Assembly: GCA_018907035.1 (NCBI GenBank)
Contig: JACCIC010000165.1
Span: 806,001 to 870,000, forward strand
DNA: 64,000 bases
Reading direction: 5' to 3'
From: Sycobia sp. Sy_11
Lineage: Eukaryota > Arthropoda > Insecta > Hymenoptera > Epichrysomallidae
A program made the translations under genes and the position numbers. This document shows, piece by piece, positions 1 to 64,000 of this stretch. Numbering within the stretch: position 1 is the first letter of the stretch; each line of letters begins with the position of its first letter. The notes below the pieces were generated by a model that saw only the letters and a list, made by a program, of their open reading frames with translations, was not told where the DNA came from and searched no databases.

Positions 1-885
1 ATCAATCAATATCGTGCTAGTGGGTTGTATTGGTGCCCTACTCAATCGTGCCATGACTGTTTTGTATGGTCGTCCCCATAAGTCATTGTTGGCCTCTGCA
101 AACAGTTCAAGCCAGCATCGACGCTTGCTTGCCTTAATGGCCTTGACAAGCGCTCTTTGTGCTTCTTTAAATAAACTATTAAACGTATCACGATGGGTGC
201 GGGCTCTTTGGGAAAGTCTACGTGCGCGATGACATTCTTTGTGTAATTCTGCAATTTAATTTGTCCACCAGTAGACAGATTGATGATGTTTAAATCCGCT
301 CTTAGTCCTAGTCATCGATGCATCGCATGCTTCAGAGATATGCTTCATGAGTGCATTTGCCAGATGGCCTGGTGCACCATATTCTAAACACTCTTCTGAT
401 ACTATAGTGGCGAATACTTCACAGTCTAGCGATCTGATGTTCCATTTCCGTGTGGGCATCCACTCATTGTACTTGTTCTTTACTTCCTTCTCTGCAATCT
501 CGTACAAGATCGCCCTGTGATCACTGTGGGTATAAAGGTCGTTTACTCTCCAATTAAGGATCCGCTGAATCAGGTCATCACTGACTAATGTTACATCAAT
601 GACTGATTGTTTATCTCCTAATGAAAGTGAATTCAAATCCATTAGTAACCACGTAGAGTTGAAGAGAATTAAGGCCATCAAGCAGCATTTTACCTCTGTT
701 ATTTGTTGAAGCACTTCCCCAGGCTGTGGACCACGCGTTAAAATCGCCAGCGTTTAATAATAGTTTCTTGTCCATGACTTCATCAACTAATTTAGCTACA
801 AAGATTTCAAACTGCTAGTTCCTCAAGCTTGGAGGAGCATATACACTAAAAACGTATATTTCTTGTATTTTAGCCCAGGATATCA
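1..885 (-). pseudogene. 5'-truncated R1-clade-like LINE ORF2 fragment (endonuclease to linker)
   Basis: Minus-strand remains of a non-LTR retrotransposon ORF2. Translation across broken frames gives an APE-type endonuclease signature (NAGDFNAW at about 725-775), the conserved SDHRAIL block near 501-530, and the post-endonuclease linker (WWT at about 245-290, then an Arg/Lys-rich helix and SKRRCW-like text toward position 100). The same blocks occur in the neighbouring LINE at 882-2477, so the two are related but not identical. The fragment starts inside the endonuclease at about 885, where it abuts the RT of the neighbour, and runs off the left edge of the window. It has frameshifts and stops and no intact ORF. 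5' truncation is usual for LINE insertions. The R1-clade assignment is from motif style only. Confidence 0.75.
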
Positions 886-2477
886 ATTCGCTCGAGGATT
901 GCGTCCACCGTCGCCCTGCCTCCCCGGAATCCATACTGTCTGTCAGCCAAGCCGCCGGCAGCAGCAACAGCTCCCAGGAGTCGTGACTTCAATAGACGCT
1001 CCATCAGCTATCCAGCTGTATCTAACATATATAGAGGTCGATACGACGAGGGCGCCTCCGGCGGACCCTTGCCCTTGTCGATAAGTACAAGTTTCGTCAC
1101 CTTTCAGCTAGAATAGAATAAACCAGCTGTCAAGCACGAATTGTACATCGACAGAAGGAGTTCTGAATGCTCCTCAACTACTATTTTCAGCACCTCTCTT
1201 GGAATTCCGTCAAGTCCTGGAGCCCTCTTATTCCGCATGTTTCTCACGGCTCTACCAAGCTCCTCCTTGCTGAAAAGAGGTACATCCAGTTCTCGTTTCG
1301 GTGGAGCTGGATCAGACCTATCAGGGTGGGTGGGGAACAGGGTATCTACGATGTTCCGCATTGTGCCGGAGTCAAGGGTGCCCATGTTTCCATGAGCTCC
1401 CAGTTTTCCAGCAACTACTCTGTATCTCAGTCCCGATGGATCCCCATCTATGTCTTCACACAGCGCCTTCCAGCATCGGCGTTTGCTGGCTTCGATCGCT
1501 CGTCGAAGGGCTTTCTTAGATAGCTTATATTCAGCCCTCATCAAAGTGATGTCATCTCCGTGTTTACGAGCTCTCTGTGACATTCGTCGTAGATGTAAAC
1601 ACCTATGCCTCATATCAGCTATCTCAGCCGTCCACCAGTAAATAGGACGTCTTTTTCCACCAACCACTTTGCACGGCATCGACTCTTCGCAAGCCCGGCG
1701 TAGAATGCGCATTGTGGCTCTAGTCAACTCCCTGGCGTGCTGAATTGTCGATGAGCCATTTGGAATCCTAACAAGGCTTTGCTGACCGCGTTCAATGGCC
1801 TGTGAGAATTTCTCTCTATTTATCCCTGCCACGTTCCATCTAGGGGGCCCTCGCGAATTGTGTCCAGTGAAACCTGGCATTCTATCACATACGCGGAATG
1901 TGATGTACTGGTTTGTGATGTCCTGGATTCGAGAGGCCAGATGTTCTGTCGCAAAGGTCACATCAGGTATAGTTTCGGCATAGCCCGGTCTCCTGAAGGT
2001 CGAAGTATTGCTAGTATTTAGAACTATTAGACCAAGTCTGAACGCTAGTTCCATGACTCTTCGACCCCTGGAGTCGGGCTCCGCCATGCCCCATTCTAGG
2101 GCCCTTGCATTAAAGTCACCTGCCATCACCAGCTCAGCTTTCATTTCTCTGACGGTGTCTTCTAGGTCATCTAATATGACCTGGTAGTCACCTATGGCTT
2201 GGTTTGGTGTAAGATAGCAACTCACATACGTGATGTGATTGCATGTTACCCAAACATAGCCATTTCCAGATCCATGATCCTCTACTTCTGTTTTTCGTGG
2301 GTCAGGAATCCAAATGGCTGCCGTTCCAAAGTTATCGGTGAACCAACCTACTCCTTCTCTGTTCCGATACTGTTCGCTGATAATTAATATATCAGCATCA
2401 GCATCATGGCAAAGCCGAAGAAGGAGGTGATCAGCTGTCCTGCTAGGATTAATATTCCCTTGCAGAATTCTGACCAT
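882..2477 (-). pseudogene. R1-clade-like LINE ORF2: APE endonuclease plus start of reverse transcriptase, 3'-truncated
   Basis: A 457-codon open stretch (2477 to 1104) begins MVRILQGNINPSRTADHLLL, the typical start of an APE-like endonuclease in R1-group LINEs. It contains VMAGDFNARALEWG (catalytic region), PDVTFAT and a GHNS block, then the linker with IYWWTAEIADMRHRCLHLRR, then the RT start with KRAPGLDGIP. The frame continues past an in-frame TGA at about 1104 (TGG to TGA is the likely change) and a TAG near 1010, through SSYRPLYMLDT and QYGFRGGRATVDAI (RT fingers), then stops at about 882. The RT palm with the catalytic Asp pair, the thumb and the 3' UTR are missing. The element is therefore dead and 3'-truncated, joined directly to a second LINE fragment. 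The endonuclease nicks target DNA and the RT primes reverse transcription from the nick. Confidence 0.85.
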
Positions 2478-3660
2478 TTAGCCTTTTTTGAGAGAGCCTC
2501 GCGAAAAGTCGGACAGGCGCCGGAACCGGCAACGTGCCGGCGTCCCTCCGATTTCGCTTCACCTTTACAGAAAAAGCATTCGGGTTCTGCGGTGCAAGAC
2601 GCGACCTTGTGTTCTCTCTGTCCGCAACGATAACAACAGGCGCTACGATCAGGGCCTTTACAGCTATGACTCCGTGGCCATATCCTAGGCACCTGTAGCG
2701 CCTCGTCATTATTTCGCGGCGGCGCGAAAACCCGATCTTCAGCAGCCGCGCGGCAACAACCTCCTCCAGCACTACGATGACAGCACGCTGTGCCGCAGTG
2801 TTGGTTTTGGTCACTCTGACCTGCAGCTCGCCACAATAATCGGGCAGTTTACTTTTGAGGGCCTCCACACCTCATCCTCCGCCACGCAGCAGTCCAGGTC
2901 TCTAACCTCTAGACTTCCTCTAGGGGTCAGTTCCCTGACAAAGCCGCTCTGGCCTGTTGCTTCCTTGAGCACTTCAGCGAGTGCCTTCCGACCTTCGGGT
3001 TTGGTATGTCTGAGTTCAATCAGCACCTCACCCGATTTGGTTTTCCGGACGGTCCTCACATCCGCGCCCAAGTCCTCCGGTTTGACCGCTCTGATGGATC
3101 TCATAGGATCGTAGGATTTCCCCTGCGCTGGTTTGATGGCGATCGCATCGAGCCTTGGCCTTTTTTTTTATTTCTGTGATTATTATTATTTTTTTTTTTT
3201 GGATGCTTAGGTTATTCCTCAGAATTCTGCTCACTTTGCTTCTTCTTATTGTTCTTTTTTTTTTTGTTTTTACTTCTTGCCACCCCTCATTTTGTCCTCT
3301 TGTTCTCCCCTTTTTTTTCTCCTTAGTAAGGGAGATATCCGGGGGACTTGATGCCGGTCTCTTCGGGGTTATCTCTTCTTTCTTCTGCCTCGTTGTTGGG
3401 AGGAGGCTCACCGGTACCCTCTTCCCTTGTATTTTATGCTGAAGAGCATCTACGAGCTCCTCAGCTTTTGGGAGGCCATCCTTGATGTCTTTTTTAATGT
3501 TTGGTTGGCTCTTCATTGCCTTGATCATGTCCTTGAGCAGCCGAGCAAGTTGGAGAATAATCTCCAGTTCACTCGTCCGCTCAACAGACTTAATCCCGGC
3601 CTCAGCCGGCTGTCGCTCCCCCACCCCAAGGTAACTCTTTTGTTGCTTTTGGCAATCCAT
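2384..3660 (-). pseudogene. R1-clade-like LINE ORF1 (gag-like, CCHC zinc knuckles), frameshifted
   Basis: Upstream of and slightly overlapping ORF2, this is the nucleic-acid-binding ORF1 of the same LINE, now split into four overlapping minus frames (3660-3028, 3104-2811, 2868-2449, 2836-2384). The N-terminal part is Lys/Glu-rich (about 3040-3660). The middle part (RSIRAVKPEDLGADVRTVRK, LRHTKPEGRKALAEVL) is typical of the RNA-binding middle region of R1/TRAS-type gag. The C-terminal part has Cys/His clusters (HSCKGPDRSACCYRCG, HKVASC, ECFFCKGE) that are CCHC knuckles spread over two frames. At least three frameshifts break it. The order gag then endonuclease-RT on one strand supports one original element. 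The Asp/Lys-rich start could begin further upstream. Confidence 0.8.
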
Positions 3661-4594
3661 GGGTCAATTTTTTAACTTCATTCCTGCAGATGGTCGGCCT
3701 CCTGGACCCTTCAACGTTGAGCTCGATGAGGCAGCCCCCCAACACATGCCTGTAAGGGCTGACTCATCTCGGACCATTTTGCAGGAGTATAGCGTGCTCT
3801 GGTGCACTATGTCACCTCCGTCCTCTCGAGCTTCGCAGCCCAACAACAAGGTGTTTCACTCTTTGGAGAAACATCGGGGGAAATCACACACCGAACGCAC
3901 TCGCCAAGGCCGTTTGACTAGATCTGGCTAGAATCTAGCCTCCCGTCTTGCCATCAGCGGGAGCCAAAGATGTTTCGGGTCACCCAGCACGCAACCGGGC
4001 GTAAACCTCGACACCCAGGATCTCCTTTTGGCAGCTCACGGGTCACACCGCACGGCAAACACGGCGGTCTGTCGTTTGTTCAGAGTACCTCGTTCTAACC
4101 TTCATTCATGTAGATTCATACATTTGCCCTCAAATATTCTAGTGAAACTCCAATGTTTGAAGTTCACTCATGCATCTGTAATTACTCTGCTAGGATCCCT
4201 TTTACAGGAACGTTCGCTTACGCTCCGCGTGTGTTTTCACTCCTCAAGAGATATCCGTTTATAGAGTCTCTGAGCGAGTGTGCTTTCCTTAATCTCTGTA
4301 TTACTGACGAAGGTCTGTTTATAGGACCTGCAGCTTCGATCATGGTCGGCATGGAAGTCCCTATTCAGTTGCCCTTTCGGGTCTTCCAGCACATCATTGC
4401 TCCGTGCGTTAACTCATTTACTCTGGGATATCCTTTTTTTTAAGGGATATCCGTGCACTCATAAAATGGCAGCTATCATACTATCTTTTCGCCCTTCCAT
4501 TCATTGGTAGGAGGAGGTACTCTTTTAAGTCCATCATCCAATCGGCTGAGAGATGGTGAAACAGCCGATCTTCGTCAAGGTACAGACAACGGAT
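3661..4594. other. Region upstream of the LINE ORF1, no gene recognised
   Basis: About 930 bp of mixed composition, less AT-rich than the sequence to its right. It lies 5' of the minus-strand gag-like ORF and may be the LINE 5' UTR, but nothing in it proves this. Short open frames exist without recognisable motifs. A near-repeated phrase (gatatccgt / gatatccttttttttaagggatatccgt, about 4250 and 4430) makes a small hairpin at about 4427-4452. Confidence 0.35.
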
Positions 4595-4640
4595 GATAAT
4601 AATAATAATAAGAATAATAATAATAATAATAATAATAATA
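4595..4640. repeat. (TAA)n microsatellite
   Basis: Interrupted trinucleotide array of about 15 units with one AGA interruption. Seen directly. Confidence 0.95.
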
Positions 4641-4642
4641 TA

Positions 4643-7600
4643 TAATGATGATAAGTCCATGAATAGCACAGTCTCTGGTAATATAGTTTCATAATCTAAT
4701 ATTCGTTACACACAGATAGAAATTTCAACTTTTAAAATTAATGCCAACTTTCCAAGGTTTATTGAATTTTCATATTTGCTTATAGATGCTTTGTATTTTT
4801 ATTTCAAGTTCCATGCTTGGCACTGAGTCTGGCCATGCTATACATATTCACATATCTATCTACCTTTTTGCTCCTCTTCGGTTATTCGAACGCATCTTTA
4901 CCTTTGCACCATGTCTGTGTATTTTATATATTTTATTGATTAAGTATCGTGAATTCGAATGATAGCGCGGAAAACCCCATTTAAGTTTTGATTCAGCGTT
5001 GAAATGCAAAGTACTAAAATAATCATATAAAATGTCCGTGTAGTATCTTAACAATTATGCTATAATTTATTTTGCTGTTGTGATAACTAATAGTAATATT
5101 CAAGAGAAACAAATTTAAAAGCAGCGTATTCTGAGTTTTAAGAAATTTTCTTATTTGTAATAGTGATAAACTAAAAACTAATTAATGCTGTTTATTGTAA
5201 AGTTTAGGAGAAAATGATCTAATGGATTGAAATAATGAGACAATATGTCTTTTGAACAATTAATCTATCTTTTATATACTCATAAGATTTTTATATCTAA
5301 TGGGCATGCACCCCCCTTCTAAGTTCATTGTTCAATTGGTATGTGCACTATCTCTTTAGTTGATTCTGCATGGTTCAATGCACTTTATACCCGCTTGTAA
5401 TCATATCCTATTATTGGATATATCTTTATCCTATCTCACATATAATTATATATATCATATTATTCCATATCTACATATTTTCGAAGTCTTTGATGAGCCA
5501 AAATATGATTGGGACAATCCCTATAATATTCAGGATGTAGACTGTCTCTGCAAGTTATCTAGTGCATTCGATTATTATATTCGCGGCTTCGAACTGTAAG
5601 GTAGGTAAGTTCTTCTATTGTAAGAGTATCAGACTTCCTTGAGCTAAATCCAGGGTAACCTGACTGTTCATACTAGGGTATGATTTAGAAATTAAATATG
5701 AAGATGACGAGTTTTGATTTCTCAGATACCGGACAGAGGAAGTTATTGAAAAACTGGGAATTTTGTATGACTAGAATCTGTTCCCGATGAATCTTGAAAG
5801 GGAGAGTGGAGCATGAGCTATACGGTCTTGTTGATGGCGATAGGACAGATAGGAGGAAGGACAGCCTTTGATGACGCACAGATTGCGCAATAAATCCTAC
5901 ACCCGAAGTCTTGCGCGGCATAAAGCGACCCGCCTTTCATGTTGGTATATTGTTTTCAGGGAAAACTGAGGGAAGTTGTTTTTGCCAAATGCGAGTGTCG
6001 TGACATTCCAAATTACGCACAATTCGTCTTTGCGTGAGTGAAAAAATGGAACAAAACCACGAACTCCAAGTATATTCCCGTCGACCATATATCGGGATCA
6101 AGCTCTGTCGGCAGTGCTTGCCCGTCTAAGGTAAGCCTTATAATTACCATTTATATGGAGTTGTGTGAGCTGGCCTCGTGAGCGGTCAGCTCTTTCTCCG
6201 CCCTAAGAGTAAGAGTGTATCATTGATAATTTAAGACTAAGTAAATTTCTAAGTCACTAAGATTGGTATCATACGGGGAACTTCTTTTCATACGTATAGG
6301 CGTTTTGTTCAAATCTACAGATTAGCTCAGTAAGGCACTGTTAGAATTTCTTTAGACAATTAATTATAAATGGTTTTGGAGTTATATAAATCTTCAACAT
6401 TTTATTTTCAGATGCAGAATAAAATTAATAAACAATTTATAAAAAAAATAAAACATCTAAATACATATAAAGAGAATTTTGTGTGTACCTCTTGAACCGT
6501 AGTATTGCCATAGAAAATTGATTCTATGAAAGAATATTTTCTTTGAGACTAATCTGGATAGGTTTAATTAACACTGATCCAGATAAGATAAACAATGTAT
6601 TACAATGATTAATTTATGCAGGAGATTGAAATTGTCTTATCCCATTCTAATAATGTTTTATTCGAAATATTTGATGCTTTAAAACTTACTAGGGATAATA
6701 TAAATTCAAAAATGTTAATTGCATTTCTATAGAAATTCGAAAGTAAACATTTTCAACAATGTTTTTATATAAATGTGAACTAGAAGGAAGTTGATACTTA
6801 TTATGTCAGTGTAACATCATATGCATATCAATGAATCTTTTCTTCTACCAACAATTGCTTATTAATCGATTATTCCATTTGTACGATCTTTCAAACATCA
6901 TTACACTGTACAACGATCTTTCATTAAATAATCGTTGCTCATAGTTTTTCTACTATTCATGATATTCTGATCTGATTATGATATCCAAACAAATAGTTCA
7001 TTTAAATACTTCATCCAGATTAATAATTTTTTAATCATTTTGGTTTAAAACATACTGAACAAATTGTAGAAATATGCGTATGTAAAGGTCTTTATATATT
7101 TTGAGGTTTCCACTGATGATAAACAAAGAAATTCAGAATGTCATCATGAGCTCTAACTTGAACTGTATTCATGAATTAAACCTTCGGGCAAATACTTTTT
7201 CATTATCTATTAGTAAATGGAGAGCAATATTCGTTAATCTCTATTATTGCATCGAGGTTTAATCTTCAAATCAGGGTTTGTCATTTAAAAAAAAAAAATA
7301 TTAAAATAAATAAATTCTATTGCCTATCTCGACAATCCAGATTTACTACCAACGGTGTAAATATTTAAAATAAAAATAAATATTTGAATTACATTCTAAA
7401 AAAGAAAACAGATTAATTGGCTGATAGTTCCGTAAAAAAGCGGAGTTCGTCGAACATGTTTTTTTAGGTATGTTTTTTTATTCAATAGTTACTAAACAAA
7501 GAAAAATTGATAAGTAAATAAAATAAATAAAAATTGTAATTATTAATAAGTATTAAATCTAATTTCTTAATAAAAATTAAAATAAACAACACAATTTCCA

Positions 7601-9246
7601 CAAACTAATAATAATAAATTAGACTCCGGCACCCTATTACTTAATAATGGCCCTATCTATCTACCAACAACTTAAAATAACCTGTCAAGTTAATCTCAGC
7701 CAAGCAGATCAATTATTAAAAGTGAGAAATTATATTCTTATATATTTTTATATATTATATTAAATTCAAACGATGTGCCGAGAGATGTTAAAATGATCTC
7801 AGAATCATCGAATGTTCTATCGATTTTCGCAGGCTTCTACGTACAGACATACACACAAACAAACATAAATAAGCAAATGCACGTGATATCGGGCGTTCAT
7901 TACGCTTGCTGTCAACAATATATTAAATACTCAAATATTAATAAGAATTCATATTAATATTTACTACCGCAGCAAATAATTGGTAAACAGCAATGTCGTG
8001 CATCTGTGTATCGGGTCGATTACATCGGTGCCTATCAATTACCTTCGATTTCGAATAGGATGCCTCGTGGATTAATAATTTATGAGTTAATTCCAGTTGA
8101 ATAAAAAATCTGTTCAGAAAGCTACTAATCTCGTCAGGTGAACAGGTCGCACTCAAACCGACAAATGATAAAAATAACAAAGCATCAGAAAGAAAAAGTA
8201 CGAGTACGTCTCTGTCTGCAGCAGAAATGTATAATAACTGTGGTCAAAACCATATGTGCCAAAATTATGCACTCCGATCCTCTATAATTGTTATCTCTAT
8301 ATTTTTTCCACCCTCAATGGCCTATTGGCTGCTTCAGATATGAGTGCAACGAATAGATATTGGACAGGATAGTATCCGTTACAAATTAGATTATTTAATA
8401 AAAACTTTAAAACTATAATAAATAAAATTGTAAGAAAATTGTAATAAAACTGTAACAATAAGACCGATAAAAATAATTGTTAGTTTACTTTAGGATGGTC
8501 GACATAAATTCTATTTGATTTTGTGAAAATATCTTATTTTCTATTAAAACTGCTTTTGGTTAAAAAAAACATGCTATTTCAACGAATTGATTTTTACATT
8601 TATTTTATTCTATTCCATTAATCTTAGTCTATTTGAATTTTGTGATTCTATGATAAAATGAAGTTTTGAAGTTTTGAAAGTTATGATTCTATTCAATTTT
8701 ATTAATTTAAGATTATTATTAAAATGCAGGGCAAATGAATTATACAATCACATGAGCAGAGTTTTGCTAACAATTAAATCTATTATATTTTTCTCATTAG
8801 ATTATTTAAAGGCTAATTAATTTATTAAAAAATAAAATGTACACAACAGTTTTAAATTTAGAAATGAATATTAATAGAACAAAGAATTTGCATAAGAGAT
8901 TAAAACTACACTTATAACTTGCACAACAATTGAATTAATTACATGTTTTATTAAGTAGTGTGACCACAATTTAATTTACAAAAATTGTTCCCTTTCCTGT
9001 ATACATAATACTCTATGCTTAGGAAAATCTTATTATTTGTTTCCTTGTCATAAGTATTTGAAAAAATATTGAATCTCTTTCTCAGTTTAATAAACTTCTA
9101 AATAACTGAACGTATAAAAAATTCTATTAAATTGTACTAAGAAAAGAATAAGAAACATATTACTAAGGAAAAGAATCTGATTTTGATGTAAGTGCATATC
9201 ACGTCGGTTCTCAATGATTTAAGTGACGCTTTTCACATTCATCAAT
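4643..9246. other. AT-rich intergenic DNA, no gene recognised
   Basis: About 4.6 kb with only short open frames and no homology that I can recognise in translation. The stretch around 5700-6220 is less AT-rich than its surroundings and may be an old repeat, but no family was recognised. No tRNA or other RNA gene was seen. Confidence 0.6.
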
Positions 9247-9431
9247 AAATTAACCTGTCAAATTAATAAATATTTTTTCATTGGTCTTACAGTCCAATCA
9301 AATCAATCGAAAACAATACATAACAATATCAATATATATCTACATTAACATTAATACATCAATACGCAAAAATTATAAAAATAAAAATTAAATTAAAAAT
9401 TATAATGACAGTCAGACTGTCTTTGTATACA

Positions 9432-9471
9432 GTGCCTGATGAGGAGCCGTAGCGAGCTCAAAACGTTGGAC
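9432..9471 (+). ncRNA. Hammerhead ribozyme motif, inactivated copy
   Basis: CTGATGA core, helix II with GAGC/GCTC arms, then AAAACGTTGGAC. The conserved GAA 3' of helix II reads AAA, so G12 (the general base) is changed, and the 5' strand of helix I is GTGC instead of GTCC. It is almost certainly inactive. It is homologous to the intact copies at 36459-36498 and 62609-62648. Confidence 0.8.
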
Positions 9472-9486
9472 TGGATCTTCAATTAG

Positions 9487-9556
9487 GTAAGGGTGTTGGG
9501 GACAGTCAGATTGCACTTTACTAACAAAATGTTTTCAGCTAATATTTTATTTTCAG
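9487..9556 (+). other. Intron-like segment of PLE pseudo-LTR (70 nt)
   Basis: AG|GTAAGG donor, TTTACTAAC branch-site match, and TTTTATTTTCAG acceptor, placed directly after the hammerhead motif. The same arrangement at 72 nt occurs in every better-preserved copy of the family in this window. Splicing itself cannot be seen here. Confidence 0.55.
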
Positions 9557-9790
9557 ATTAGTTTACGGGGGTGACTGTATACAAGGACAATATATAATTT
9601 TTAATTTAATTTTTATTTTTATTATTTTTGTGTATTGATGTATTAATGTTAATGTACATATGTATTGATATTGTTACGTATTGTTTTCGATTAATTTGAT
9701 TGGATTGTAAGACCAATGAAAAAATATTTATTAATTTGTATATTAGCAGTGGACAAAAGTATAATTAAATTATCTTAAATTAACCTTTCA

Positions 9791-11687
9791 TTCATTAGAG
9801 TGCTATAGCTCTTTAATCGTTAATTATTCTCTATGATAATAGTTATTTAATAGTATATGTGAGATGTAACAACTCTCAGCAAGGAAAAACGAAAGATTCA
9901 CAGAAAAATGCCCTGTTAGAAGTTTATTACCTGTGTCCAGCTAAGGTGTTGCATAATGAAAGATGAATTTATGCATGTGTAAGTTACGCAATAATATATA
10001 TTCAAAGATACTACGTTAAATCAAGGTATTTCTACGAAATTAATTAGTAGATTAATATGGAGTCGACTAGGGACGGGATGTTTATAGGTGCTTAATAAAA
10101 ACAAGACAATTGATGAATTAGAAAAGAGAAAAGTATTATTCAACAAAAACGATAATATGATTAATGATGAGAGCTGCTCAGTTGAGCTTTAACTTGAAGC
10201 AAAGAAGCAAGTGTGGGAAGCAATTCGAAAAAGTCAAAATTCAAATACACAAAACAAAAGCGAAGCTCGAAGCGAAGAGTATGTCGATACAAGCAAAAAC
10301 ACATCAAATAAACGAAAATATAGTATAAACGAAAAAAAAAATCACACAGGTGACAAAAGTGACTATTTTAAAAGTGACTAAAAGTTTAATGAACGATATG
10401 GAATCAGATGACAGTGATATAGCTCATCCTAAATTTAAATTTCAAATGGATGATGACTGGAAGCTGTTCCCAGAAAAACTGAACTTCTATTTGACAATGG
10501 AAAAATAATAGATGAAAAAATTAAAGTAGTAACATAAGCAACATGTCTCTGATCGATGATCATGAGCTCCTAAAATATGAAAAAAAATTTGAAAATGTTG
10601 TCATAGAATTATAAACCAAGAAGGATTCGACTAAACCATGTACGACAACCTCTCATACTTGATCCTATATGATGATTCGTTTTTCTGCGGACTAACGATA
10701 AGGGGTAAGTTTAAACAGCGTGTTCGCCGTATGTTCAATCCAGTGCTAGATGAATTTCGTCTGACGAATGCCGCCACTCGAGAAGAAGGCGTGAGCGAAA
10801 GATTTGAGAAAGAAATCGGTTGGTACTACTAGAATACCGACGGTCATTTGCACGTTGTCCCTATACAGACAGACCCAGTGCCACAATGTTTTTCCGAAGT
10901 ATGAACAGTTAGATCATGGTTATCGATCGCTATTACTTTTAGCCATCTACGACTAAGTGATATCGCACCTATAAAATTTCCATATAATCCCCAATGCGAA
11001 TGCGAAGCCAGCCTTTTTTTATGTATGTATCGTTAAACTCAATTGTGAAAGGTTGACCACTGTCTTTATCTCTCACAATTTGTCCTCAGTAAATATTCAG
11101 TGCGGGAATCTCGAAGTTGCGTCGTTTATGTGAGTAGGGTTGGCCGTCACAGCTCCCGCTCCATTGTCGTTTTTAAGTCTCCAACAGCATTGAACTCGCA
11201 GATGCGTAAAAGCTTCCGTTTTGAGCTTTTCACTGAGTCCAAGATTGTGACAATCAGTTGTTTTACTGTGGAATCTGTAAGTAAACGTCGCGCCAAAAGG
11301 TGTCGTTGCTCTAAGAATAAACTTACAGCCTCATGCTTCCCTTTAGTTTCTTTAAAAATAATGGGAAGAAAGACCCATTTGAATAAAAAAAAGGTTAAGT
11401 ATTTAGTTTTAGATTATATTAAATGCATTTTTGACCTCTTGGATAAAATTGGTTCAACGGTGAAATGAACATCTTTTTTTTTACTGAAAACGAACATGTT
11501 TTCTTATTATATTAAACTAATCTATATTAAATTTTCAATAGTATTTATCTGTTTACTTTCATACTTTATTATTATTAACGACCTATTTACTTTATTACAG
11601 TTACAGAAAATAATTAGGATTATATTATAATTTAATTTTATATCTTGAAGAAATAGGATTTTAATAAGTATGTCAGTTAAAACAAAA

Positions 11688-11729
<42 letters not shown>

Positions 11730-12932
11730 GCTCGTACTTTATATGGATATGTGAATAACAGCATAGTGCTCTAAAATTACCCACTCGTATTTTGAAATAT
11801 ATTATAAAATCATACTATTTTCATTCAATATCTATATTATACATACAAGTATAAATACAAATTCAAGAATTTTTCATAACTTATAAAATATTTCTTAAAG
11901 TTATACTTATTTATATCTTTACAACAAGCGACGGAGTGGGAGGATTCCTAGCCATAAGAGATTATAAGAATTAATCTATGCAATTCCATTGAATTCAATA
12001 GGTATCTCTTATTGTGCCCAAGGTGAAGTTTCTGAATATTTATATATTAATGTTGTTATTTTAAAGATTTTGTATTTTACCTAAATTCTAGCCCATCTTC
12101 AATGTTTGAACGAGATCAGCTGAAGCCAAAAATAGGTTTGTATTCTCTTTCTCTGTACTTTTATATTTAATTTTTGTAGAAACTCATTCTGTTTAGTTTA
12201 GTTTTACTTTTTATTGATAAAAAAAAAACAAAAATCTGTTGTGATTATAATTATCACGAGAAATTAGGTTTTAAAATATTCATAATATACAATTTAAAAA
12301 TATTGACTTTTTTGTACAACTTTAATACAAATATTCTTCTATTTAAAATTAAGTTTGTTATTCATTTTTAAAATTTTTTAAATAATAAAATTAAAATATT
12401 AAAATAAAATAAAAAACGGTAAGTTTAAATATTTGATGATCATTACAAATTGATAGTCAAACAGTGAATACGTGTAGTTACGATATTATTAATCAATTCG
12501 TTAAAAGTAATATATAAATTTTTCAATTATAAAATAGTATATACGTCTATAAGTATACAGATACCTGCAATATAATATTTAAGGCTTATTTCATTTAGAT
12601 ATAATCAACTTAATTTTTTAAAGTTAAACAAATCAACAAATTAACTAACTTAAATCAACTAAATTTAATTAAAGTTCAAATCCTTTTATATTTTAGCTGG
12701 AGTGATTAATGAATCTAATTTAACTGTTACGTTACTAATTAAAACAAATTTTTTGTTTATTTATTTCAACCATTCCTTTTGAATTTTATTTTTGTTGTTT
12801 ATCCACTTCTCCATAATTAAAAACACGCTAAAGTTCTTAGTTCAGTTCTTAATTTCATTTGGATAACAGAAAAAATTCCATATTATGGATAAAAAATTCA
12901 AAATAGTACTTATGTCGACTGTTCTGAATTCA
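9791..12932. other. AT-rich intergenic DNA, no gene recognised
   Basis: About 3.1 kb. Open frames at 10638-10832 and 11100-11468 are a little longer than chance in this composition, but their translations show no recognisable domain and the second lacks an ATG at its start. A (TC)n run lies at 11691-11724. Confidence 0.55.
11691..11724. repeat. (CT)n microsatellite
   Basis: Seventeen perfect CT units, seen directly. Confidence 0.98.
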
Positions 12933-13122
12933 ATTAATAAATATTTTTATCGGTTTTGATATAATATATTATACTAAAATAATGACAGACTGTCTTTATT
13001 TATAATCACCCCCGAAGAATCTAAAATAGAAATTACTATTAAAAGTAAAATAAAATTAAGATAAGAATAAAATAAAAGTAAGACTGTAAGACTAATAAAT
13101 ATATTTATTAATTTATAGATAA
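12933..13122. mobile_element. Internally deleted remnant of a palindromic PLE pseudo-LTR
   Basis: It begins TTAATAAATATTTTTATCGG and ends CTGTAAGACTAATAAATATA then TTTATTAATTT, the two inverted ends of the PLE pseudo-LTR family. Inside are ATGACAGACTGTC and CACCCCCG, both family hallmarks. The ATCGGTTTT version of the terminus matches the second (B) subfamily at 29590-30450 more than the 56-63 kb subfamily. It has no hammerhead and no coding sequence. Confidence 0.65.
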
Positions 13123-13675
13123 AAAATAATAAAAATTTCTGTTACGTTTTTTCATTGCCTTAGGGTTTGATTAGATTGACAAAGTTCTTTATAAATGATA
13201 TTTACAATTTAAAAAATGTACAGCGTGAAATTCAAAAGTCTCTGGTTTCAGTGGTTTAGGTTTAATATTGATCAGTGTGTAAAACAGTAAATTTTTAAAA
13301 AAAATTTATACATGTATTTTCGTACATATTTTGTGCGTGCATGCGCGTTTATGTAAATGGTATTAATTGGATATGTTGAACTTCTAAGCAGATTCCAAAG
13401 TTTATGACATTACCACAGTTATCTCTACTGATTGAAAAAGCACTCTTTTACTATATATGCTTCTCGGAAATCACTAAGTAAGGCTTCATATTACAAATAA
13501 TGTACTTTTTTGAGTATTCTTAAATGAATTAACATTTATATCAATATCAAAAATCGTATGGTGAAACTATTAAATATTTTTATCGGTGTTATTATAATAG
13601 TTTTATGCAAGAAAATATGCAATAGTACTAACATTTTTATATATTGTTATATATTTAGTATTTTCACAAAAGTCG

Positions 13676-13800
13676 CAATGATGTACAGATCTGCAACTAA
13701 AAGAAAAGTTCAGCAAATAATGAAAAGCTTTGGAGCACAACCGACCGATAAAGCGAGAGCTAGGTGCGGCTAGGAATGTTTATGTGTAACAAAGCATAAC
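13676..13800 (+). repeat. Dispersed repeat, copy 1
   Basis: Shares the phrase GCTAGGTGCGGCTAGGAATG followed by a TAACAAAGCATAACTGAGCG-like tail with a diverged copy at 14821-14935 in the same orientation. Family unknown. Confidence 0.5.
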
Positions 13801-14562
13801 TGAGCGACCTTTGTTGTTGTTGCTTTTTTAAAATATATATTTAGTATTATAAAATGTTTATACAACTATAAAATAAGAGCTTTTTTTAACCATGTTCCTT
13901 TTTTAGAATTTGAAACGTTTCGTTTGTACCTTATAATAATTTCATGAAATTATGAAATAATAGGTGAATTGATAGGTATTTTTTTGATTATTATATTTTA
14001 TAATGACATTCTTAGACTATTCTACAAGATCTAAGTTTCTTTCTGTTACGTCGTTAAGAACTGGCAGATATTTCACAATTTGTAGTCCTGTTCAACATCA
14101 ACCTGATGAAATTTTTTATTTATACAAACTTTGTAAAGCTTTCATTTTAATTTTTTGATTGACATGAAACTTCTGTTGAAGTTTCATGTTCGAAAAAATA
14201 TGATAACACAGTATTCGGGTCTAAGATAGGAATATCAATTTAATTAAAATACCGTATGTTGGTCTTTTTTGCTGTGAAGTGCTACTTAAATCTTAGTATA
14301 ATATTACAAGCTAAATAGTAAATATATAGAAAAATAACATCATAGGAATTAGATGAATTTCCAATTGTAAACCATGTAAATAATAATTTAGAATAAATAT
14401 AGTATAAGCTCAACTGCCATTAGCTAGTTTTTTGAAATATGATGTAATTTGATATATGTTCTTACGATACAATATGAAACATTAGCTGAGTTTTAATTTT
14501 GATAAAAATAATTTTTGTAAATTAATATATTTTATTGAACGAACTTTGATAGTTTTTTTTAG
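13801..14562. other. AT-rich DNA, nothing recognised
   Basis: No open frame with recognisable content. A short perfect hairpin (GAAACTTC..GAAGTTTC, about 14165-14188) is present. Confidence 0.5.
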
Positions 14563-14655
14563 ATCATATCGTATGCGATCAGCTTTTTATTCAGATCGTA
14601 TCGTATGCGATTAGTTTTTTTTCAAATCGCATCGCATGCGATCAGCTTTTATCGG
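14563..14655. repeat. Three tandem units of about 32 bp with a self-complementary core
   Basis: Each unit holds a 12-bp palindromic or near-palindromic core (CATATCGTATGCGATC, GTATCGTATGCGATTA, GCATCGCATGCGATCA) followed by an AGCTTTTT-like spacer. ATCGCATGCGAT in the third unit is a perfect palindrome. Units are diverged but clearly in register. Function unknown. Confidence 0.8.
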
Positions 14656-14820
14656 TGGTTCGAATTTAAAGGAATAAATGATATTATTTTTTATTTTGCA
14701 GAATATATTTCGAAGGTTTGGTAATTGCTGTAAAAAGGACTAGATTGATCAGTGGTGAATTAACTTAATTGAATTAATTACTTATTTTTTCGACATTACC
14801 ACATTGTAATTAGTGTCTTT

Positions 14821-14935
14821 ATGAATAATAATACATGAAGATCTAATGATAATTAATGTCGGCTGATAAAACGGAAGCTAGATGAGGCTGGGAATGTGTA
14901 TATAACAAAATATAACTGAGTGTTAATTAATGTAT
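14821..14935 (+). repeat. Dispersed repeat, copy 2
   Basis: Diverged copy of the repeat at 13676-13800 (GCTAGATGAGGCTGGGAATG, then an AACAAAATATAACTGAGTG-like tail). Confidence 0.45.
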
Positions 14936-17589
14936 TAAAAAAATAGTTACTGATAATCAAGCGAGAACTGCTTGCCAGTTTTTAATTTCCCTCTCAGATA
15001 ATTAAATCTTAGTTTATCGCTTCTCTGATGGTTGGTCGAAATTTACCACATGTATCAAAAGCGGCTTTCCGTTACTGTTAACCTATACAGATTTTTGTTG
15101 CAATTATATGATTCACATGTGATTGTATGAACATGAAAAAAGAAAATTTTTCAAATTTTTATCATCAAAGTTGATGGAAAATATTTTATAAAATATAAAA
15201 TTAATATCTAAGAGCCTGTTTAAAATAAAGACTTAAAGATTATTTTATAGGGCTACAATAAATCATACTTTTTCCATGAAGTTAATTCCTTTTAGAGAAT
15301 ATTTTACGCAAATGTTGATGTATATGTTATTCAAATAAAACATGATTTTTCACAATGCAATTTCCCGGTTGTTTAAATGATTATTTCATCCAACAAAAAA
15401 TGCGCCATTTGCAAACTCAATGGCCACTTATTTTTTGTATAAAAATCCAAAACGAATAATATTTTAAAAAAACATACAGTAAATATAATTAATAAACTAT
15501 AAAGTTTATATAAATATCAGCAATAAATATTTATCTTCGTGAAATAAGTGCCATAATTTTTTTTTTGTAAAAGAAATTTCTTGATCAAAATAAAAGAAAA
15601 TATTTCTTTGCATATCAATGTGACCTTAGAAGTGGGTATAACCGCTGCAGAGGCAATATCCTCCTTAACGCCATTTTAAGGTGCCAGTCGTCAGCCACTG
15701 TACATTGCCACCATTGAAATTCAAAGGGCCTAGACAACATATTTGACGTAGGATGGAACTCTGCACTTCTGCGGATTACGAGAGAATTTACGGAGGGATA
15801 TTCGTCTTGTCCAGTTCTTATTATTATGAACTAATTATGACAATCATACCTCCGTAATTTGGTGATATTTAGCAACACTCTTAGCTGCGTTATGCCTTTT
15901 ACAGATAATTTTATCCTGGTTGCAGATTCATGACCTAGACTACAAGATCTACTCTATACCAAGGGTATCGAAACTTGATAGAGTGGTCAGTGGCTCACAC
16001 TCCTAAAAGACATGTTAATGGACTATTTCCACACTTTTGTCAATGAGAAAGGGCCGCGCATACCACCTGATTGAGGTTTCGCGACACTTCATCGACACCA
16101 CAGACTCCTAAGCTATATAGGGGAATCGGTATGTACAACGACTACCTTTGACTGGGGACTTCTAGATACGAGAAACTGCTCACCTGTAATGGAGCATGAT
16201 TCCGCCCTCTCAGTGACATCCTAAGTAAGAGCCTACCTTCTCTATGTAAAGGTTGATGATCCTTTCAAGAAAGTGGACTCGGCAACTGTCCATTCTTAAT
16301 AGGTTGCTGGCGGCATTAGACTCCTGTCTAGATATGACTGTATATATTATAACAAAATCAGGATCAGTGCCTTAACCACTCGTATCCAAATATTTTGGGA
16401 TAGGAGCCATGATAGAAAGTTACCATGCGGCTGCGCATTTGCAAAAACTAACAATAATATCATGTAAGTGTACGGTCGCACCCATGATACCAGAATTAGT
16501 CCGAAACCTCGGATGGATGGGATTCATATTCATAATGACAGAAGAGTTCTAATTCTATAATACAGGGGAACTTTTCAAGCCTGATATAATCGGCGGTATG
16601 GAAAATTTTGCAGTGATAGCTGATGCTCTGATTATAAGAGAATCAACTAATGGCAGAGGGAGCTCATATGCTATTCGTCGACGAAAATGTCTTATGATGT
16701 TTAATAATACTTTATATAGTATGCTTTGACAAGTTACCCTGATTCTTTCAATCTTATTATTTCTCCTAGTATGTCTTGTTTGGTAAACTATATTGCGTAG
16801 ATATCTGCACAAATAAAAATCTGGTAATGGACGGTTTGATCACTTAGACGGGCGTTCGACGAGGCCTTCTCTACCTATCCACCGACCTTGAAACATTTCA
16901 TTCAGAAAATCTAACAATAATAGCGTACTATGGAGATTTGCCATCTTGTAGCCACATTATTGCTCGTGTGAATAGGTTGACGTCTTCAAATAAAATTGGA
17001 ATTTCCCCTCGGAGTAACTGGAAATAACTATGTTCATCGACATTGCGATCAAAGATAATGGACTAAGTAAATATTCATTAACAATACCACACCAAACGGT
17101 TCATGGTCAATTCCTTGCATCCAATAACGATTTACTGGAGATTAATAATAAGAATTATATCGGTTTAAGTTAAATGTCTTTCAACTTAAATCCCAACGAC
17201 CATGAAAGCTTTTGACTTCTTTTCGAATCCCTTAGTTAAAAACTAAATAATTTTTCATGTAGTTATGATAGTACATAATTAAATAAAGTTCTGTTGTAAA
17301 CATTTCCTAGATGGTCATTAAATCAGTTTACAATTAGAATGAAAGGTGGATTTGATTATCATCATAGGGTATCCCCCTTCAAATCTACACAGGATCACAA
17401 ATGCCAAAAAAAAATTGCAAAATATAAATTCGTGTCTTCTATATATATTTTTGGACGCTCAATTAAAATCCATTGAACATTTCTTTCTACCATGTCAGAA
17501 TTTATCAGGAATCATAAAAGACCGCCTGAAAATAGATTCTTTATAACTTAAAAACTCTGTATATATGTATTGAAGACTTAAAACTTTAA

Positions 17590-17740
17590 ACCCACTTATT
17601 TTGAGTTTGTTGAGTGTTTGGCGTTTGGAGTTCATGGATTTGTGGTGGTGGGTATGGGGCTTATAGGTTTATGAGTTTGCGACTTGTTGTTTTGAGGGTC
17701 TACGGCTTTCGGGTTTAGGGCTTGTGGGTTTTCGGTATGT
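17590..17740 (+). repeat. G/T-biased tract with degenerate short-period repeats
   Basis: The plus strand is strongly G/T-biased and built from variants of GAGTTT, GGGTTT, AGGTTT and GGCTTT, including GGGTTTAGGGCTT. It looks like a decayed short tandem repeat. It resembles telomere-type repeats only loosely and is not a TTAGG array. Confidence 0.5.
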
Positions 17741-18025
17741 AAGTTCCAAGTATATGAGATGAGTTCAGGGTTTTTTAAATTAACCTTACTAAGGTCATAT
17801 AAGAAACTTGACAATACCATTTCAGATGTAAAATTCCCCGCTTTTTCTGTATCTGGTGTCAGAAATAGAGGTTCTTATTAAAAAAATTGAGTTGACCTAG
17901 AAAAAACTTGTGAAGCTCATCAAGAGTACCATAAAATTCCAAACATAAAAACTTTTGTTCAAAGCATTTTTTCTGAAAAAGTGGAATTGAAAATTTATCT
18001 GCGTGGACCGATTAAAATGAAACGT

Positions 18026-18028
<3 letters not shown>

Positions 18029-18057
<29 letters not shown>
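18029..18057. repeat. (AT)n microsatellite
   Basis: About 14 AT units, seen directly. Confidence 0.95.
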
Positions 18058-18059
<2 letters not shown>

Positions 18060-19084
18060 AACTGTTAGACCGATTTTCCGCACAAATGTCTAATTTTCTT
18101 AACTCATTCTTTATGGTTCTCAAGCCTATAATCTATTGATAGTTTATTCTTAATATAAAGATCTTAAGGAAGCAATAGAAAGATTAATGTTGAAGTAAAA
18201 GATTTTTATTACTAGATATTTACACGCAATCTTTAAAACGTACACAGTTGGATTTATAAAAAAAAGACGTATATAAACGTAGATAAAACATATTTCAAGA
18301 CAAATCATATCAAATGACAAATTATTATTGTGGCGTATTTCTTACATAACTACACAGCTTGTATACATTCTGGCAAATATAGACAAATCTTGCGTAGCTT
18401 GGATATTTTTCTACATTATTCAATCTCACATATACTTGTGTATAGATTTATAATCGTCCGACTGCCGCTGAAAAATTCACGCAGAAATTACACGAGATAT
18501 GCACTAGTCGTGACTTTTTAGACGTTGGTTATTTCTCTCGCAGCTCGTGCATTTCTAATGTAGGAACAAGATGGTGCTCTGTCACTTGTAGACCACAATC
18601 TGTAAATTTGAGATTTTTGGTTTCATTGTATGCATATCTAGCAAATCCAAAAAGATGAATAAACTTTCAGCAATGTTGGAAGGTAATAAAAACGCAGAAC
18701 TTTAATGTGTGAAAATATTGCATGGTAAGATATTCATTCTGAAAAGAATTTCAAAAATTCTTTACGTTTTGAGCAACATGCACTCGATTTTTAAAATAGA
18801 CAACAAGATTTTGAGTTCTTACGATCTGTCAAGTTCATAAGGTGCGAAGTTATTCTGATAAATAAAATTATAAATTACAATTAACTACTTTCCAAGAATA
18901 TGAAAAATATTTGCTTACTTATATTAACTAATTTTAATAGTATCTTCAAAGAACAAATTTAGTTTTCTCGACTCTCAACTAAAAACTTATGTAGTTTTTT
19001 CTTCAAGCGTATCTAGTTTCATTCGCAATCTGAAAAACCATTGAGAATGAAAGATTATCTATTCATTTCCATATTAATATTACC

Positions 19085-20625
19085 AAGGTAAAATAGTCCT
19101 CATTCTAGGCATTATAATACCATCTGATTATTAGAGAAAAAACCCTCAATCTCCGTAAATACGTTCGTTCAAATGTAGTTCTCTGAAGTGTTATAAGCTT
19201 TAAACTTCTATAATAGTCCATACTGGTCGTTAATTTTATGGAAAATTGTTCGTATAAAGATAACTCACCACATTTATTAATATTCACAATGAATATTCAT
19301 AATGAAGATTAATCCATATGTTCAAAGCAAACATACTTTTTCTTAAGTATTTTTTTCTCTATTTTCCATCTCTGGTATCAGAATTGCGAAGTTTTCACTC
19401 AAAAATTAAATATGGCGACGTTTACAAAAAAAAATACAAAATTTCGATACTTTTTTTTTAATCCATTTTCTTGTTGTATTAACGTTGAGGACGGAATTTT
19501 ATTTTTCAACTATGAGTGCATAAATGAGTTGTACTTTAAATTCAGTTTGGTCCCGAATCCAGAAATTCAATATGGCGGCTAGAAAATGGTGTCTGAAGCG
19601 CAAAATTTTGCCCAAAATTTCACGATTTTTTTTCTCAAATATAATGACTCGAGGAAAAAATCAATAAGATAAAAAGTGCTATAAACGCTTTGTGTTTGTG
19701 TAAAAAATCAAAAACCTTAAAAAATTTGAGTTATGCAACTTAAGCTTTTTAATTTTTTACTCAAAAACAAAGCGTTATATAAGAAAAAGTTAGAGAATAA
19801 AAAGTGCTTAGAATTCACTAAGAAGTATATTTGAATTTTTTCGAGACGATTCGATGAATTTTTCCAATTTGTCATAAATTGGCAATTGGCAAAAATAAAA
19901 AAGTTGCTCAAATTCAGTGAAAAAATTTAGACATATTCTTTGATTGATTCTAAGCACTTTTTATCTTATTGATTTTTTCCTCGAGTCATTATATTTGAGA
20001 AAAAAAATCGTGAAATTTTGGGCAAAATTTTGCGCTTCAGACACCATTTTCTAGCCGCCATATTGAATTTATGGATTCGGGACCAAACTGAATTTAAAGT
20101 ACAACTCATTCATACACTCATAGTTGAAAAATAAAGTTCCGTCTTCAACGTTAACACAACAAGAAAATGGATTTAAAAAAAAAGTATCGAAATTTTGCAT
20201 TTTTTTGTAAACGTCGCCATATTTGATTTTTGAGTGAAAACTTCGCAATTCTGATACCAGAAATGGAAAGTAGAGAAAAAAATATTTAAGAAATAGTATG
20301 TTTACTTTGAATATATCCGTGGAATATGTGATGGATTTACGGTTGAAAACAGAGTTACGATTTCTCTGTTTTGGACGTTAATAGGTTAATAAAGACTGTT
20401 AACGTATGTGTGTTTTATTAGGCAGTGGAGATTTCTTTTTACATGAACAATATTCCTTAACATTCGTAAACAGCAGAAATAATTATAGAAGTTTAAAGCT
20501 TATAGCACCTGAGAGAACCATGTTTGATTGAACATATTTACGTAGATTCAGGATTTTTTTCTCTAATAATCAGATGGTATTGTGAATCCCTAGAATGCGG
20601 GCTATGTTATCTTGGCAAAGGTAAC
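19085..20625. repeat. Large inverted repeat (fold-back element), about 1.5 kb
   Basis: The segment 19345-19680 is repeated in inverse orientation at 19953-20290 with very few differences, and weaker inverted similarity continues outward (ccatctgattattagag near 19120 against ctctaataatcagatgg near 20562) to about 19085 and 20625. The central spacer is about 270 bp. The arms contain ATGGCG motifs (AATATGGCGGC, AATATGGCGACG) and no intact ORF. The unequal decay, with near-perfect inner arms and diverged outer arms, is unusual. It could be a fold-back transposon or an inverted duplication; no transposase was seen. Confidence 0.85.
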
Positions 20626-22014
20626 AAATAGGAGAGATTGTTCACAAGAACTGATAGTCTGCTGATTTCGTGATTCTACCTTTTTTTGTTTTTCAGTATT
20701 AATAGGCTTTAATTTATATAACTATCTATTTGCTGCTTTTATCTTTACTTTATTGAACAATTGATCTCAATATTCATAAAATTTATTTACAAATTATGAT
20801 TCCGGAATTCATTAGTTGGTACACAGTAAAATTGTTTTTGATTACGCAGCGGTAACAAGCTAGTATATAACATTATAAAATTCTATAAATGTTGTATTAG
20901 ATGTATAGCAGTTTTGATTAATTATAAAATGGTTAAATTACCAAATAGAGAATTAACTCGCTTTACCATACAAGTGTAGTTGAACTTGTTCAGCACAATG
21001 TTCATGAAAATAGAACTCATTATTATCGAGGTTACATAAGAATTTAGAACTTCCTTTTTAACATACTTCTATCATATTTGAACACAGCGAGAGTATAAGA
21101 CTCAATAACAGCGGGGTTTGATAATAAATAATGTCGCTGTTATTAAATCTTATGCTCTAGCTGTGCTTAATTGCTTTACATGAATTATGATTAATAAATT
21201 TACAAGAATTATATTTTTTAATATAGTTAAGCGAATTTAAAACAAAAGTTAATAATTTTTTTAGTATTTAATCATATCGGAGCATGTTATTTCACTTCTT
21301 ACGCTTTACGTTAGCAGAGATCGCTGTGCAATGTTTCAAGGAAACGACTCTATAGACGGATGAAAAAATCGATTTGCAAATTGAAGTAAAAACTTGCACA
21401 CCTACTCTGTTAAAATTTTAGAATGGAATTCGAAGTTGTTTACTGATATTACTATTTTTATGAACGTTTTAAGTTAATGAAATGAGATTTTTTGAATTTT
21501 TTACAAACTGTGGCGCTTATTACTCATAGGACTTTCTATTTCTGTTTATCAGCTTTTATGGTAATACGTTATTATTATCATACAATTTTTGTTACGATAA
21601 AGCAAATTTAATGTTAAAATTATTAGGTCTATCTATTGTATCTTCCTATGTAATATCATGCCAATTCAATGTTTAATAATTATTTTTTCACAGCAATAAA
21701 AATAATTCTTGTTAATTTTATGAATGGTTAATTTAATTTTATAAAATGATTTGGACCAACTGTGATGAACCACGCACAAAATCATAGGATTTTGTACTTC
21801 AGTGGCATTCTCTTTAATTTTATTATATTGTAGTTTATGACTTTGTGATTCATAGCTTTCAGGGAGAAAAAGTAAAAAAGCTTATGTAAAAATACAAGTA
21901 TTAAATTTATTCTTATTATTACTATTGCTAATTACGATTAAATAGTACTATTACCATGGATATTTATTGCATAAATGTGCGAGGAACCTAAATAATAATC
22001 TTTACTAAATATAG
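20626..22014. other. AT-rich DNA with one strong hairpin
   Basis: No gene recognised. The only structure is the hairpin at 21083-21165. Confidence 0.55.
21083..21165. repeat. Imperfect hairpin, 31-bp stem
   Basis: Arm 21083-21113 pairs with 21135-21165 with about five mismatches and a loop of about 21 nt. This could be a tiny fold-back or MITE remnant or, less likely, a small-RNA precursor. Sequence alone does not decide. Confidence 0.7.
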
Positions 22015-24420
22015 TCCGGGAGCTAGCGACATTTTTATGGCATATATTTATCCTCGGTCGAAAATTAGTTTAAATGATTCATTTCAACGTTCTCTAAAGC
22101 GTAGTGATCGTCCGCTGTGTCAATTAATCTGAATGTGGCAACGCCAGACAGCCAAATTTTGTAAAATGTTAAAAAATTGATAAAAACCAGGTTTTATGAA
22201 ATAATTTTGAGTTTAGAAAAAAATTGTTCAAACACAAGTTGTAGATCCTATTGAAACAAATTTTTTATGTTCTATCCATTTTTGCTCTTAAAGTTAATAA
22301 TTATGGAGAAAAACGCAATTAATTATAAAGATTTTGAGCTGTTATCGACCCACATCATAGTCGATACATCAGGGATCTACCCGCCGCTCAGATCATACAT
22401 GGTACAAGTGCTTTTTAACTTTAAATTTTGCTCATAAAATTATGGTTTTAAAGTGAAAGTATGTCGAATGTAATAAATCTATTTTCGGTACTTCTCCAAA
22501 TTTTGTTTCAAATCATTTTTAACAAACTCTTTATTGTTTCATATACTATCATTTATTTATTATTATATACAAAGTTTTTAACGATTTTTACTATTTCAGT
22601 ATTAATTCGGCCAATTTGATGTATAATATTAATGTTCTAAAGCTCCAAAAATTATTTGTAAAAACCTTTTCGTAAATGTTATAAATTTTTCATTACACAT
22701 AAATCCAAAATACTAAAATAAAATAACGGTGAAGGAAATTTGTTATGTAGAAGTTTGGTAGTGATATAACTATATACATATAGTTTATTTCTTTAAATTT
22801 TAGAGAATTTTTTTTCAGAAAAATTTATAAATTATTACAATAATATACACGACGCTTTAATTTATAATAATTAGATATTTGTATACTGGTATAATGCATG
22901 CGATAAAATCATTTAAAAGTGCTTGAAAAATTATAGAAATTCTGTATGCTCGTATCACATTCTGCAGAGAATCGTATAACAGATAAATTTGACAAAAATT
23001 ATTCAAATGACAATATGATATTGTTCTACAATACATATAAGTTAATTTGCAATAATATTTAGGATTGCAACAATCTGGAATGTATGTCCGCTGAAGTAAT
23101 AAAAATAAGTTCTCTATCACAGAAACGTGAGTAAAGTGCAATTGAAAACGCGTGCTTGAATTGTAGTTTAAAATTTGCAGCTTCAATTCCAGATTGTTAC
23201 AGTCCTAAATATTATTGCAAATGAACTTATATATATTGTAGAACAAGCTGGGGGAAAGGATTTTCAAAGATAAATGACAACTGATAGATGAAACTACAGT
23301 TGAAGCATACGTTTTCGAGTGTACTTTACTCATGTTTCTGTTATAGGGAACGCACTTTTCATTGCTTCAGCGGACATACATTCCAGATTGTTGCAGTCTT
23401 AAAAATTATTATAAATGAACTTACATGTGTTGTAGAACAAGGTGGAAAAAGATTTTTTTTGGTCAAAAGGATAAATGACAACTGATGAGTAAAACTGTAC
23501 TTGTTGCACGCGCTTTCAAGGAACCTGGAACACGAAGGATATCTCGTGTTGTCCACTGTTATCGTATCGCCTAATAAATTTTCCAGTATCTTATTTTCAT
23601 TTGAATAATTTTTGTCATATTTATCTGTTATATTATTCTTTGACAGAGTGTGATGCGAATGTAAAATTTTTTGTAAGTATGAAACCACTTTTAAATACAG
23701 CACCTTCCAAGCCACTCTAACATATTATAATCGGAAAATATATTTCTAGTAAATTAAAGAATCTGTATATGTTCTTTTTCTAACTTAAATATATTTGTGA
23801 TGATCAAATTAGAAAAATGAACGTTATAGACAAAGCTCTCCTAATTTTATGATGACAAGCATTAAAAACTTTGTATATAATCACATATAAATGACGATAC
23901 AAAACAGTAGAGAGTTTGTTATATATTCTTTTAAATAAATTTGGAGATCTACCTACAATAAATTTTTTACATTCCATACGTTTTTGCTTTAAAACTAGAA
24001 TTTTATGAGTAACATTACAAATTAAAAAGTACTTGTATCATGTATCATCTGAGCAGCGGGGTAGCTCCCTGACGTATCGACCGTATCTTGGGTTGATTAA
24101 AGTAGCTGTAAACACTTATTATTAATTGCGTTTTTCTCAATAATTATTAACTTTATAGAAAAAATGGATAGAACATAAAAAATTCTTTTGAATAGGGTCT
24201 ACAACTTATATTTGAACAATTTTTTTCTTAACTGAAAATTATTCCTTAAAACTTGATTTTTATCATTTTTACAAAGTTTGTGTACCTGGTGTTGCTACAT
24301 CCAGACTACGTGCCGCAGTGGACAATCGCAATCTACTCTTCAGTACATTGAAAGGAATCATTTAAACTAATTTTCGGCTGAGGATAAATTGGTCACTAAA
24401 ATATGTCGCTAGCTCCCGGA
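22015..24420. repeat. Long-TIR fold-back element, about 2.4 kb
   Basis: Both ends carry the same 18-bp terminal inverted repeat, TCCGGGAGCTAGCGACAT. Inverted similarity continues inward nearly all the way: 22015-22570 against 23880-24420, then further blocks up to the centre near 23217. The innermost blocks include CATACATTCCAGATTGTTGC at about 23379 and its inverted counterpart CAACAATCTGGAATGTATG near 23069. Arms are diverged by many substitutions and small indels, so the insertion is old. No transposase-like ORF is present. No clear target duplication was found at the ends. Confidence 0.85.
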
Positions 24421-25563
<1,143 letters not shown>

Positions 25564-25823
25564 AATGGATCTAAAATATCGTTTACATATATAAAATAAT
25601 TTCCGTATTATTGAACTGAAGTCCTATTTTTTATATTATTTTGTAAAATTAATTTAACTTTTTTATTGTTAATATTCTATTATTCTCATTTATTTTTCAT
25701 ATTAATTTTTTATACTTGAAACTAAAATATGATTAGTTATTTGCTCTCAACAGTAGGTACGAGTATGTTTCGTGAATGTGAAGTTTCTTTTTTGTTTGTG
25801 ACCTAACATTGTTCGGCTATTTA

Positions 25824-27017
25824 TTAGGAGGCGAATTTAGTTTCCTACATTTTTTAACTAAACAAAGGACATTTATGATGGAAAATGGATACACGTTAGC
25901 TTAATAAAAAGATTTACAGTCACTTTCTAATACTTTTTTCCAACTTTTTGGCAATATGGCGATACCGTGTCGAACGAACGATGATGGTTTCGAGGCGATC
26001 CAATCATCCACAAATTCTCGCACTTCTTGAACATGTGGGGAGTGCGTATTAACGAGGCCGTGCTGCATCAATCTGAATAGGTGGTAATCAGAAGGCACTA
26101 TGTCTGGCGTTTAATAGGATATTTTTGATGACTTTCGCAACATGTGGCCGAGCATTGTCATGTAAGAGAATGACATTGCACCTATTGCTCGCGATTGCTG
26201 ATCTATATTCGATCAATTTCTGTTGCAAATCATTCAGTTGGCGTTTGTATACTTTGGCAGTGACAGTTTCATATGGTGTTAGCAGTGCGTAGTACAGTAC
26301 ACCCTGTTGGTTCCACCAAATGCACTGCAATACCTTTTGGTCGTGGATGTTCTGTTTTGCTGTCGATGTGACGGTTGGCCTGGGTTCACCCATGACTTTT
26401 TGCGCTTAGGATTGTCATAGTAGATCTCCTTTTCATCACCAGGCACAATACGACAGAGAAAATTGCTTTTTTTGCCTGGCAAGTAAAGACAGTGCGATGT
26501 TGAATCAATTCATAATGGAACTTTCGGCCAAATCGTGTGGCATCCTTTTTCCTTCTTTATGAATCTTTTCCATCGCATGAAATTTGAGCTGAGTTTTCAT
26601 CCAATAATGCTTGTAATTCACTATCTTCAGACTTTTTTGTTTGTCCAGAACGTTTTTTGTCATTAACATCAGTATTTCCATTTCCAAACCGCTGGAAACA
26701 CATGTTGTAAACCATGGAACTTGTTCGCCATAATATTTTTGAAGCAATCGGTAAGTTTCTGTTACGCTTTTTTTCAAATCAAAAGAGAGCAGAAGGGCAT
26801 GTTGAAAAAACGATTTACCACGATTCATTTTTCACTGATCAAAAAATTCTAATGTTGGCGCATAAATGATGGCACACAAATGATGGCGCCTGTTAACTGG
26901 ATTTTATTGGTAAATGCCAAAACTAAAAAATAAGTACTAGATCCGACATATCTGATTTTACGTACTGTTTATATCGCCATCTAAACGTGAAGGTCGGAAA
27001 CTAAGTTCGCCTCCTAA
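25824..27017 (-). pseudogene. Mariner transposase pseudogene with TIRs (1,194-bp element)
   Basis: The termini TTAGGAGGCGAATTTAGTTT (left) and TTAGGAGGCGAACTTAGTTT (right, inverted) are flanked by TA at 25822-25823 and 27018-27019. The minus strand encodes mariner transposase in pieces: start MNRGKSFFQHALLLSFDLKK (26828) with the YRLLQKYYGE helix-turn-helix, then VPGDEKEIYYDNPKRKKSWV (first catalytic Asp), VILLHDNARPHVAKVI (second Asp), then PSDYHLFRLMQHGL (third Asp) and a C-terminus ending near 25901. This is the DD34D order of mariners. Frameshifts separate the blocks at about 26500, 26390 and 26095, so it is dead. Transposase normally binds the TIRs and moves the element into TA sites. 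Confidence 0.92.
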
Positions 27018-27747
27018 TATATAGATAATATATATACCACTCAAACTACGATCCAAAGAAAACTAAATATTATCAATGTTAAAGAAATTGCACACCTCAA
27101 TGCATCACAGTTCATTTTTTGTCAAGTGAAACATCAAACTTTACATTACGATCATGCGATTCAGAAATGAATTTTTACTTATTTTAAGGCTATTTCGAAT
27201 CCTCTGTTGTCGAAGAATTATTAAATAATATAATTATTCGGCCAATAATTGTATTTTGTTTCTTTCGACTGATACGACACTTAAACTAAATCAGGAAAAT
27301 CCCATATTGGCTAACTTTTAAGCAACAGTTTATAACTTGGCAGTTCTAGTAGATGTTAGAAAGTTCAACATTGATACCTTTTATATTATACATAGATAAA
27401 TTGTCATCTACATTTTGAAGACTCTTATTTAATACTGATATCTTGGAATTGTATGCTAGTAGAGTATAGATCTATTAATTTCTTAATCAAAATTCACGTT
27501 ACATCAATTAGAATTATGAATAGAAATATCAATAAATTATGGTATATTAAAATATACATTCTTTGTATTAATTGAATTCTCGCAATACATTTACTGAACA
27601 ATGCTAATAGAATTTTATTATTGTATGGTAAAGGAAAAGAACAGTTAGTTCGCTTTATATAAAATAAGATTAATTTAAAACGTTTCTCTGTCCTTGTTAA
27701 AACTAAATAAAATAAAATTAAATAAAATTTTTGGCATCATTTTTTTA
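27018..27747. other. AT-rich DNA between two mariners
   Basis: No gene recognised in about 730 bp. Confidence 0.5.
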
Positions 27748-28791
27748 TTAGGTGTATAAGTATGTTTTCATCGTTTGACAAAAGATGGCGTCACCAGTGG
27801 ATCCCGGCACAAATGTCAGACTTCATGGGTTATATTTGTAGGTTGTGTATCTGTCAAAAACATTGCAGTATTATATTTGAGCGTTTCTTTCGATGTCGTT
27901 TATTTTATCAAGCAAAGTCATGGTAAGTGTCTAATCAAAAAAAACGGCATTTGCGGGATGAGCTGCTTCTATTCTTTAATATGAGGAAAAATGCGGTTAA
28001 TTCATAAAAATGATTCATTCATAAGATTGGAAACAGCGTCCCGTACGAATTAACGCCGAGAAACGTCGAAAGGCGATTTTGAATATCCAAAATGTTGCTT
28101 CATCGGTATAAAAATAAATCATTTTAATGTCTTATTATGACTGGTGATGAAAAATGGATTTATCGTGATAACCCGAAACGCAGAAAATCGTATATAAAGC
28201 CCGGTGAGCCCGACCAATCAACGCCGAAATGAAGTATTCGCATTAATATGGTCATACTCTGTATATGGTGGCATTAAAAGCGTTTTGTATAATACGAACT
28301 CTTTCGAGTGCTCAATCCATAAAAGGACTGCATTATCGTACTCAATTTATTCGTTTGAAGTGAGTATCACAGAAAAAATGGTCGAGTGTGAGATCAAGCA
28401 TGAGTCCATCATTTTTCATCACGATAACGTTTACGACATGTTGCGGCTTCGGTGGAAAACTATTTGCAGAAAACTGGATGGTAAAATCTGCCTCACCCGC
28501 CTAACAGTCCAGACTTGGCATCATCTGACTACTACTTGTTTCGATCAATGCAGAATGTTCTTACGAGAATAAGCTTCAGTTTAATAGATGGAATCAAAAA
28601 TTGACTTAATACATTCTTGGTCGCGAAATACTAGAAATTTTTTTGATCCGCAATTCATAAATTGGCGGAAAGATGGGAAATAGTAATAGCTCCCGTAGGA
28701 AGATACTTTGAATAAAGTGTTTATAACCACGTTTTGATATTAAAACCGCACTTTTCAGAAAAAAACACTTGAAATTTACTTGTATACCCAA
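27748..28791 (+). pseudogene. Decayed mariner of a second subfamily (1,044 bp)
   Basis: Left terminus TTAGGTGTATAAGTATG; right terminus, inverted, TTGGGTATACAAGTAAA; TA flanks at 27746-27747 and 28792-28793. Plus-strand fragments include NAEKRRKAILNIQNV (about 28052), TGDEKWIYRDNPKRRKSYIK (about 28142, first catalytic Asp), HHDNV (about 28420) and PNSPDLASSDYYLFRSMQN (about 28505, third Asp), ending with a region matching the usual mariner C-terminus before the stop near 28717. It has many stops and frameshifts. The N-terminal DNA-binding part is partly lost, which explains the short length. Confidence 0.85.
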
Positions 28792-29420
28792 TAGAATTTC
28801 AAATATAAAATAATATTTAAATTTTCTCGCTTCCATTATCTTTAGCTTTGCTTAACCTCTCATTAAAAATTACGCTGTAAATTTAAAAATTAATTTTCAA
28901 CAATATTATCGAAAGTATTCTTTATAATTAATTTTTAATTAACAAGATATAATCAAATATTTTTTTATAATGCTATTTATAACAATTGTTATCCACGTAC
29001 TCAATCTTCAAAATACATGTTTTGGTCTTGTTATATTGTTGTTTAGTAAGAAACATGTATCTTTTTACATACTTCTAAATTTCAAAATTGTAGAAATTCA
29101 TTAACAACCAAAAAAACTTCGGACAAAAAAGTATAGTAATATTAACAATTTCTGACCTTAATAAAAATTGTGTTATTTGTTTTTTGTTCTAATCGTAAAT
29201 TGGAAATAGTAATATGAAACACTTTTGAGTTCGACCCTCCAAAACTTGAAAAATTGTATATTAAATTAAGTAGGATGAGGCACGTCTATTTTTAGAGGCT
29301 AATTTTGGAATTTCATTAGTTAAAAACTATGCTTTCAGTTTACCCTAAACTAGTTTTTTCTAAATAAATACCATTATTAGGTTAGATATGACAAAAAATA
29401 TCGCATTCTTATGTGTGTAG

Positions 29421-29481
<61 letters not shown>

Positions 29482-29497
29482 ATATCATATCATTATA
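28792..29497. other. AT-rich DNA with (AT)n at 29429-29473
   Basis: No gene recognised; it ends in an AT microsatellite just before a Helitron-like 5' end. Confidence 0.5.
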
Positions 29498-30800
29498 TCA
29501 TACTAATTTATAAAGACAAAACGTATTTTTGTGTGTGTACACGATAAACAAAAAAACTACACTGAACCGATTACTCTAAAATTTGAAATATAAAATTAAT
29601 AAATATTTTTATCGGTTTTACAGTCTATAATATAATATAGTAGCTAAAAGAATGACAGTCAGACGTCCTTGTTTATGTTCACCCCCGTACAATCTGCAAT
29701 AAAACTTAATACTACAATAAATTATATTAAAAATTAAAAATAAAATTAATAATAAAATAAAATCATAAATAAAATAAAATAAAAATAATAAATAAAATAA
29801 AATAAAAATAATTAAGTAATATTCTATGTTCGTAAAGGACAAGCTGACTGTCCCCACCACCTTAAATTTAGAATCACCTTGTTAGATTCTTCGAACCGCT
29901 ATGGTTCATTTTCAGGAAATTGAAAAACTGAGCATGCTTCTTTATATATCCCATCCCTCTCTAAATTTACATTTACACTCTAAATTTATTAGTATAACAT
30001 TTATAGGACCCCCCTTTTCTTAACTTACATGCGAAATACAAATTTTATATACCTTGTTTTAAAATATTTACATTTTTAAATTCGAGAGAATGTAATAAGT
30101 TTAAATTATGTTAACTAACTTAACTCGAGCTTCGTTCTTGAAAATGAACTTTAGCGGTTCCAATCGTCGGACACTAAGGTAATTCTAAATTTAAGGTGGT
30201 GGGGGCTGTCAGGTTGTCCTTTACTAATATAGAATAATACTTTTGTTATTTTTATTTTATTTTATTTATTATTATATTTTTATTTTATTATTAATTTTAT
30301 TTTTAATTTTTATTATAATTTATTGTAGTAATAAGATTTATTTCAGATTCTACGGGGGTGAATAGAAACAAGGACAGTCTGACTGTCATTATTTTAGCTA
30401 ATATATTATATTATAGACTGTAAGACCGATAAAAATATTTATTAATTTAATTCAGAACATATAATATAGATTCTATATGATCTTGAGAAGGACAGAGACT
30501 ATGTTTTTTATTGAAATTTATATTACTTTGAATAATAAATTAAGTTAACTGTCTTAGCAGTCAGTTTCACGAGGGGCAGTAAGTTGCGTCTTGAATCAGA
30601 AATATGAACACACACTAGTCCGCTGAAAGCATTAATACCAGGCCAGGTCAGTTGAATGGTCATATCCAATTTTGGGAGTCGTATCTTAAAGAAGGTGTGA
30701 CGTTAGTCGGTATTACCTTTTTTATTCTTCAGGTTAATCTGACTACTCTCACACCTTATGAATTCTTGATTTTTATCAATTTTATTTTTTCTTATCGCTG

Positions 30801-30842
<42 letters not shown>

Positions 30843-30957
30843 CTCTCTCTTCCTCCATTTTCTCTTATAAAATGGTTGTGAATCCCAAATCATATTGAAT
30901 GTAATTTGTAACGACAATTTGTGATGGTAAAATAGGGTTCTTTACCAACAACGTATA
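29498..30957 (+). mobile_element. Helitron-like non-autonomous element, 5' part, interrupted by a PLE
   Basis: Starts A|TCATACTAATTTATAAAGAC, continues with ACACGATAA, CTGAACCGATT and ATAGATTCTATAT blocks, and includes a (TC)n tract (about 30800-30850). The same text appears in inverse orientation at 32240-32882 and again at 33178-33599, so it is a dispersed family with a constant 5' end beginning TC. The middle is split by a PLE insertion (29590-30450). The 3' end is missing: the element stops in an AT run against the 3' end of the next copy. The Helitron call rests on the TC start and on the CTAG/CTAA 3' ends of related copies; no Rep/helicase is encoded. Confidence 0.6.
29590..30450. mobile_element. 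Palindromic PLE pseudo-LTR element, B subfamily
   Basis: Inverted repeats of about 290 bp flank a unique centre of about 250 bp. The left arm reads TTAATAAATATTTTTATCGG, TGACAGTCAGAC, CACCCCCGTA, an A-rich tract, then GGACAAGCTGACTGTCCC and a decayed hammerhead near 29890-29920. The right arm mirrors it, ending GACCGATAAAAATATTTATT. The elements differ from the 56-63 kb subfamily in the terminal ATCGG, in the position of the A/T-rich tract (inside the intron-like part) and in helix II sequence. It is inserted in a Helitron-like element, with flanking copies of a degenerate AAATTTGNNATATA-type duplication. No ORF. Confidence 0.75.
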
Positions 30958-31144
30958 TATATTAGCATCCCTCGTCTCGACTTCGCCCGAGATAATAATT
31001 TAACCGATTTTATAAGCAAATAATTGACCGTAATGTACCTATCGTCGCTTCTATATATACAGTATGTATATATAGAATGTACAACCTTATTTAATACACA
31101 TATATATGCATATTACATACGGCTTCTATGAGGAAAATTGTACT

Positions 31145-31990
31145 TTCGAGTTCGAGCGGTAAAAAAAGATGTCCAAGTGTCTCGAGACTACGTTTATAGA
31201 GTATCATGTTCGGAATATAGAATATGTCTCCGGACGACTGCTATAGAGAGTTTCGTGTTGGGAATGTAGAATACGACTTCCGGGTATCCCAGGACGACTT
31301 TTACTGGAAGTGTACGTGTTCAAATGATAGAAAATGAATCTCTTTATAGAAGTCTCTTTAACACTCCCCGTAGAAGTCGTTCCTGATATCGTATTCGAAC
31401 GTCCCAACATGAATCTCCCCATAGAAGTCGTCTCGACATACATGGACATCATATTCTACCGTCCGAACACGAAATTCCTCGTGGAAGTCGTCCCATCATA
31501 CCTGGACATCGTCTTCTACCGTCCGAACCCGAAATTCCCCGTGGAAGTAGTCCCGTCATACCTGGACATTGTTTTCTACTAACTAAACACGGTACTCCCC
31601 GTAGAAGTCGTTCCAAAACACCTGGGAATCGCATTCTATCATCCAAACACGAAACTCCCCGAATAAGTTGTCCCGACGTACCTAAACATCGTTTCCTACC
31701 AACTAAATAAAATAAAAAATAGTCCCAGTAGAAGTCGTCCCGAGAAAGCTAGCATCTCTTCCGAACGACTAAACACAATACTCCCCGTAGAAGTCGTTCG
31801 GAAAGACCTAGATATAGTATTTAACCGTCCCAACACGGATATTCTCATGGAAGTTGATTTCCTCATACTTGGACGTCGTTTTCTATCAACTAAATCCAAT
31901 ATTCCCCGTAGAAATCACCCAGAGACACCTAGAGATGGCATTCTATTATTCAAATACACAACTGCCTATAGAAATCGTATTTAAAATGTA
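31145..31990. repeat. 60-bp minisatellite with an orientation switch
   Basis: About 14 units of 60 bp. From about 31340 to 31990 the plus strand reads variants of GAAGTCGTCCCATCATACCT then GGACATCGT.TTCTACCGTC then CGAAC; because 60 is divisible by 3 one frame stays open and gives a 20-residue repeat (EVVPSYLDIVFYRPNPKFPV). From about 31145 to 31335 the units lie in the opposite orientation. The open frame is most likely a by-product of unit length, since the array sits in a non-coding element and some units contain stops. Confidence 0.85.
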
Positions 31991-32143
31991 TATATATAAT
32001 ATGTACAATATGATATACATACAATATATATACAATATATATATACATACAATATATGTACAATATAATTTACATAAAATATGGTATACGAATAGCATAT
32101 TTTTTAAGCAGACGATGCATATTGCTCTTTTATGCAGAAGCGA

Positions 32144-32148
<5 letters not shown>

Positions 32149-32201
<53 letters not shown>
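32149..32201. repeat. (AT)n microsatellite
   Basis: About 26 AT units, seen directly, inside the Helitron-like element. Confidence 0.97.
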
Positions 32202-32204
<3 letters not shown>

Positions 32205-32402
32205 TAGTTTCAAGGTTGTTGGTAAAGAATCCTATTTTACCATCATTGCTTTTGTCCAAACTAAAAAAAACATAGTCTCTTGTCACAATTCTGAAGTTAA
32301 TAGAATGTATAAAAATAAAAATATAATTTGTCGTCACAAACTATATTCAGTATGATTTGGCATGCAGAACTATTTTATAAGAGAAAAAGAAAAAAGGACA
32401 TG

Positions 32403-32407
<5 letters not shown>

Positions 32408-32447
<40 letters not shown>
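32408..32447. repeat. (GA)n microsatellite
   Basis: About 20 GA units; the matching TC tract lies at about 30800-30850 in the inverted copy, so the array is part of the element family. Confidence 0.95.
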
Positions 32448-32448
<1 letters not shown>

Positions 32449-32882
32449 TTCTCATGTAAGAGAAAATAAAATTTACAAAAGTCAAAAGATATCCATAAGG
32501 TGTGAGAGTAGTGTCAGATTAACCTGAAGAACAAAAAAGGTAATACCGACTGACGTGACACCTCCTTTAGGATACGAATCCCAAAGTTGAATATGAACAT
32601 TCGTTTGAGTTGGCCTGGTATTAATACTTTAAGCGGACTACTTTGAGTTGATGTTGTTTGTGATTCAAGACGCCACCTAGTGGTCGCTGACCGAACTGAT
32701 TTTTAAAACCATGAACTTAATTTATTGATGAAAGTAAAATGATTTTCAATAAAAAACATAGCCTATGTCCTTCCCAAGATAATATAGAATCTATATGCCA
32801 AATTTCAGAACAATCAGTTCATTCATTTTTTCGGTTATCGTGTACAAACAAAAACACGTTTTGTCTTTATTAATTAGTATGA

Positions 32883-33177
32883 AGTATGATATAGTCTAAC
32901 AAAGAACTTGCAGTAATAATTATTAATAAGATTTAGGCTGTCCTGGTATCGAACTCCTTATCTTTTCTTGCATACCAATTGAAAATGAGATGGAGTATAA
33001 TAAAAAAACTCTTTTCTATTTCCATTGTTGCTTGATAATATTTCAATATATTTGGAAATGCTGTACTTTATTTAATGAAATATTGCTCGTTGTTTTAGAA
33101 CATTTTGTATTTACTTACGTTTTAAATCAATATGAATCAACCGACTAAAAAGAAGTAATCAGTTTGTATTTCCCACG
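32883..33177. other. AT-rich DNA between two Helitron-like copies
   Basis: About 295 bp without recognised content. Confidence 0.45.
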
Positions 33178-33599
33178 TAGAGAAAATAAAATTTACAAAA
33201 ATCAAAAGATATCCGTAAGGTGTGAGAATAGTGTCAGATTAACCTGAAGAACAAAAAAGCTTATACCAACTAACGCCACACCTTCTTTAGGATACGAATC
33301 CCAAAGTTGGATATGAACATTTGTCTGAGCTGGCCTGGTATTAATACTTTAAGCGGACTACTTTGAGTTGATGTTCGTGAGTCAAGACGCCACCTAGTGG
33401 CCGCTGGTGAAACTGATTATTAAAACCATTAACTTAATTTATTGATGAAAGTAAAATAATTTTCAATAAAAAACATAGCCTACGTCCTTCCCAAGATAAT
33501 ATAGAATCTATATATCAAATTTCAGAACAATCGGTTCAGTAGTTTTTTCGGTTATCGCGTACAAACAAAAACACGCTTTGTCTTTCTAAATTAGTATGA
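33178..33599 (-). mobile_element. Truncated Helitron-like copy (5' end only)
   Basis: Minus strand starts A|TCATACTAATTTAGAAAGAC (33599) and matches the first 420 bp of the 30962-32882 element closely, including the CTGACACTATTCTCACACC block. It breaks off at 33178 just before the position of the (TC)n tract. Confidence 0.7.
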
Positions 33600-33636
<37 letters not shown>

Positions 33637-33649
33637 TACGGTTTCTACT

Positions 33650-34395
33650 GAGAAACATTGTTTTGACGTGTACAGGCAGCCGAATATGATATCCCTATAC
33701 CTCAGGATAATTTCTATTGTGAACTTTCTGTTTGGATGATAGAATGCGATGTCTCGGTGTCTCTGAAGGATTTTTACGTGGACTATTGTATTTAATTGCT
33801 AGAAAACGACGTCCAGGTATGTATGAACGACTTCTCTGTGAAGATACGTGTTGAGACGGTAGAGATGTCTAGGTGTTTCCGAACAACTTCTACGGGGAGT
33901 ATTGTATTTAAGCGGTAGAAATAATGTCTAATCTTCTCGGGACGACTTCTACTGGGACTATCGTGTTTAGTTGGTTGCAAAAGATGTCGAGGTATGTCGG
34001 AATGTCTTCTATGGGAGTTTCGTTTTGGGAGGGTAGAAGATGATTTTCAGGTATGAGCAACGACTTCTATGGGGAGATCAGTGTAAGGACGGTAGAGTAC
34101 AATTTCTAGGTGTTTGGGATCGATTTCAACGGGGAGTTTCGTGTATAGTTGGTGGGAAACAATGTCCAGATATGTTGGAGAGGGACTTCTACGAAGAGAT
34201 TCGTATTCTATCGTTCGAACACGTAGACCCTCAATAGTCATCGTCCCTTGATCGTATTCTACATCCCCAACAGAAAATTGTCTATATCAGTTCTCCCGAG
34301 ACATATCTTATCGTCCGAACATGATGCTCTTCGTAAATGTCGTCTCGAGATACTTGGACATCTTTTCCAACCACTCGAGCTCGAAAGAACTATTT
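33650..34395. repeat. 60-bp minisatellite, second array, also with an orientation switch
   Basis: About 9 units reading ACTTCTACGGGGAG... are followed from about 34215 by about 3 units in the reverse orientation (TCGTCTCGAGATACTTGGAC-like). This is the mirror image of the array at 31145-31990, so both arrays share the same internal switch. Confidence 0.8.
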
Positions 34396-34419
34396 CCCCA
34401 TCGAAGCCATATGTAATAT

Positions 34420-34527
<108 letters not shown>

Positions 34528-34728
34528 TATATAAAATGGTCGTCAAAAGCTTTTTGAAGTGGATGCGACTTTGAAGCAACTTTTTATACAGAAGCGAAGA
34601 TAGATAAATTACGGTCAATTATTTATAGAAATATATATTTATATATAGAGTACTTTTTAAATTCATATTATTGAATTATGAAATCGGTTAAAATATTTTC
34701 TGGAGCGAAGCCGAGACGAGGGATGCTA

Positions 34729-34732
<4 letters not shown>

Positions 34733-34791
<59 letters not shown>
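34733..34791. repeat. (AT)n microsatellite
   Basis: About 29 AT units directly after a Helitron-like 3' end. Confidence 0.97.
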
Positions 34792-34792
<1 letters not shown>

Positions 34793-34949
34793 TTATATAT
34801 GCTCTTTGCTGCAGGATAATAACAAATATAAGACCTAGTACAATGTACGCTTTTCATAATCATCCATACAAAAGGCAAAAATAATTAAGAATGTAAAAAA
34901 AAACATAATATTCACAATATAGTGCGCTAAGAAATGAGCTAGATAGATA

Positions 34950-35113
34950 CATAGCAGCTTTTTATACAGAAGCGACGATAGATAAATTACGGTCGATTAT
35001 TTATAGTAATATGGATCTGCATATATAAAATACTTTTTACTTGGGTATTATTGAAATGTTTATGAAATCGGTTAAATTATTATTTCGCGCGCGAACGAAA
35101 CGGGGGATGTTAG
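34950..35113 (+). mobile_element. Helitron-like 3'-end fragment
   Basis: Repeats the last 160 bp of the preceding element (TATACAGAAGCGACGATAGA, TTACGGTCGATTATTTATAG, GAAATCGGTTAAATTATTAT), ending GGGGGATGTTAGT, where the CTAG terminus has become TTAG. Confidence 0.55.
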
Positions 35114-35518
35114 TATATATAGCTTTATTTATATTTGGGATTTGAGTTGTTATAAAATTTTTATAAAAGGTAATGAAAGTTCGAAATTATTTTCGAAAAT
35201 ATTTTCGAAAAGACTTTCTAAATTATCTGAGTTTGGCTGTCCATTTCAGATGGTGGCTTCGGAAGATAAAACAAAGTCGCTCAATATGGTTTTCATAGAT
35301 ACATATTATCCGGCCGTATTGTTTGCTTTATGGGCTGGTGATATTTCAAAGATTTTTCAAAATTGACGATTAGCACATAGCGGCAACTTTTTATAGAAAA
35401 TTCAACAAATTCCATACTTGAACAGTATCCAAAAGTAGTTCCATTCTCTCTTCAATATGTTGTGATTCGAATTTTTTGGATTATTATTACCTTTGGATGA
35501 TTTTAAAAAGGTTAATTG
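35114..35518. other. AT-rich DNA, no gene recognised
   Basis: About 400 bp; an open frame at 35142-35366 has no recognisable motif. Confidence 0.45.
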
Positions 35519-35623
35519 AATTACTATATTCAAAACAATTGAATTGTACTTTTGTCGACTGCCCATATACAAATTAATAAATATTTTTTTATTGGTCTTA
35601 CAGTCCAATCAATTCAATCCAAA

Positions 35624-35656
<33 letters not shown>

Positions 35657-35894
35657 AAAAATAAAAATAAAAAAAAAAAGAAAAAATAAAAAAACATAAA
35701 TAAATAAAAATAAAATAATAATTAAAAATAATAATTAAATTAAAAATTAAATTAAAATTATAATGACAGTCAGACTGTCCTTGTTTACATTCACCCCCGT
35801 AGACTAATCCGAAAATAAAATATTAGCTGAAAAAATTCTTTGTTAGTAAAGTGCAGTCTGACTGTCCCCAACACCCTTACCTAATTGAAGACTT

Positions 35895-35934
35895 GTCAAA
35901 CGTTTCGAGCTCGCTATGGCTCCTCATCAGGGAC
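35895..35934 (-). ncRNA. Hammerhead ribozyme motif (helix I mismatch)
   Basis: Minus strand: GTCC-CTGATGA-helix II-GAA-ACGT-T-TGAC. The core is intact; helix I position 1.1 is T instead of G, giving one mismatch against GTCC. Possibly weakened. Confidence 0.8.
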
Positions 35935-35947
35935 TTAGGAGTTAGGA

Positions 35948-35988
35948 GTCCCTGATGAGGAGCCGTAGCGAGCTCGAAACGTTGGGAC
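35948..35988 (+). ncRNA. Hammerhead ribozyme motif (1-nt insertion in helix I)
   Basis: GTCC-CTGATGA, helix II, GAA-ACGT-T then GGGAC instead of GGAC. The extra G would bulge from helix I. It lies 13 bp from the oppositely oriented copy. Confidence 0.82.
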
Positions 35989-36100
35989 AAGTCTTCAATT
36001 AGGTAAGGGTGTTGGGGACAGTCAGACTGCACTTTACTAATTAATAAATATTTTTTTTTTTTATTGGTCTTACAGTCCAATCAATTTCAACCAAAAATAA

Positions 36101-36131
<31 letters not shown>

Positions 36132-36404
36132 TAAAATAAAAATAAAAACTAAAAAATAAAAAATAAAAATAACAATAAAAAATAAAAAATAAGAAATACA
36201 AATAATAAATAATAAAAATAAAAAATAAAAATTAAAAATAAAAATTAAATTAAAAATTAAATTAAAATGATAATGACAGTCAGACTGTCCTTGTTTATAT
36301 TCACCCCCGTAGACTAATCTGAAAATAAAATATTAGCTGAAAAAATTCTTTGTTAGTAAAGTGCAGTCTGACTGTCCCCAACACCCTTACCTAATTGAAG
36401 ACTT

Positions 36405-36444
36405 GTCCAACGTTTCGAGCTCGCTACGGCTCCTCATCAGGGAC
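36405..36444 (-). ncRNA. Type I hammerhead ribozyme, intact core
   Basis: Minus strand: helix I GTCC/GGAC, CTGATGA, helix II with GAGC/GCTC arms and one extra G, GAA, ACGT (helix III of two pairs in a monomer, or a 4-bp duplex in a dimer), T at the cleavage position. All invariant core bases are present. Confidence 0.88.
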
Positions 36445-36458
36445 TGTAGGGGTCACCA

Positions 36459-36498
36459 GTCCCTGATGAGGAGCCGTAGCGAGCTCGAAACGTTGGAC
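36459..36498 (+). ncRNA. Type I hammerhead ribozyme, intact core
   Basis: Mirror copy of 36405-36444, separated by 14 bp. Predicted cleavage follows T36494. Confidence 0.88.
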
Positions 36499-36512
36499 AA
36501 GTCTTCAATTAG

Positions 36513-36584
36513 GTAAGGGTGTTGGGGACAGTCAGACTGCACTTTACTAACAAAGAATTTTTTCAGCTAATATTTTATTTTCAG
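36513..36584 (+). other. Intron-like segment of PLE pseudo-LTR (72 nt)
   Basis: AG|GTAAGG donor, TTTACTAAC branch-site match, TTTTATTTTCAG|AT acceptor; mirrored on the minus strand at 36319-36390. Confidence 0.6.
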
Positions 36585-36771
36585 ATTAGTCTACGGGGGT
36601 GAATATAAACAAGGACAGTCTGACTGTCATTATCATTTTAATTTAATTTTTAATTTAATTTTTATTTTTAATTTTTATTTTTTATTTTTATTATTTATTA
36701 TTTGTATTTCTTATTTTTTATTTTTTATTGTTATTTTTATTTTTTATTTTTTAGTTTTTATTTTTATTTTA

Positions 36772-36802
<31 letters not shown>

Positions 36803-37121
36803 TTATTTTTGGTTGAAATTGATTGGACTGTAAGACCAATAAAAAAATATTTATTAATTTGTATATGGGCAGTCGACAGAAGTACAATTCAATTGCACTT
36901 TACTAACAAAGAATTTTTTCAGCTAATATTTTATTTTCAGATTAGTCTACAGGGGTGAATGTAAACAAGGACAGTCTGACTGTCATTATAATTTTAATTT
37001 AATTTTTAATTTAATATTTATTTTTAATTTCTATTTTATTTTTATTTTTATTTTATTTTTGGATTGAATTGATTGGACTGTAAGACCAATAAAACAATAT
37101 TTATTAATTACTATATTCAAA

Positions 37122-37765
37122 CATTGAATTTCTATTATAAGGAATGTGTGATTTTATTGTGAATTAAAGTAATATCTTTCTTCCCCCCCCCCTCTTTCTC
37201 TCTCTCTCTCTCTTTCTCTGCGTGTATGTATTCGATGGCTTACAATGAATTTTTTTTCAATTTATGAAAGCAATATCTATTACTTATATTAAATTTAATG
37301 AATATAAGGCATGAGTATTAAATAATGACATTGGTGGTATTAAGAATTTTCTTGTATTTATTTATTATATTACCTTTCTATGGATCCCTTCTCTATCCCT
37401 ACACCGCTCCATGCGAATCTTTCATTGATCGAAACACTGTTGAAAAGATTTTTTTTTATAAGTTTCCTTATGACGCGCGTCTCTTTTTTCACAGTTTCAA
37501 CATATATCTTATTTCTTTCATGCAGATTTCATAAATATCGAAAAAACGATTATCTTTTTGCACTCTTCCAGTGCATGGATTCGCACTTTCTTTCAGCATC
37601 ATAGTTAAAAAAGAAGATTCTTTACATGTTATTACCATTTGCAACATATAATAATTATAAGTTTGACCCATTTTCAGTCGCATTGTAAGTGTTAATATAA
37701 ATATTTCTGCAAGCTTCTTGAGGTTAAAATGTGATTCTCGGCACTAGTTTGGCACATACTTTTTG

Positions 37766-37770
<5 letters not shown>
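37122..37770. other. AT-rich DNA with (CT)n, no gene recognised
   Basis: A (CT)n run lies at about 37190-37220. The sequence between here and the gypsy element shows no integrase or LTR. Confidence 0.5.

Positions 37771-37802
<32 letters not shown>
37771..37802. repeat. (AT)n microsatellite at the broken end of the gypsy element
   Basis: About 16 AT units; the RNase H reading frame stops being recognisable exactly here. Confidence 0.95.
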
Positions 37803-37806
<4 letters not shown>

Positions 37807-39460
37807 ATGCCCGTGGAATTTTTCAGCGTATGTAGCCATATTAGGCTACTGTAATCTGTTATCACCGTGAACTCTTCTCCTAACAGATAGACTCCAAACT
37901 TCTCTACTGCCCAGAGTACTGCGAGACACTCTTTCTCGGTAACTGTGTAGTTGATCTCCGTCTTAGTCAATGCCCTACTCGCATAAGCGATAGGGTGCTC
38001 TTCGTTATCCGTGTCTTGATTAAGTACGGCACCGAAAGCGTAGTTGCTGGCATTGGTTTGGAGTATGAGGGCTTATTCTGTATGGGGCGCGCTAACAGCG
38101 GTGCTTGCTTTAGCAAGAAACGCAGTTGGTTAAATCCGTTTTCCTGGGGTTTGTCCCACTGCCATCGCGCGTTTTGTCTTAGGAGCTTGCTGAGTGAGGC
38201 TTTTACGTCCGATAATGATTTTATAAAGCGGGCATACCACCCTATCATGCCGAGAAAAGTTCTCAGCTGCTTTATGTTCGTCGGAGCCGGATATTCCGTA
38301 ACGGGTTTTAACTTGTCGGGGTCCGTACGCAATCCGCCTTTGTCTACTACATAACCCAGGTAACGTACCTCCGGGTAGTAAAATTCAGACTTCTCTTTGT
38401 TAATTTGGAGCCCAACCTGGTTCAGGCGAAATAGTACCGCTGCTATTTGCAGAGTATGCTGCTTGAAAATATCAGTGGCGATAATAATATCGTCCATGTA
38501 AACAAAGACGCTCGGTTACCATTGCGGTCAGAACAGGACATCTATGCCGCGCTGGAAACTGTCAGGGGCGTTAGTCAGCCCATATGGAATTTGGGTGTAC
38601 TGAAACAGACCTTTCTGTGGGGCTGCAAAGGCAGTTATTTCCTTGCTATCGTCGTCTAGAGGAATCTGGTGATATGTCTGGCTCAAATCTATCTTAGAAA
38701 GATAACGAGCGTCACGCAGATAATCCAATAGGACGTCCATGTGAGGAAGAGGATATGCATCTTTCTTCGTTACCTGGTTAACTGCCCTGTAGTCAATACA
38801 GAACCTGATCTTGCCGTCCTTCTTCGGCATGATTCCTTCGGTGAGAGATCTATCGACTTCTGCGTGGGTCTGTTTTAGTGTTTATCCGGTATGCGGCGGA
38901 GGCGCTGTTTTAGGTCGATGGCCTTGTATGTACATCTATGTGGTGTGGGAGCATCTGTGCGAGCCTTAAAGCTCCTTTTATTTTGGTATTAGCTGCTCCA
39001 ACAGCTGGTTCAGCTGTCGTCTATGTCCCTGCTTCAGTGTTGCAACTCCATTTACTCCTGATGCTTGGACTTCATTGTTCGAGCGCGTTACAAAGTTTCG
39101 TACTAAGTTTCTAGGCGTCTGCCAAGTCACCTTGGTGAAATTAATCGTCATCTGTAGTTGAATTAAAATATCCATCCCGAGGATGATATAGTACATCAGG
39201 GATGTGGATACTCTGAAGCGCGCTGTATATTTTTCAAAGGAGGTCTACTTGTCGGTCATAGTCTACTAGTCGAGCAGATCTGGCCATCTGGCAGCTGCAT
39301 GAAGAACAATACCGGTATGATTGCTGTTTTTACAATGCGTGCTGGTCGCGGTCCGATGTAGGACTTGCGCGCCCCGGGGTCTATCAGCGCCGGGAATATC
39401 TTTTCTGATAATTCGATATGCAGGAAAAATCGATTTTCGTCTTCCTCTATTGGGGCTGCG
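37803..39460 (-). pseudogene. Ty3/gypsy pol remnant: protease, reverse transcriptase, RNase H
   Basis: Minus-strand pol of an LTR retrotransposon. Protease: ALIDPGARKSYIG near 39360-39400, an aspartic site in DPG form, then YYIILGMDIL near 39175. RT: MPKKDGKIRFCIDYRAVNQV (38830), LSKIDLSQTYHQI, YTQIPYGLTNAP, then FVYMDDIIIATDIFKQH (catalytic Asp pair near 38495), RYLGYVVDKGGL and FLGMIGWYARFI. Two in-frame stops lie between the fingers block and YMDD (38520-38545). A frameshift near 38060 precedes RNase H, where the first catalytic Asp is Asn (LQTNASNYAFGAVL), followed by INYTVTEKECLAVLWAV. The frame is lost at an AT microsatellite, and the integrase and 3' LTR are absent. It is inactive. Confidence 0.9.
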
Positions 39461-40150
39461 TTTCGGGACCCAGTAACATCTGTGGCTATTAAGCTGGCAA
39501 CAGTAACAACTGTTGCCAGCTCTGTGGATATGGGATTTCATTTGGCGGGGCGATGATGGTGTTACTTGACCTTCTGCTGGTACGGTAGTTGGCTTCTGCT
39601 GCAAGTGCTGCATATGTGCAGCATACTGTCGCATTCATACGTTCTGGGGATTGTTTCATGGTCTAGGTAGATTATACCACGGATTTACCATAGGTGCAGG
39701 CATTGCCTCGGCGCCCTGGAGGTTTGTACTATGGGCCGGTGGTGATGACTATAGACCTATATTATAACCTTCAAATGGGGTGTTGATGGGAAAACCCCAT
39801 GGTGGTGTCGTTATGAGTGTTTGACGTTGGGGGCTCTGCTGAGTGGCCGCATTCCGTGTATCTATATCAAGAGCTGTTCCTTTATTAACTTTTATCTTCT
39901 CTGCCGAGTTCAGCTCCGTGGAGTTTAATACTTCTGATATTTCTGAAATATCCGGATGAATTTCATCGTTCATCTCATTCCACTCAGCAGCGCTCTTTCC
40001 AAAAAGAAGAGCCTCGATGTTATCTTTAGTATTGATATTGTATTATCTCGCTTCTTGTGTTAATTTGTCTGACGGCATTTCTGTGAAGAGGCTATTTAAC
40101 CTTTTTTCTTCGTCGGCCTGTGCCTGACTTGTCGATGGCTTTGCTTCCAT
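39461..40150 (-). pseudogene. Ty3/gypsy gag remnant
   Basis: It starts MEAKPSTSQAQADEEKRLNS at 40150, shifts frame near 40045, continues IEALLFGKSAAEWNEMNDEI and the 39973-39749 open stretch, and ends with a degenerate zinc knuckle near 39520 (CYCCQLNSHRCYWV, where the last Cys is Val). It directly precedes the protease of the same element. Gag normally builds the particle and binds the RNA. Frameshifts and stops make it nonfunctional. Confidence 0.7.
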
Positions 40151-42058
40151 CTTACTGAAGTATATATGGCACTGATAAAATTTTTTTTTTTTATAGATTA
40201 ATTAGGTATTGTTTATATAATTATATATATCTAGTTTATATATAATTTATTGTATAACCATAGATTAAAATCTTGTTTTTATAACTTATTGTTGCATTCG
40301 CTAATATACACGTCTATTTTAAAATTTATAGGTTCGATAAAAATAGCTGCCTATATTTATTTTCGCTTATAATTATCAGTATTTTTTTATATAGTAGTTA
40401 GCTTATTAAATTAAAGATAAAAATTTCTTAAATTGTTAGTTTATTCTATTAAAATGTTGTATTGTTAATCTTTACTCCTTTTTGTTCTTTAAACCTACTT
40501 TATTTTGTTTAGTTTTGTATTTCTGTTTTTGAGCCAAATCCTAAAATTATTGTTGTGTCAGGTAAGTATTTACTTTGTCTTTCTGTCTCTTTTTTTTCTT
40601 CAATTGATTATTATTATAAATTACTTGATAGTATTTATTAATTAATGATGGTATTATACTTATTATGCAGGTACTATTGTAGTGAGGAAATATCCAAGTT
40701 GTGATGGTCAAAGATTTGTTTATCCACTTATTTATTTGTTTATTATTCTTATTTATTGTGAATTTATTGATGTTATCGTTGCCTGATGTTCTTAACAAAT
40801 TTTATCATCACCTCTATTTTATAATCTTACCTTATAATAAAATGTATTTTAACACATACATGTTCTGTTTATGACAGCTATGCTGATCCCATGCTGTGTA
40901 ATTGTTAATAATTTATCAATTATCTGTTGATTTTCAGTTCCTTGTTGCCTTGATTATAATATGTATTATAAAAATACTGTCTTGTGTAGCAGACAGGTAT
41001 TAATTTTTTATGTATGTTACTGTCACTGGCACTTTCACTGGACTTCAATAAATATAACTGAATATTAGGTCGAAAAGACGTGTCTTCGCTGATCTTATGC
41101 TGGGTATTGTTGAATAGCACAAGGATAGCTTGCACAATGCACATACAAATAGGCACTTATAATACCTTTATCACATATAAAACAAATAAATGTAACATTG
41201 ATCGATTCTTCTTGTCGTAATGATTATTCTCCTGCCTCTCAGGCTGCCAATTAGCAAAAGAAAGTAGGTTTCATGCAGAAAGCTTGATTGCTAAGCAATA
41301 TACATATTGCTCGTCAAGGGCCTGTTTTTACTAACAGGTTTTTCCTATTGACAACTATAAATTATGGTCAAATCCTTTTTGCTTTGTGCTTTCCTGATGC
41401 CAGTTGTTCTCCTGAATGACATACACGCCTTAGACTTGAAAGATGTGCATTCGTTTCCATTTTAATCACTCACCTAAAAACCTCCAATGTGAAACTGTAT
41501 AGCAGCTGTCAATTGCTGCTGTTGAGCTGATCACAGCTAGTGTGAGAAAGGCACGATGCTTTTCAGACTGTCTATAACGTCGGGGATGGCTCAAGAGAAT
41601 ACAAAAGAATGTTTGCCACTAACTTCTAAAAGCTAGTGAGCTGGACGACTAGGGAAAGGGCCAGAAGCACATCATTCAGGACAATTTCTTGTTTGAACAC
41701 ATATAGATATATGAAATGTAATGAAAATAATATGATGGAAATATATTAATAGTAGAATGTTATTATTAAATAGATAAATAAAATATGAAATATAAATAAG
41801 TCAATGAAAATTTATAATAATAAAAATAATATATATGGACATATACAAATTATGTATATGAAGAAAAATTTTATATATAGCGATAATAACATATATAATG
41901 ATAACAAACATAGATAACATACGGTAATGCGTGGACACAATGAGGCTAATCGGTATTACATTAATTATACGATTTTTCATAAACGAAGTATTAACCGAAA
42001 GAAGCATCTATTTTTGCGAGGGGGGGGGGGCAAATTCCTATATGAATCTACTATCTGC
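40151..42058. other. AT-rich leader or LTR candidate region, no gene recognised
   Basis: This lies 5' of the gypsy gag on the minus strand, so it should hold the leader and any 5' LTR. I see no matching second LTR copy and no primer-binding site that I would defend. The segment 41190-41700 is less AT-rich. Open frames are short and without motifs. Confidence 0.4.
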
Positions 42059-42102
42059 TGTGCGCGGTGGTGCTACTGCACATTTTCGTGCGCAGCTCCT
42101 TA

Positions 42103-42327
42103 CGGTAAACTGTATTTATTAACAAAAACTACAACAGCGCTAGGCTCACTGCCGCTCACGTGCGCACTCGGGCTTGGACGCGCACCAACTGCTCTCTCAC
42201 GCACGGCGTGCCTCCGCGTCGCGTCGCCTCCCCCACCCAGACGGGTGGGACTGCCAGTCCCATTGGCTCCGCCCGGTGTTTCCCCGCAATTAATCCCCCT
42301 CACGGACCCGTCCCCAGAACTCGACCT
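42103..42327 (-). repeat. LTR, 3' copy
   Basis: About 85-90 percent similar by eye to 44349-44567 in the same orientation. A purine-rich GTGAGGGGGA on the minus strand lies near its upstream edge, as expected for a polypurine tract. Confidence 0.75.
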
Positions 42328-42639
42328 TTCCTGACCGGATCGGCTGCCCCCAGACGATGCATGTATCCTTTATTTATTTATTGCTTGCATGGATAACTAA
42401 TACTCACTCTAGATTGATTACATTGATTATTAGTAACACGCATATTGACATACGTACGCACAGAATTTATATGCTCAAAAAACTCGCATAACTTACGCAC
42501 GCTTAGTAGATAACTATGGAATCGCGCACGATATACGCACGCGGTATATACAGGAATATATAAAATCTGCGTCTTAACTCACTCGCGCACTGCACGTTTC
42601 GCTCGATTTCTATGGCGTTGCTTCGATTTGCGCTCTGTG

Positions 42640-43758
42640 CTAGGCCTCTTCGTCGTCTTCTTCTTCTTCTTCTTCTTCTCGCTCCGCGTCTACCTCGCTT
42701 TCTTCCTCGGCGGTTGACTCGTCCTGTTGATCGTCGAGATATTCGCGGAAACCCTTCCATGGCTTCATATTATCCGCCGAGCACGTCGTCCTGCTGGGAC
42801 CTTTTCCGCCCGTGATCTTATTCACCGTCTAACGATCACGATTCTGGACGGAGAGAACACTTTAGGGGCCGAGAAACTTTGAGTGGATTTTGAGCCCTGG
42901 ACCCGATTGCGTTTGCTTGATCGCGAACACGTCTCCTATGCGATACTTCGTGGCTTCCTTCCTTTTCCTGTTGAAGCCACGCCGATTTTCTTCTTGTAGT
43001 TCGAGGATCTGATGTCTCGCGCACTTTCTAAGTTCATCACGATTATTCTCGAAGAGCTGCCTGCGCGCCTGTTCGATTAGCCGGATGATTGCTTCGTTTT
43101 GCCCATTTCTTAGTTTGGCGCCGAAGAGGAACTGATCATACCTATCGCTCGCTGATGTGAGCCATTGAGTACCCGTTGGACCTCACTCACCTGCTTATAC
43201 CATATCAGGGGTTCGTCTATGGCTATTTTTCAGATAACCGACTCGACCACGTCGTTGACTCGCTCGACCTCTCCGTTTTCTCTGGGGACGCCCGTTGTTA
43301 TCGTCAAGTGTTCTATGCTATTTTCGCCCCAATGCTCGTTGAACTTCTGAGCGGTGAAGGTGGTCCCTCGGTCCGTTACTATCCGCTAAGGATTGCCGAA
43401 GGTCTGCTGCACCACCTTGAGTTTCTCGATCGTTTCCTTCAAGCTGGTCGACTTCGCAAATATCCAAGTATTTTTGGAGAAGCCATCCACGATGACGAGC
43501 AGGTATTTGTATGCCTTTCTTGTTGGGGCAGGGGCAGGGGCCTCACATGGTCCATATGCAGCATATGGAGCGGGGAGTCGTACTTGGGGATGGTGTTGAG
43601 CAGTGGCTCGCGACTTGCTCGAGGAGGTCCCGCTCTCGGCGCGATGCATGCTCCGTCTGCTCCCTCAACTGCTGTTCCAGACAGGCGGCTCGCTTCGTTT
43701 GCTCACGCACTGCGGCTTGCAGTTGGGCGAATTGTTTCGCCACCTCTTCATTCACCAT
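42640..43758 (-). pseudogene. gag-integrase fusion remnant of a Ty3/gypsy element
   Basis: The first part (43758-43543) is a coiled-coil, Gln/Glu-rich gag start (MVNEEVAKQFAQLQAAVREQ). Without protease or RT it runs into the integrase core: YKYLLVIVDGFSKNTWIF (first catalytic Asp, about 43515), IVTDRGTTFTAQKFNEHW (second Asp, about 43370) and GVPRENGEVERVND (catalytic Glu, about 43280). A YRIGDVFAIKQ / KFLGP block near 42870-42940 resembles the GPY/F domain of Ty3/gypsy integrases. The tail is very acidic (EREEEEEEEDDEEA, from a GAA-type repeat). Stops at several points make it dead. A large internal deletion best explains the fusion. Confidence 0.8.
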
Positions 43759-44283
43759 GTCTTTTTCTTCCCCTTGCTGTCTCCCCTGGAGTCACTCCCG
43801 TGCCGGACCTGTTCCTCGCTTCTACCATCACTGACGTGGCGGCACGTCTTCCTGGCGCGCCACACGTCGCCCCTCATGCCCGCGCTTACTGCTCAGCGGC
43901 TTCCTTGGCGGACCTCGGTGGCTGGACGCACTTTGCCGGTAGTTCTCGCCTCTGCGAATATGCGCGCGTCCTTATAACGCCCTTTCCCTCCGTGCTTGAC
44001 GCTTGTCGCTCCCGACAATACGGCGTCACGCGTGCATGGCGTCCTCGCTGACCCACCTTGTCTGCGCCGGTGCTCGCCCGGCGTCCGTAGTTGATCAACA
44101 GCATGCAGCGCCTTACACCTCACGCTGGCACCCCGCGTGGCGTCACTTCGAACGGTTGCCCAAACCGTCGAACCGCGCGTTGCTTACTTACCGCGACGCG
44201 ATCCTCTAGTTGCTTGCCCTTGGCGCTCGTGCCATCTCCTTGACGTTATGCGTTTTTTATCTCGTTCGGCCCCGCTTGCCAGA

Positions 44284-44301
44284 ATCCCGGTTGAGCCCCC
44301 A
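44284..44301 (-). promoter_or_regulatory. Primer-binding-site candidate, tRNA-Pro-like
   Basis: Minus strand TGGGGGCTCAACCGGGAT lies one base after the LTR end (CCCACA). It matches the complement of the 3' end of tRNA-Pro at 16 of 18 positions (the standard form has GT where this has AA). Confidence 0.6.
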
Positions 44302-44348
44302 ATGTGGGATTCGAAGTGCTGGGCCGGGAAATGAACGAATTCTTGTCT

Positions 44349-44567
44349 AGGGTAAACTGTATTTATTAACAAAAAACTACAACAGCGCTGGGCTCACTGC
44401 CGCTCACGTGCGCACTCGGGTTCGGACGCTCACCAGCTGCCCTGTCACGCACGGCGTGCCCTCGCGTCGCGTCGCCTCCCCCACCCAACCGGATACGACT
44501 GGCAGTCCCATTAGCTCCGCCCGGGTTTTCCCCGCAATTAACATCCCTCTCACGAATCCGTCCCCCC
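44349..44567 (-). repeat. LTR, 5' copy
   Basis: Partner of 42103-42327. On the minus strand a TGTTAATTGCGGGG start fits a TG terminus; on the low-coordinate side the LTR appears to run on to TGTGGG at 44303. Confidence 0.75.
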
Positions 44568-45059
44568 CCCCCCCACACACACACACACACATATATATAA
44601 CAAACTGAATTCTTAAATTAAATTTATTTTTCCCTTCTATTTCATTAATAAATGTAAAAGAATCATAAAAAAATTATACATAGTGTTTATATTATATTAA
44701 TGTTATTATATCAATGTAGTTATAAATATATCAGATGATGTTAGGTGCTATTCATATTTATGCCGGGTAATCGTGATGAAAGAAAACAGGTTTGTGAGAA
44801 TGATTTTTTTTGTGTCATACTAAACTTGGAACATGTATCACCTACTACTGTGATCAAATTAAAAGGAGAATTTCCGATTTACATTTCCGGGATTCTTCCA
44901 TTCGGTAAAATGTTTTTTGTGGAATTTGATAGTACTGTTAGTATAATCCCTGACAAATTTCACGTCAAAATATTCATTAATTTGTTGTAGATGCTTCGTT
45001 TTGTGAGGTATTGAAAATGAATACGGCGATTTCGCCTATATCTGTATTTATGGAACATG
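44568..45059. other. C-run, (CA)n, then AT-rich DNA
   Basis: Poly-C and (CA)n tracts at 44564-44591, then sequence with an open frame (44745-44990) that has no recognisable motif; it may be the 5' part of the following mariner relic. Confidence 0.5.
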
Positions 45060-46165
45060 GAATTTGCATTAAATTTTGTTCCTAGAATGAAATTTTGACT
45101 GCGAAAACGGTGAGAGTGGTTTTAAAAGAATGTTTAAAGCGGTGCAACGAATTCAAAACCGACTGCAAGCGTGTTAAGAAGCATATGGTGTCAAAACAGT
45201 GAAAAACATCGACTAATAATCATCACATCAAGCAGGTAATAGAATATCTGCTCCAAAATCGTCGGCTGACAATTAAAGACCTTGCCGATTCTGTGGAAAT
45301 TTCATTTAGATTACTTCAAGCCATTGTGAATGATATTTTGGATCTTAGAATAGTGAAGATTGATTGTTGCAAGAATCACTCAAATTTTTGGGAAAAGGGC
45401 GTTCCGTTAATGTCTGCGAAGAAATGATTTCGGACTGTCAGCCAGTTGTGCAACATCATTGCCGGAAATGTGACTGATATTTTGGAGTTCAAAATAATCG
45501 AGTGCCAATTGGTGCCAAAAAAACTTAAATTTTTGGGAAAACTTCGCTTTGACATCTGCGAAGAGACGACTTCGGACTATCAATTAATCATAGAACATAT
45601 CATTACCGGACGTATGACTTGGATCTTCGCTTAGGATCCAGAAATAACTAATCAATTGAGCGAATCGAACCAAAGGTAAGACAAGAACAAAACCACGCCA
45701 AAGTCGCTCAAAAATCAAAGTTATGTTAACATGTTTTTTCGATTATAATGCTGTAATACATTCTTAATTCCTTTCGAACTGTTGGCCAAACTGTTAACAA
45801 GAAATATTATTTGAGTGTTATGTGTCGTTTGAGTGAAGCTCTTCGCTAAAAAGTTCTGAGGTATAGCAAACATTATTGAAGTGGTTAGATTAGATAAGTT
45901 AAATGTTTTAAGTGTTTTATTTAATTATTATTTAGTATTTTTTATTAAGTTATTTAAATATTATAACAAAATATTTTTCACAAATAGTTTTTATTGTGAA
46001 AACAAAACTATTAGAAGAGAAAATTTTTTGGTCTGGATTCATAAATTATCAGAAAGTTGTAGCTTCCGACGGATAACGCTTTGAATAAAGGATATGTAAT
46101 CATGCTTTAATAATAAAACGTTACATTTTGGGAAAAAACGCTGGAAAAGTTATTATATACCCAAT
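45060..46165 (+). pseudogene. Decayed mariner relic, probably composite
   Basis: Plus-strand fragments give LLQNRRLTIKDLADSVEISF (helix-turn-helix region, about 45250-45310), IIEHIITGRMTWIFA at 45590 (the TGDETWI position, with the first catalytic Asp region changed), then SYVNMFFDYNAVIHS near 45720. A stretch of about 130 bp in the middle is present twice. From about 45990 to 46165 the sequence matches the 3' end of the 27748-28791 mariner instead, including a terminus ending ATATACCCAATC. So two mariner lineages appear joined. Stops occur throughout. No 5' TIR was identified. Confidence 0.7.
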
Positions 46166-47178
46166 CAATTAAAAAAAATTTATGTCAACTGAATAGCTTA
46201 AATAAATATACTTAAATAAAATGAACGAAAATTAATATACTTGTATCAATAGTAAGTACATCATGGGCGACCATATAATTTAGTATTGAATAGACAGACA
46301 TGTACTTAGGATTAGTCCAAGAGGTTATTATCGAGTTCTTAACAATTTCGACTTTTACGAAGCAAAAATTTAAATTTAGTCTAATTGCTAATTTAGTACT
46401 CATTACTTGAAATGAATATGCTAACAATTAGTTTGAAAATATTCATGTGTTGATGATAATGATTCTAGTACGTATGAGTTACTAAAAACAAGACGCTTAC
46501 TGTGCTAGGGTGAAATATCAAATGAGCAATCCTTCATTAACGATACTAATATCTAGATTACTATGATCATGAGAATGTAAAGTATTTTTAAGAGAGTGAA
46601 ATAGGGGAGGCGGGTGCGTATGTATATGCAGTATAGCGTCAGTATTGCATACAATTGGTTGTTATAGAGAATGTGTGGTATAATGTACATGCGCGAGTAG
46701 AGACATATATATGAGAATGGACTAAAAGTTTTCGACTGTGCATATATAGCCACACAGCATTTAGAATAAATAGAAAAATGCTACATTTTCTTTTAAGAAT
46801 CTTTATTTCTGATTGACTCCATTTATATACAATATTTTTATCATAAAAACTAACTATACTTATTTAATACAGAGTTCTTAATTAAACAAATTTTAAGTAT
46901 ATGTAACGAGTTTAATTTAAATAGTACATGAACTAATTATTTCACAAAATATGTTGTACTATCGTTCATTTGGATATACTTATGTTCAATATTATTATAA
47001 ACTATTTTCCTATAACATTTTATGGAGAATGGCCTATCTAGCTTATTGTTTAACTTAATTTATTCTTACAATAATGAATTATGAGTATAATCATTGGAAG
47101 AATCTTTCCTGAAAATACGCCGGTGTTTCGCGCTGGTTTTTTTATGAGACCATGTAGATAGTATTTATTTGTTAAATA
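46166..47178. other. AT-rich DNA, no gene recognised
   Basis: About 1 kb with short open frames only. Confidence 0.5.
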
Positions 47179-48160
47179 GTAGGTTCTCAAATATCTCGCT
47201 TCCGCTTTTTGCTCTTTATTCAATACTTTATAAAAAGTGTTACAGTGCTCGGATTTACTTGAAATATGCACCGTATTGTTCGATAATCTGTTTCCATCTA
47301 GACGGCAACTTCATAATACCCCTCTCGTAGAAACCCCTCTCCTTATTTGCGAAAACTCGGACAGCCACTTTTCACAAGCCTCTTTTGAGTCCAACTTTAC
47401 ACCACCAATGGCATTCGACATGGACAGGAACAGGTAGTAATCATTTGGCGCTATGTCGGGGCTATATGGTGGATGCAGAGAAAACCTCCCATCCGAAATC
47501 CGGTACCATCTGATGAGTCATTAACAAAGTATGTGGTCTGGCGTTGTCGTGGTGGAACACTACACCCTTCCTGTTGGCCAATTGTAGACGCTTCTGGTTG
47601 ATAGTCTGCTTCAAGCGGTCCATTTGTTCACAGTAGATGGTAGAATTAAGCGTCTGGCCATATGGGAGCAGCTCATAGTGGATGATTCGCTTCCAATTCC
47701 ACTAAACACACAGCAAAAACTTCCTGGCTGCCAATACTGGCTTGGCCACTGTTTGGGACGGTCCAACGGCCTTGGAGCACGACCGTTTTTGCTTTATATT
47801 GTTGAATGTGATCCATTTTTCGTCACCAATCACCATCCGTTTCAAAAATGGGTTGAGTTCGTTCCGTTTCAGCAGCATATCGCAGGCGTTGATTCGGTCC
47901 AGAATGTTTCTTTGCGTCAAATCATTCGGCACCCAAACATCCAGCTTTTTTTGTATCCAGCCTTCTGCAGATGGTTCAAAATGGTTTGGTGACTAACTCT
48001 CATCTCTTGGGCGATGTCACGAGATGCCACATTCCGGTCTAACTCGATAAATTCCATGATTTGATCGGCATTCGTCGTCACAGGTCTTCCATCGGCTGGC
48101 TTATCTATGGTGTCGTCTTCACCGGCTCTGATTCGTCGAAACCATTCCTCTGCGATTCAC
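47179..48160 (-). pseudogene. 5'-truncated mariner transposase pseudogene
   Basis: The low-coordinate end reads TAGGTTCTCAAATATCTCGC, similar to the TIR TTAGGTTGTCAAAGATCTTC of the mariner at 63449, so both belong to one family. Minus-strand text: AGEDDTIDKPADGRPVTTNA-like N-terminal region (about 48060-48140), MPNDLTQRNILDRINACDML, VIGDEKWITFNN (first Asp, about 47815), VVFHHDNARPHT (second Asp, about 47550) and DIAPNDYYLFLSMSN (third Asp, about 47440). This is the DD34D layout. The first part of the coding region and the 5' TIR are missing beyond 48160. Frameshifts break the rest. Confidence 0.88.
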
Positions 48161-48726
48161 ATATCTGTATATGTATTTATACCAAAAACCTGCTTTGAAT
48201 TTTGCAAGTATTTCCTTTTTTTCTTGGTTAATACTAATAACATTTTAGTTGTTGTGTTACCCACCAATGTTTAACAGTCAATCAAAAGCGCAAAATACGG
48301 ACGATTTTCAAACGAAAGGAGAAGGCTTCCACAGGCGCTTGATGGAAGCAAGGGAGGATCAATTGTTTCTTCTAAAAAAGCATAAAATAAATAATTTTAT
48401 CGTCTTTGCCCCGCCTTCACCAGTTTAAACTAAGAATAGAGTAAATTATATACAAGTTTCTTTATTCGATGTTTCTTATATAATCCGATCTCAGAGTACA
48501 TATTGTAATAACGCTATCCGAACCGTGAATGCATCTACGGTTATTGCTCATCGAACCAAGCTTAAATTTATGACAATAGTTCATAAATAACTTTCATTGG
48601 GAAACCATCAAACATATTTTAATATTTAGTTTAATAAGTTGTGCATTGGGAAATTCGCTTGTATCTCAGCATAAAAAAACAAACATCAACAGAACGAGCT
48701 CGCGTAATTTGTTATATTTATCTTTA
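48161..48726. other. AT-rich DNA, nothing recognised
   Basis: No gene or element end that I can support. Confidence 0.45.
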
Positions 48727-49088
48727 TTTGACTCGCCTAATTATATCAGAAAATTAAAAATAAAAATAAAATGAAAATAATAATAAAATAAAAATAAAAA
48801 TAAAAATACAATAATAAGTAAATAAAAATATCAAGAATAATAAAAGTACTTATTCCATGTTAGTAAAGGACAACCTGACTGCCCCCACCACCTTAAATTT
48901 AGGATCACCTTCTTGTCCGACGTTTCGTACCACTACGGTTCATCCTCAGCAACTAAACTAAAATGAAAAACACAGCATGCTACTTTATATACCCAATCTC
49001 CACTCTAAATTTATTAGTATAACATTCAGAGGACTCCCCCCTTTTTTCTTCAACTTAAATGCGAAATTCAAATTCTACATTAATAAGT
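48727..49088 (-). mobile_element. PLE pseudo-LTR, B subfamily (3' of a decayed PLE)
   Basis: Minus-strand order: hammerhead-like motif (48915-48953), GGTGATCC donor-like site, GGGGGCAGTCAGGTTGTCC, TTTACTAAC, then an A/T-rich tract. It lies directly downstream of a decayed PLE coding remnant on the same strand, as expected for a 3' pLTR. Confidence 0.75.
48915..48953 (-). ncRNA. Hammerhead ribozyme-like motif, B subfamily
   Basis: Minus strand: GTTG-CTGAGGA-helix II (ACC/GGT)-GAA-ACGT-C-GGAC. The core is conserved (position 7 is variable in hammerheads) and the cleavage-site base is C, the usual one. Helix I has one G-G mismatch and one G-U pair. It is independent evidence that the motif is a family feature, since helix II differs from the other subfamily. 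Confidence 0.7.
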
Positions 49089-49492
49089 GTTAGGGAGTTG
49101 TAGGGGCATTATCAGGATTATTAACCAAAGAACACAAACATTTATTAATTATAATTTAGGTATATTCAGACTATAAAAAATTACAATAATTCAATATAAT
49201 AATACAAAATGAATTCTCTCTCTCTCTCTCTCTCTTATACGTCACACAAATCTCACAAATCTGCGCACACGTGTCACGATGTTCATCTGACCGATGCCAA
49301 ACCAAATCTGACGCACTCTGTCGATCCGCTCATCGCCTCGTTCTGCCCTTAATCATCTGTACCTGTACCAACTTGTATAATTACCTAAATTCCCTGTGCC
49401 GTCTGCGCGCAGACACTCACTCAATATATATCGCATTACGGTACTTTCCGAGTATTCATACATACAGATCCTGTCGCAACTTGTCTCTAACA
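49089..49492. mobile_element. Solo LTR (404 bp) with TAAG target duplication
   Basis: Starts TGTTAGGGAG and ends TCTCTAACA, giving TG..CA termini with a 6-bp inverted end (TGTTAG/CTAACA), and is flanked by TAAG at 49085-49088 and 49493-49496. Contains a (TC)n run (49213-49236). No coding sequence. A 4-bp duplication suits a gypsy-type LTR element that lost its interior by LTR recombination. It interrupts the PLE between its endonuclease and its pLTR. Confidence 0.72.
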
Positions 49493-50225
49493 TAAGTAAT
49501 GATAAGTGTTGTCCAATTTACTCGACTTTAATATTGAATTTACATTATTGGGATTCTTCAAAACATGAATATTTTCAAAAGTTTCTCTTTTATATTTATT
49601 CTTAATACTATGTTTTAAAATATTTACATTTTCAAAATCGAAAGAATGTAACAAGTTTAAACTATGTTCTTTTAGCCCGGATCTACTATTCATGCTTCGT
49701 AAGATATATTGATGTTCATATATTCTTTGTTTTATGTACCTTCTCGTTTGTCCAATATAATACTTGTCACAATCTTCACAATTTATTTTATATACTATTC
49801 CTGTTTTCAAACCTTTATCATCCTTATCTTTACAATTATTAAATAGCTTTATTATTGTTTCTAAAGTAAACTTGAATCATATGTTTTTTAAATGCACTTC
49901 TAACTCTTTCGGATAATCATTTTACATATGGTACTACCACGATTTTATTATTATGTCCCTCTTTTCCATATTATGTTCTCTAGTGTTATTAGAAATTTGA
50001 TCCACTCTCTCTGCAATCATTTTATCCACAAAGTCTATTGGATAAGCATTGTTAATGAATATCTCCAACTAATTTTAAATGATCTTTTCTAAAATCTCTG
50101 TGTGATAACTTGATTGCTTTGTCGATGACTCCTTTACAGAACCTATCTTGTTTCCGAATATATTTTATAAGTTTTTCTTTATAGTCTTTGTTATTTATTT
50201 TTTGAACATTGCATTTTCAAAAGAA
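49493..50225 (-). pseudogene. PLE remnant: GIY-YIG endonuclease and decayed RT thumb
   Basis: Open stretch 49810-49487 begins MKTGIVYKINCEDCDKYYIG, the start of the Penelope GIY-YIG endonuclease, with the CxxC pair, IKQRIYEHQYILRS, GLKEHSLNLLHSFDFENVNI and a Glu-containing FENIHV block. It is similar along its length to residues 338-440 of the 56-63 kb element but clearly diverged. From 49810 to about 50225 the RT C-terminal region is recognisable only in pieces. RT motifs are absent, so it is a 5'-truncated, inactive copy. Confidence 0.85.
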
Positions 50226-50315
50226 TACTGTAAATTAATTTTTTTATATTTGTTTGCCTAAATGCAGAAATAATATAATTTTAAGAACTATGTACAAATC
50301 ATTTTTTTATTTCAG

Positions 50316-50523
50316 TCGAAATGATGAATTGACACCAGAAGAAAGAGATGCTCGAACAGTTTTTTGTATGCAACTTAGTCAACGGATTCGTGCACGTGAT
50401 TTAGAAGAATTTTTCTCAAGTGTTGGTAAAGTTCAAGATGTTCGTTTAATTACTTGTAATAAAACAAGAAGGTTTAAAGGAATCGCTTATGTTGAATTTA
50501 AAGATCCTGAGAGCGTAACACTA
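50316..50523 (+). CDS. Caper: Single exon of the splicing factor Caper (RBM39-like), first RRM
   Basis: A 208-bp exon with good splice sites: TTTTTTTATTTCAG| before it and |GTGAGT after it. It enters in codon phase 2 and ends on a codon boundary. The translation (RNDELTPEERDARTVFCMQL through FKDPESVTL) has the RRM RNP2 (VFCMQL) and RNP1 (KGIAYVEF) motifs and the TPEERDARTVF lead-in that is characteristic of CAPER/RBM39, a U2AF65-related, SR-associated splicing factor in the nucleus. There are no stops. Neither the upstream Arg/Ser-rich exons nor the following exon (remainder of RRM1) was found in the window. So either introns are long or this is an isolated duplicate. The open frame runs on into the intron at both ends without meaning. 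Confidence 0.85.
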
Positions 50524-53500
50524 GTGAGTACAATTATTAATAGTATTAGTTGCGTAGTTTTTGTGACTGAGTTCAACAAATTTAGCACCTTATTGTATCT
50601 CATATAAAGTAAACTGAACTAATATAATACATATTTAACATTTAACTATATAGTTATGTTCAAAGAATTCTAATTTTAATAGATAGATATAATAATAGTA
50701 TTAGTATATAATATATAATTATAATATAATAGACAACTTTAATTTAATCAGAAATTTTTAAGTTTAGACAGATCTCTATAGATATAAAACGATGATTATT
50801 AATGTTTGTTATTATTAACATCACCCATAACACCATGCAAAAAAAGATTGACATACACACACGCGCGCGCGCGTGCGCGTCTCATTAGACAAGTCATCCG
50901 CTCGCCTTAAATCAGAATGCCACATCAAGTACAGAGCAAGAAATAACAAATAGTAGATGATAAAAAATCTAAATATAACACATTTTCAGAAAGTTGTCAA
51001 AATATGGAGAAATCAATGGCCAATACTTTGAATAAAATAGTTTTCACTTTCCTATTCCAATTAGGGTTTTATTTTCACAACAAAACGCTCACATCATACC
51101 AGTACACCTAGTATATAAAAGATATGAGCATGTAGATAACTATAAATGTTACGATATACAAGTATCATTTAACGAGAATACAGATATAAACAGCATAAAA
51201 AATTTTAGGAGATGAAATAGTAAATTGAATTTCTTATAACAATAATAGTAATAGTGATCAAAGCTTAAGTTCATAAGAAAAAGAAAGAAAGTCTATGTTT
51301 TTAATTAAAACGAGAAATAAATTAGAAACATAAAGAAAATTATATTGATAACGTTAATGAGAATGGTAGCATAGGTGAATGTTTCATTTTAAAGAAAACA
51401 GAAGAGAGTTAAATCATAATCTCTCATATCTCAAAACAGAAAAAACTTCTATGGCAAGAAAAAGAATTAAATGCCATGTTAGAGTTTAAACAAAAATACG
51501 ACAGCGGGAAACAGAAAAAGGTATTGTGAGATGAGCGAGAAATATATGCACTAAGAATATTTAACAAATTAAGCTAAGGATGAAAAGATTGTAAAAAATT
51601 CTAAAATACTGAAAAAAAATACACTAAAAGATTAGAAATTTGATAATGTTGTCTTCAAACTAGAGTCAGTGCTGTTTACAAACAAGTCGAATCAAAAAAT
51701 ACATAACAAAAGAAACCAGATTGGATACTTTTATGCATTTTCTAAATGCAGAATTCAAAACTAAGTGATTATGTTTTTTTTAAACCTAAAAAAGATATCA
51801 AAAAGATAATATCAGAGAATCACAAAAGAGGACGAGTATAGAATTACAGAGATTATTTGAAATCGATTGTTATAATCTACGAGTCCAAAACTAATATTGG
51901 AAAGATTAAAAGAGTGGGAACAATAGAATCTAAAATCTTGTGAGTATCGACTATATGAGAACTCTATAATCTCAAATACATTCCTTTTAAAAAGAGAGCA
52001 GAAGATTATAGCAAGACCACTAATACTATCATTTAATGGGTAATTTGTCGGAAAATGTTTCGGAAACTCATCCGTTTGGGAATAAATGGATTGATTACTG
52101 GCGGCGCTTTGATATTAAAGATCAAAAATTTAAGAATAATACAAAAATAAAATATTATGTTGTTTTATTATTTTCTAGTCACCTGTTATATTTTTATTAT
52201 CTTTTGCTCTTCTACATCATTAGTATGATTTCTTTTTATAATGTTTATATGCATTTATATATACGTACACATTTATACTTATATCTATACATGCACAAAC
52301 GGTTGCTGCCTACTCATTCGCTCTATTTATAGTAAAAGAAAATTCTATTAACAGTTTTCTTGAATGATTGATTTACATGCTCTTGCCACCCGTCTGTAAT
52401 CTATCTTTTTTTTCGCTATTCATTAAGGTCGCCGAATCAGAAATTTAAAGATAGAAAAATGTGAGAAAGAAATTTTCCCATTCTAAAACATGCGCCAGAT
52501 CAATAATGTGCCACAGAATGGTGGAAAAAATCTCCAGAGTTCAATTAAAATTAAGACAGCCATCACAAATAATTCATAAGGAATATCTGACTATCGACCT
52601 CGTACTCAGAAGAACTATATATACACACAGTAATTATACCCTTCTTCTAAATTATTAACCGTGTATGAACTTGAAAGAGAAAAACATGCGAAGCGCGTCC
52701 TGATGGGAAGCTGACATTTTTCTGTACATTAATAATAGCTGTAGTTTTAAATAAATAGTTAAGTTTGAAATAAATTTTAAATAATAAGTTTTTTCAAACT
52801 TACCCTTTAAAAATCTTACGTTTACGGAAAAGCAGAACAGATGAAACAGTACGTTTACCATTCGGGAAGGATTGATAAGAAAGGCTTACAAACAATACAC
52901 GAAATTACAGCAATATACAGACAGGCTATTGTTTAAACTTTCAGAGCTTTTTTTGAAGAAGATGCACCTAATACGAAAACAGAAAATGACGAGTTGATCA
53001 ATAGCTAGTACCCCATAAATCACACAAATTTAGTAAGTATTGAGTTTGACAGGAGTTAAGTTAATAGTCACGAAAGAAATAAAAAGACAAAAGATAAAAC
53101 TCGATAAAATAAACACACAATCTACAACTCACTAAAAATATTAACTCTGAAGGTGACCATCAGACAATGTCATTACAAACAAGAAAGCCAGTCCAGAAAG
53201 AAGAAAATAATCGGGCCATATCAGAATCATGCCACCACAGCCCATTTGTGATCCTATTTCTCAGCAGCACTCGTTTCCCAGTAAAGTGAAAGTAACTTAA
53301 ATGTTCGCATAAATAAACACGTTAATATAACAGAATTATGGAATCATTCCAACAAAGTGACAATACCTGCAACTACCTGGCCATAACGAACAGCTCCACA
53401 AATCTGTGGCCATGACGAACCTCTATTTTTTAGTAAAAGCTCATGAACCAAATAAACAGTACTGGATAATATCAACGAACATATATGTTGCAATTCCATT

Positions 53501-53879
53501 TAACATAACTACATCTGAGCGGCTCCCATAGAACAAAGGCAATATAGCTAGAAGCTTACCACCCATATCATAATCGAACAGTGGACAATATCTGCTTAGC
53601 AAACGTGACCTGGTCAGTTGCTACGCCAAGAGAATGTCAAGTTTTGAGGGACACTCAGAGAGAACGTCAGGGTGATGATTTTATCGCATTTATAGACATT
53701 CTAATAGCCGAGATAAGAGCAGTAGTGATAAGAGCATAAAGCCATCTAAAGTCGTGATAAGAGCACCGCCAAAACTGCTCTTTCTTAATACAACGGATGT
53801 GGAAAAATTACTTGTACGTGATAAGATATAGAAGTTCTTCAAAAGACTTTCAAACCGAGGTAGATGAAGGTTAAAATAA
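50524..53879. other. AT-rich DNA, downstream intron candidate, no exon recognised
   Basis: About 3.4 kb. If the Caper exon is live, this would be intron. I found no continuation of RRM1. A mixed CA/GC dinucleotide run lies at 50856-50879. The open frame at 52036-52332 has no motif. The stretch 53170-53880 is less AT-rich and may be the start of the LINE relic that follows. Confidence 0.5.
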
Positions 53880-54385
53880 GCAGTTTAAAAGAGACCAGGA
53901 AGCGTCTGGTCGTTGAAACAGCAACCGAAGCGAATCTGGAAAAAACTCAAAGACTCCATGAACCTAACGGAGGCATTCGAGACTGAGGTGCCCACAAGGA
54001 GTAAGAGCAGGCTCATCATCTATGATGCGCCGAAAGATATGTAGCAAATGTCTTTCCCAACAAGGAAATTGAATTTTTCTTGCCCTGCTTCAAACCGAGC
54101 AAGAGGTGCGATACGGATGACTCAGGAACCAGGATCAAATTGCTGTAGCACAGGGGTCTATGTTGAGTATGTGTCTTGCCGTATGTAAGACTATTTCACA
54201 ATCATGTGGTCGTTGAAGTACCAAGGATGCTGGCACGTAGGCACACATTGTAAAAATGCGATTTGCTATTCCTACTCTAGCCTAGCGAGTCGTGACAGCA
54301 AAAATCGTCCCAGCAAGAACCAGAACCTAAATGTATCAATCAGAAAAATGGGAAAAAACCGCACGCTATGCTTTAAGGGACAATA
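53880..54385 (+). pseudogene. Decayed LINE ORF1 (gag-like) relic
   Basis: Plus-strand fragments: LVVETATEANLEK near 53905, then in another frame LKDSMNLTEAFETEVPTRSK and SRLIIYDAPKD (about 53950-54040); the RLIIYDAP block is typical of the RNA-binding region of R1/I/Jockey-type ORF1. Then CWHVGTHCKNAICY near 54225, a damaged CCHC knuckle. The block order fits ORF1 and the frames are broken. No ORF2 follows. Confidence 0.5.
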
Positions 54386-54739
54386 AATGCACAAATACGC
54401 AGTCGGCACGGAAGAATTCTCAACTCTACGGATTATGGTCAGTAGAGCATGATTGAATCAAAATGGCACTATCCTGCGCTTTGCTCAATTTCATGACAGA
54501 AGAGCGCGCTGGGTCAGTCTAGAAATAAGATCGATATGTGTGAAAGAAGGAGTGTAGATCCTGTTTTCCCCAGGAGCTATATCAACGCAATGGGTAAATA
54601 AAAGGATTCGATTTACGGACTAGGATAGCAAATATTGAAAGGTGACAGTGCTAAAATTAACCGATCTTGCTCACACACTTTGTTGTGGCAGAGGTCAGAA
54701 TTATTATCGTTGGAATTAAAAACATGCAAAAAACTGCAG

Positions 54740-56235
54740 CATTATGGATGGAATTAAAAACATCCACTATTTCGTCTACACAACTTTCTGGTACAATTGT
54801 AAAGATGTCATCAATATATCTTTTATAGATAATTGGTTCAAAATTCAATTTATTTAATGCAATACTTTCTAATTTTTCCATCATCAAATTAGCAATTACC
54901 GGTGATAAAGGTGATCCCGTTCGACAACCATATCTTTGTACATAAAAAATAAATAATTTAGATATATTTCTAAGAATATATTTTCTCACTTGGGTGATTC
55001 CACAGATTAAACGATGTACAACATCGATACATTTCTCTCATCGACGATTAAGTTATCAGAGAGTTAATTTTCTTTCCTCGACATGTACAAATTATAACTT
55101 GTAATTTTTTGAAGAATAAATATAAATCATTCGGCGAAAATAAATACTATTTGTAGGTTTCGCCCTTAGTTACCTGCTGAGCTCGTCAGTAGGACTACAG
55201 GTAACCAATTCCTAGACGTACGATGCTTGCTAAAATCGATGACAATTTATAATATGAAGCCGATAAACTTATCTATGGGAATTATCTGTGGAATCACCCA
55301 AGTGAGAAAATATATTCTTAGAAATATATCTAAATTATTTTATTTAATTCCACAAAATATAATAGCGCACCAAATATTAATTTATTTGTTGCATAAAAAT
55401 TATTTTGAAAAGAAAAAATTATGTTATTAAAACTAAATTTATTGCTTTAATGAATCATCTTTTGATAATTTTGTGTGTATGTTTATTTCTGATCATTTCT
55501 CTTCTATAATTTATAAGTAAATCTAATGGTATATTTGTAAATAAAGATACTACATTTAATAAAATCATTTTATAATTATTCGGAATATTAATATCATTAA
55601 CTGTTTCATAAAAACTCCAGCTATCTTTATCATAAAAATTGGTTTCCCAACGATCTTAATTAATATATTTGATACAATTTTGCAAAATGTATATTCGAAA
55701 ATTAATTAATGATTGGAAATCCGATAACATTTGGCTATTGTGTCATTCTCACATTTTAAAAGTTTAGAAGTAATGCCGTTGATATAAGATTTATTTTTCC
55801 ATTCTTTTATTAATTCTTTCTATTTATTTTGTACCCTATTCATATGAGGATTCAAAATTTTCTTGTAAATTGTGTTATTCTCCAACATCATTGTACTTGT
55901 ATTAGTATATTCTTTTTTTATCAGATGCTACTTTTACATTTCCTTTATCTGTATTTTGGATTATAATAATTATTTCTCTTTTAAGAAATTCTTGGCTGTT
56001 TTGTATTCATATATCATATTACTATGTAAATAATTTTGAAACGTATTTTCTGTTTTACAATTATTAATAACCTTCACTAATGAGTTCTACATTACTTAAA
56101 ACATTACTTAAAACATTACTACTCTAAAGTTCAACGTTGTTTCTTAATATCATTATTGCTGCTAATAATACTATTTTATACTTCAGCGATGACTTCTCTA
56201 ATAGGGAAATTGTTATTTAAATAAGATATTCCAAA
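54740..56235 (-). pseudogene. Old, decayed PLE reverse transcriptase (host of two later insertions)
   Basis: Minus strand. At 54970-54740: FYVQRYGCRTGSPLSPVIAN, EPIIYKRYIDDIFTIVPESC (the YIDD catalytic motif) and DVFNSIH. After a 433-bp insertion, the upstream part resumes at 55384-56235: FSFQNNFY, NVVSLFTNIPLDLL near 55540, and N-terminal text ending in GILYLNNNFPIREVIAEV at 56170-56235. The remainder continues on the far side of the big palindrome (62987-63050: NEVANILSEGVKFGI). The order matches the intact copy, but stops and frameshifts are frequent, so it is much older. Confidence 0.85.
54951..55383. mobile_element. Small insertion with 56-bp inverted repeats inside the old PLE
   Basis: It splits the RT coding region of the old PLE. 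A CATAAAAAT-like direct repeat of about 9 bp flanks it (54941-54950 and 55384-55392). Inside, 54952-55007 and 55284-55339 are a perfect or near-perfect inverted pair of 56 bp, followed on the right by about 44 bp that is not repeated. A GTTACCTG/CAGGTAAC stem lies near 55175-55207. No ORF. Class unknown; MITE-like. Confidence 0.65.
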
Positions 56236-56578
56236 ACAATTGAATTGTACTTCTGTCGACTGCCCATATACAAATTAATAAATATTTTTTTATTGGTCTT
56301 ACAGTCCAATCAATTCCATCCAAAAATAAAATAAAATAAAAATAAAAAATAAAAATAATAATAAAAAATAAAAAATAAGAAATAAAAATAAAAAATAATA
56401 AAACTAAAATAAAAAAATAAAAATAATAATAAAAAATAAAAAATAAGAAATAAAAATAAAAAATAATAAAAATAAAATAAAAAAATAAAAATTAAAAATA
56501 AAAATTAAATTAAAAATTAAATTAAAATTATAATGACAGCCAGACTGTCTTTGTTTATATTCACCCCCGTAGACTAAT

Positions 56579-56650
56579 CTGAAAATAAAATATTAGCTGA
56601 AAAAATTCTTTGTTGGTAAAGTGCAGTCTGACTGTCCCCAACACCCTTAC
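56579..56650 (-). other. Intron-like segment of the left outer pLTR (72 nt)
   Basis: On the minus strand: GTAAGG donor, TTTACCAAC (branch site with one change from TACTAAC), TTTTATTTTCAG acceptor. Confidence 0.55.
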
Positions 56651-56664
56651 CTAATTGAAGACTT

Positions 56665-56704
56665 GTCCAACGTTTCGAGCTCGCTACGGCTCCTCATCAG
56701 GGAC
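56665..56704 (-). ncRNA. Type I hammerhead ribozyme, intact core (left outer pLTR)
   Basis: Exact mirror of 62609-62648. Helix I GTCC/GGAC, CTGATGA, helix II, GAA, ACGT, T at the cleavage position. It lies about 100 bp downstream of the minus-strand coding region. Confidence 0.88.
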
Positions 56705-56805
56705 TAATCTAAACCTTATATTCTAATCTATATATACCCATCCCCACCACCAAATTTCGTAAATTAAATATAAATTCCCCCTCTACACAAATTGTCCAAA
56801 ACCAA

Positions 56806-58134
56806 TCAATTGAATAAGGAATGATAAACACTGTCCAATCTACCAGACTCTAACATTAAATTCACATTATTTCGATTCTTGGAAATGTGAATACTTTCAA
56901 GACTCTCCCGTTTATACTTATTATTAATACCATGTTCCAAAATATCCACATTCACAAAATCAAAAGAATGTAAAAACTTTAAAGAATGCTCTTTTAAACC
57001 AGAAGTAATATGTGAGCTACGTAAACTATATTTATGCTCATAAATTCTCTTTTTTAAATATATACCTGTTTGTCCAATATAGTATTTATCACAATCCATG
57101 CAATTAATCTTGTAAACAACTCCTGACTTTAAGCATAAATCATCCTTATCTTTGCAATTATTAAACAATCTACTTAAATTATTGCGATTTTTAAAGAAAA
57201 TTTGAATGTTATATTTCCGAAAATTTCTTTTTATTCTTTCAGATAATCCTTGAACATATGGTAAGACAATAATTTTGCCTCCGTTAAAATCAATTCCTGC
57301 ACTATGTCTATTTTCGGTATTATAAATGTCAAACAATCTCTCAGCAATCAATCTATTAATAAATTGAATTGGATAGCCATTATTAATAAAAGTTTCTCTT
57401 ACTATCTGTAAATTATTTTGTCTAAAATCTTTATGTGACAATTTAATTGCTCTGTCAATGACACCTTTCAATGCTCCAATTTTTTTTCCGAATTGGTGGT
57501 GTGAATTAAAATCTAAAAACCTACCTGACCAAGTAGGCTTTCTGTACCAATTAAGTTTTACCTTATTATTACTACATCTAATTACATTAATGTCCAAAAA
57601 ACTTAACTGACTATTTACTTCAACCTCCCTTGTAAATTTAATTCTGTCATGTACAGAATTGAAAACATCCACCATTTCATCCACAAAAACTTCTGGAACA
57701 ATTGTAAAGATATCATCAACATATCTCTTAAATATCATTGGTTCAAAAAGCAATTTTGACAAGGCTATACTTTCCAACTTTTCCATAACTAAATTAGCTA
57801 TAACCGGTGACAAAGGCGACCCCATTGGACATCCATATTTTTGTTCATAAAATTTATTATCAAATGAAAAAATTGTGTTATTAAAAACCAAATTAATTGC
57901 TTTAATAAATTCATTCATTGTCAATTTTGTATGCAAATTAATTTCATTCCACTTTTCCTGTATAATATCATTTAACAACTCTAAAGGTACATTTGTAAAC
58001 AAAGATACTACATCCAATGAAATCATCTTGTAGTTTTTCGGAATAACAATATCTTTCATTTCATTGTAAAAACACCAACTATCCTTAATGTAAGAACTAG
58101 TTCTTCCAACTATCTTAACCAATATATTAGACAA
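56806..58134 (-). CDS. PLE reverse transcriptase plus GIY-YIG endonuclease, left copy
   Basis: 442 codons, identical in translation to 61179-62507. The RT palm starts with MISLDVVSLFTNVP (residues 37-50, Asp41 catalytic), then YGCPMGSPLSPVIANLVMEK (100-119), FKRYVDDIFTIVP (135-147, YVDD catalytic pair) and the thumb block WYRKPTWSGRFLDFN. The C-terminus is a GIY-YIG nuclease: VVYKINCMDCDKYYIGQT (339-356) with a CxxC, KRIYEH (362-367) and Glu413. PLE proteins nick DNA with this nuclease and copy the RNA. RT motif 2 (YGLPKIHK..IGFPTYNIARFLSNIL) lies just upstream of the ATG in the same frame, so the true ORF was longer and is cut by a frameshift from the upstream part. Confidence 0.9.
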   Translation of the reverse strand: MSNILVKIVGRTSSYIKDSWCFYNEMKDIVIPKNYKMISLDVVSLFTNVPLELLNDIIQEKWNEINLHTKLTMNEFIKAINLVFNNTIFSFDNKFYEQKYGCPMGSPLSPVIANLVMEKLESIALSKLLFEPMIFKRYVDDIFTIVPEVFVDEMVDVFNSVHDRIKFTREVEVNSQLSFLDINVIRCSNNKVKLNWYRKPTWSGRFLDFNSHHQFGKKIGALKGVIDRAIKLSHKDFRQNNLQIVRETFINNGYPIQFINRLIAERLFDIYNTENRHSAGIDFNGGKIIVLPYVQGLSERIKRNFRKYNIQIFFKNRNNLSRLFNNCKDKDDLCLKSGVVYKINCMDCDKYYIGQTGIYLKKRIYEHKYSLRSSHITSGLKEHSLKFLHSFDFVNVDILEHGINNKYKRESLESIHISKNRNNVNLMLESGRLDSVYHSLFN

Positions 58135-58253
58135 AAATCTAGCAATATTATAAGTTGGGAAACCTATGGAAGATATTATTATTCTAAATGTCAGATTTTC
58201 TTTATGAATCTTGGGAAGCCCATAACATTTTGCTACAGTTCCATTTTCACATT

Positions 58254-59183
58254 TTAAATCTTATATGTAGTATCATTTATATATTCATTTCTTTTCCAAT
58301 TATTTAATAATTCTTTCAAATTATTTTGCAGCTTAATGATATGTGGATTACCAATCTTCAAATAAGTACTATCATCATTTAATATATTATTTATACAATT
58401 TATGTAATCAATTTTATTGGAAGCTACAGTTACATTACCTTTGTCGGCCTTTTGGAAGATTATATTAGGGTTATTTTTCAAAAAATTCTTCGCGGTAATT
58501 AAATTATGTATAAAATTACTATTTAAAAAATTATCAAATTTATTTTCTCTTTTAAAATTACTAATGACATTAACCAAAGATGCCCTACATTCCTTTTTTA
58601 CTTCATCATTTAAACAAAAAAGATTACTTTCAACCTCCGCGATGATTTCTTTGATCGGGAGATTATTTTTACAATATAATATTCCATGTTTGGCACCTTT
58701 AGACATGATGTTTATTACTTCATTTGGTATCTCCTTGTCAGTTAGATTCTTAAACCAATTTTTATTGTTTGCATTGTTAAATTGATAGCTTTGAAATTGT
58801 TTTTTATTTCTTAAACATTCAAATTTCCTTTTTAATGTTTGTCTATTAATATATTTTGTCTTAATAAAATGTTTGCTTTGACCAAGAAAAAATTCATGTA
58901 ATTCATTTCTTTCTATATTTTGATATAAATAATGTTTAATCTTTAATAAATATCTATTTAAGGAATGAATCTGAATATGTAAATCTCTAATTTCTAAATT
59001 AAGTAATTTATTTTTGAAAAAGAAAATATTCTTCTTTAGATCATAACAAACATTATTACTATAAACCTGCAAAAAATATTCATCATGAAATCTATTATTA
59101 ATGTGTACCGGAAATATATTTGATTTCTTGCATCTAATAAGGAATGTAAGTTTTTCTTTAAGAATTACAACTTCTAAATTCAT
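58254..59183 (-). CDS. PLE N-terminal domain, left copy
   Basis: 309 codons, identical in translation to 60130-61059. Lys/Asn-rich N-terminal region with the PLE-typical FQKADKGNVTVASNK block at about residues 243-257. It ends at a TAA one frame away from the RT ORF. The same frameshift exists in the right copy. About 60 bp of recognisable RT motif text bridges the two ORFs in the other frame, so an intact ancestor had one continuous protein of roughly 790 residues. Confidence 0.85.
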   Translation of the reverse strand: MNLEVVILKEKLTFLIRCKKSNIFPVHINNRFHDEYFLQVYSNNVCYDLKKNIFFFKNKLLNLEIRDLHIQIHSLNRYLLKIKHYLYQNIERNELHEFFLGQSKHFIKTKYINRQTLKRKFECLRNKKQFQSYQFNNANNKNWFKNLTDKEIPNEVINIMSKGAKHGILYCKNNLPIKEIIAEVESNLFCLNDEVKKECRASLVNVISNFKRENKFDNFLNSNFIHNLITAKNFLKNNPNIIFQKADKGNVTVASNKIDYINCINNILNDDSTYLKIGNPHIIKLQNNLKELLNNWKRNEYINDTTYKI

Positions 59184-59618
59184 TTTAATCCATTTTGAAC
59201 AATAATCTTTAATAGTACTACCATATTTACAATAAATTTCTCTAAAATAAATCAGGACATACCCCCTTAATTTATGTTAAATAGACCTTCTATTTTAAAA
59301 CAATTCAATTGTACTTTTGTCGACTGCCCATATACAAATTAATAAATATTATTTTGGTCTTACAGTCCAATCAATTCCATCCAAAAATAAAATAAAATAA
59401 AAATAAAAATAAAATAAAAATAAAAAATAAAAATAATAATAAAAAATAAAAAATAAGAAATAAAAATAAAATAAAAAAATAAAAATTAAAAATAAAAATT
59501 AAATTAAAAATTAAATTAAAATTATAATGACAGTCAGACTGTCCTTGTTTACATTCACCCCCGTAGACTAATCTGAAAATAAAATATTAGCTGAAAAAAT
59601 TCTTTGTTAGTAAAGTGC

Positions 59619-59694
59619 TCCTTAGGGAGCCGTAGCGAGCTCGAAACGTTGGACAAGTCTTCAATTAGGTAAGGGTGTTGGGGACAGTCAGACT
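59619..59694 (+). other. Unpaired spacer at the palindrome centre
   Basis: 76 bp present only once: the 3' half of a hammerhead motif (59627-59654, lacking the CTGATGA side), then the first part of the intron-like segment. Outside it, both sides mirror each other starting at TTAGTAAAGTG / CACTTTACTAA. The hammerhead cleavage point (after 59650) is 6 nt from the symmetry centre. Confidence 0.85.
59627..59654 (+). ncRNA. Truncated hammerhead ribozyme motif (3' half)
   Basis: Helix II 3' arm, GAAACGTTGGAC retained; CTGATGA replaced by CTTAGGG. It cannot fold as a complete hammerhead. Confidence 0.8.
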
Positions 59695-59740
59695 GCACTT
59701 TACTAACAAAGAATTTTTTCAGCTAATATTTTATTTTCAG
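59669..59740 (+). other. Intron-like segment of the central pLTR (72 nt)
   Basis: GTAAGG donor, TTTACTAAC, TTTTATTTTCAG acceptor; it lies in the leader of the right-hand coding region, about 390 bp upstream of its first ATG. Confidence 0.6.
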
Positions 59741-60129
59741 ATTAGTCTACGGGGGTGAATGTAAACAAGGACAGTCTGACTGTCATTATAATTTTAATTT
59801 AATTTTTAATTTAATTTTTATTTTTAATTTTTATTTTTTTATTTTATTTTTATTTCTTATTTTTTATTTTTTATTATTATTTTTATTTTTTATTTTTATT
59901 TTATTTTTATTTTTATTTTATTTTATTTTTGGATGGAATTGATTGGACTGTAAGACCAAAATAATATTTATTAATTTGTATATGGGCAGTCGACAAAAGT
60001 ACAATTGAATTGTTTTAAAATAGAAGGTCTATTTAACATAAATTAAGGGGGTATGTCCTGATTTATTTTAGAGAAATTTATTGTAAATATGGTAGTACTA
60101 TTAAAGATTATTGTTCAAAATGGATTAAA

Positions 60130-61059
60130 ATGAATTTAGAAGTTGTAATTCTTAAAGAAAAACTTACATTCCTTATTAGATGCAAGAAATCAAATATATT
60201 TCCGGTACACATTAATAATAGATTTCATGATGAATATTTTTTGCAGGTTTATAGTAATAATGTTTGTTATGATCTAAAGAAGAATATTTTCTTTTTCAAA
60301 AATAAATTACTTAATTTAGAAATTAGAGATTTACATATTCAGATTCATTCCTTAAATAGATATTTATTAAAGATTAAACATTATTTATATCAAAATATAG
60401 AAAGAAATGAATTACATGAATTTTTTCTTGGTCAAAGCAAACATTTTATTAAGACAAAATATATTAATAGACAAACATTAAAAAGGAAATTTGAATGTTT
60501 AAGAAATAAAAAACAATTTCAAAGCTATCAATTTAACAATGCAAACAATAAAAATTGGTTTAAGAATCTAACTGACAAGGAGATACCAAATGAAGTAATA
60601 AACATCATGTCTAAAGGTGCCAAACATGGAATATTATATTGTAAAAATAATCTCCCGATCAAAGAAATCATCGCGGAGGTTGAAAGTAATCTTTTTTGTT
60701 TAAATGATGAAGTAAAAAAGGAATGTAGGGCATCTTTGGTTAATGTCATTAGTAATTTTAAAAGAGAAAATAAATTTGATAATTTTTTAAATAGTAATTT
60801 TATACATAATTTAATTACCGCGAAGAATTTTTTGAAAAATAACCCTAATATAATCTTCCAAAAGGCCGACAAAGGTAATGTAACTGTAGCTTCCAATAAA
60901 ATTGATTACATAAATTGTATAAATAATATATTAAATGATGATAGTACTTATTTGAAGATTGGTAATCCACATATCATTAAGCTGCAAAATAATTTGAAAG
61001 AATTATTAAATAATTGGAAAAGAAATGAATATATAAATGATACTACATATAAGATTTAA
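60130..61059 (+). CDS. PLE N-terminal domain, right copy
   Basis: 309 codons starting MNLEVVILKEKLTFLIRCKK, an ATG about 120 bp after the pLTR end. It carries the KADKGNVTVASNK block (about residue 246), part of the N-terminal PLE RT region. The frame closes with TAA at 61057-61059; the following RT text (DLKCENGTVAKCYGLPKIHK) is one base out of frame. No standard slippery heptamer sits in the needed frame, so a simple 1-nt indel is more likely than programmed frameshifting. It is AT-rich in codon use, with Asn and Lys very frequent. Confidence 0.85.
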   Translation: MNLEVVILKEKLTFLIRCKKSNIFPVHINNRFHDEYFLQVYSNNVCYDLKKNIFFFKNKLLNLEIRDLHIQIHSLNRYLLKIKHYLYQNIERNELHEFFLGQSKHFIKTKYINRQTLKRKFECLRNKKQFQSYQFNNANNKNWFKNLTDKEIPNEVINIMSKGAKHGILYCKNNLPIKEIIAEVESNLFCLNDEVKKECRASLVNVISNFKRENKFDNFLNSNFIHNLITAKNFLKNNPNIIFQKADKGNVTVASNKIDYINCINNILNDDSTYLKIGNPHIIKLQNNLKELLNNWKRNEYINDTTYKI

Positions 61060-61178
61060 AATGTGAAAATGGAACTGTAGCAAAATGTTATGGGCTTCCC
61101 AAGATTCATAAAGAAAATCTGACATTTAGAATAATAATATCTTCCATAGGTTTCCCAACTTATAATATTGCTAGATTT

Positions 61179-62507
61179 TTGTCTAATATATTGGTTAAGA
61201 TAGTTGGAAGAACTAGTTCTTACATTAAGGATAGTTGGTGTTTTTACAATGAAATGAAAGATATTGTTATTCCGAAAAACTACAAGATGATTTCATTGGA
61301 TGTAGTATCTTTGTTTACAAATGTACCTTTAGAGTTGTTAAATGATATTATACAGGAAAAGTGGAATGAAATTAATTTGCATACAAAATTGACAATGAAT
61401 GAATTTATTAAAGCAATTAATTTGGTTTTTAATAACACAATTTTTTCATTTGATAATAAATTTTATGAACAAAAATATGGATGTCCAATGGGGTCGCCTT
61501 TGTCACCGGTTATAGCTAATTTAGTTATGGAAAAGTTGGAAAGTATAGCCTTGTCAAAATTGCTTTTTGAACCAATGATATTTAAGAGATATGTTGATGA
61601 TATCTTTACAATTGTTCCAGAAGTTTTTGTGGATGAAATGGTGGATGTTTTCAATTCTGTACATGACAGAATTAAATTTACAAGGGAGGTTGAAGTAAAT
61701 AGTCAGTTAAGTTTTTTGGACATTAATGTAATTAGATGTAGTAATAATAAGGTAAAACTTAATTGGTACAGAAAGCCTACTTGGTCAGGTAGGTTTTTAG
61801 ATTTTAATTCACACCACCAATTCGGAAAAAAAATTGGAGCATTGAAAGGTGTCATTGACAGAGCAATTAAATTGTCACATAAAGATTTTAGACAAAATAA
61901 TTTACAGATAGTAAGAGAAACTTTTATTAATAATGGCTATCCAATTCAATTTATTAATAGATTGATTGCTGAGAGATTGTTTGACATTTATAATACCGAA
62001 AATAGACATAGTGCAGGAATTGATTTTAACGGAGGCAAAATTATTGTCTTACCATATGTTCAAGGATTATCTGAAAGAATAAAAAGAAATTTTCGGAAAT
62101 ATAACATTCAAATTTTCTTTAAAAATCGCAATAATTTAAGTAGATTGTTTAATAATTGCAAAGATAAGGATGATTTATGCTTAAAGTCAGGAGTTGTTTA
62201 CAAGATTAATTGCATGGATTGTGATAAATACTATATTGGACAAACAGGTATATATTTAAAAAAGAGAATTTATGAGCATAAATATAGTTTACGTAGCTCA
62301 CATATTACTTCTGGTTTAAAAGAGCATTCTTTAAAGTTTTTACATTCTTTTGATTTTGTGAATGTGGATATTTTGGAACATGGTATTAATAATAAGTATA
62401 AACGGGAGAGTCTTGAAAGTATTCACATTTCCAAGAATCGAAATAATGTGAATTTAATGTTAGAGTCTGGTAGATTGGACAGTGTTTATCATTCCTTATT
62501 CAATTGA
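61179..62507 (+). CDS. PLE reverse transcriptase plus GIY-YIG endonuclease, right copy
   Basis: Same 442-codon protein as 56806-58134: RT motif with Asp41, YGCPMGSP loop, YVDD at 138-141, thumb, then GIY-YIG endonuclease from residue 338 with CxxC, YYIGQT, KRIYEH and Glu413. The length of the C-terminal nuclease is usual for Penelope. The reading frame in fact opens about 120 bp upstream of the ATG. The 3' end is followed within about 100 bp by the hammerhead of the 3' pLTR. All catalytic residues are present; only the frameshift to the N-terminal part prevents a full product. Confidence 0.92.
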   Translation: MSNILVKIVGRTSSYIKDSWCFYNEMKDIVIPKNYKMISLDVVSLFTNVPLELLNDIIQEKWNEINLHTKLTMNEFIKAINLVFNNTIFSFDNKFYEQKYGCPMGSPLSPVIANLVMEKLESIALSKLLFEPMIFKRYVDDIFTIVPEVFVDEMVDVFNSVHDRIKFTREVEVNSQLSFLDINVIRCSNNKVKLNWYRKPTWSGRFLDFNSHHQFGKKIGALKGVIDRAIKLSHKDFRQNNLQIVRETFINNGYPIQFINRLIAERLFDIYNTENRHSAGIDFNGGKIIVLPYVQGLSERIKRNFRKYNIQIFFKNRNNLSRLFNNCKDKDDLCLKSGVVYKINCMDCDKYYIGQTGIYLKKRIYEHKYSLRSSHITSGLKEHSLKFLHSFDFVNVDILEHGINNKYKRESLESIHISKNRNNVNLMLESGRLDSVYHSLFN

Positions 62508-62608
62508 TTGGTTTTGGACAATTTGTGTAGAGGGGGAATTTATATTTAATTTACGAAATTTGGTGGTGGGGATGGGTATATATAGATTAGAATATAAGGT
62601 TTAGATTA

Positions 62609-62648
62609 GTCCCTGATGAGGAGCCGTAGCGAGCTCGAAACGTTGGAC
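62609..62648 (+). ncRNA. Type I hammerhead ribozyme, intact core (right outer pLTR)
   Basis: GTCC (62609-62612), CTGATGA (62613-62619), helix II with GAGC/GCTC and one extra G, GAA, ACGT, T62644 (cleavage after it), GGAC (62645-62648). All invariant core bases are present. Helix III can form only two pairs in one molecule, so activity may depend on dimers, as known for other minimal hammerheads. Confidence 0.9.
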
Positions 62649-62662
62649 AAGTCTTCAATTAG

Positions 62663-62734
62663 GTAAGGGTGTTGGGGACAGTCAGACTGCACTTTACTAA
62701 CAAAGAATTTTTTCAGCTAATATTTTATTTTCAG
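62663..62734 (+). other. Intron-like segment of the right outer pLTR (72 nt)
   Basis: AG|GTAAGG, TTTACTAAC, TTTTATTTTCAG|AT. A nearer CAG at 62716 is an alternative acceptor (54 nt). Confidence 0.6.
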
Positions 62735-62986
62735 ATTAGTCTACGGGGGTGAATGTAAACAAGGACAATCTGGCTGTCATTATAATTTTAATTTAATTTT
62801 TAATTTAATTTTTATTTTTAATTTTTATGTTTTTATTTTATTTTATTATTTTTTATTTTTATTTCTTATTTTTTATTTTTTATTATTATTTTTATTTTTT
62901 TATTTTATTTTTATTATTTTTATTTTATTTTATTTTTGGATGGAATTGATTGGACTGTAAGACCAATAAAAAAATATTTATTAATT

Positions 62987-63050
62987 TAAGATATTCCAAA
63001 TTTTACACCTTCTGAAAGGATATTCGCAACTTCATTGGGATGGTAATATT
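62987..63050 (-). pseudogene. Remainder of the old PLE beyond the palindrome
   Basis: Minus-strand translation NEVANILSEGVKFGI continues into GILYLNNNFPIREVIAEV on the far side (56235-56170) once one copy of the 14-bp duplication is removed. Confidence 0.75.
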
Positions 63051-63399
63051 TGTTAAAGTTTTAGAGCAATTTTGATTATTATTGTAATAATAAATAATAA
63101 GTATTATTTGTGTGAGAGTTTTTTCTGTTTATCGAATGAATTTGAAAATTAATACTAAACTGTTGACATTAAAAAATTTTTTGTTTTTGAATTTTGATTC
63201 TCTTATATGTAAATGAATAGTAATGGAATGAATAGTTTAATAAATATATGGTATTAATGGATTGAATACTATGAAAGTATTTAAATATTCATTATATTAC
63301 TTTTAGTTTTTATACTGTTCTTAAAATTATTTTTAATGATGAATTGTACAGAATAATTTAATCCAAATTTCATAAAAATATTTCTAAAAACTTGAGCTA

Positions 63400-63407
<8 letters not shown>
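63051..63407. other. AT-rich DNA, nothing recognised
   Basis: About 360 bp without a gene. Confidence 0.5.

Positions 63408-63448
<41 letters not shown>
63408..63448. repeat. (AT)n microsatellite
   Basis: About 20 AT units; a mariner is inserted at its right end, which offers many TA targets. Confidence 0.95.
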
Positions 63449-63452
<4 letters not shown>

Positions 63453-64000
63453 GTTGTCAAAGATCTTCCTAATTTGTCTTATGAATTTCGCGGCTTATAC
63501 AAAGCGCTACAGAGCTCGTATCTGGCAATACTATACATCATTTGAAAGGTAATGACATAACGTACAAAACGACGCTATGCATAATTAGTTTGGATATTGC
63601 GTTCAAAAGTTATAGACGTGTAAATATTAGTTAGATCACTAACGCCGAAATTCGCGCTATTTTAAAGTTTGCCTTCGTCAAAGGCAAATCCGTTAGAGAA
63701 ACATTCCGTGAGATTAATGGTGTATTGGTGGATGACACGCTATCACTTCGAACCGCAGAGGAATGTTTTCGACGATTCAGAGCCGGTGAAAACGACACCA
63801 TGGATAAGCCAGCCGGCGGAAAATCTGTGACGACGAATACCGATCAAATCATGGAATTTATCCAGTTAGACCGGCATGTGGCATCTCGTGACATCGCCCA
63901 GGAGATGAAAGTTAGTCACCAGGCCATTTGAAACCATCTGCAGAAGGCTGGATACAATAAAAAGCTTGATGCTTGGGTGCCGAATGATTTGACGCAAAAA
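63449..64000 (+). pseudogene. Mariner transposase, 5' part, cut by the window end
   Basis: 5' terminus TTAGGTTGTCAAAGATCTTC after TA. The coding frame begins near 63631 with TNAEIRAILKFAFVKGKSVR, but the usual ATG reads ATC. Then VDDTLSLRTAEECFRRFRAG (helix-turn-helix region), MDKPAGGKSVTTNTDQIMEF, DIAQEMKVSHQAI, an in-frame TGA at 63929, then NHLQKAGYNKKLDAWVPNDL TQK to the edge. Same family as 47179-48160, which preserves the catalytic part. Damaged start and a stop suggest it is inactive. Confidence 0.88.

Follow-up and report, generated by a model that had tools for sequence, protein, structure and literature searches.

Background

Long perfect palindromes can destabilise genomes, and a retroelement with a palindrome as a common product bears on genome rearrangement. 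In LINE-1 twin priming, the second target strand also primes on the element RNA, which yields an inversion with a joined internal break, and one of the outer ends falls inside the element sequence. Among Penelope-like elements (PLEs), a head-to-head arrangement is reported as the most frequent one for Pen2a and Pen3 of Adineta vaga (PMC3846280), and the model published for such inverted copies is self-priming, which Arkhipova et al. (2013) put forward with an antisense strand as the template (PMC3846280). The purified PLE of the anole Anolis carolinensis, PAc/Poseidon, cleaves and extends both target strands, begins reverse transcription at two adjacent sites with the "tail" between them, and is predicted to be a dimer (PMC11167929); the term "tail" is taken from these two papers. 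In vitro work on PLEs, as described in the second of them, ends at the first extension, later steps being unvalidated, and neither "palindrom" nor "head-to-head" occurs in its main text (PMC11167929). Head-to-head PLEs are already known in print, and what is added here is a comparison of loci in the genome of Sycobia sp., where the copies of a young family are numerous, nearly identical and legible at their ends, so that the models differ in countable predictions.

Structure of the window palindrome

The window, that is, the whole 64,000-nt stretch of DNA that was analysed, contains an insert of two PLE arms of ~3.4 kb, arranged head to head between unrelated flanks. A perfect 14-bp target site duplication (TSD), TAAGATATTCCAAA, at 56222–56235 and 62987–63000, bounds the insert at exactly 56236–62986. 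The left arm (56236–59618, minus strand), organised as pseudo-LTR (pLTR), ORF and pLTR, has its 3' end outward and its 5' end at the centre, where a 7-nt filler, TCCTTAG (59619–59625), separates it from the right arm (59626–62986, plus strand), likewise with the 3' end outward. The two form a 3,242-nt inverted repeat that is 99% complementary (56377–59618 and 59695–62936), with a mismatch-free mirrored stretch of 3,003 bp (56616–59618). The arms are unequal, the right one extending 69 nt further inward, to the 5' side, and only the left one carries a 3' tail, of 36 nt (56236–56271, minus strand). The left arm has an N-terminal reading frame of 340 aa (58254–59276, minus strand) and an RT/endonuclease frame of 484 aa from stop to stop (56806–58260, minus strand), which a 1-nt deletion puts out of frame with the first; the corresponding frames of the right arm (60037–61059 and 61053–62507, plus strand) mirror them exactly, and both the 340-aa and the 484-aa proteins are identical between the arms. 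Each arm is one base short compared with the 821-aa frame of the family. The palindrome is one insertion of a PLE: the earlier note's reading of full-length head-to-head elements inserted as a unit, with mirrored ORFs, a common frameshift and a 14-bp direct repeat at the flanks, holds in each of these respects, and we agree that the arrangement calls for a mechanism.

The RVT_1 domain is matched in the RT frame at 39.2 bits (cut-off 29.6), as expected of the RT of an endonuclease-containing PLE, and a C-terminal GIY-YIG endonuclease scores just below its cut-off (21.1 against 22.6 bits). GIY-YIG was unreported at E 0.01 for the 821-aa relative, and PF01541 is precomputed for some homologues. 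Of 7,982 candidates scored, 3,682 were homologous at E 0.001, and among the 120 matches listed the ones with a named source come from ants, wasps, sawflies and beetles; a sequence search at E 0.01 gave no homologous solved structure. Two further characteristics of PLEs are present, namely pseudo-LTRs in tandem or partial tandem units and an optional tail of 30–40 nt at a 3' end. No Rfam match to the hammerhead ribozyme was found in the pLTR of the window element, although a core resembling the motif CTGATGAG...CGAAAC is visible there; a candidate hammerhead at the 5' end of the element was dropped, having no Rfam match. A neighbouring PLE fragment holds a sub-threshold Hammerhead_3 match. The ribozyme is known from other PLEs (PMC11167929) and was not used here as a strict requirement for membership. 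The hairpin formed by the palindrome itself accounts for a mir-283 match at 59564–59745, which falls short of the gathering score.

Other inverted pairs in the window and in the genome

A second head-to-head palindrome of the same PLE family (35535–37105) consists of pLTR sequence only, with a tail on the left and none on the right, and is flanked by the TSD-like AATTACTATATTCAAA (35519–35534 and 37106–37121). It is split by a third (36041–36894), which lies inside its right arm, has no tail on the left and a tail on the right, carries the TSD GCACTTTACTAA (36029–36040 and 36895–36906), and has arms that are one substitution and gaps apart. A fourth, older head-to-head pLTR pair (9260–9776) also has its tail on the right only, within a 13-bp TSD with one mismatch; the coordinates of these three palindromes were read by eye. 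An old inverted pLTR pair from a diverged relative (29590–30451) has a tail at neither end and no clear TSD.

In the first whole-genome search, which scored the best 18 of 5,692 candidates, 14 of the 18 loci proved to be head-to-head pairs whose PLE 3' ends face outward; the remaining four are three single 5'-truncated copies and one direct tandem. When 24 loci were examined, the plan of the window insert was repeated at 19 others, 17 of which have a clear TSD of their own, and TSDs of 10–17 bp were found at 21 of the 24, 18 of them 13–15 bp long. Each genome search covered its best candidates only (the later ones 88 of 12,788, 40 of 2,929 and 40 of 1,822). The head-to-head structure looks like the common product of this family and not an isolated event; the earlier note had proposed a search of the genome for other palindromic PLEs with different flanks.

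These observations bear on two rival explanations. Two separate insertions, the second beside the first in opposite orientation, have a parallel in PLE-into-PLE insertion, which does occur (at L019 and in the palindrome nested within another at 36 kb), but a single TSD bounds the whole unit and the arrangement recurs at 14 of the 18 loci, which makes this origin very improbable. An assembly or library fold-back, also raised in the earlier note, has in its favour that long, perfect palindromes are known to cause errors in assemblies; a fold-back chimera, however, would mirror its flanks, whereas the flanks of this insert are unrelated to each other apart from the TSD, the outer ends of the arms are not the same, and the plan recurs at the 19 other loci. 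We rejected it as very improbable.

Outer ends, inner ends and the mechanism of insertion

Of the 27 inverted-pair insertions with both outer ends readable, 26 have a tail of ~36 nt at one end and none at the other; the sole exception, the old relative at 29590–30451, lacks it at both. The tailed insertions comprise all 20 resolved pairs among the 24 loci examined, both resolved pairs among six further loci fetched, L047, and three of the four pairs elsewhere in the window. The count excludes L009 and L010, which lie at contig edges, L028, whose right end is deleted, the single copies L011, L023 and L024, the direct tandem L014/L015, and C130, C187, C347 and C15:179.8 kb, where one side continues inside a tandem array; C130 and C15:179.8 kb have tail sequence on both sides, the left one continuing into the next unit, and were set aside as internal. 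Both outer ends lie at the two PLE 3' sites, in contrast to LINE-1-type twin priming with its one internal end. That each insertion has a single tail, almost without exception, places a direct constraint on any integration mechanism. A difference in target sequence between tail and no-tail nicks was considered and set aside, 18 sites showing little apart from A/T richness.

At the centre, 8 of 22 pairs have inner ends no more than 100 nt apart, where permutation predicts 1.17 (none of 20,000 permutations was as high), and so do 5 of 13 pairs of the first-search subset, where 0.75 are predicted (p 0.0007); in the other 14 of the 22 the inner ends are uncoupled, with arm lengths more than 100 nt apart. 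Arm lengths were entered by hand and the unit length of 3,026 was read by eye; the test includes L009, L028 and L025 and omits L010, and the right arm of L031, being the query itself, has a minimum length. The longer arm is neither consistently the tail arm nor the no-tail arm, and this mixed order leaves unsupported a convoy of two enzymes on one RNA, in which the no-tail arm would always be longer. The inner joins comprise 10 with microhomology (1–6 nt; the four of 1 nt are within chance), 2 blunt and 10 with filler (3–60 nt), the filler copying sequence that adjoins the join in L016, L028 and L032, and they look like products of end joining.

The best reading of these ends is two-ended target-primed reverse transcription followed by joining, to which we assign a probability of about 0.6, a figure that excludes the gene conversion discussed below. 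The element's enzyme would make a staggered cut, producing TSDs mostly of 13–15 bp, and the 3' end of each target strand would prime antisense cDNA on PLE RNA, usually from one source and with two adjacent start sites. The two strands would start at different places, one of them at the "tail" site and its partner ~36–40 nt upstream, at the "no-tail" site; each outer end would then be a PLE 3' end and the two would differ. The use of both target strands as primers, which we infer from the structure of the ends, has a biochemical precedent (PMC11167929). The cDNAs would extend toward the 5' end of the RNA, frequently stopping near the same place (the window arms, of 3,345 and 3,414 nt, would reach almost to the presumed 5' end of full-length RNA), and their free 3' ends would be joined by a host end-joining activity, leaving microhomology or short, sometimes templated, filler. 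The order of these steps and the nature of the joining enzyme are presumptive. Several points count against the two-ended model: the in vitro study described no strand difference in start sites (PMC11167929) and so does not account for the strict tail asymmetry, the inner ends of 14 of 22 pairs are uncoupled, one old pair lacks a tail altogether, and the arms of L021, described below, carry different alleles.

Self-priming, in which a single strand, either antisense RNA or the first cDNA, turns back on itself at the 5' end of the element and serves as its own template, the resulting hairpin then being inserted, was among the options of the earlier note and is the published proposal (PMC3846280). 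It would account for the head-to-head orientation, the near-symmetric centres of 8 of 22 pairs and the identity of the arms, but it predicts like ends on both arms, a poor fit to the tail asymmetry of the window and of nearly every other resolved locus, and it sits uneasily with the gap in arm length of more than 100 nt in 14 of 22 pairs. The arms of L021, moreover, carry different subfamily alleles at six sites (2073–2918) while sharing minor alleles at 3098 and 3127, a pattern that requires either a second template or a switch between templates; L033 was dropped as a second such case, since its arms share most subfamily alleles. We consider self-priming improbable for this family.

Origin of the identity of the arms

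In 11 of 21 pairs, among them the window palindrome, both arms have variants absent from every other compared locus; the other 10 share none, chiefly because copies of this family are too alike for the question to be decided; L025, part of the arm-length test, was left out of this comparison. The arm alignment suggested in the earlier note places all differences between the window arms within the outer ~0.3 kb, the outer pLTRs having 6 substitutions and gaps of 53 bp and 1 bp. In the body, 10 substitutions are private to the locus (0.38%), a number that L047 reduces to 8, and none in 2,630 bp is specific to one arm. The shared frameshift is present in a more diverged copy ~250 kb away (C74:609 kb, L047) and is inherited, older than the window insertion, as are two variants near it; a post-insertion frameshift spread by conversion is thereby ruled out. 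A one-base insertion at 389, considered as a marker of the window and L047, is also carried by L014 and L020. The earlier note had concluded that the arms are copies, either one of the other or both of a single template: a single source is plausible, but the frameshift, which predates the insertion, does not by itself show arm-to-arm copying, and the identity ends in the outer pLTRs, which is compatible with later conversion as well.

Later gene conversion between the window arms may have erased differences outside the outer ~0.3 kb, a step drawn from this one locus to which we give about even odds. Alternatively, the arms may have been identical from the start, made from one RNA read twice or from two RNAs of one source, and the outer pLTRs may have come to differ through the use of distinct 3' templates, through a switch within the pLTR or because this part changes faster. 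This compatible variant of the best explanation agrees with the age of the frameshift and its two neighbouring variants, with the otherwise unseen variants shared in 11 of 21 pairs, with the polymorphism of site 3098 elsewhere in the family, and with a window-private rate inside the range of other copies. Two observations weigh against conversion: locus-private rates run from 0 to 1.82% over 24 segments, seven of them at 0.33–0.39%, and the 0.38% of the window agrees with some old copies and disagrees with others; arm differences are retained in L021 and L033. Conversely, the outer pLTRs differ at four places outside the A/T tract, and at three of these one window arm has a state that recurs at none of 26 other loci, as would be expected of post-insertion mutations; with identity from the outset, the absence of body differences in 2,630 bp becomes a coincidence, which makes identity from the start rather unlikely.

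Two-ended priming may also be put in a stronger form, to which we allow slightly less than an even chance: PLE integration would be concerted and inherently two-ended, with a dimeric enzyme acting on both strands of one staggered break, a dedicated start site for each, RNA of one source (perhaps one molecule read twice) and host end joining, so that the palindrome would be the normal product and single copies failed halves.

Comparison with known systems

The proposed mechanism resembles LINE-1 twin priming in the priming of the second strand on element RNA and in the joined internal break, and differs from it in that both outer ends of the window family are PLE 3' ends. A close arrangement is that described for Pen2a and Pen3 of Adineta vaga, which likewise have direct and inverted pLTRs, a TSD, partial tandems and an optional 31-bp tail at one inverted pLTR (PMC3846280); in the window family, however, long or full-length inverted arms are frequent and some twenty loci lend themselves to comparison, and they point to two-ended priming where that study proposed self-priming (PMC3846280). 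With PAc/Poseidon the family would share adjacent start sites that bound the tail and the use of both target strands, but whereas the start sites described in that study show no strand difference (PMC11167929), the window family appears to use one site at each end.

Results

The Penelope-like element (PLE) insertion at 56236-62986 consists of two units with their 3' ends outward around a 7-nt centre, TCCTTAG, and is bounded on both sides by a 14-bp target-site duplication (TSD), TAAGATATTCCAAA, beyond which the left and right flanks are unrelated sequence. The two arms show 99% complementarity across 3,242 nt, and mirroring is perfect, with zero mismatches, over the 3,003 bp adjoining the centre; their proteins are identical, and no arm-versus-arm difference was found in the PLE body. 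The outer pseudo-LTRs (pLTRs) contain all the differences, six substitutions and two gaps (53 bp and 1 bp), at positions 3041-3243 along the PLE unit. Measured from the no-tail site, an alternative 3' end upstream of the tail, arm length is 3,345 nt on the left and 3,414 nt on the right; the left arm carries the 36-nt 3' tail and the right arm lacks it. Immediately to the right, at 63635-63931, is an open frame encoding the HTH_48 domain found in Mos1-type mariner transposases. On the other side, minus-strand fragments of another, diverged PLE (54657-56097, 69-81% identity) adjoin the palindrome, and a type III hammerhead match below threshold falls within them at 55152-55222.

A protein search of the genome, scored for the best 88 of 12,788 first-look candidates, gave one identical score for 67 of the 88 matches by hand count, and an open 821-aa frame holds many of them; the PLE family is therefore young and numerous. 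Among the 120 homologues listed by a further search, those assigned to a named organism come from ants, wasps, sawflies and beetles, which makes an insect host probable. Compared with the young reference copy L011, each arm of the window copy carries about 50 substitutions; one base is missing at family position 1396, and CTG stands where the family frame has its first ATG. Elsewhere in the window, a diverged minus-strand PLE fragment (72% identity) occupies 49492-50159, with A/T tract remnants at 48750-48962. The region 31388-31707 is a diverged tandem repeat whose period, 60 bp with a higher order of 120 bp, is divisible by three, and it may be coding.

The copies compared are part of those in the genome, with loci picked by score, and the arm lengths, as well as part of the end classes, were determined by eye. 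The first DNA search, which scored the best 18 of 5,692 candidates and may be biased to long clusters, supplied the window and 17 fetched loci; 14 of these 18 are head-to-head, among them L009 and L010, which reach a contig end, three are single 5'-truncated copies and one is a direct tandem. Six full loci picked for two facing reverse transcriptase hits (L027-L032) and three picked from pairs of 3' ends (L033-L035) stand outside this frequency.

Across the 24 loci examined, the tail is present at exactly one outer end in all 20 that are head-to-head and have both outer ends resolved. The same holds for the two resolved among six further loci (C42 and C28), for L047, a more diverged copy whose right end and TSD were read by eye, and for three of four further inverted pLTR pairs inside the window, the exception being an old-relative pair (29590-30451) with no tail at either end. 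In total, 26 of 27 insertions have exactly one tailed end, for which independent choice at one half gives a one-sided chance of 2e-7. The other four of the six further loci (C130, C187, C347 and C15:179.8 kb) were left out of the count, as one side continues into the next unit; for that reason C130 and C15:179.8 kb have tail sequence on both sides. Of 24 loci, 21 have a TSD of 10-17 bp, any microhomology with the element included, and 18 of these fall at 13-15 bp; at L020 and L033 A/T repeats make the TSD ambiguous, and L028 is without one. The region 35519-37121 holds two pLTR-only palindromes of this family, the younger nested within the right arm of the other; both have a single tail and a separate TSD.

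The inner ends, too, are coupled in some of the pairs. In 8 of 22, at most 100 nt separates the 5' ends of the arms (the window, 69 nt; L009, 22; L013, 11; L016, 30; L020, 83; L027, 4; L028, 93; L032, 52), and in the other 14 the separation is 170 to 3,026 nt; permuted arms gave a mean of 1.17 close pairs and never reached 8 in 20,000 permutations. In the first-search subset, 5 of 13 pairs are close, versus 0.75 by permutation (p 0.0007). At L018 the arms stop at the same element position, with lengths one unit apart, and in the nested pair of pLTR-only palindromes (35.5-37.1 kb) all arms stop at AGTCCCTGATGAGG, the same element position at both centres, which we infer to be the 5' end of the PLE RNA. 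The inner joins comprise 10 microhomologies of 1-6 nt (four of 1 nt), two blunt joins and 10 fillers of 3-60 nt; one filler, L031:4217-4276, is a run of 60 A residues. Fillers at L016, L028 and L032 duplicate sequence beside the join, a pattern seen in polymerase-theta-type joining.

Both arms share variants absent from every other compared locus in 11 of 21 pairs (27 loci compared), suggesting either a single source copy for each insertion or conversion; most of the remaining 10 show too little variation for a judgement. The exceptional pair is L021, whose arms have minor alleles at 3098 and 3127 in common and differ at six subfamily sites (2073-2918), where the right arm has five minor alleles and the left arm one, a pattern expected from two templates or from a switch between templates.

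The base deletion at 1396, with variants at 1326 and 1344, occurs only in the window and in L047 (C74:609 kb, about 250 kb away) among the 26 loci covering these sites, the window included; the frameshift is therefore older than the window insertion, which copied an already defective lineage, presumably with enzyme supplied by other copies. Private body substitutions in the window number 10, or 8 once L047 is considered (about 0.3-0.4%), and none is arm-specific. Seven other segments have private rates of 0.33-0.39% (L020_R, both arms of L021, L025, both arms of L026, and L034_L), with arm-specific changes making up 7/8 per arm in L021 and 3/6 and 4/7 in L026; as rates across all 24 segments span 0 to 1.82%, this comparison is suggestive only. 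Outside the A/T tract the window arms differ at four sites (3041, 3098, 3106 and 3111), three unique to one window arm and one, 3098, polymorphic in the family. Gene conversion extending to about 0.3 kb from the outer ends would be a simple account of the arm identity, at about even odds.

Discussion

Each outer end is a PLE 3' end, and the two lie at fixed sites that differ from each other; both therefore look like separate reverse-transcription starts. Were one arm copied from the other, the same end would be expected on both; the unequal ends thus favour two-ended target-primed reverse transcription, in which, judging from the sequence, synthesis would start separately at each outer end, at one of the two sites, and end joining would close the insertion. 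No proposal of two-ended priming for PLEs was found in searches of an open-access library, PMC11167929, PMC3846280, PMC12910113 and PMC6431247 included. In vitro, PAc, the enzyme of an anole PLE, cuts both target strands and extends them, from two start sites that bound the tail and with no strand difference (PMC11167929). Arkhipova et al. 2013 (PMC3846280) report head-to-head copies as the commonest arrangement, with a tail on a single one of the inverted pLTRs, and proposed that they arise by self-priming, an antisense template being used. The head-to-head structure and the optional single tail are therefore already known; the near-absolute one-tail rule, the coupling of inner ends, the joins and the sharing of variants are added by this comparison.
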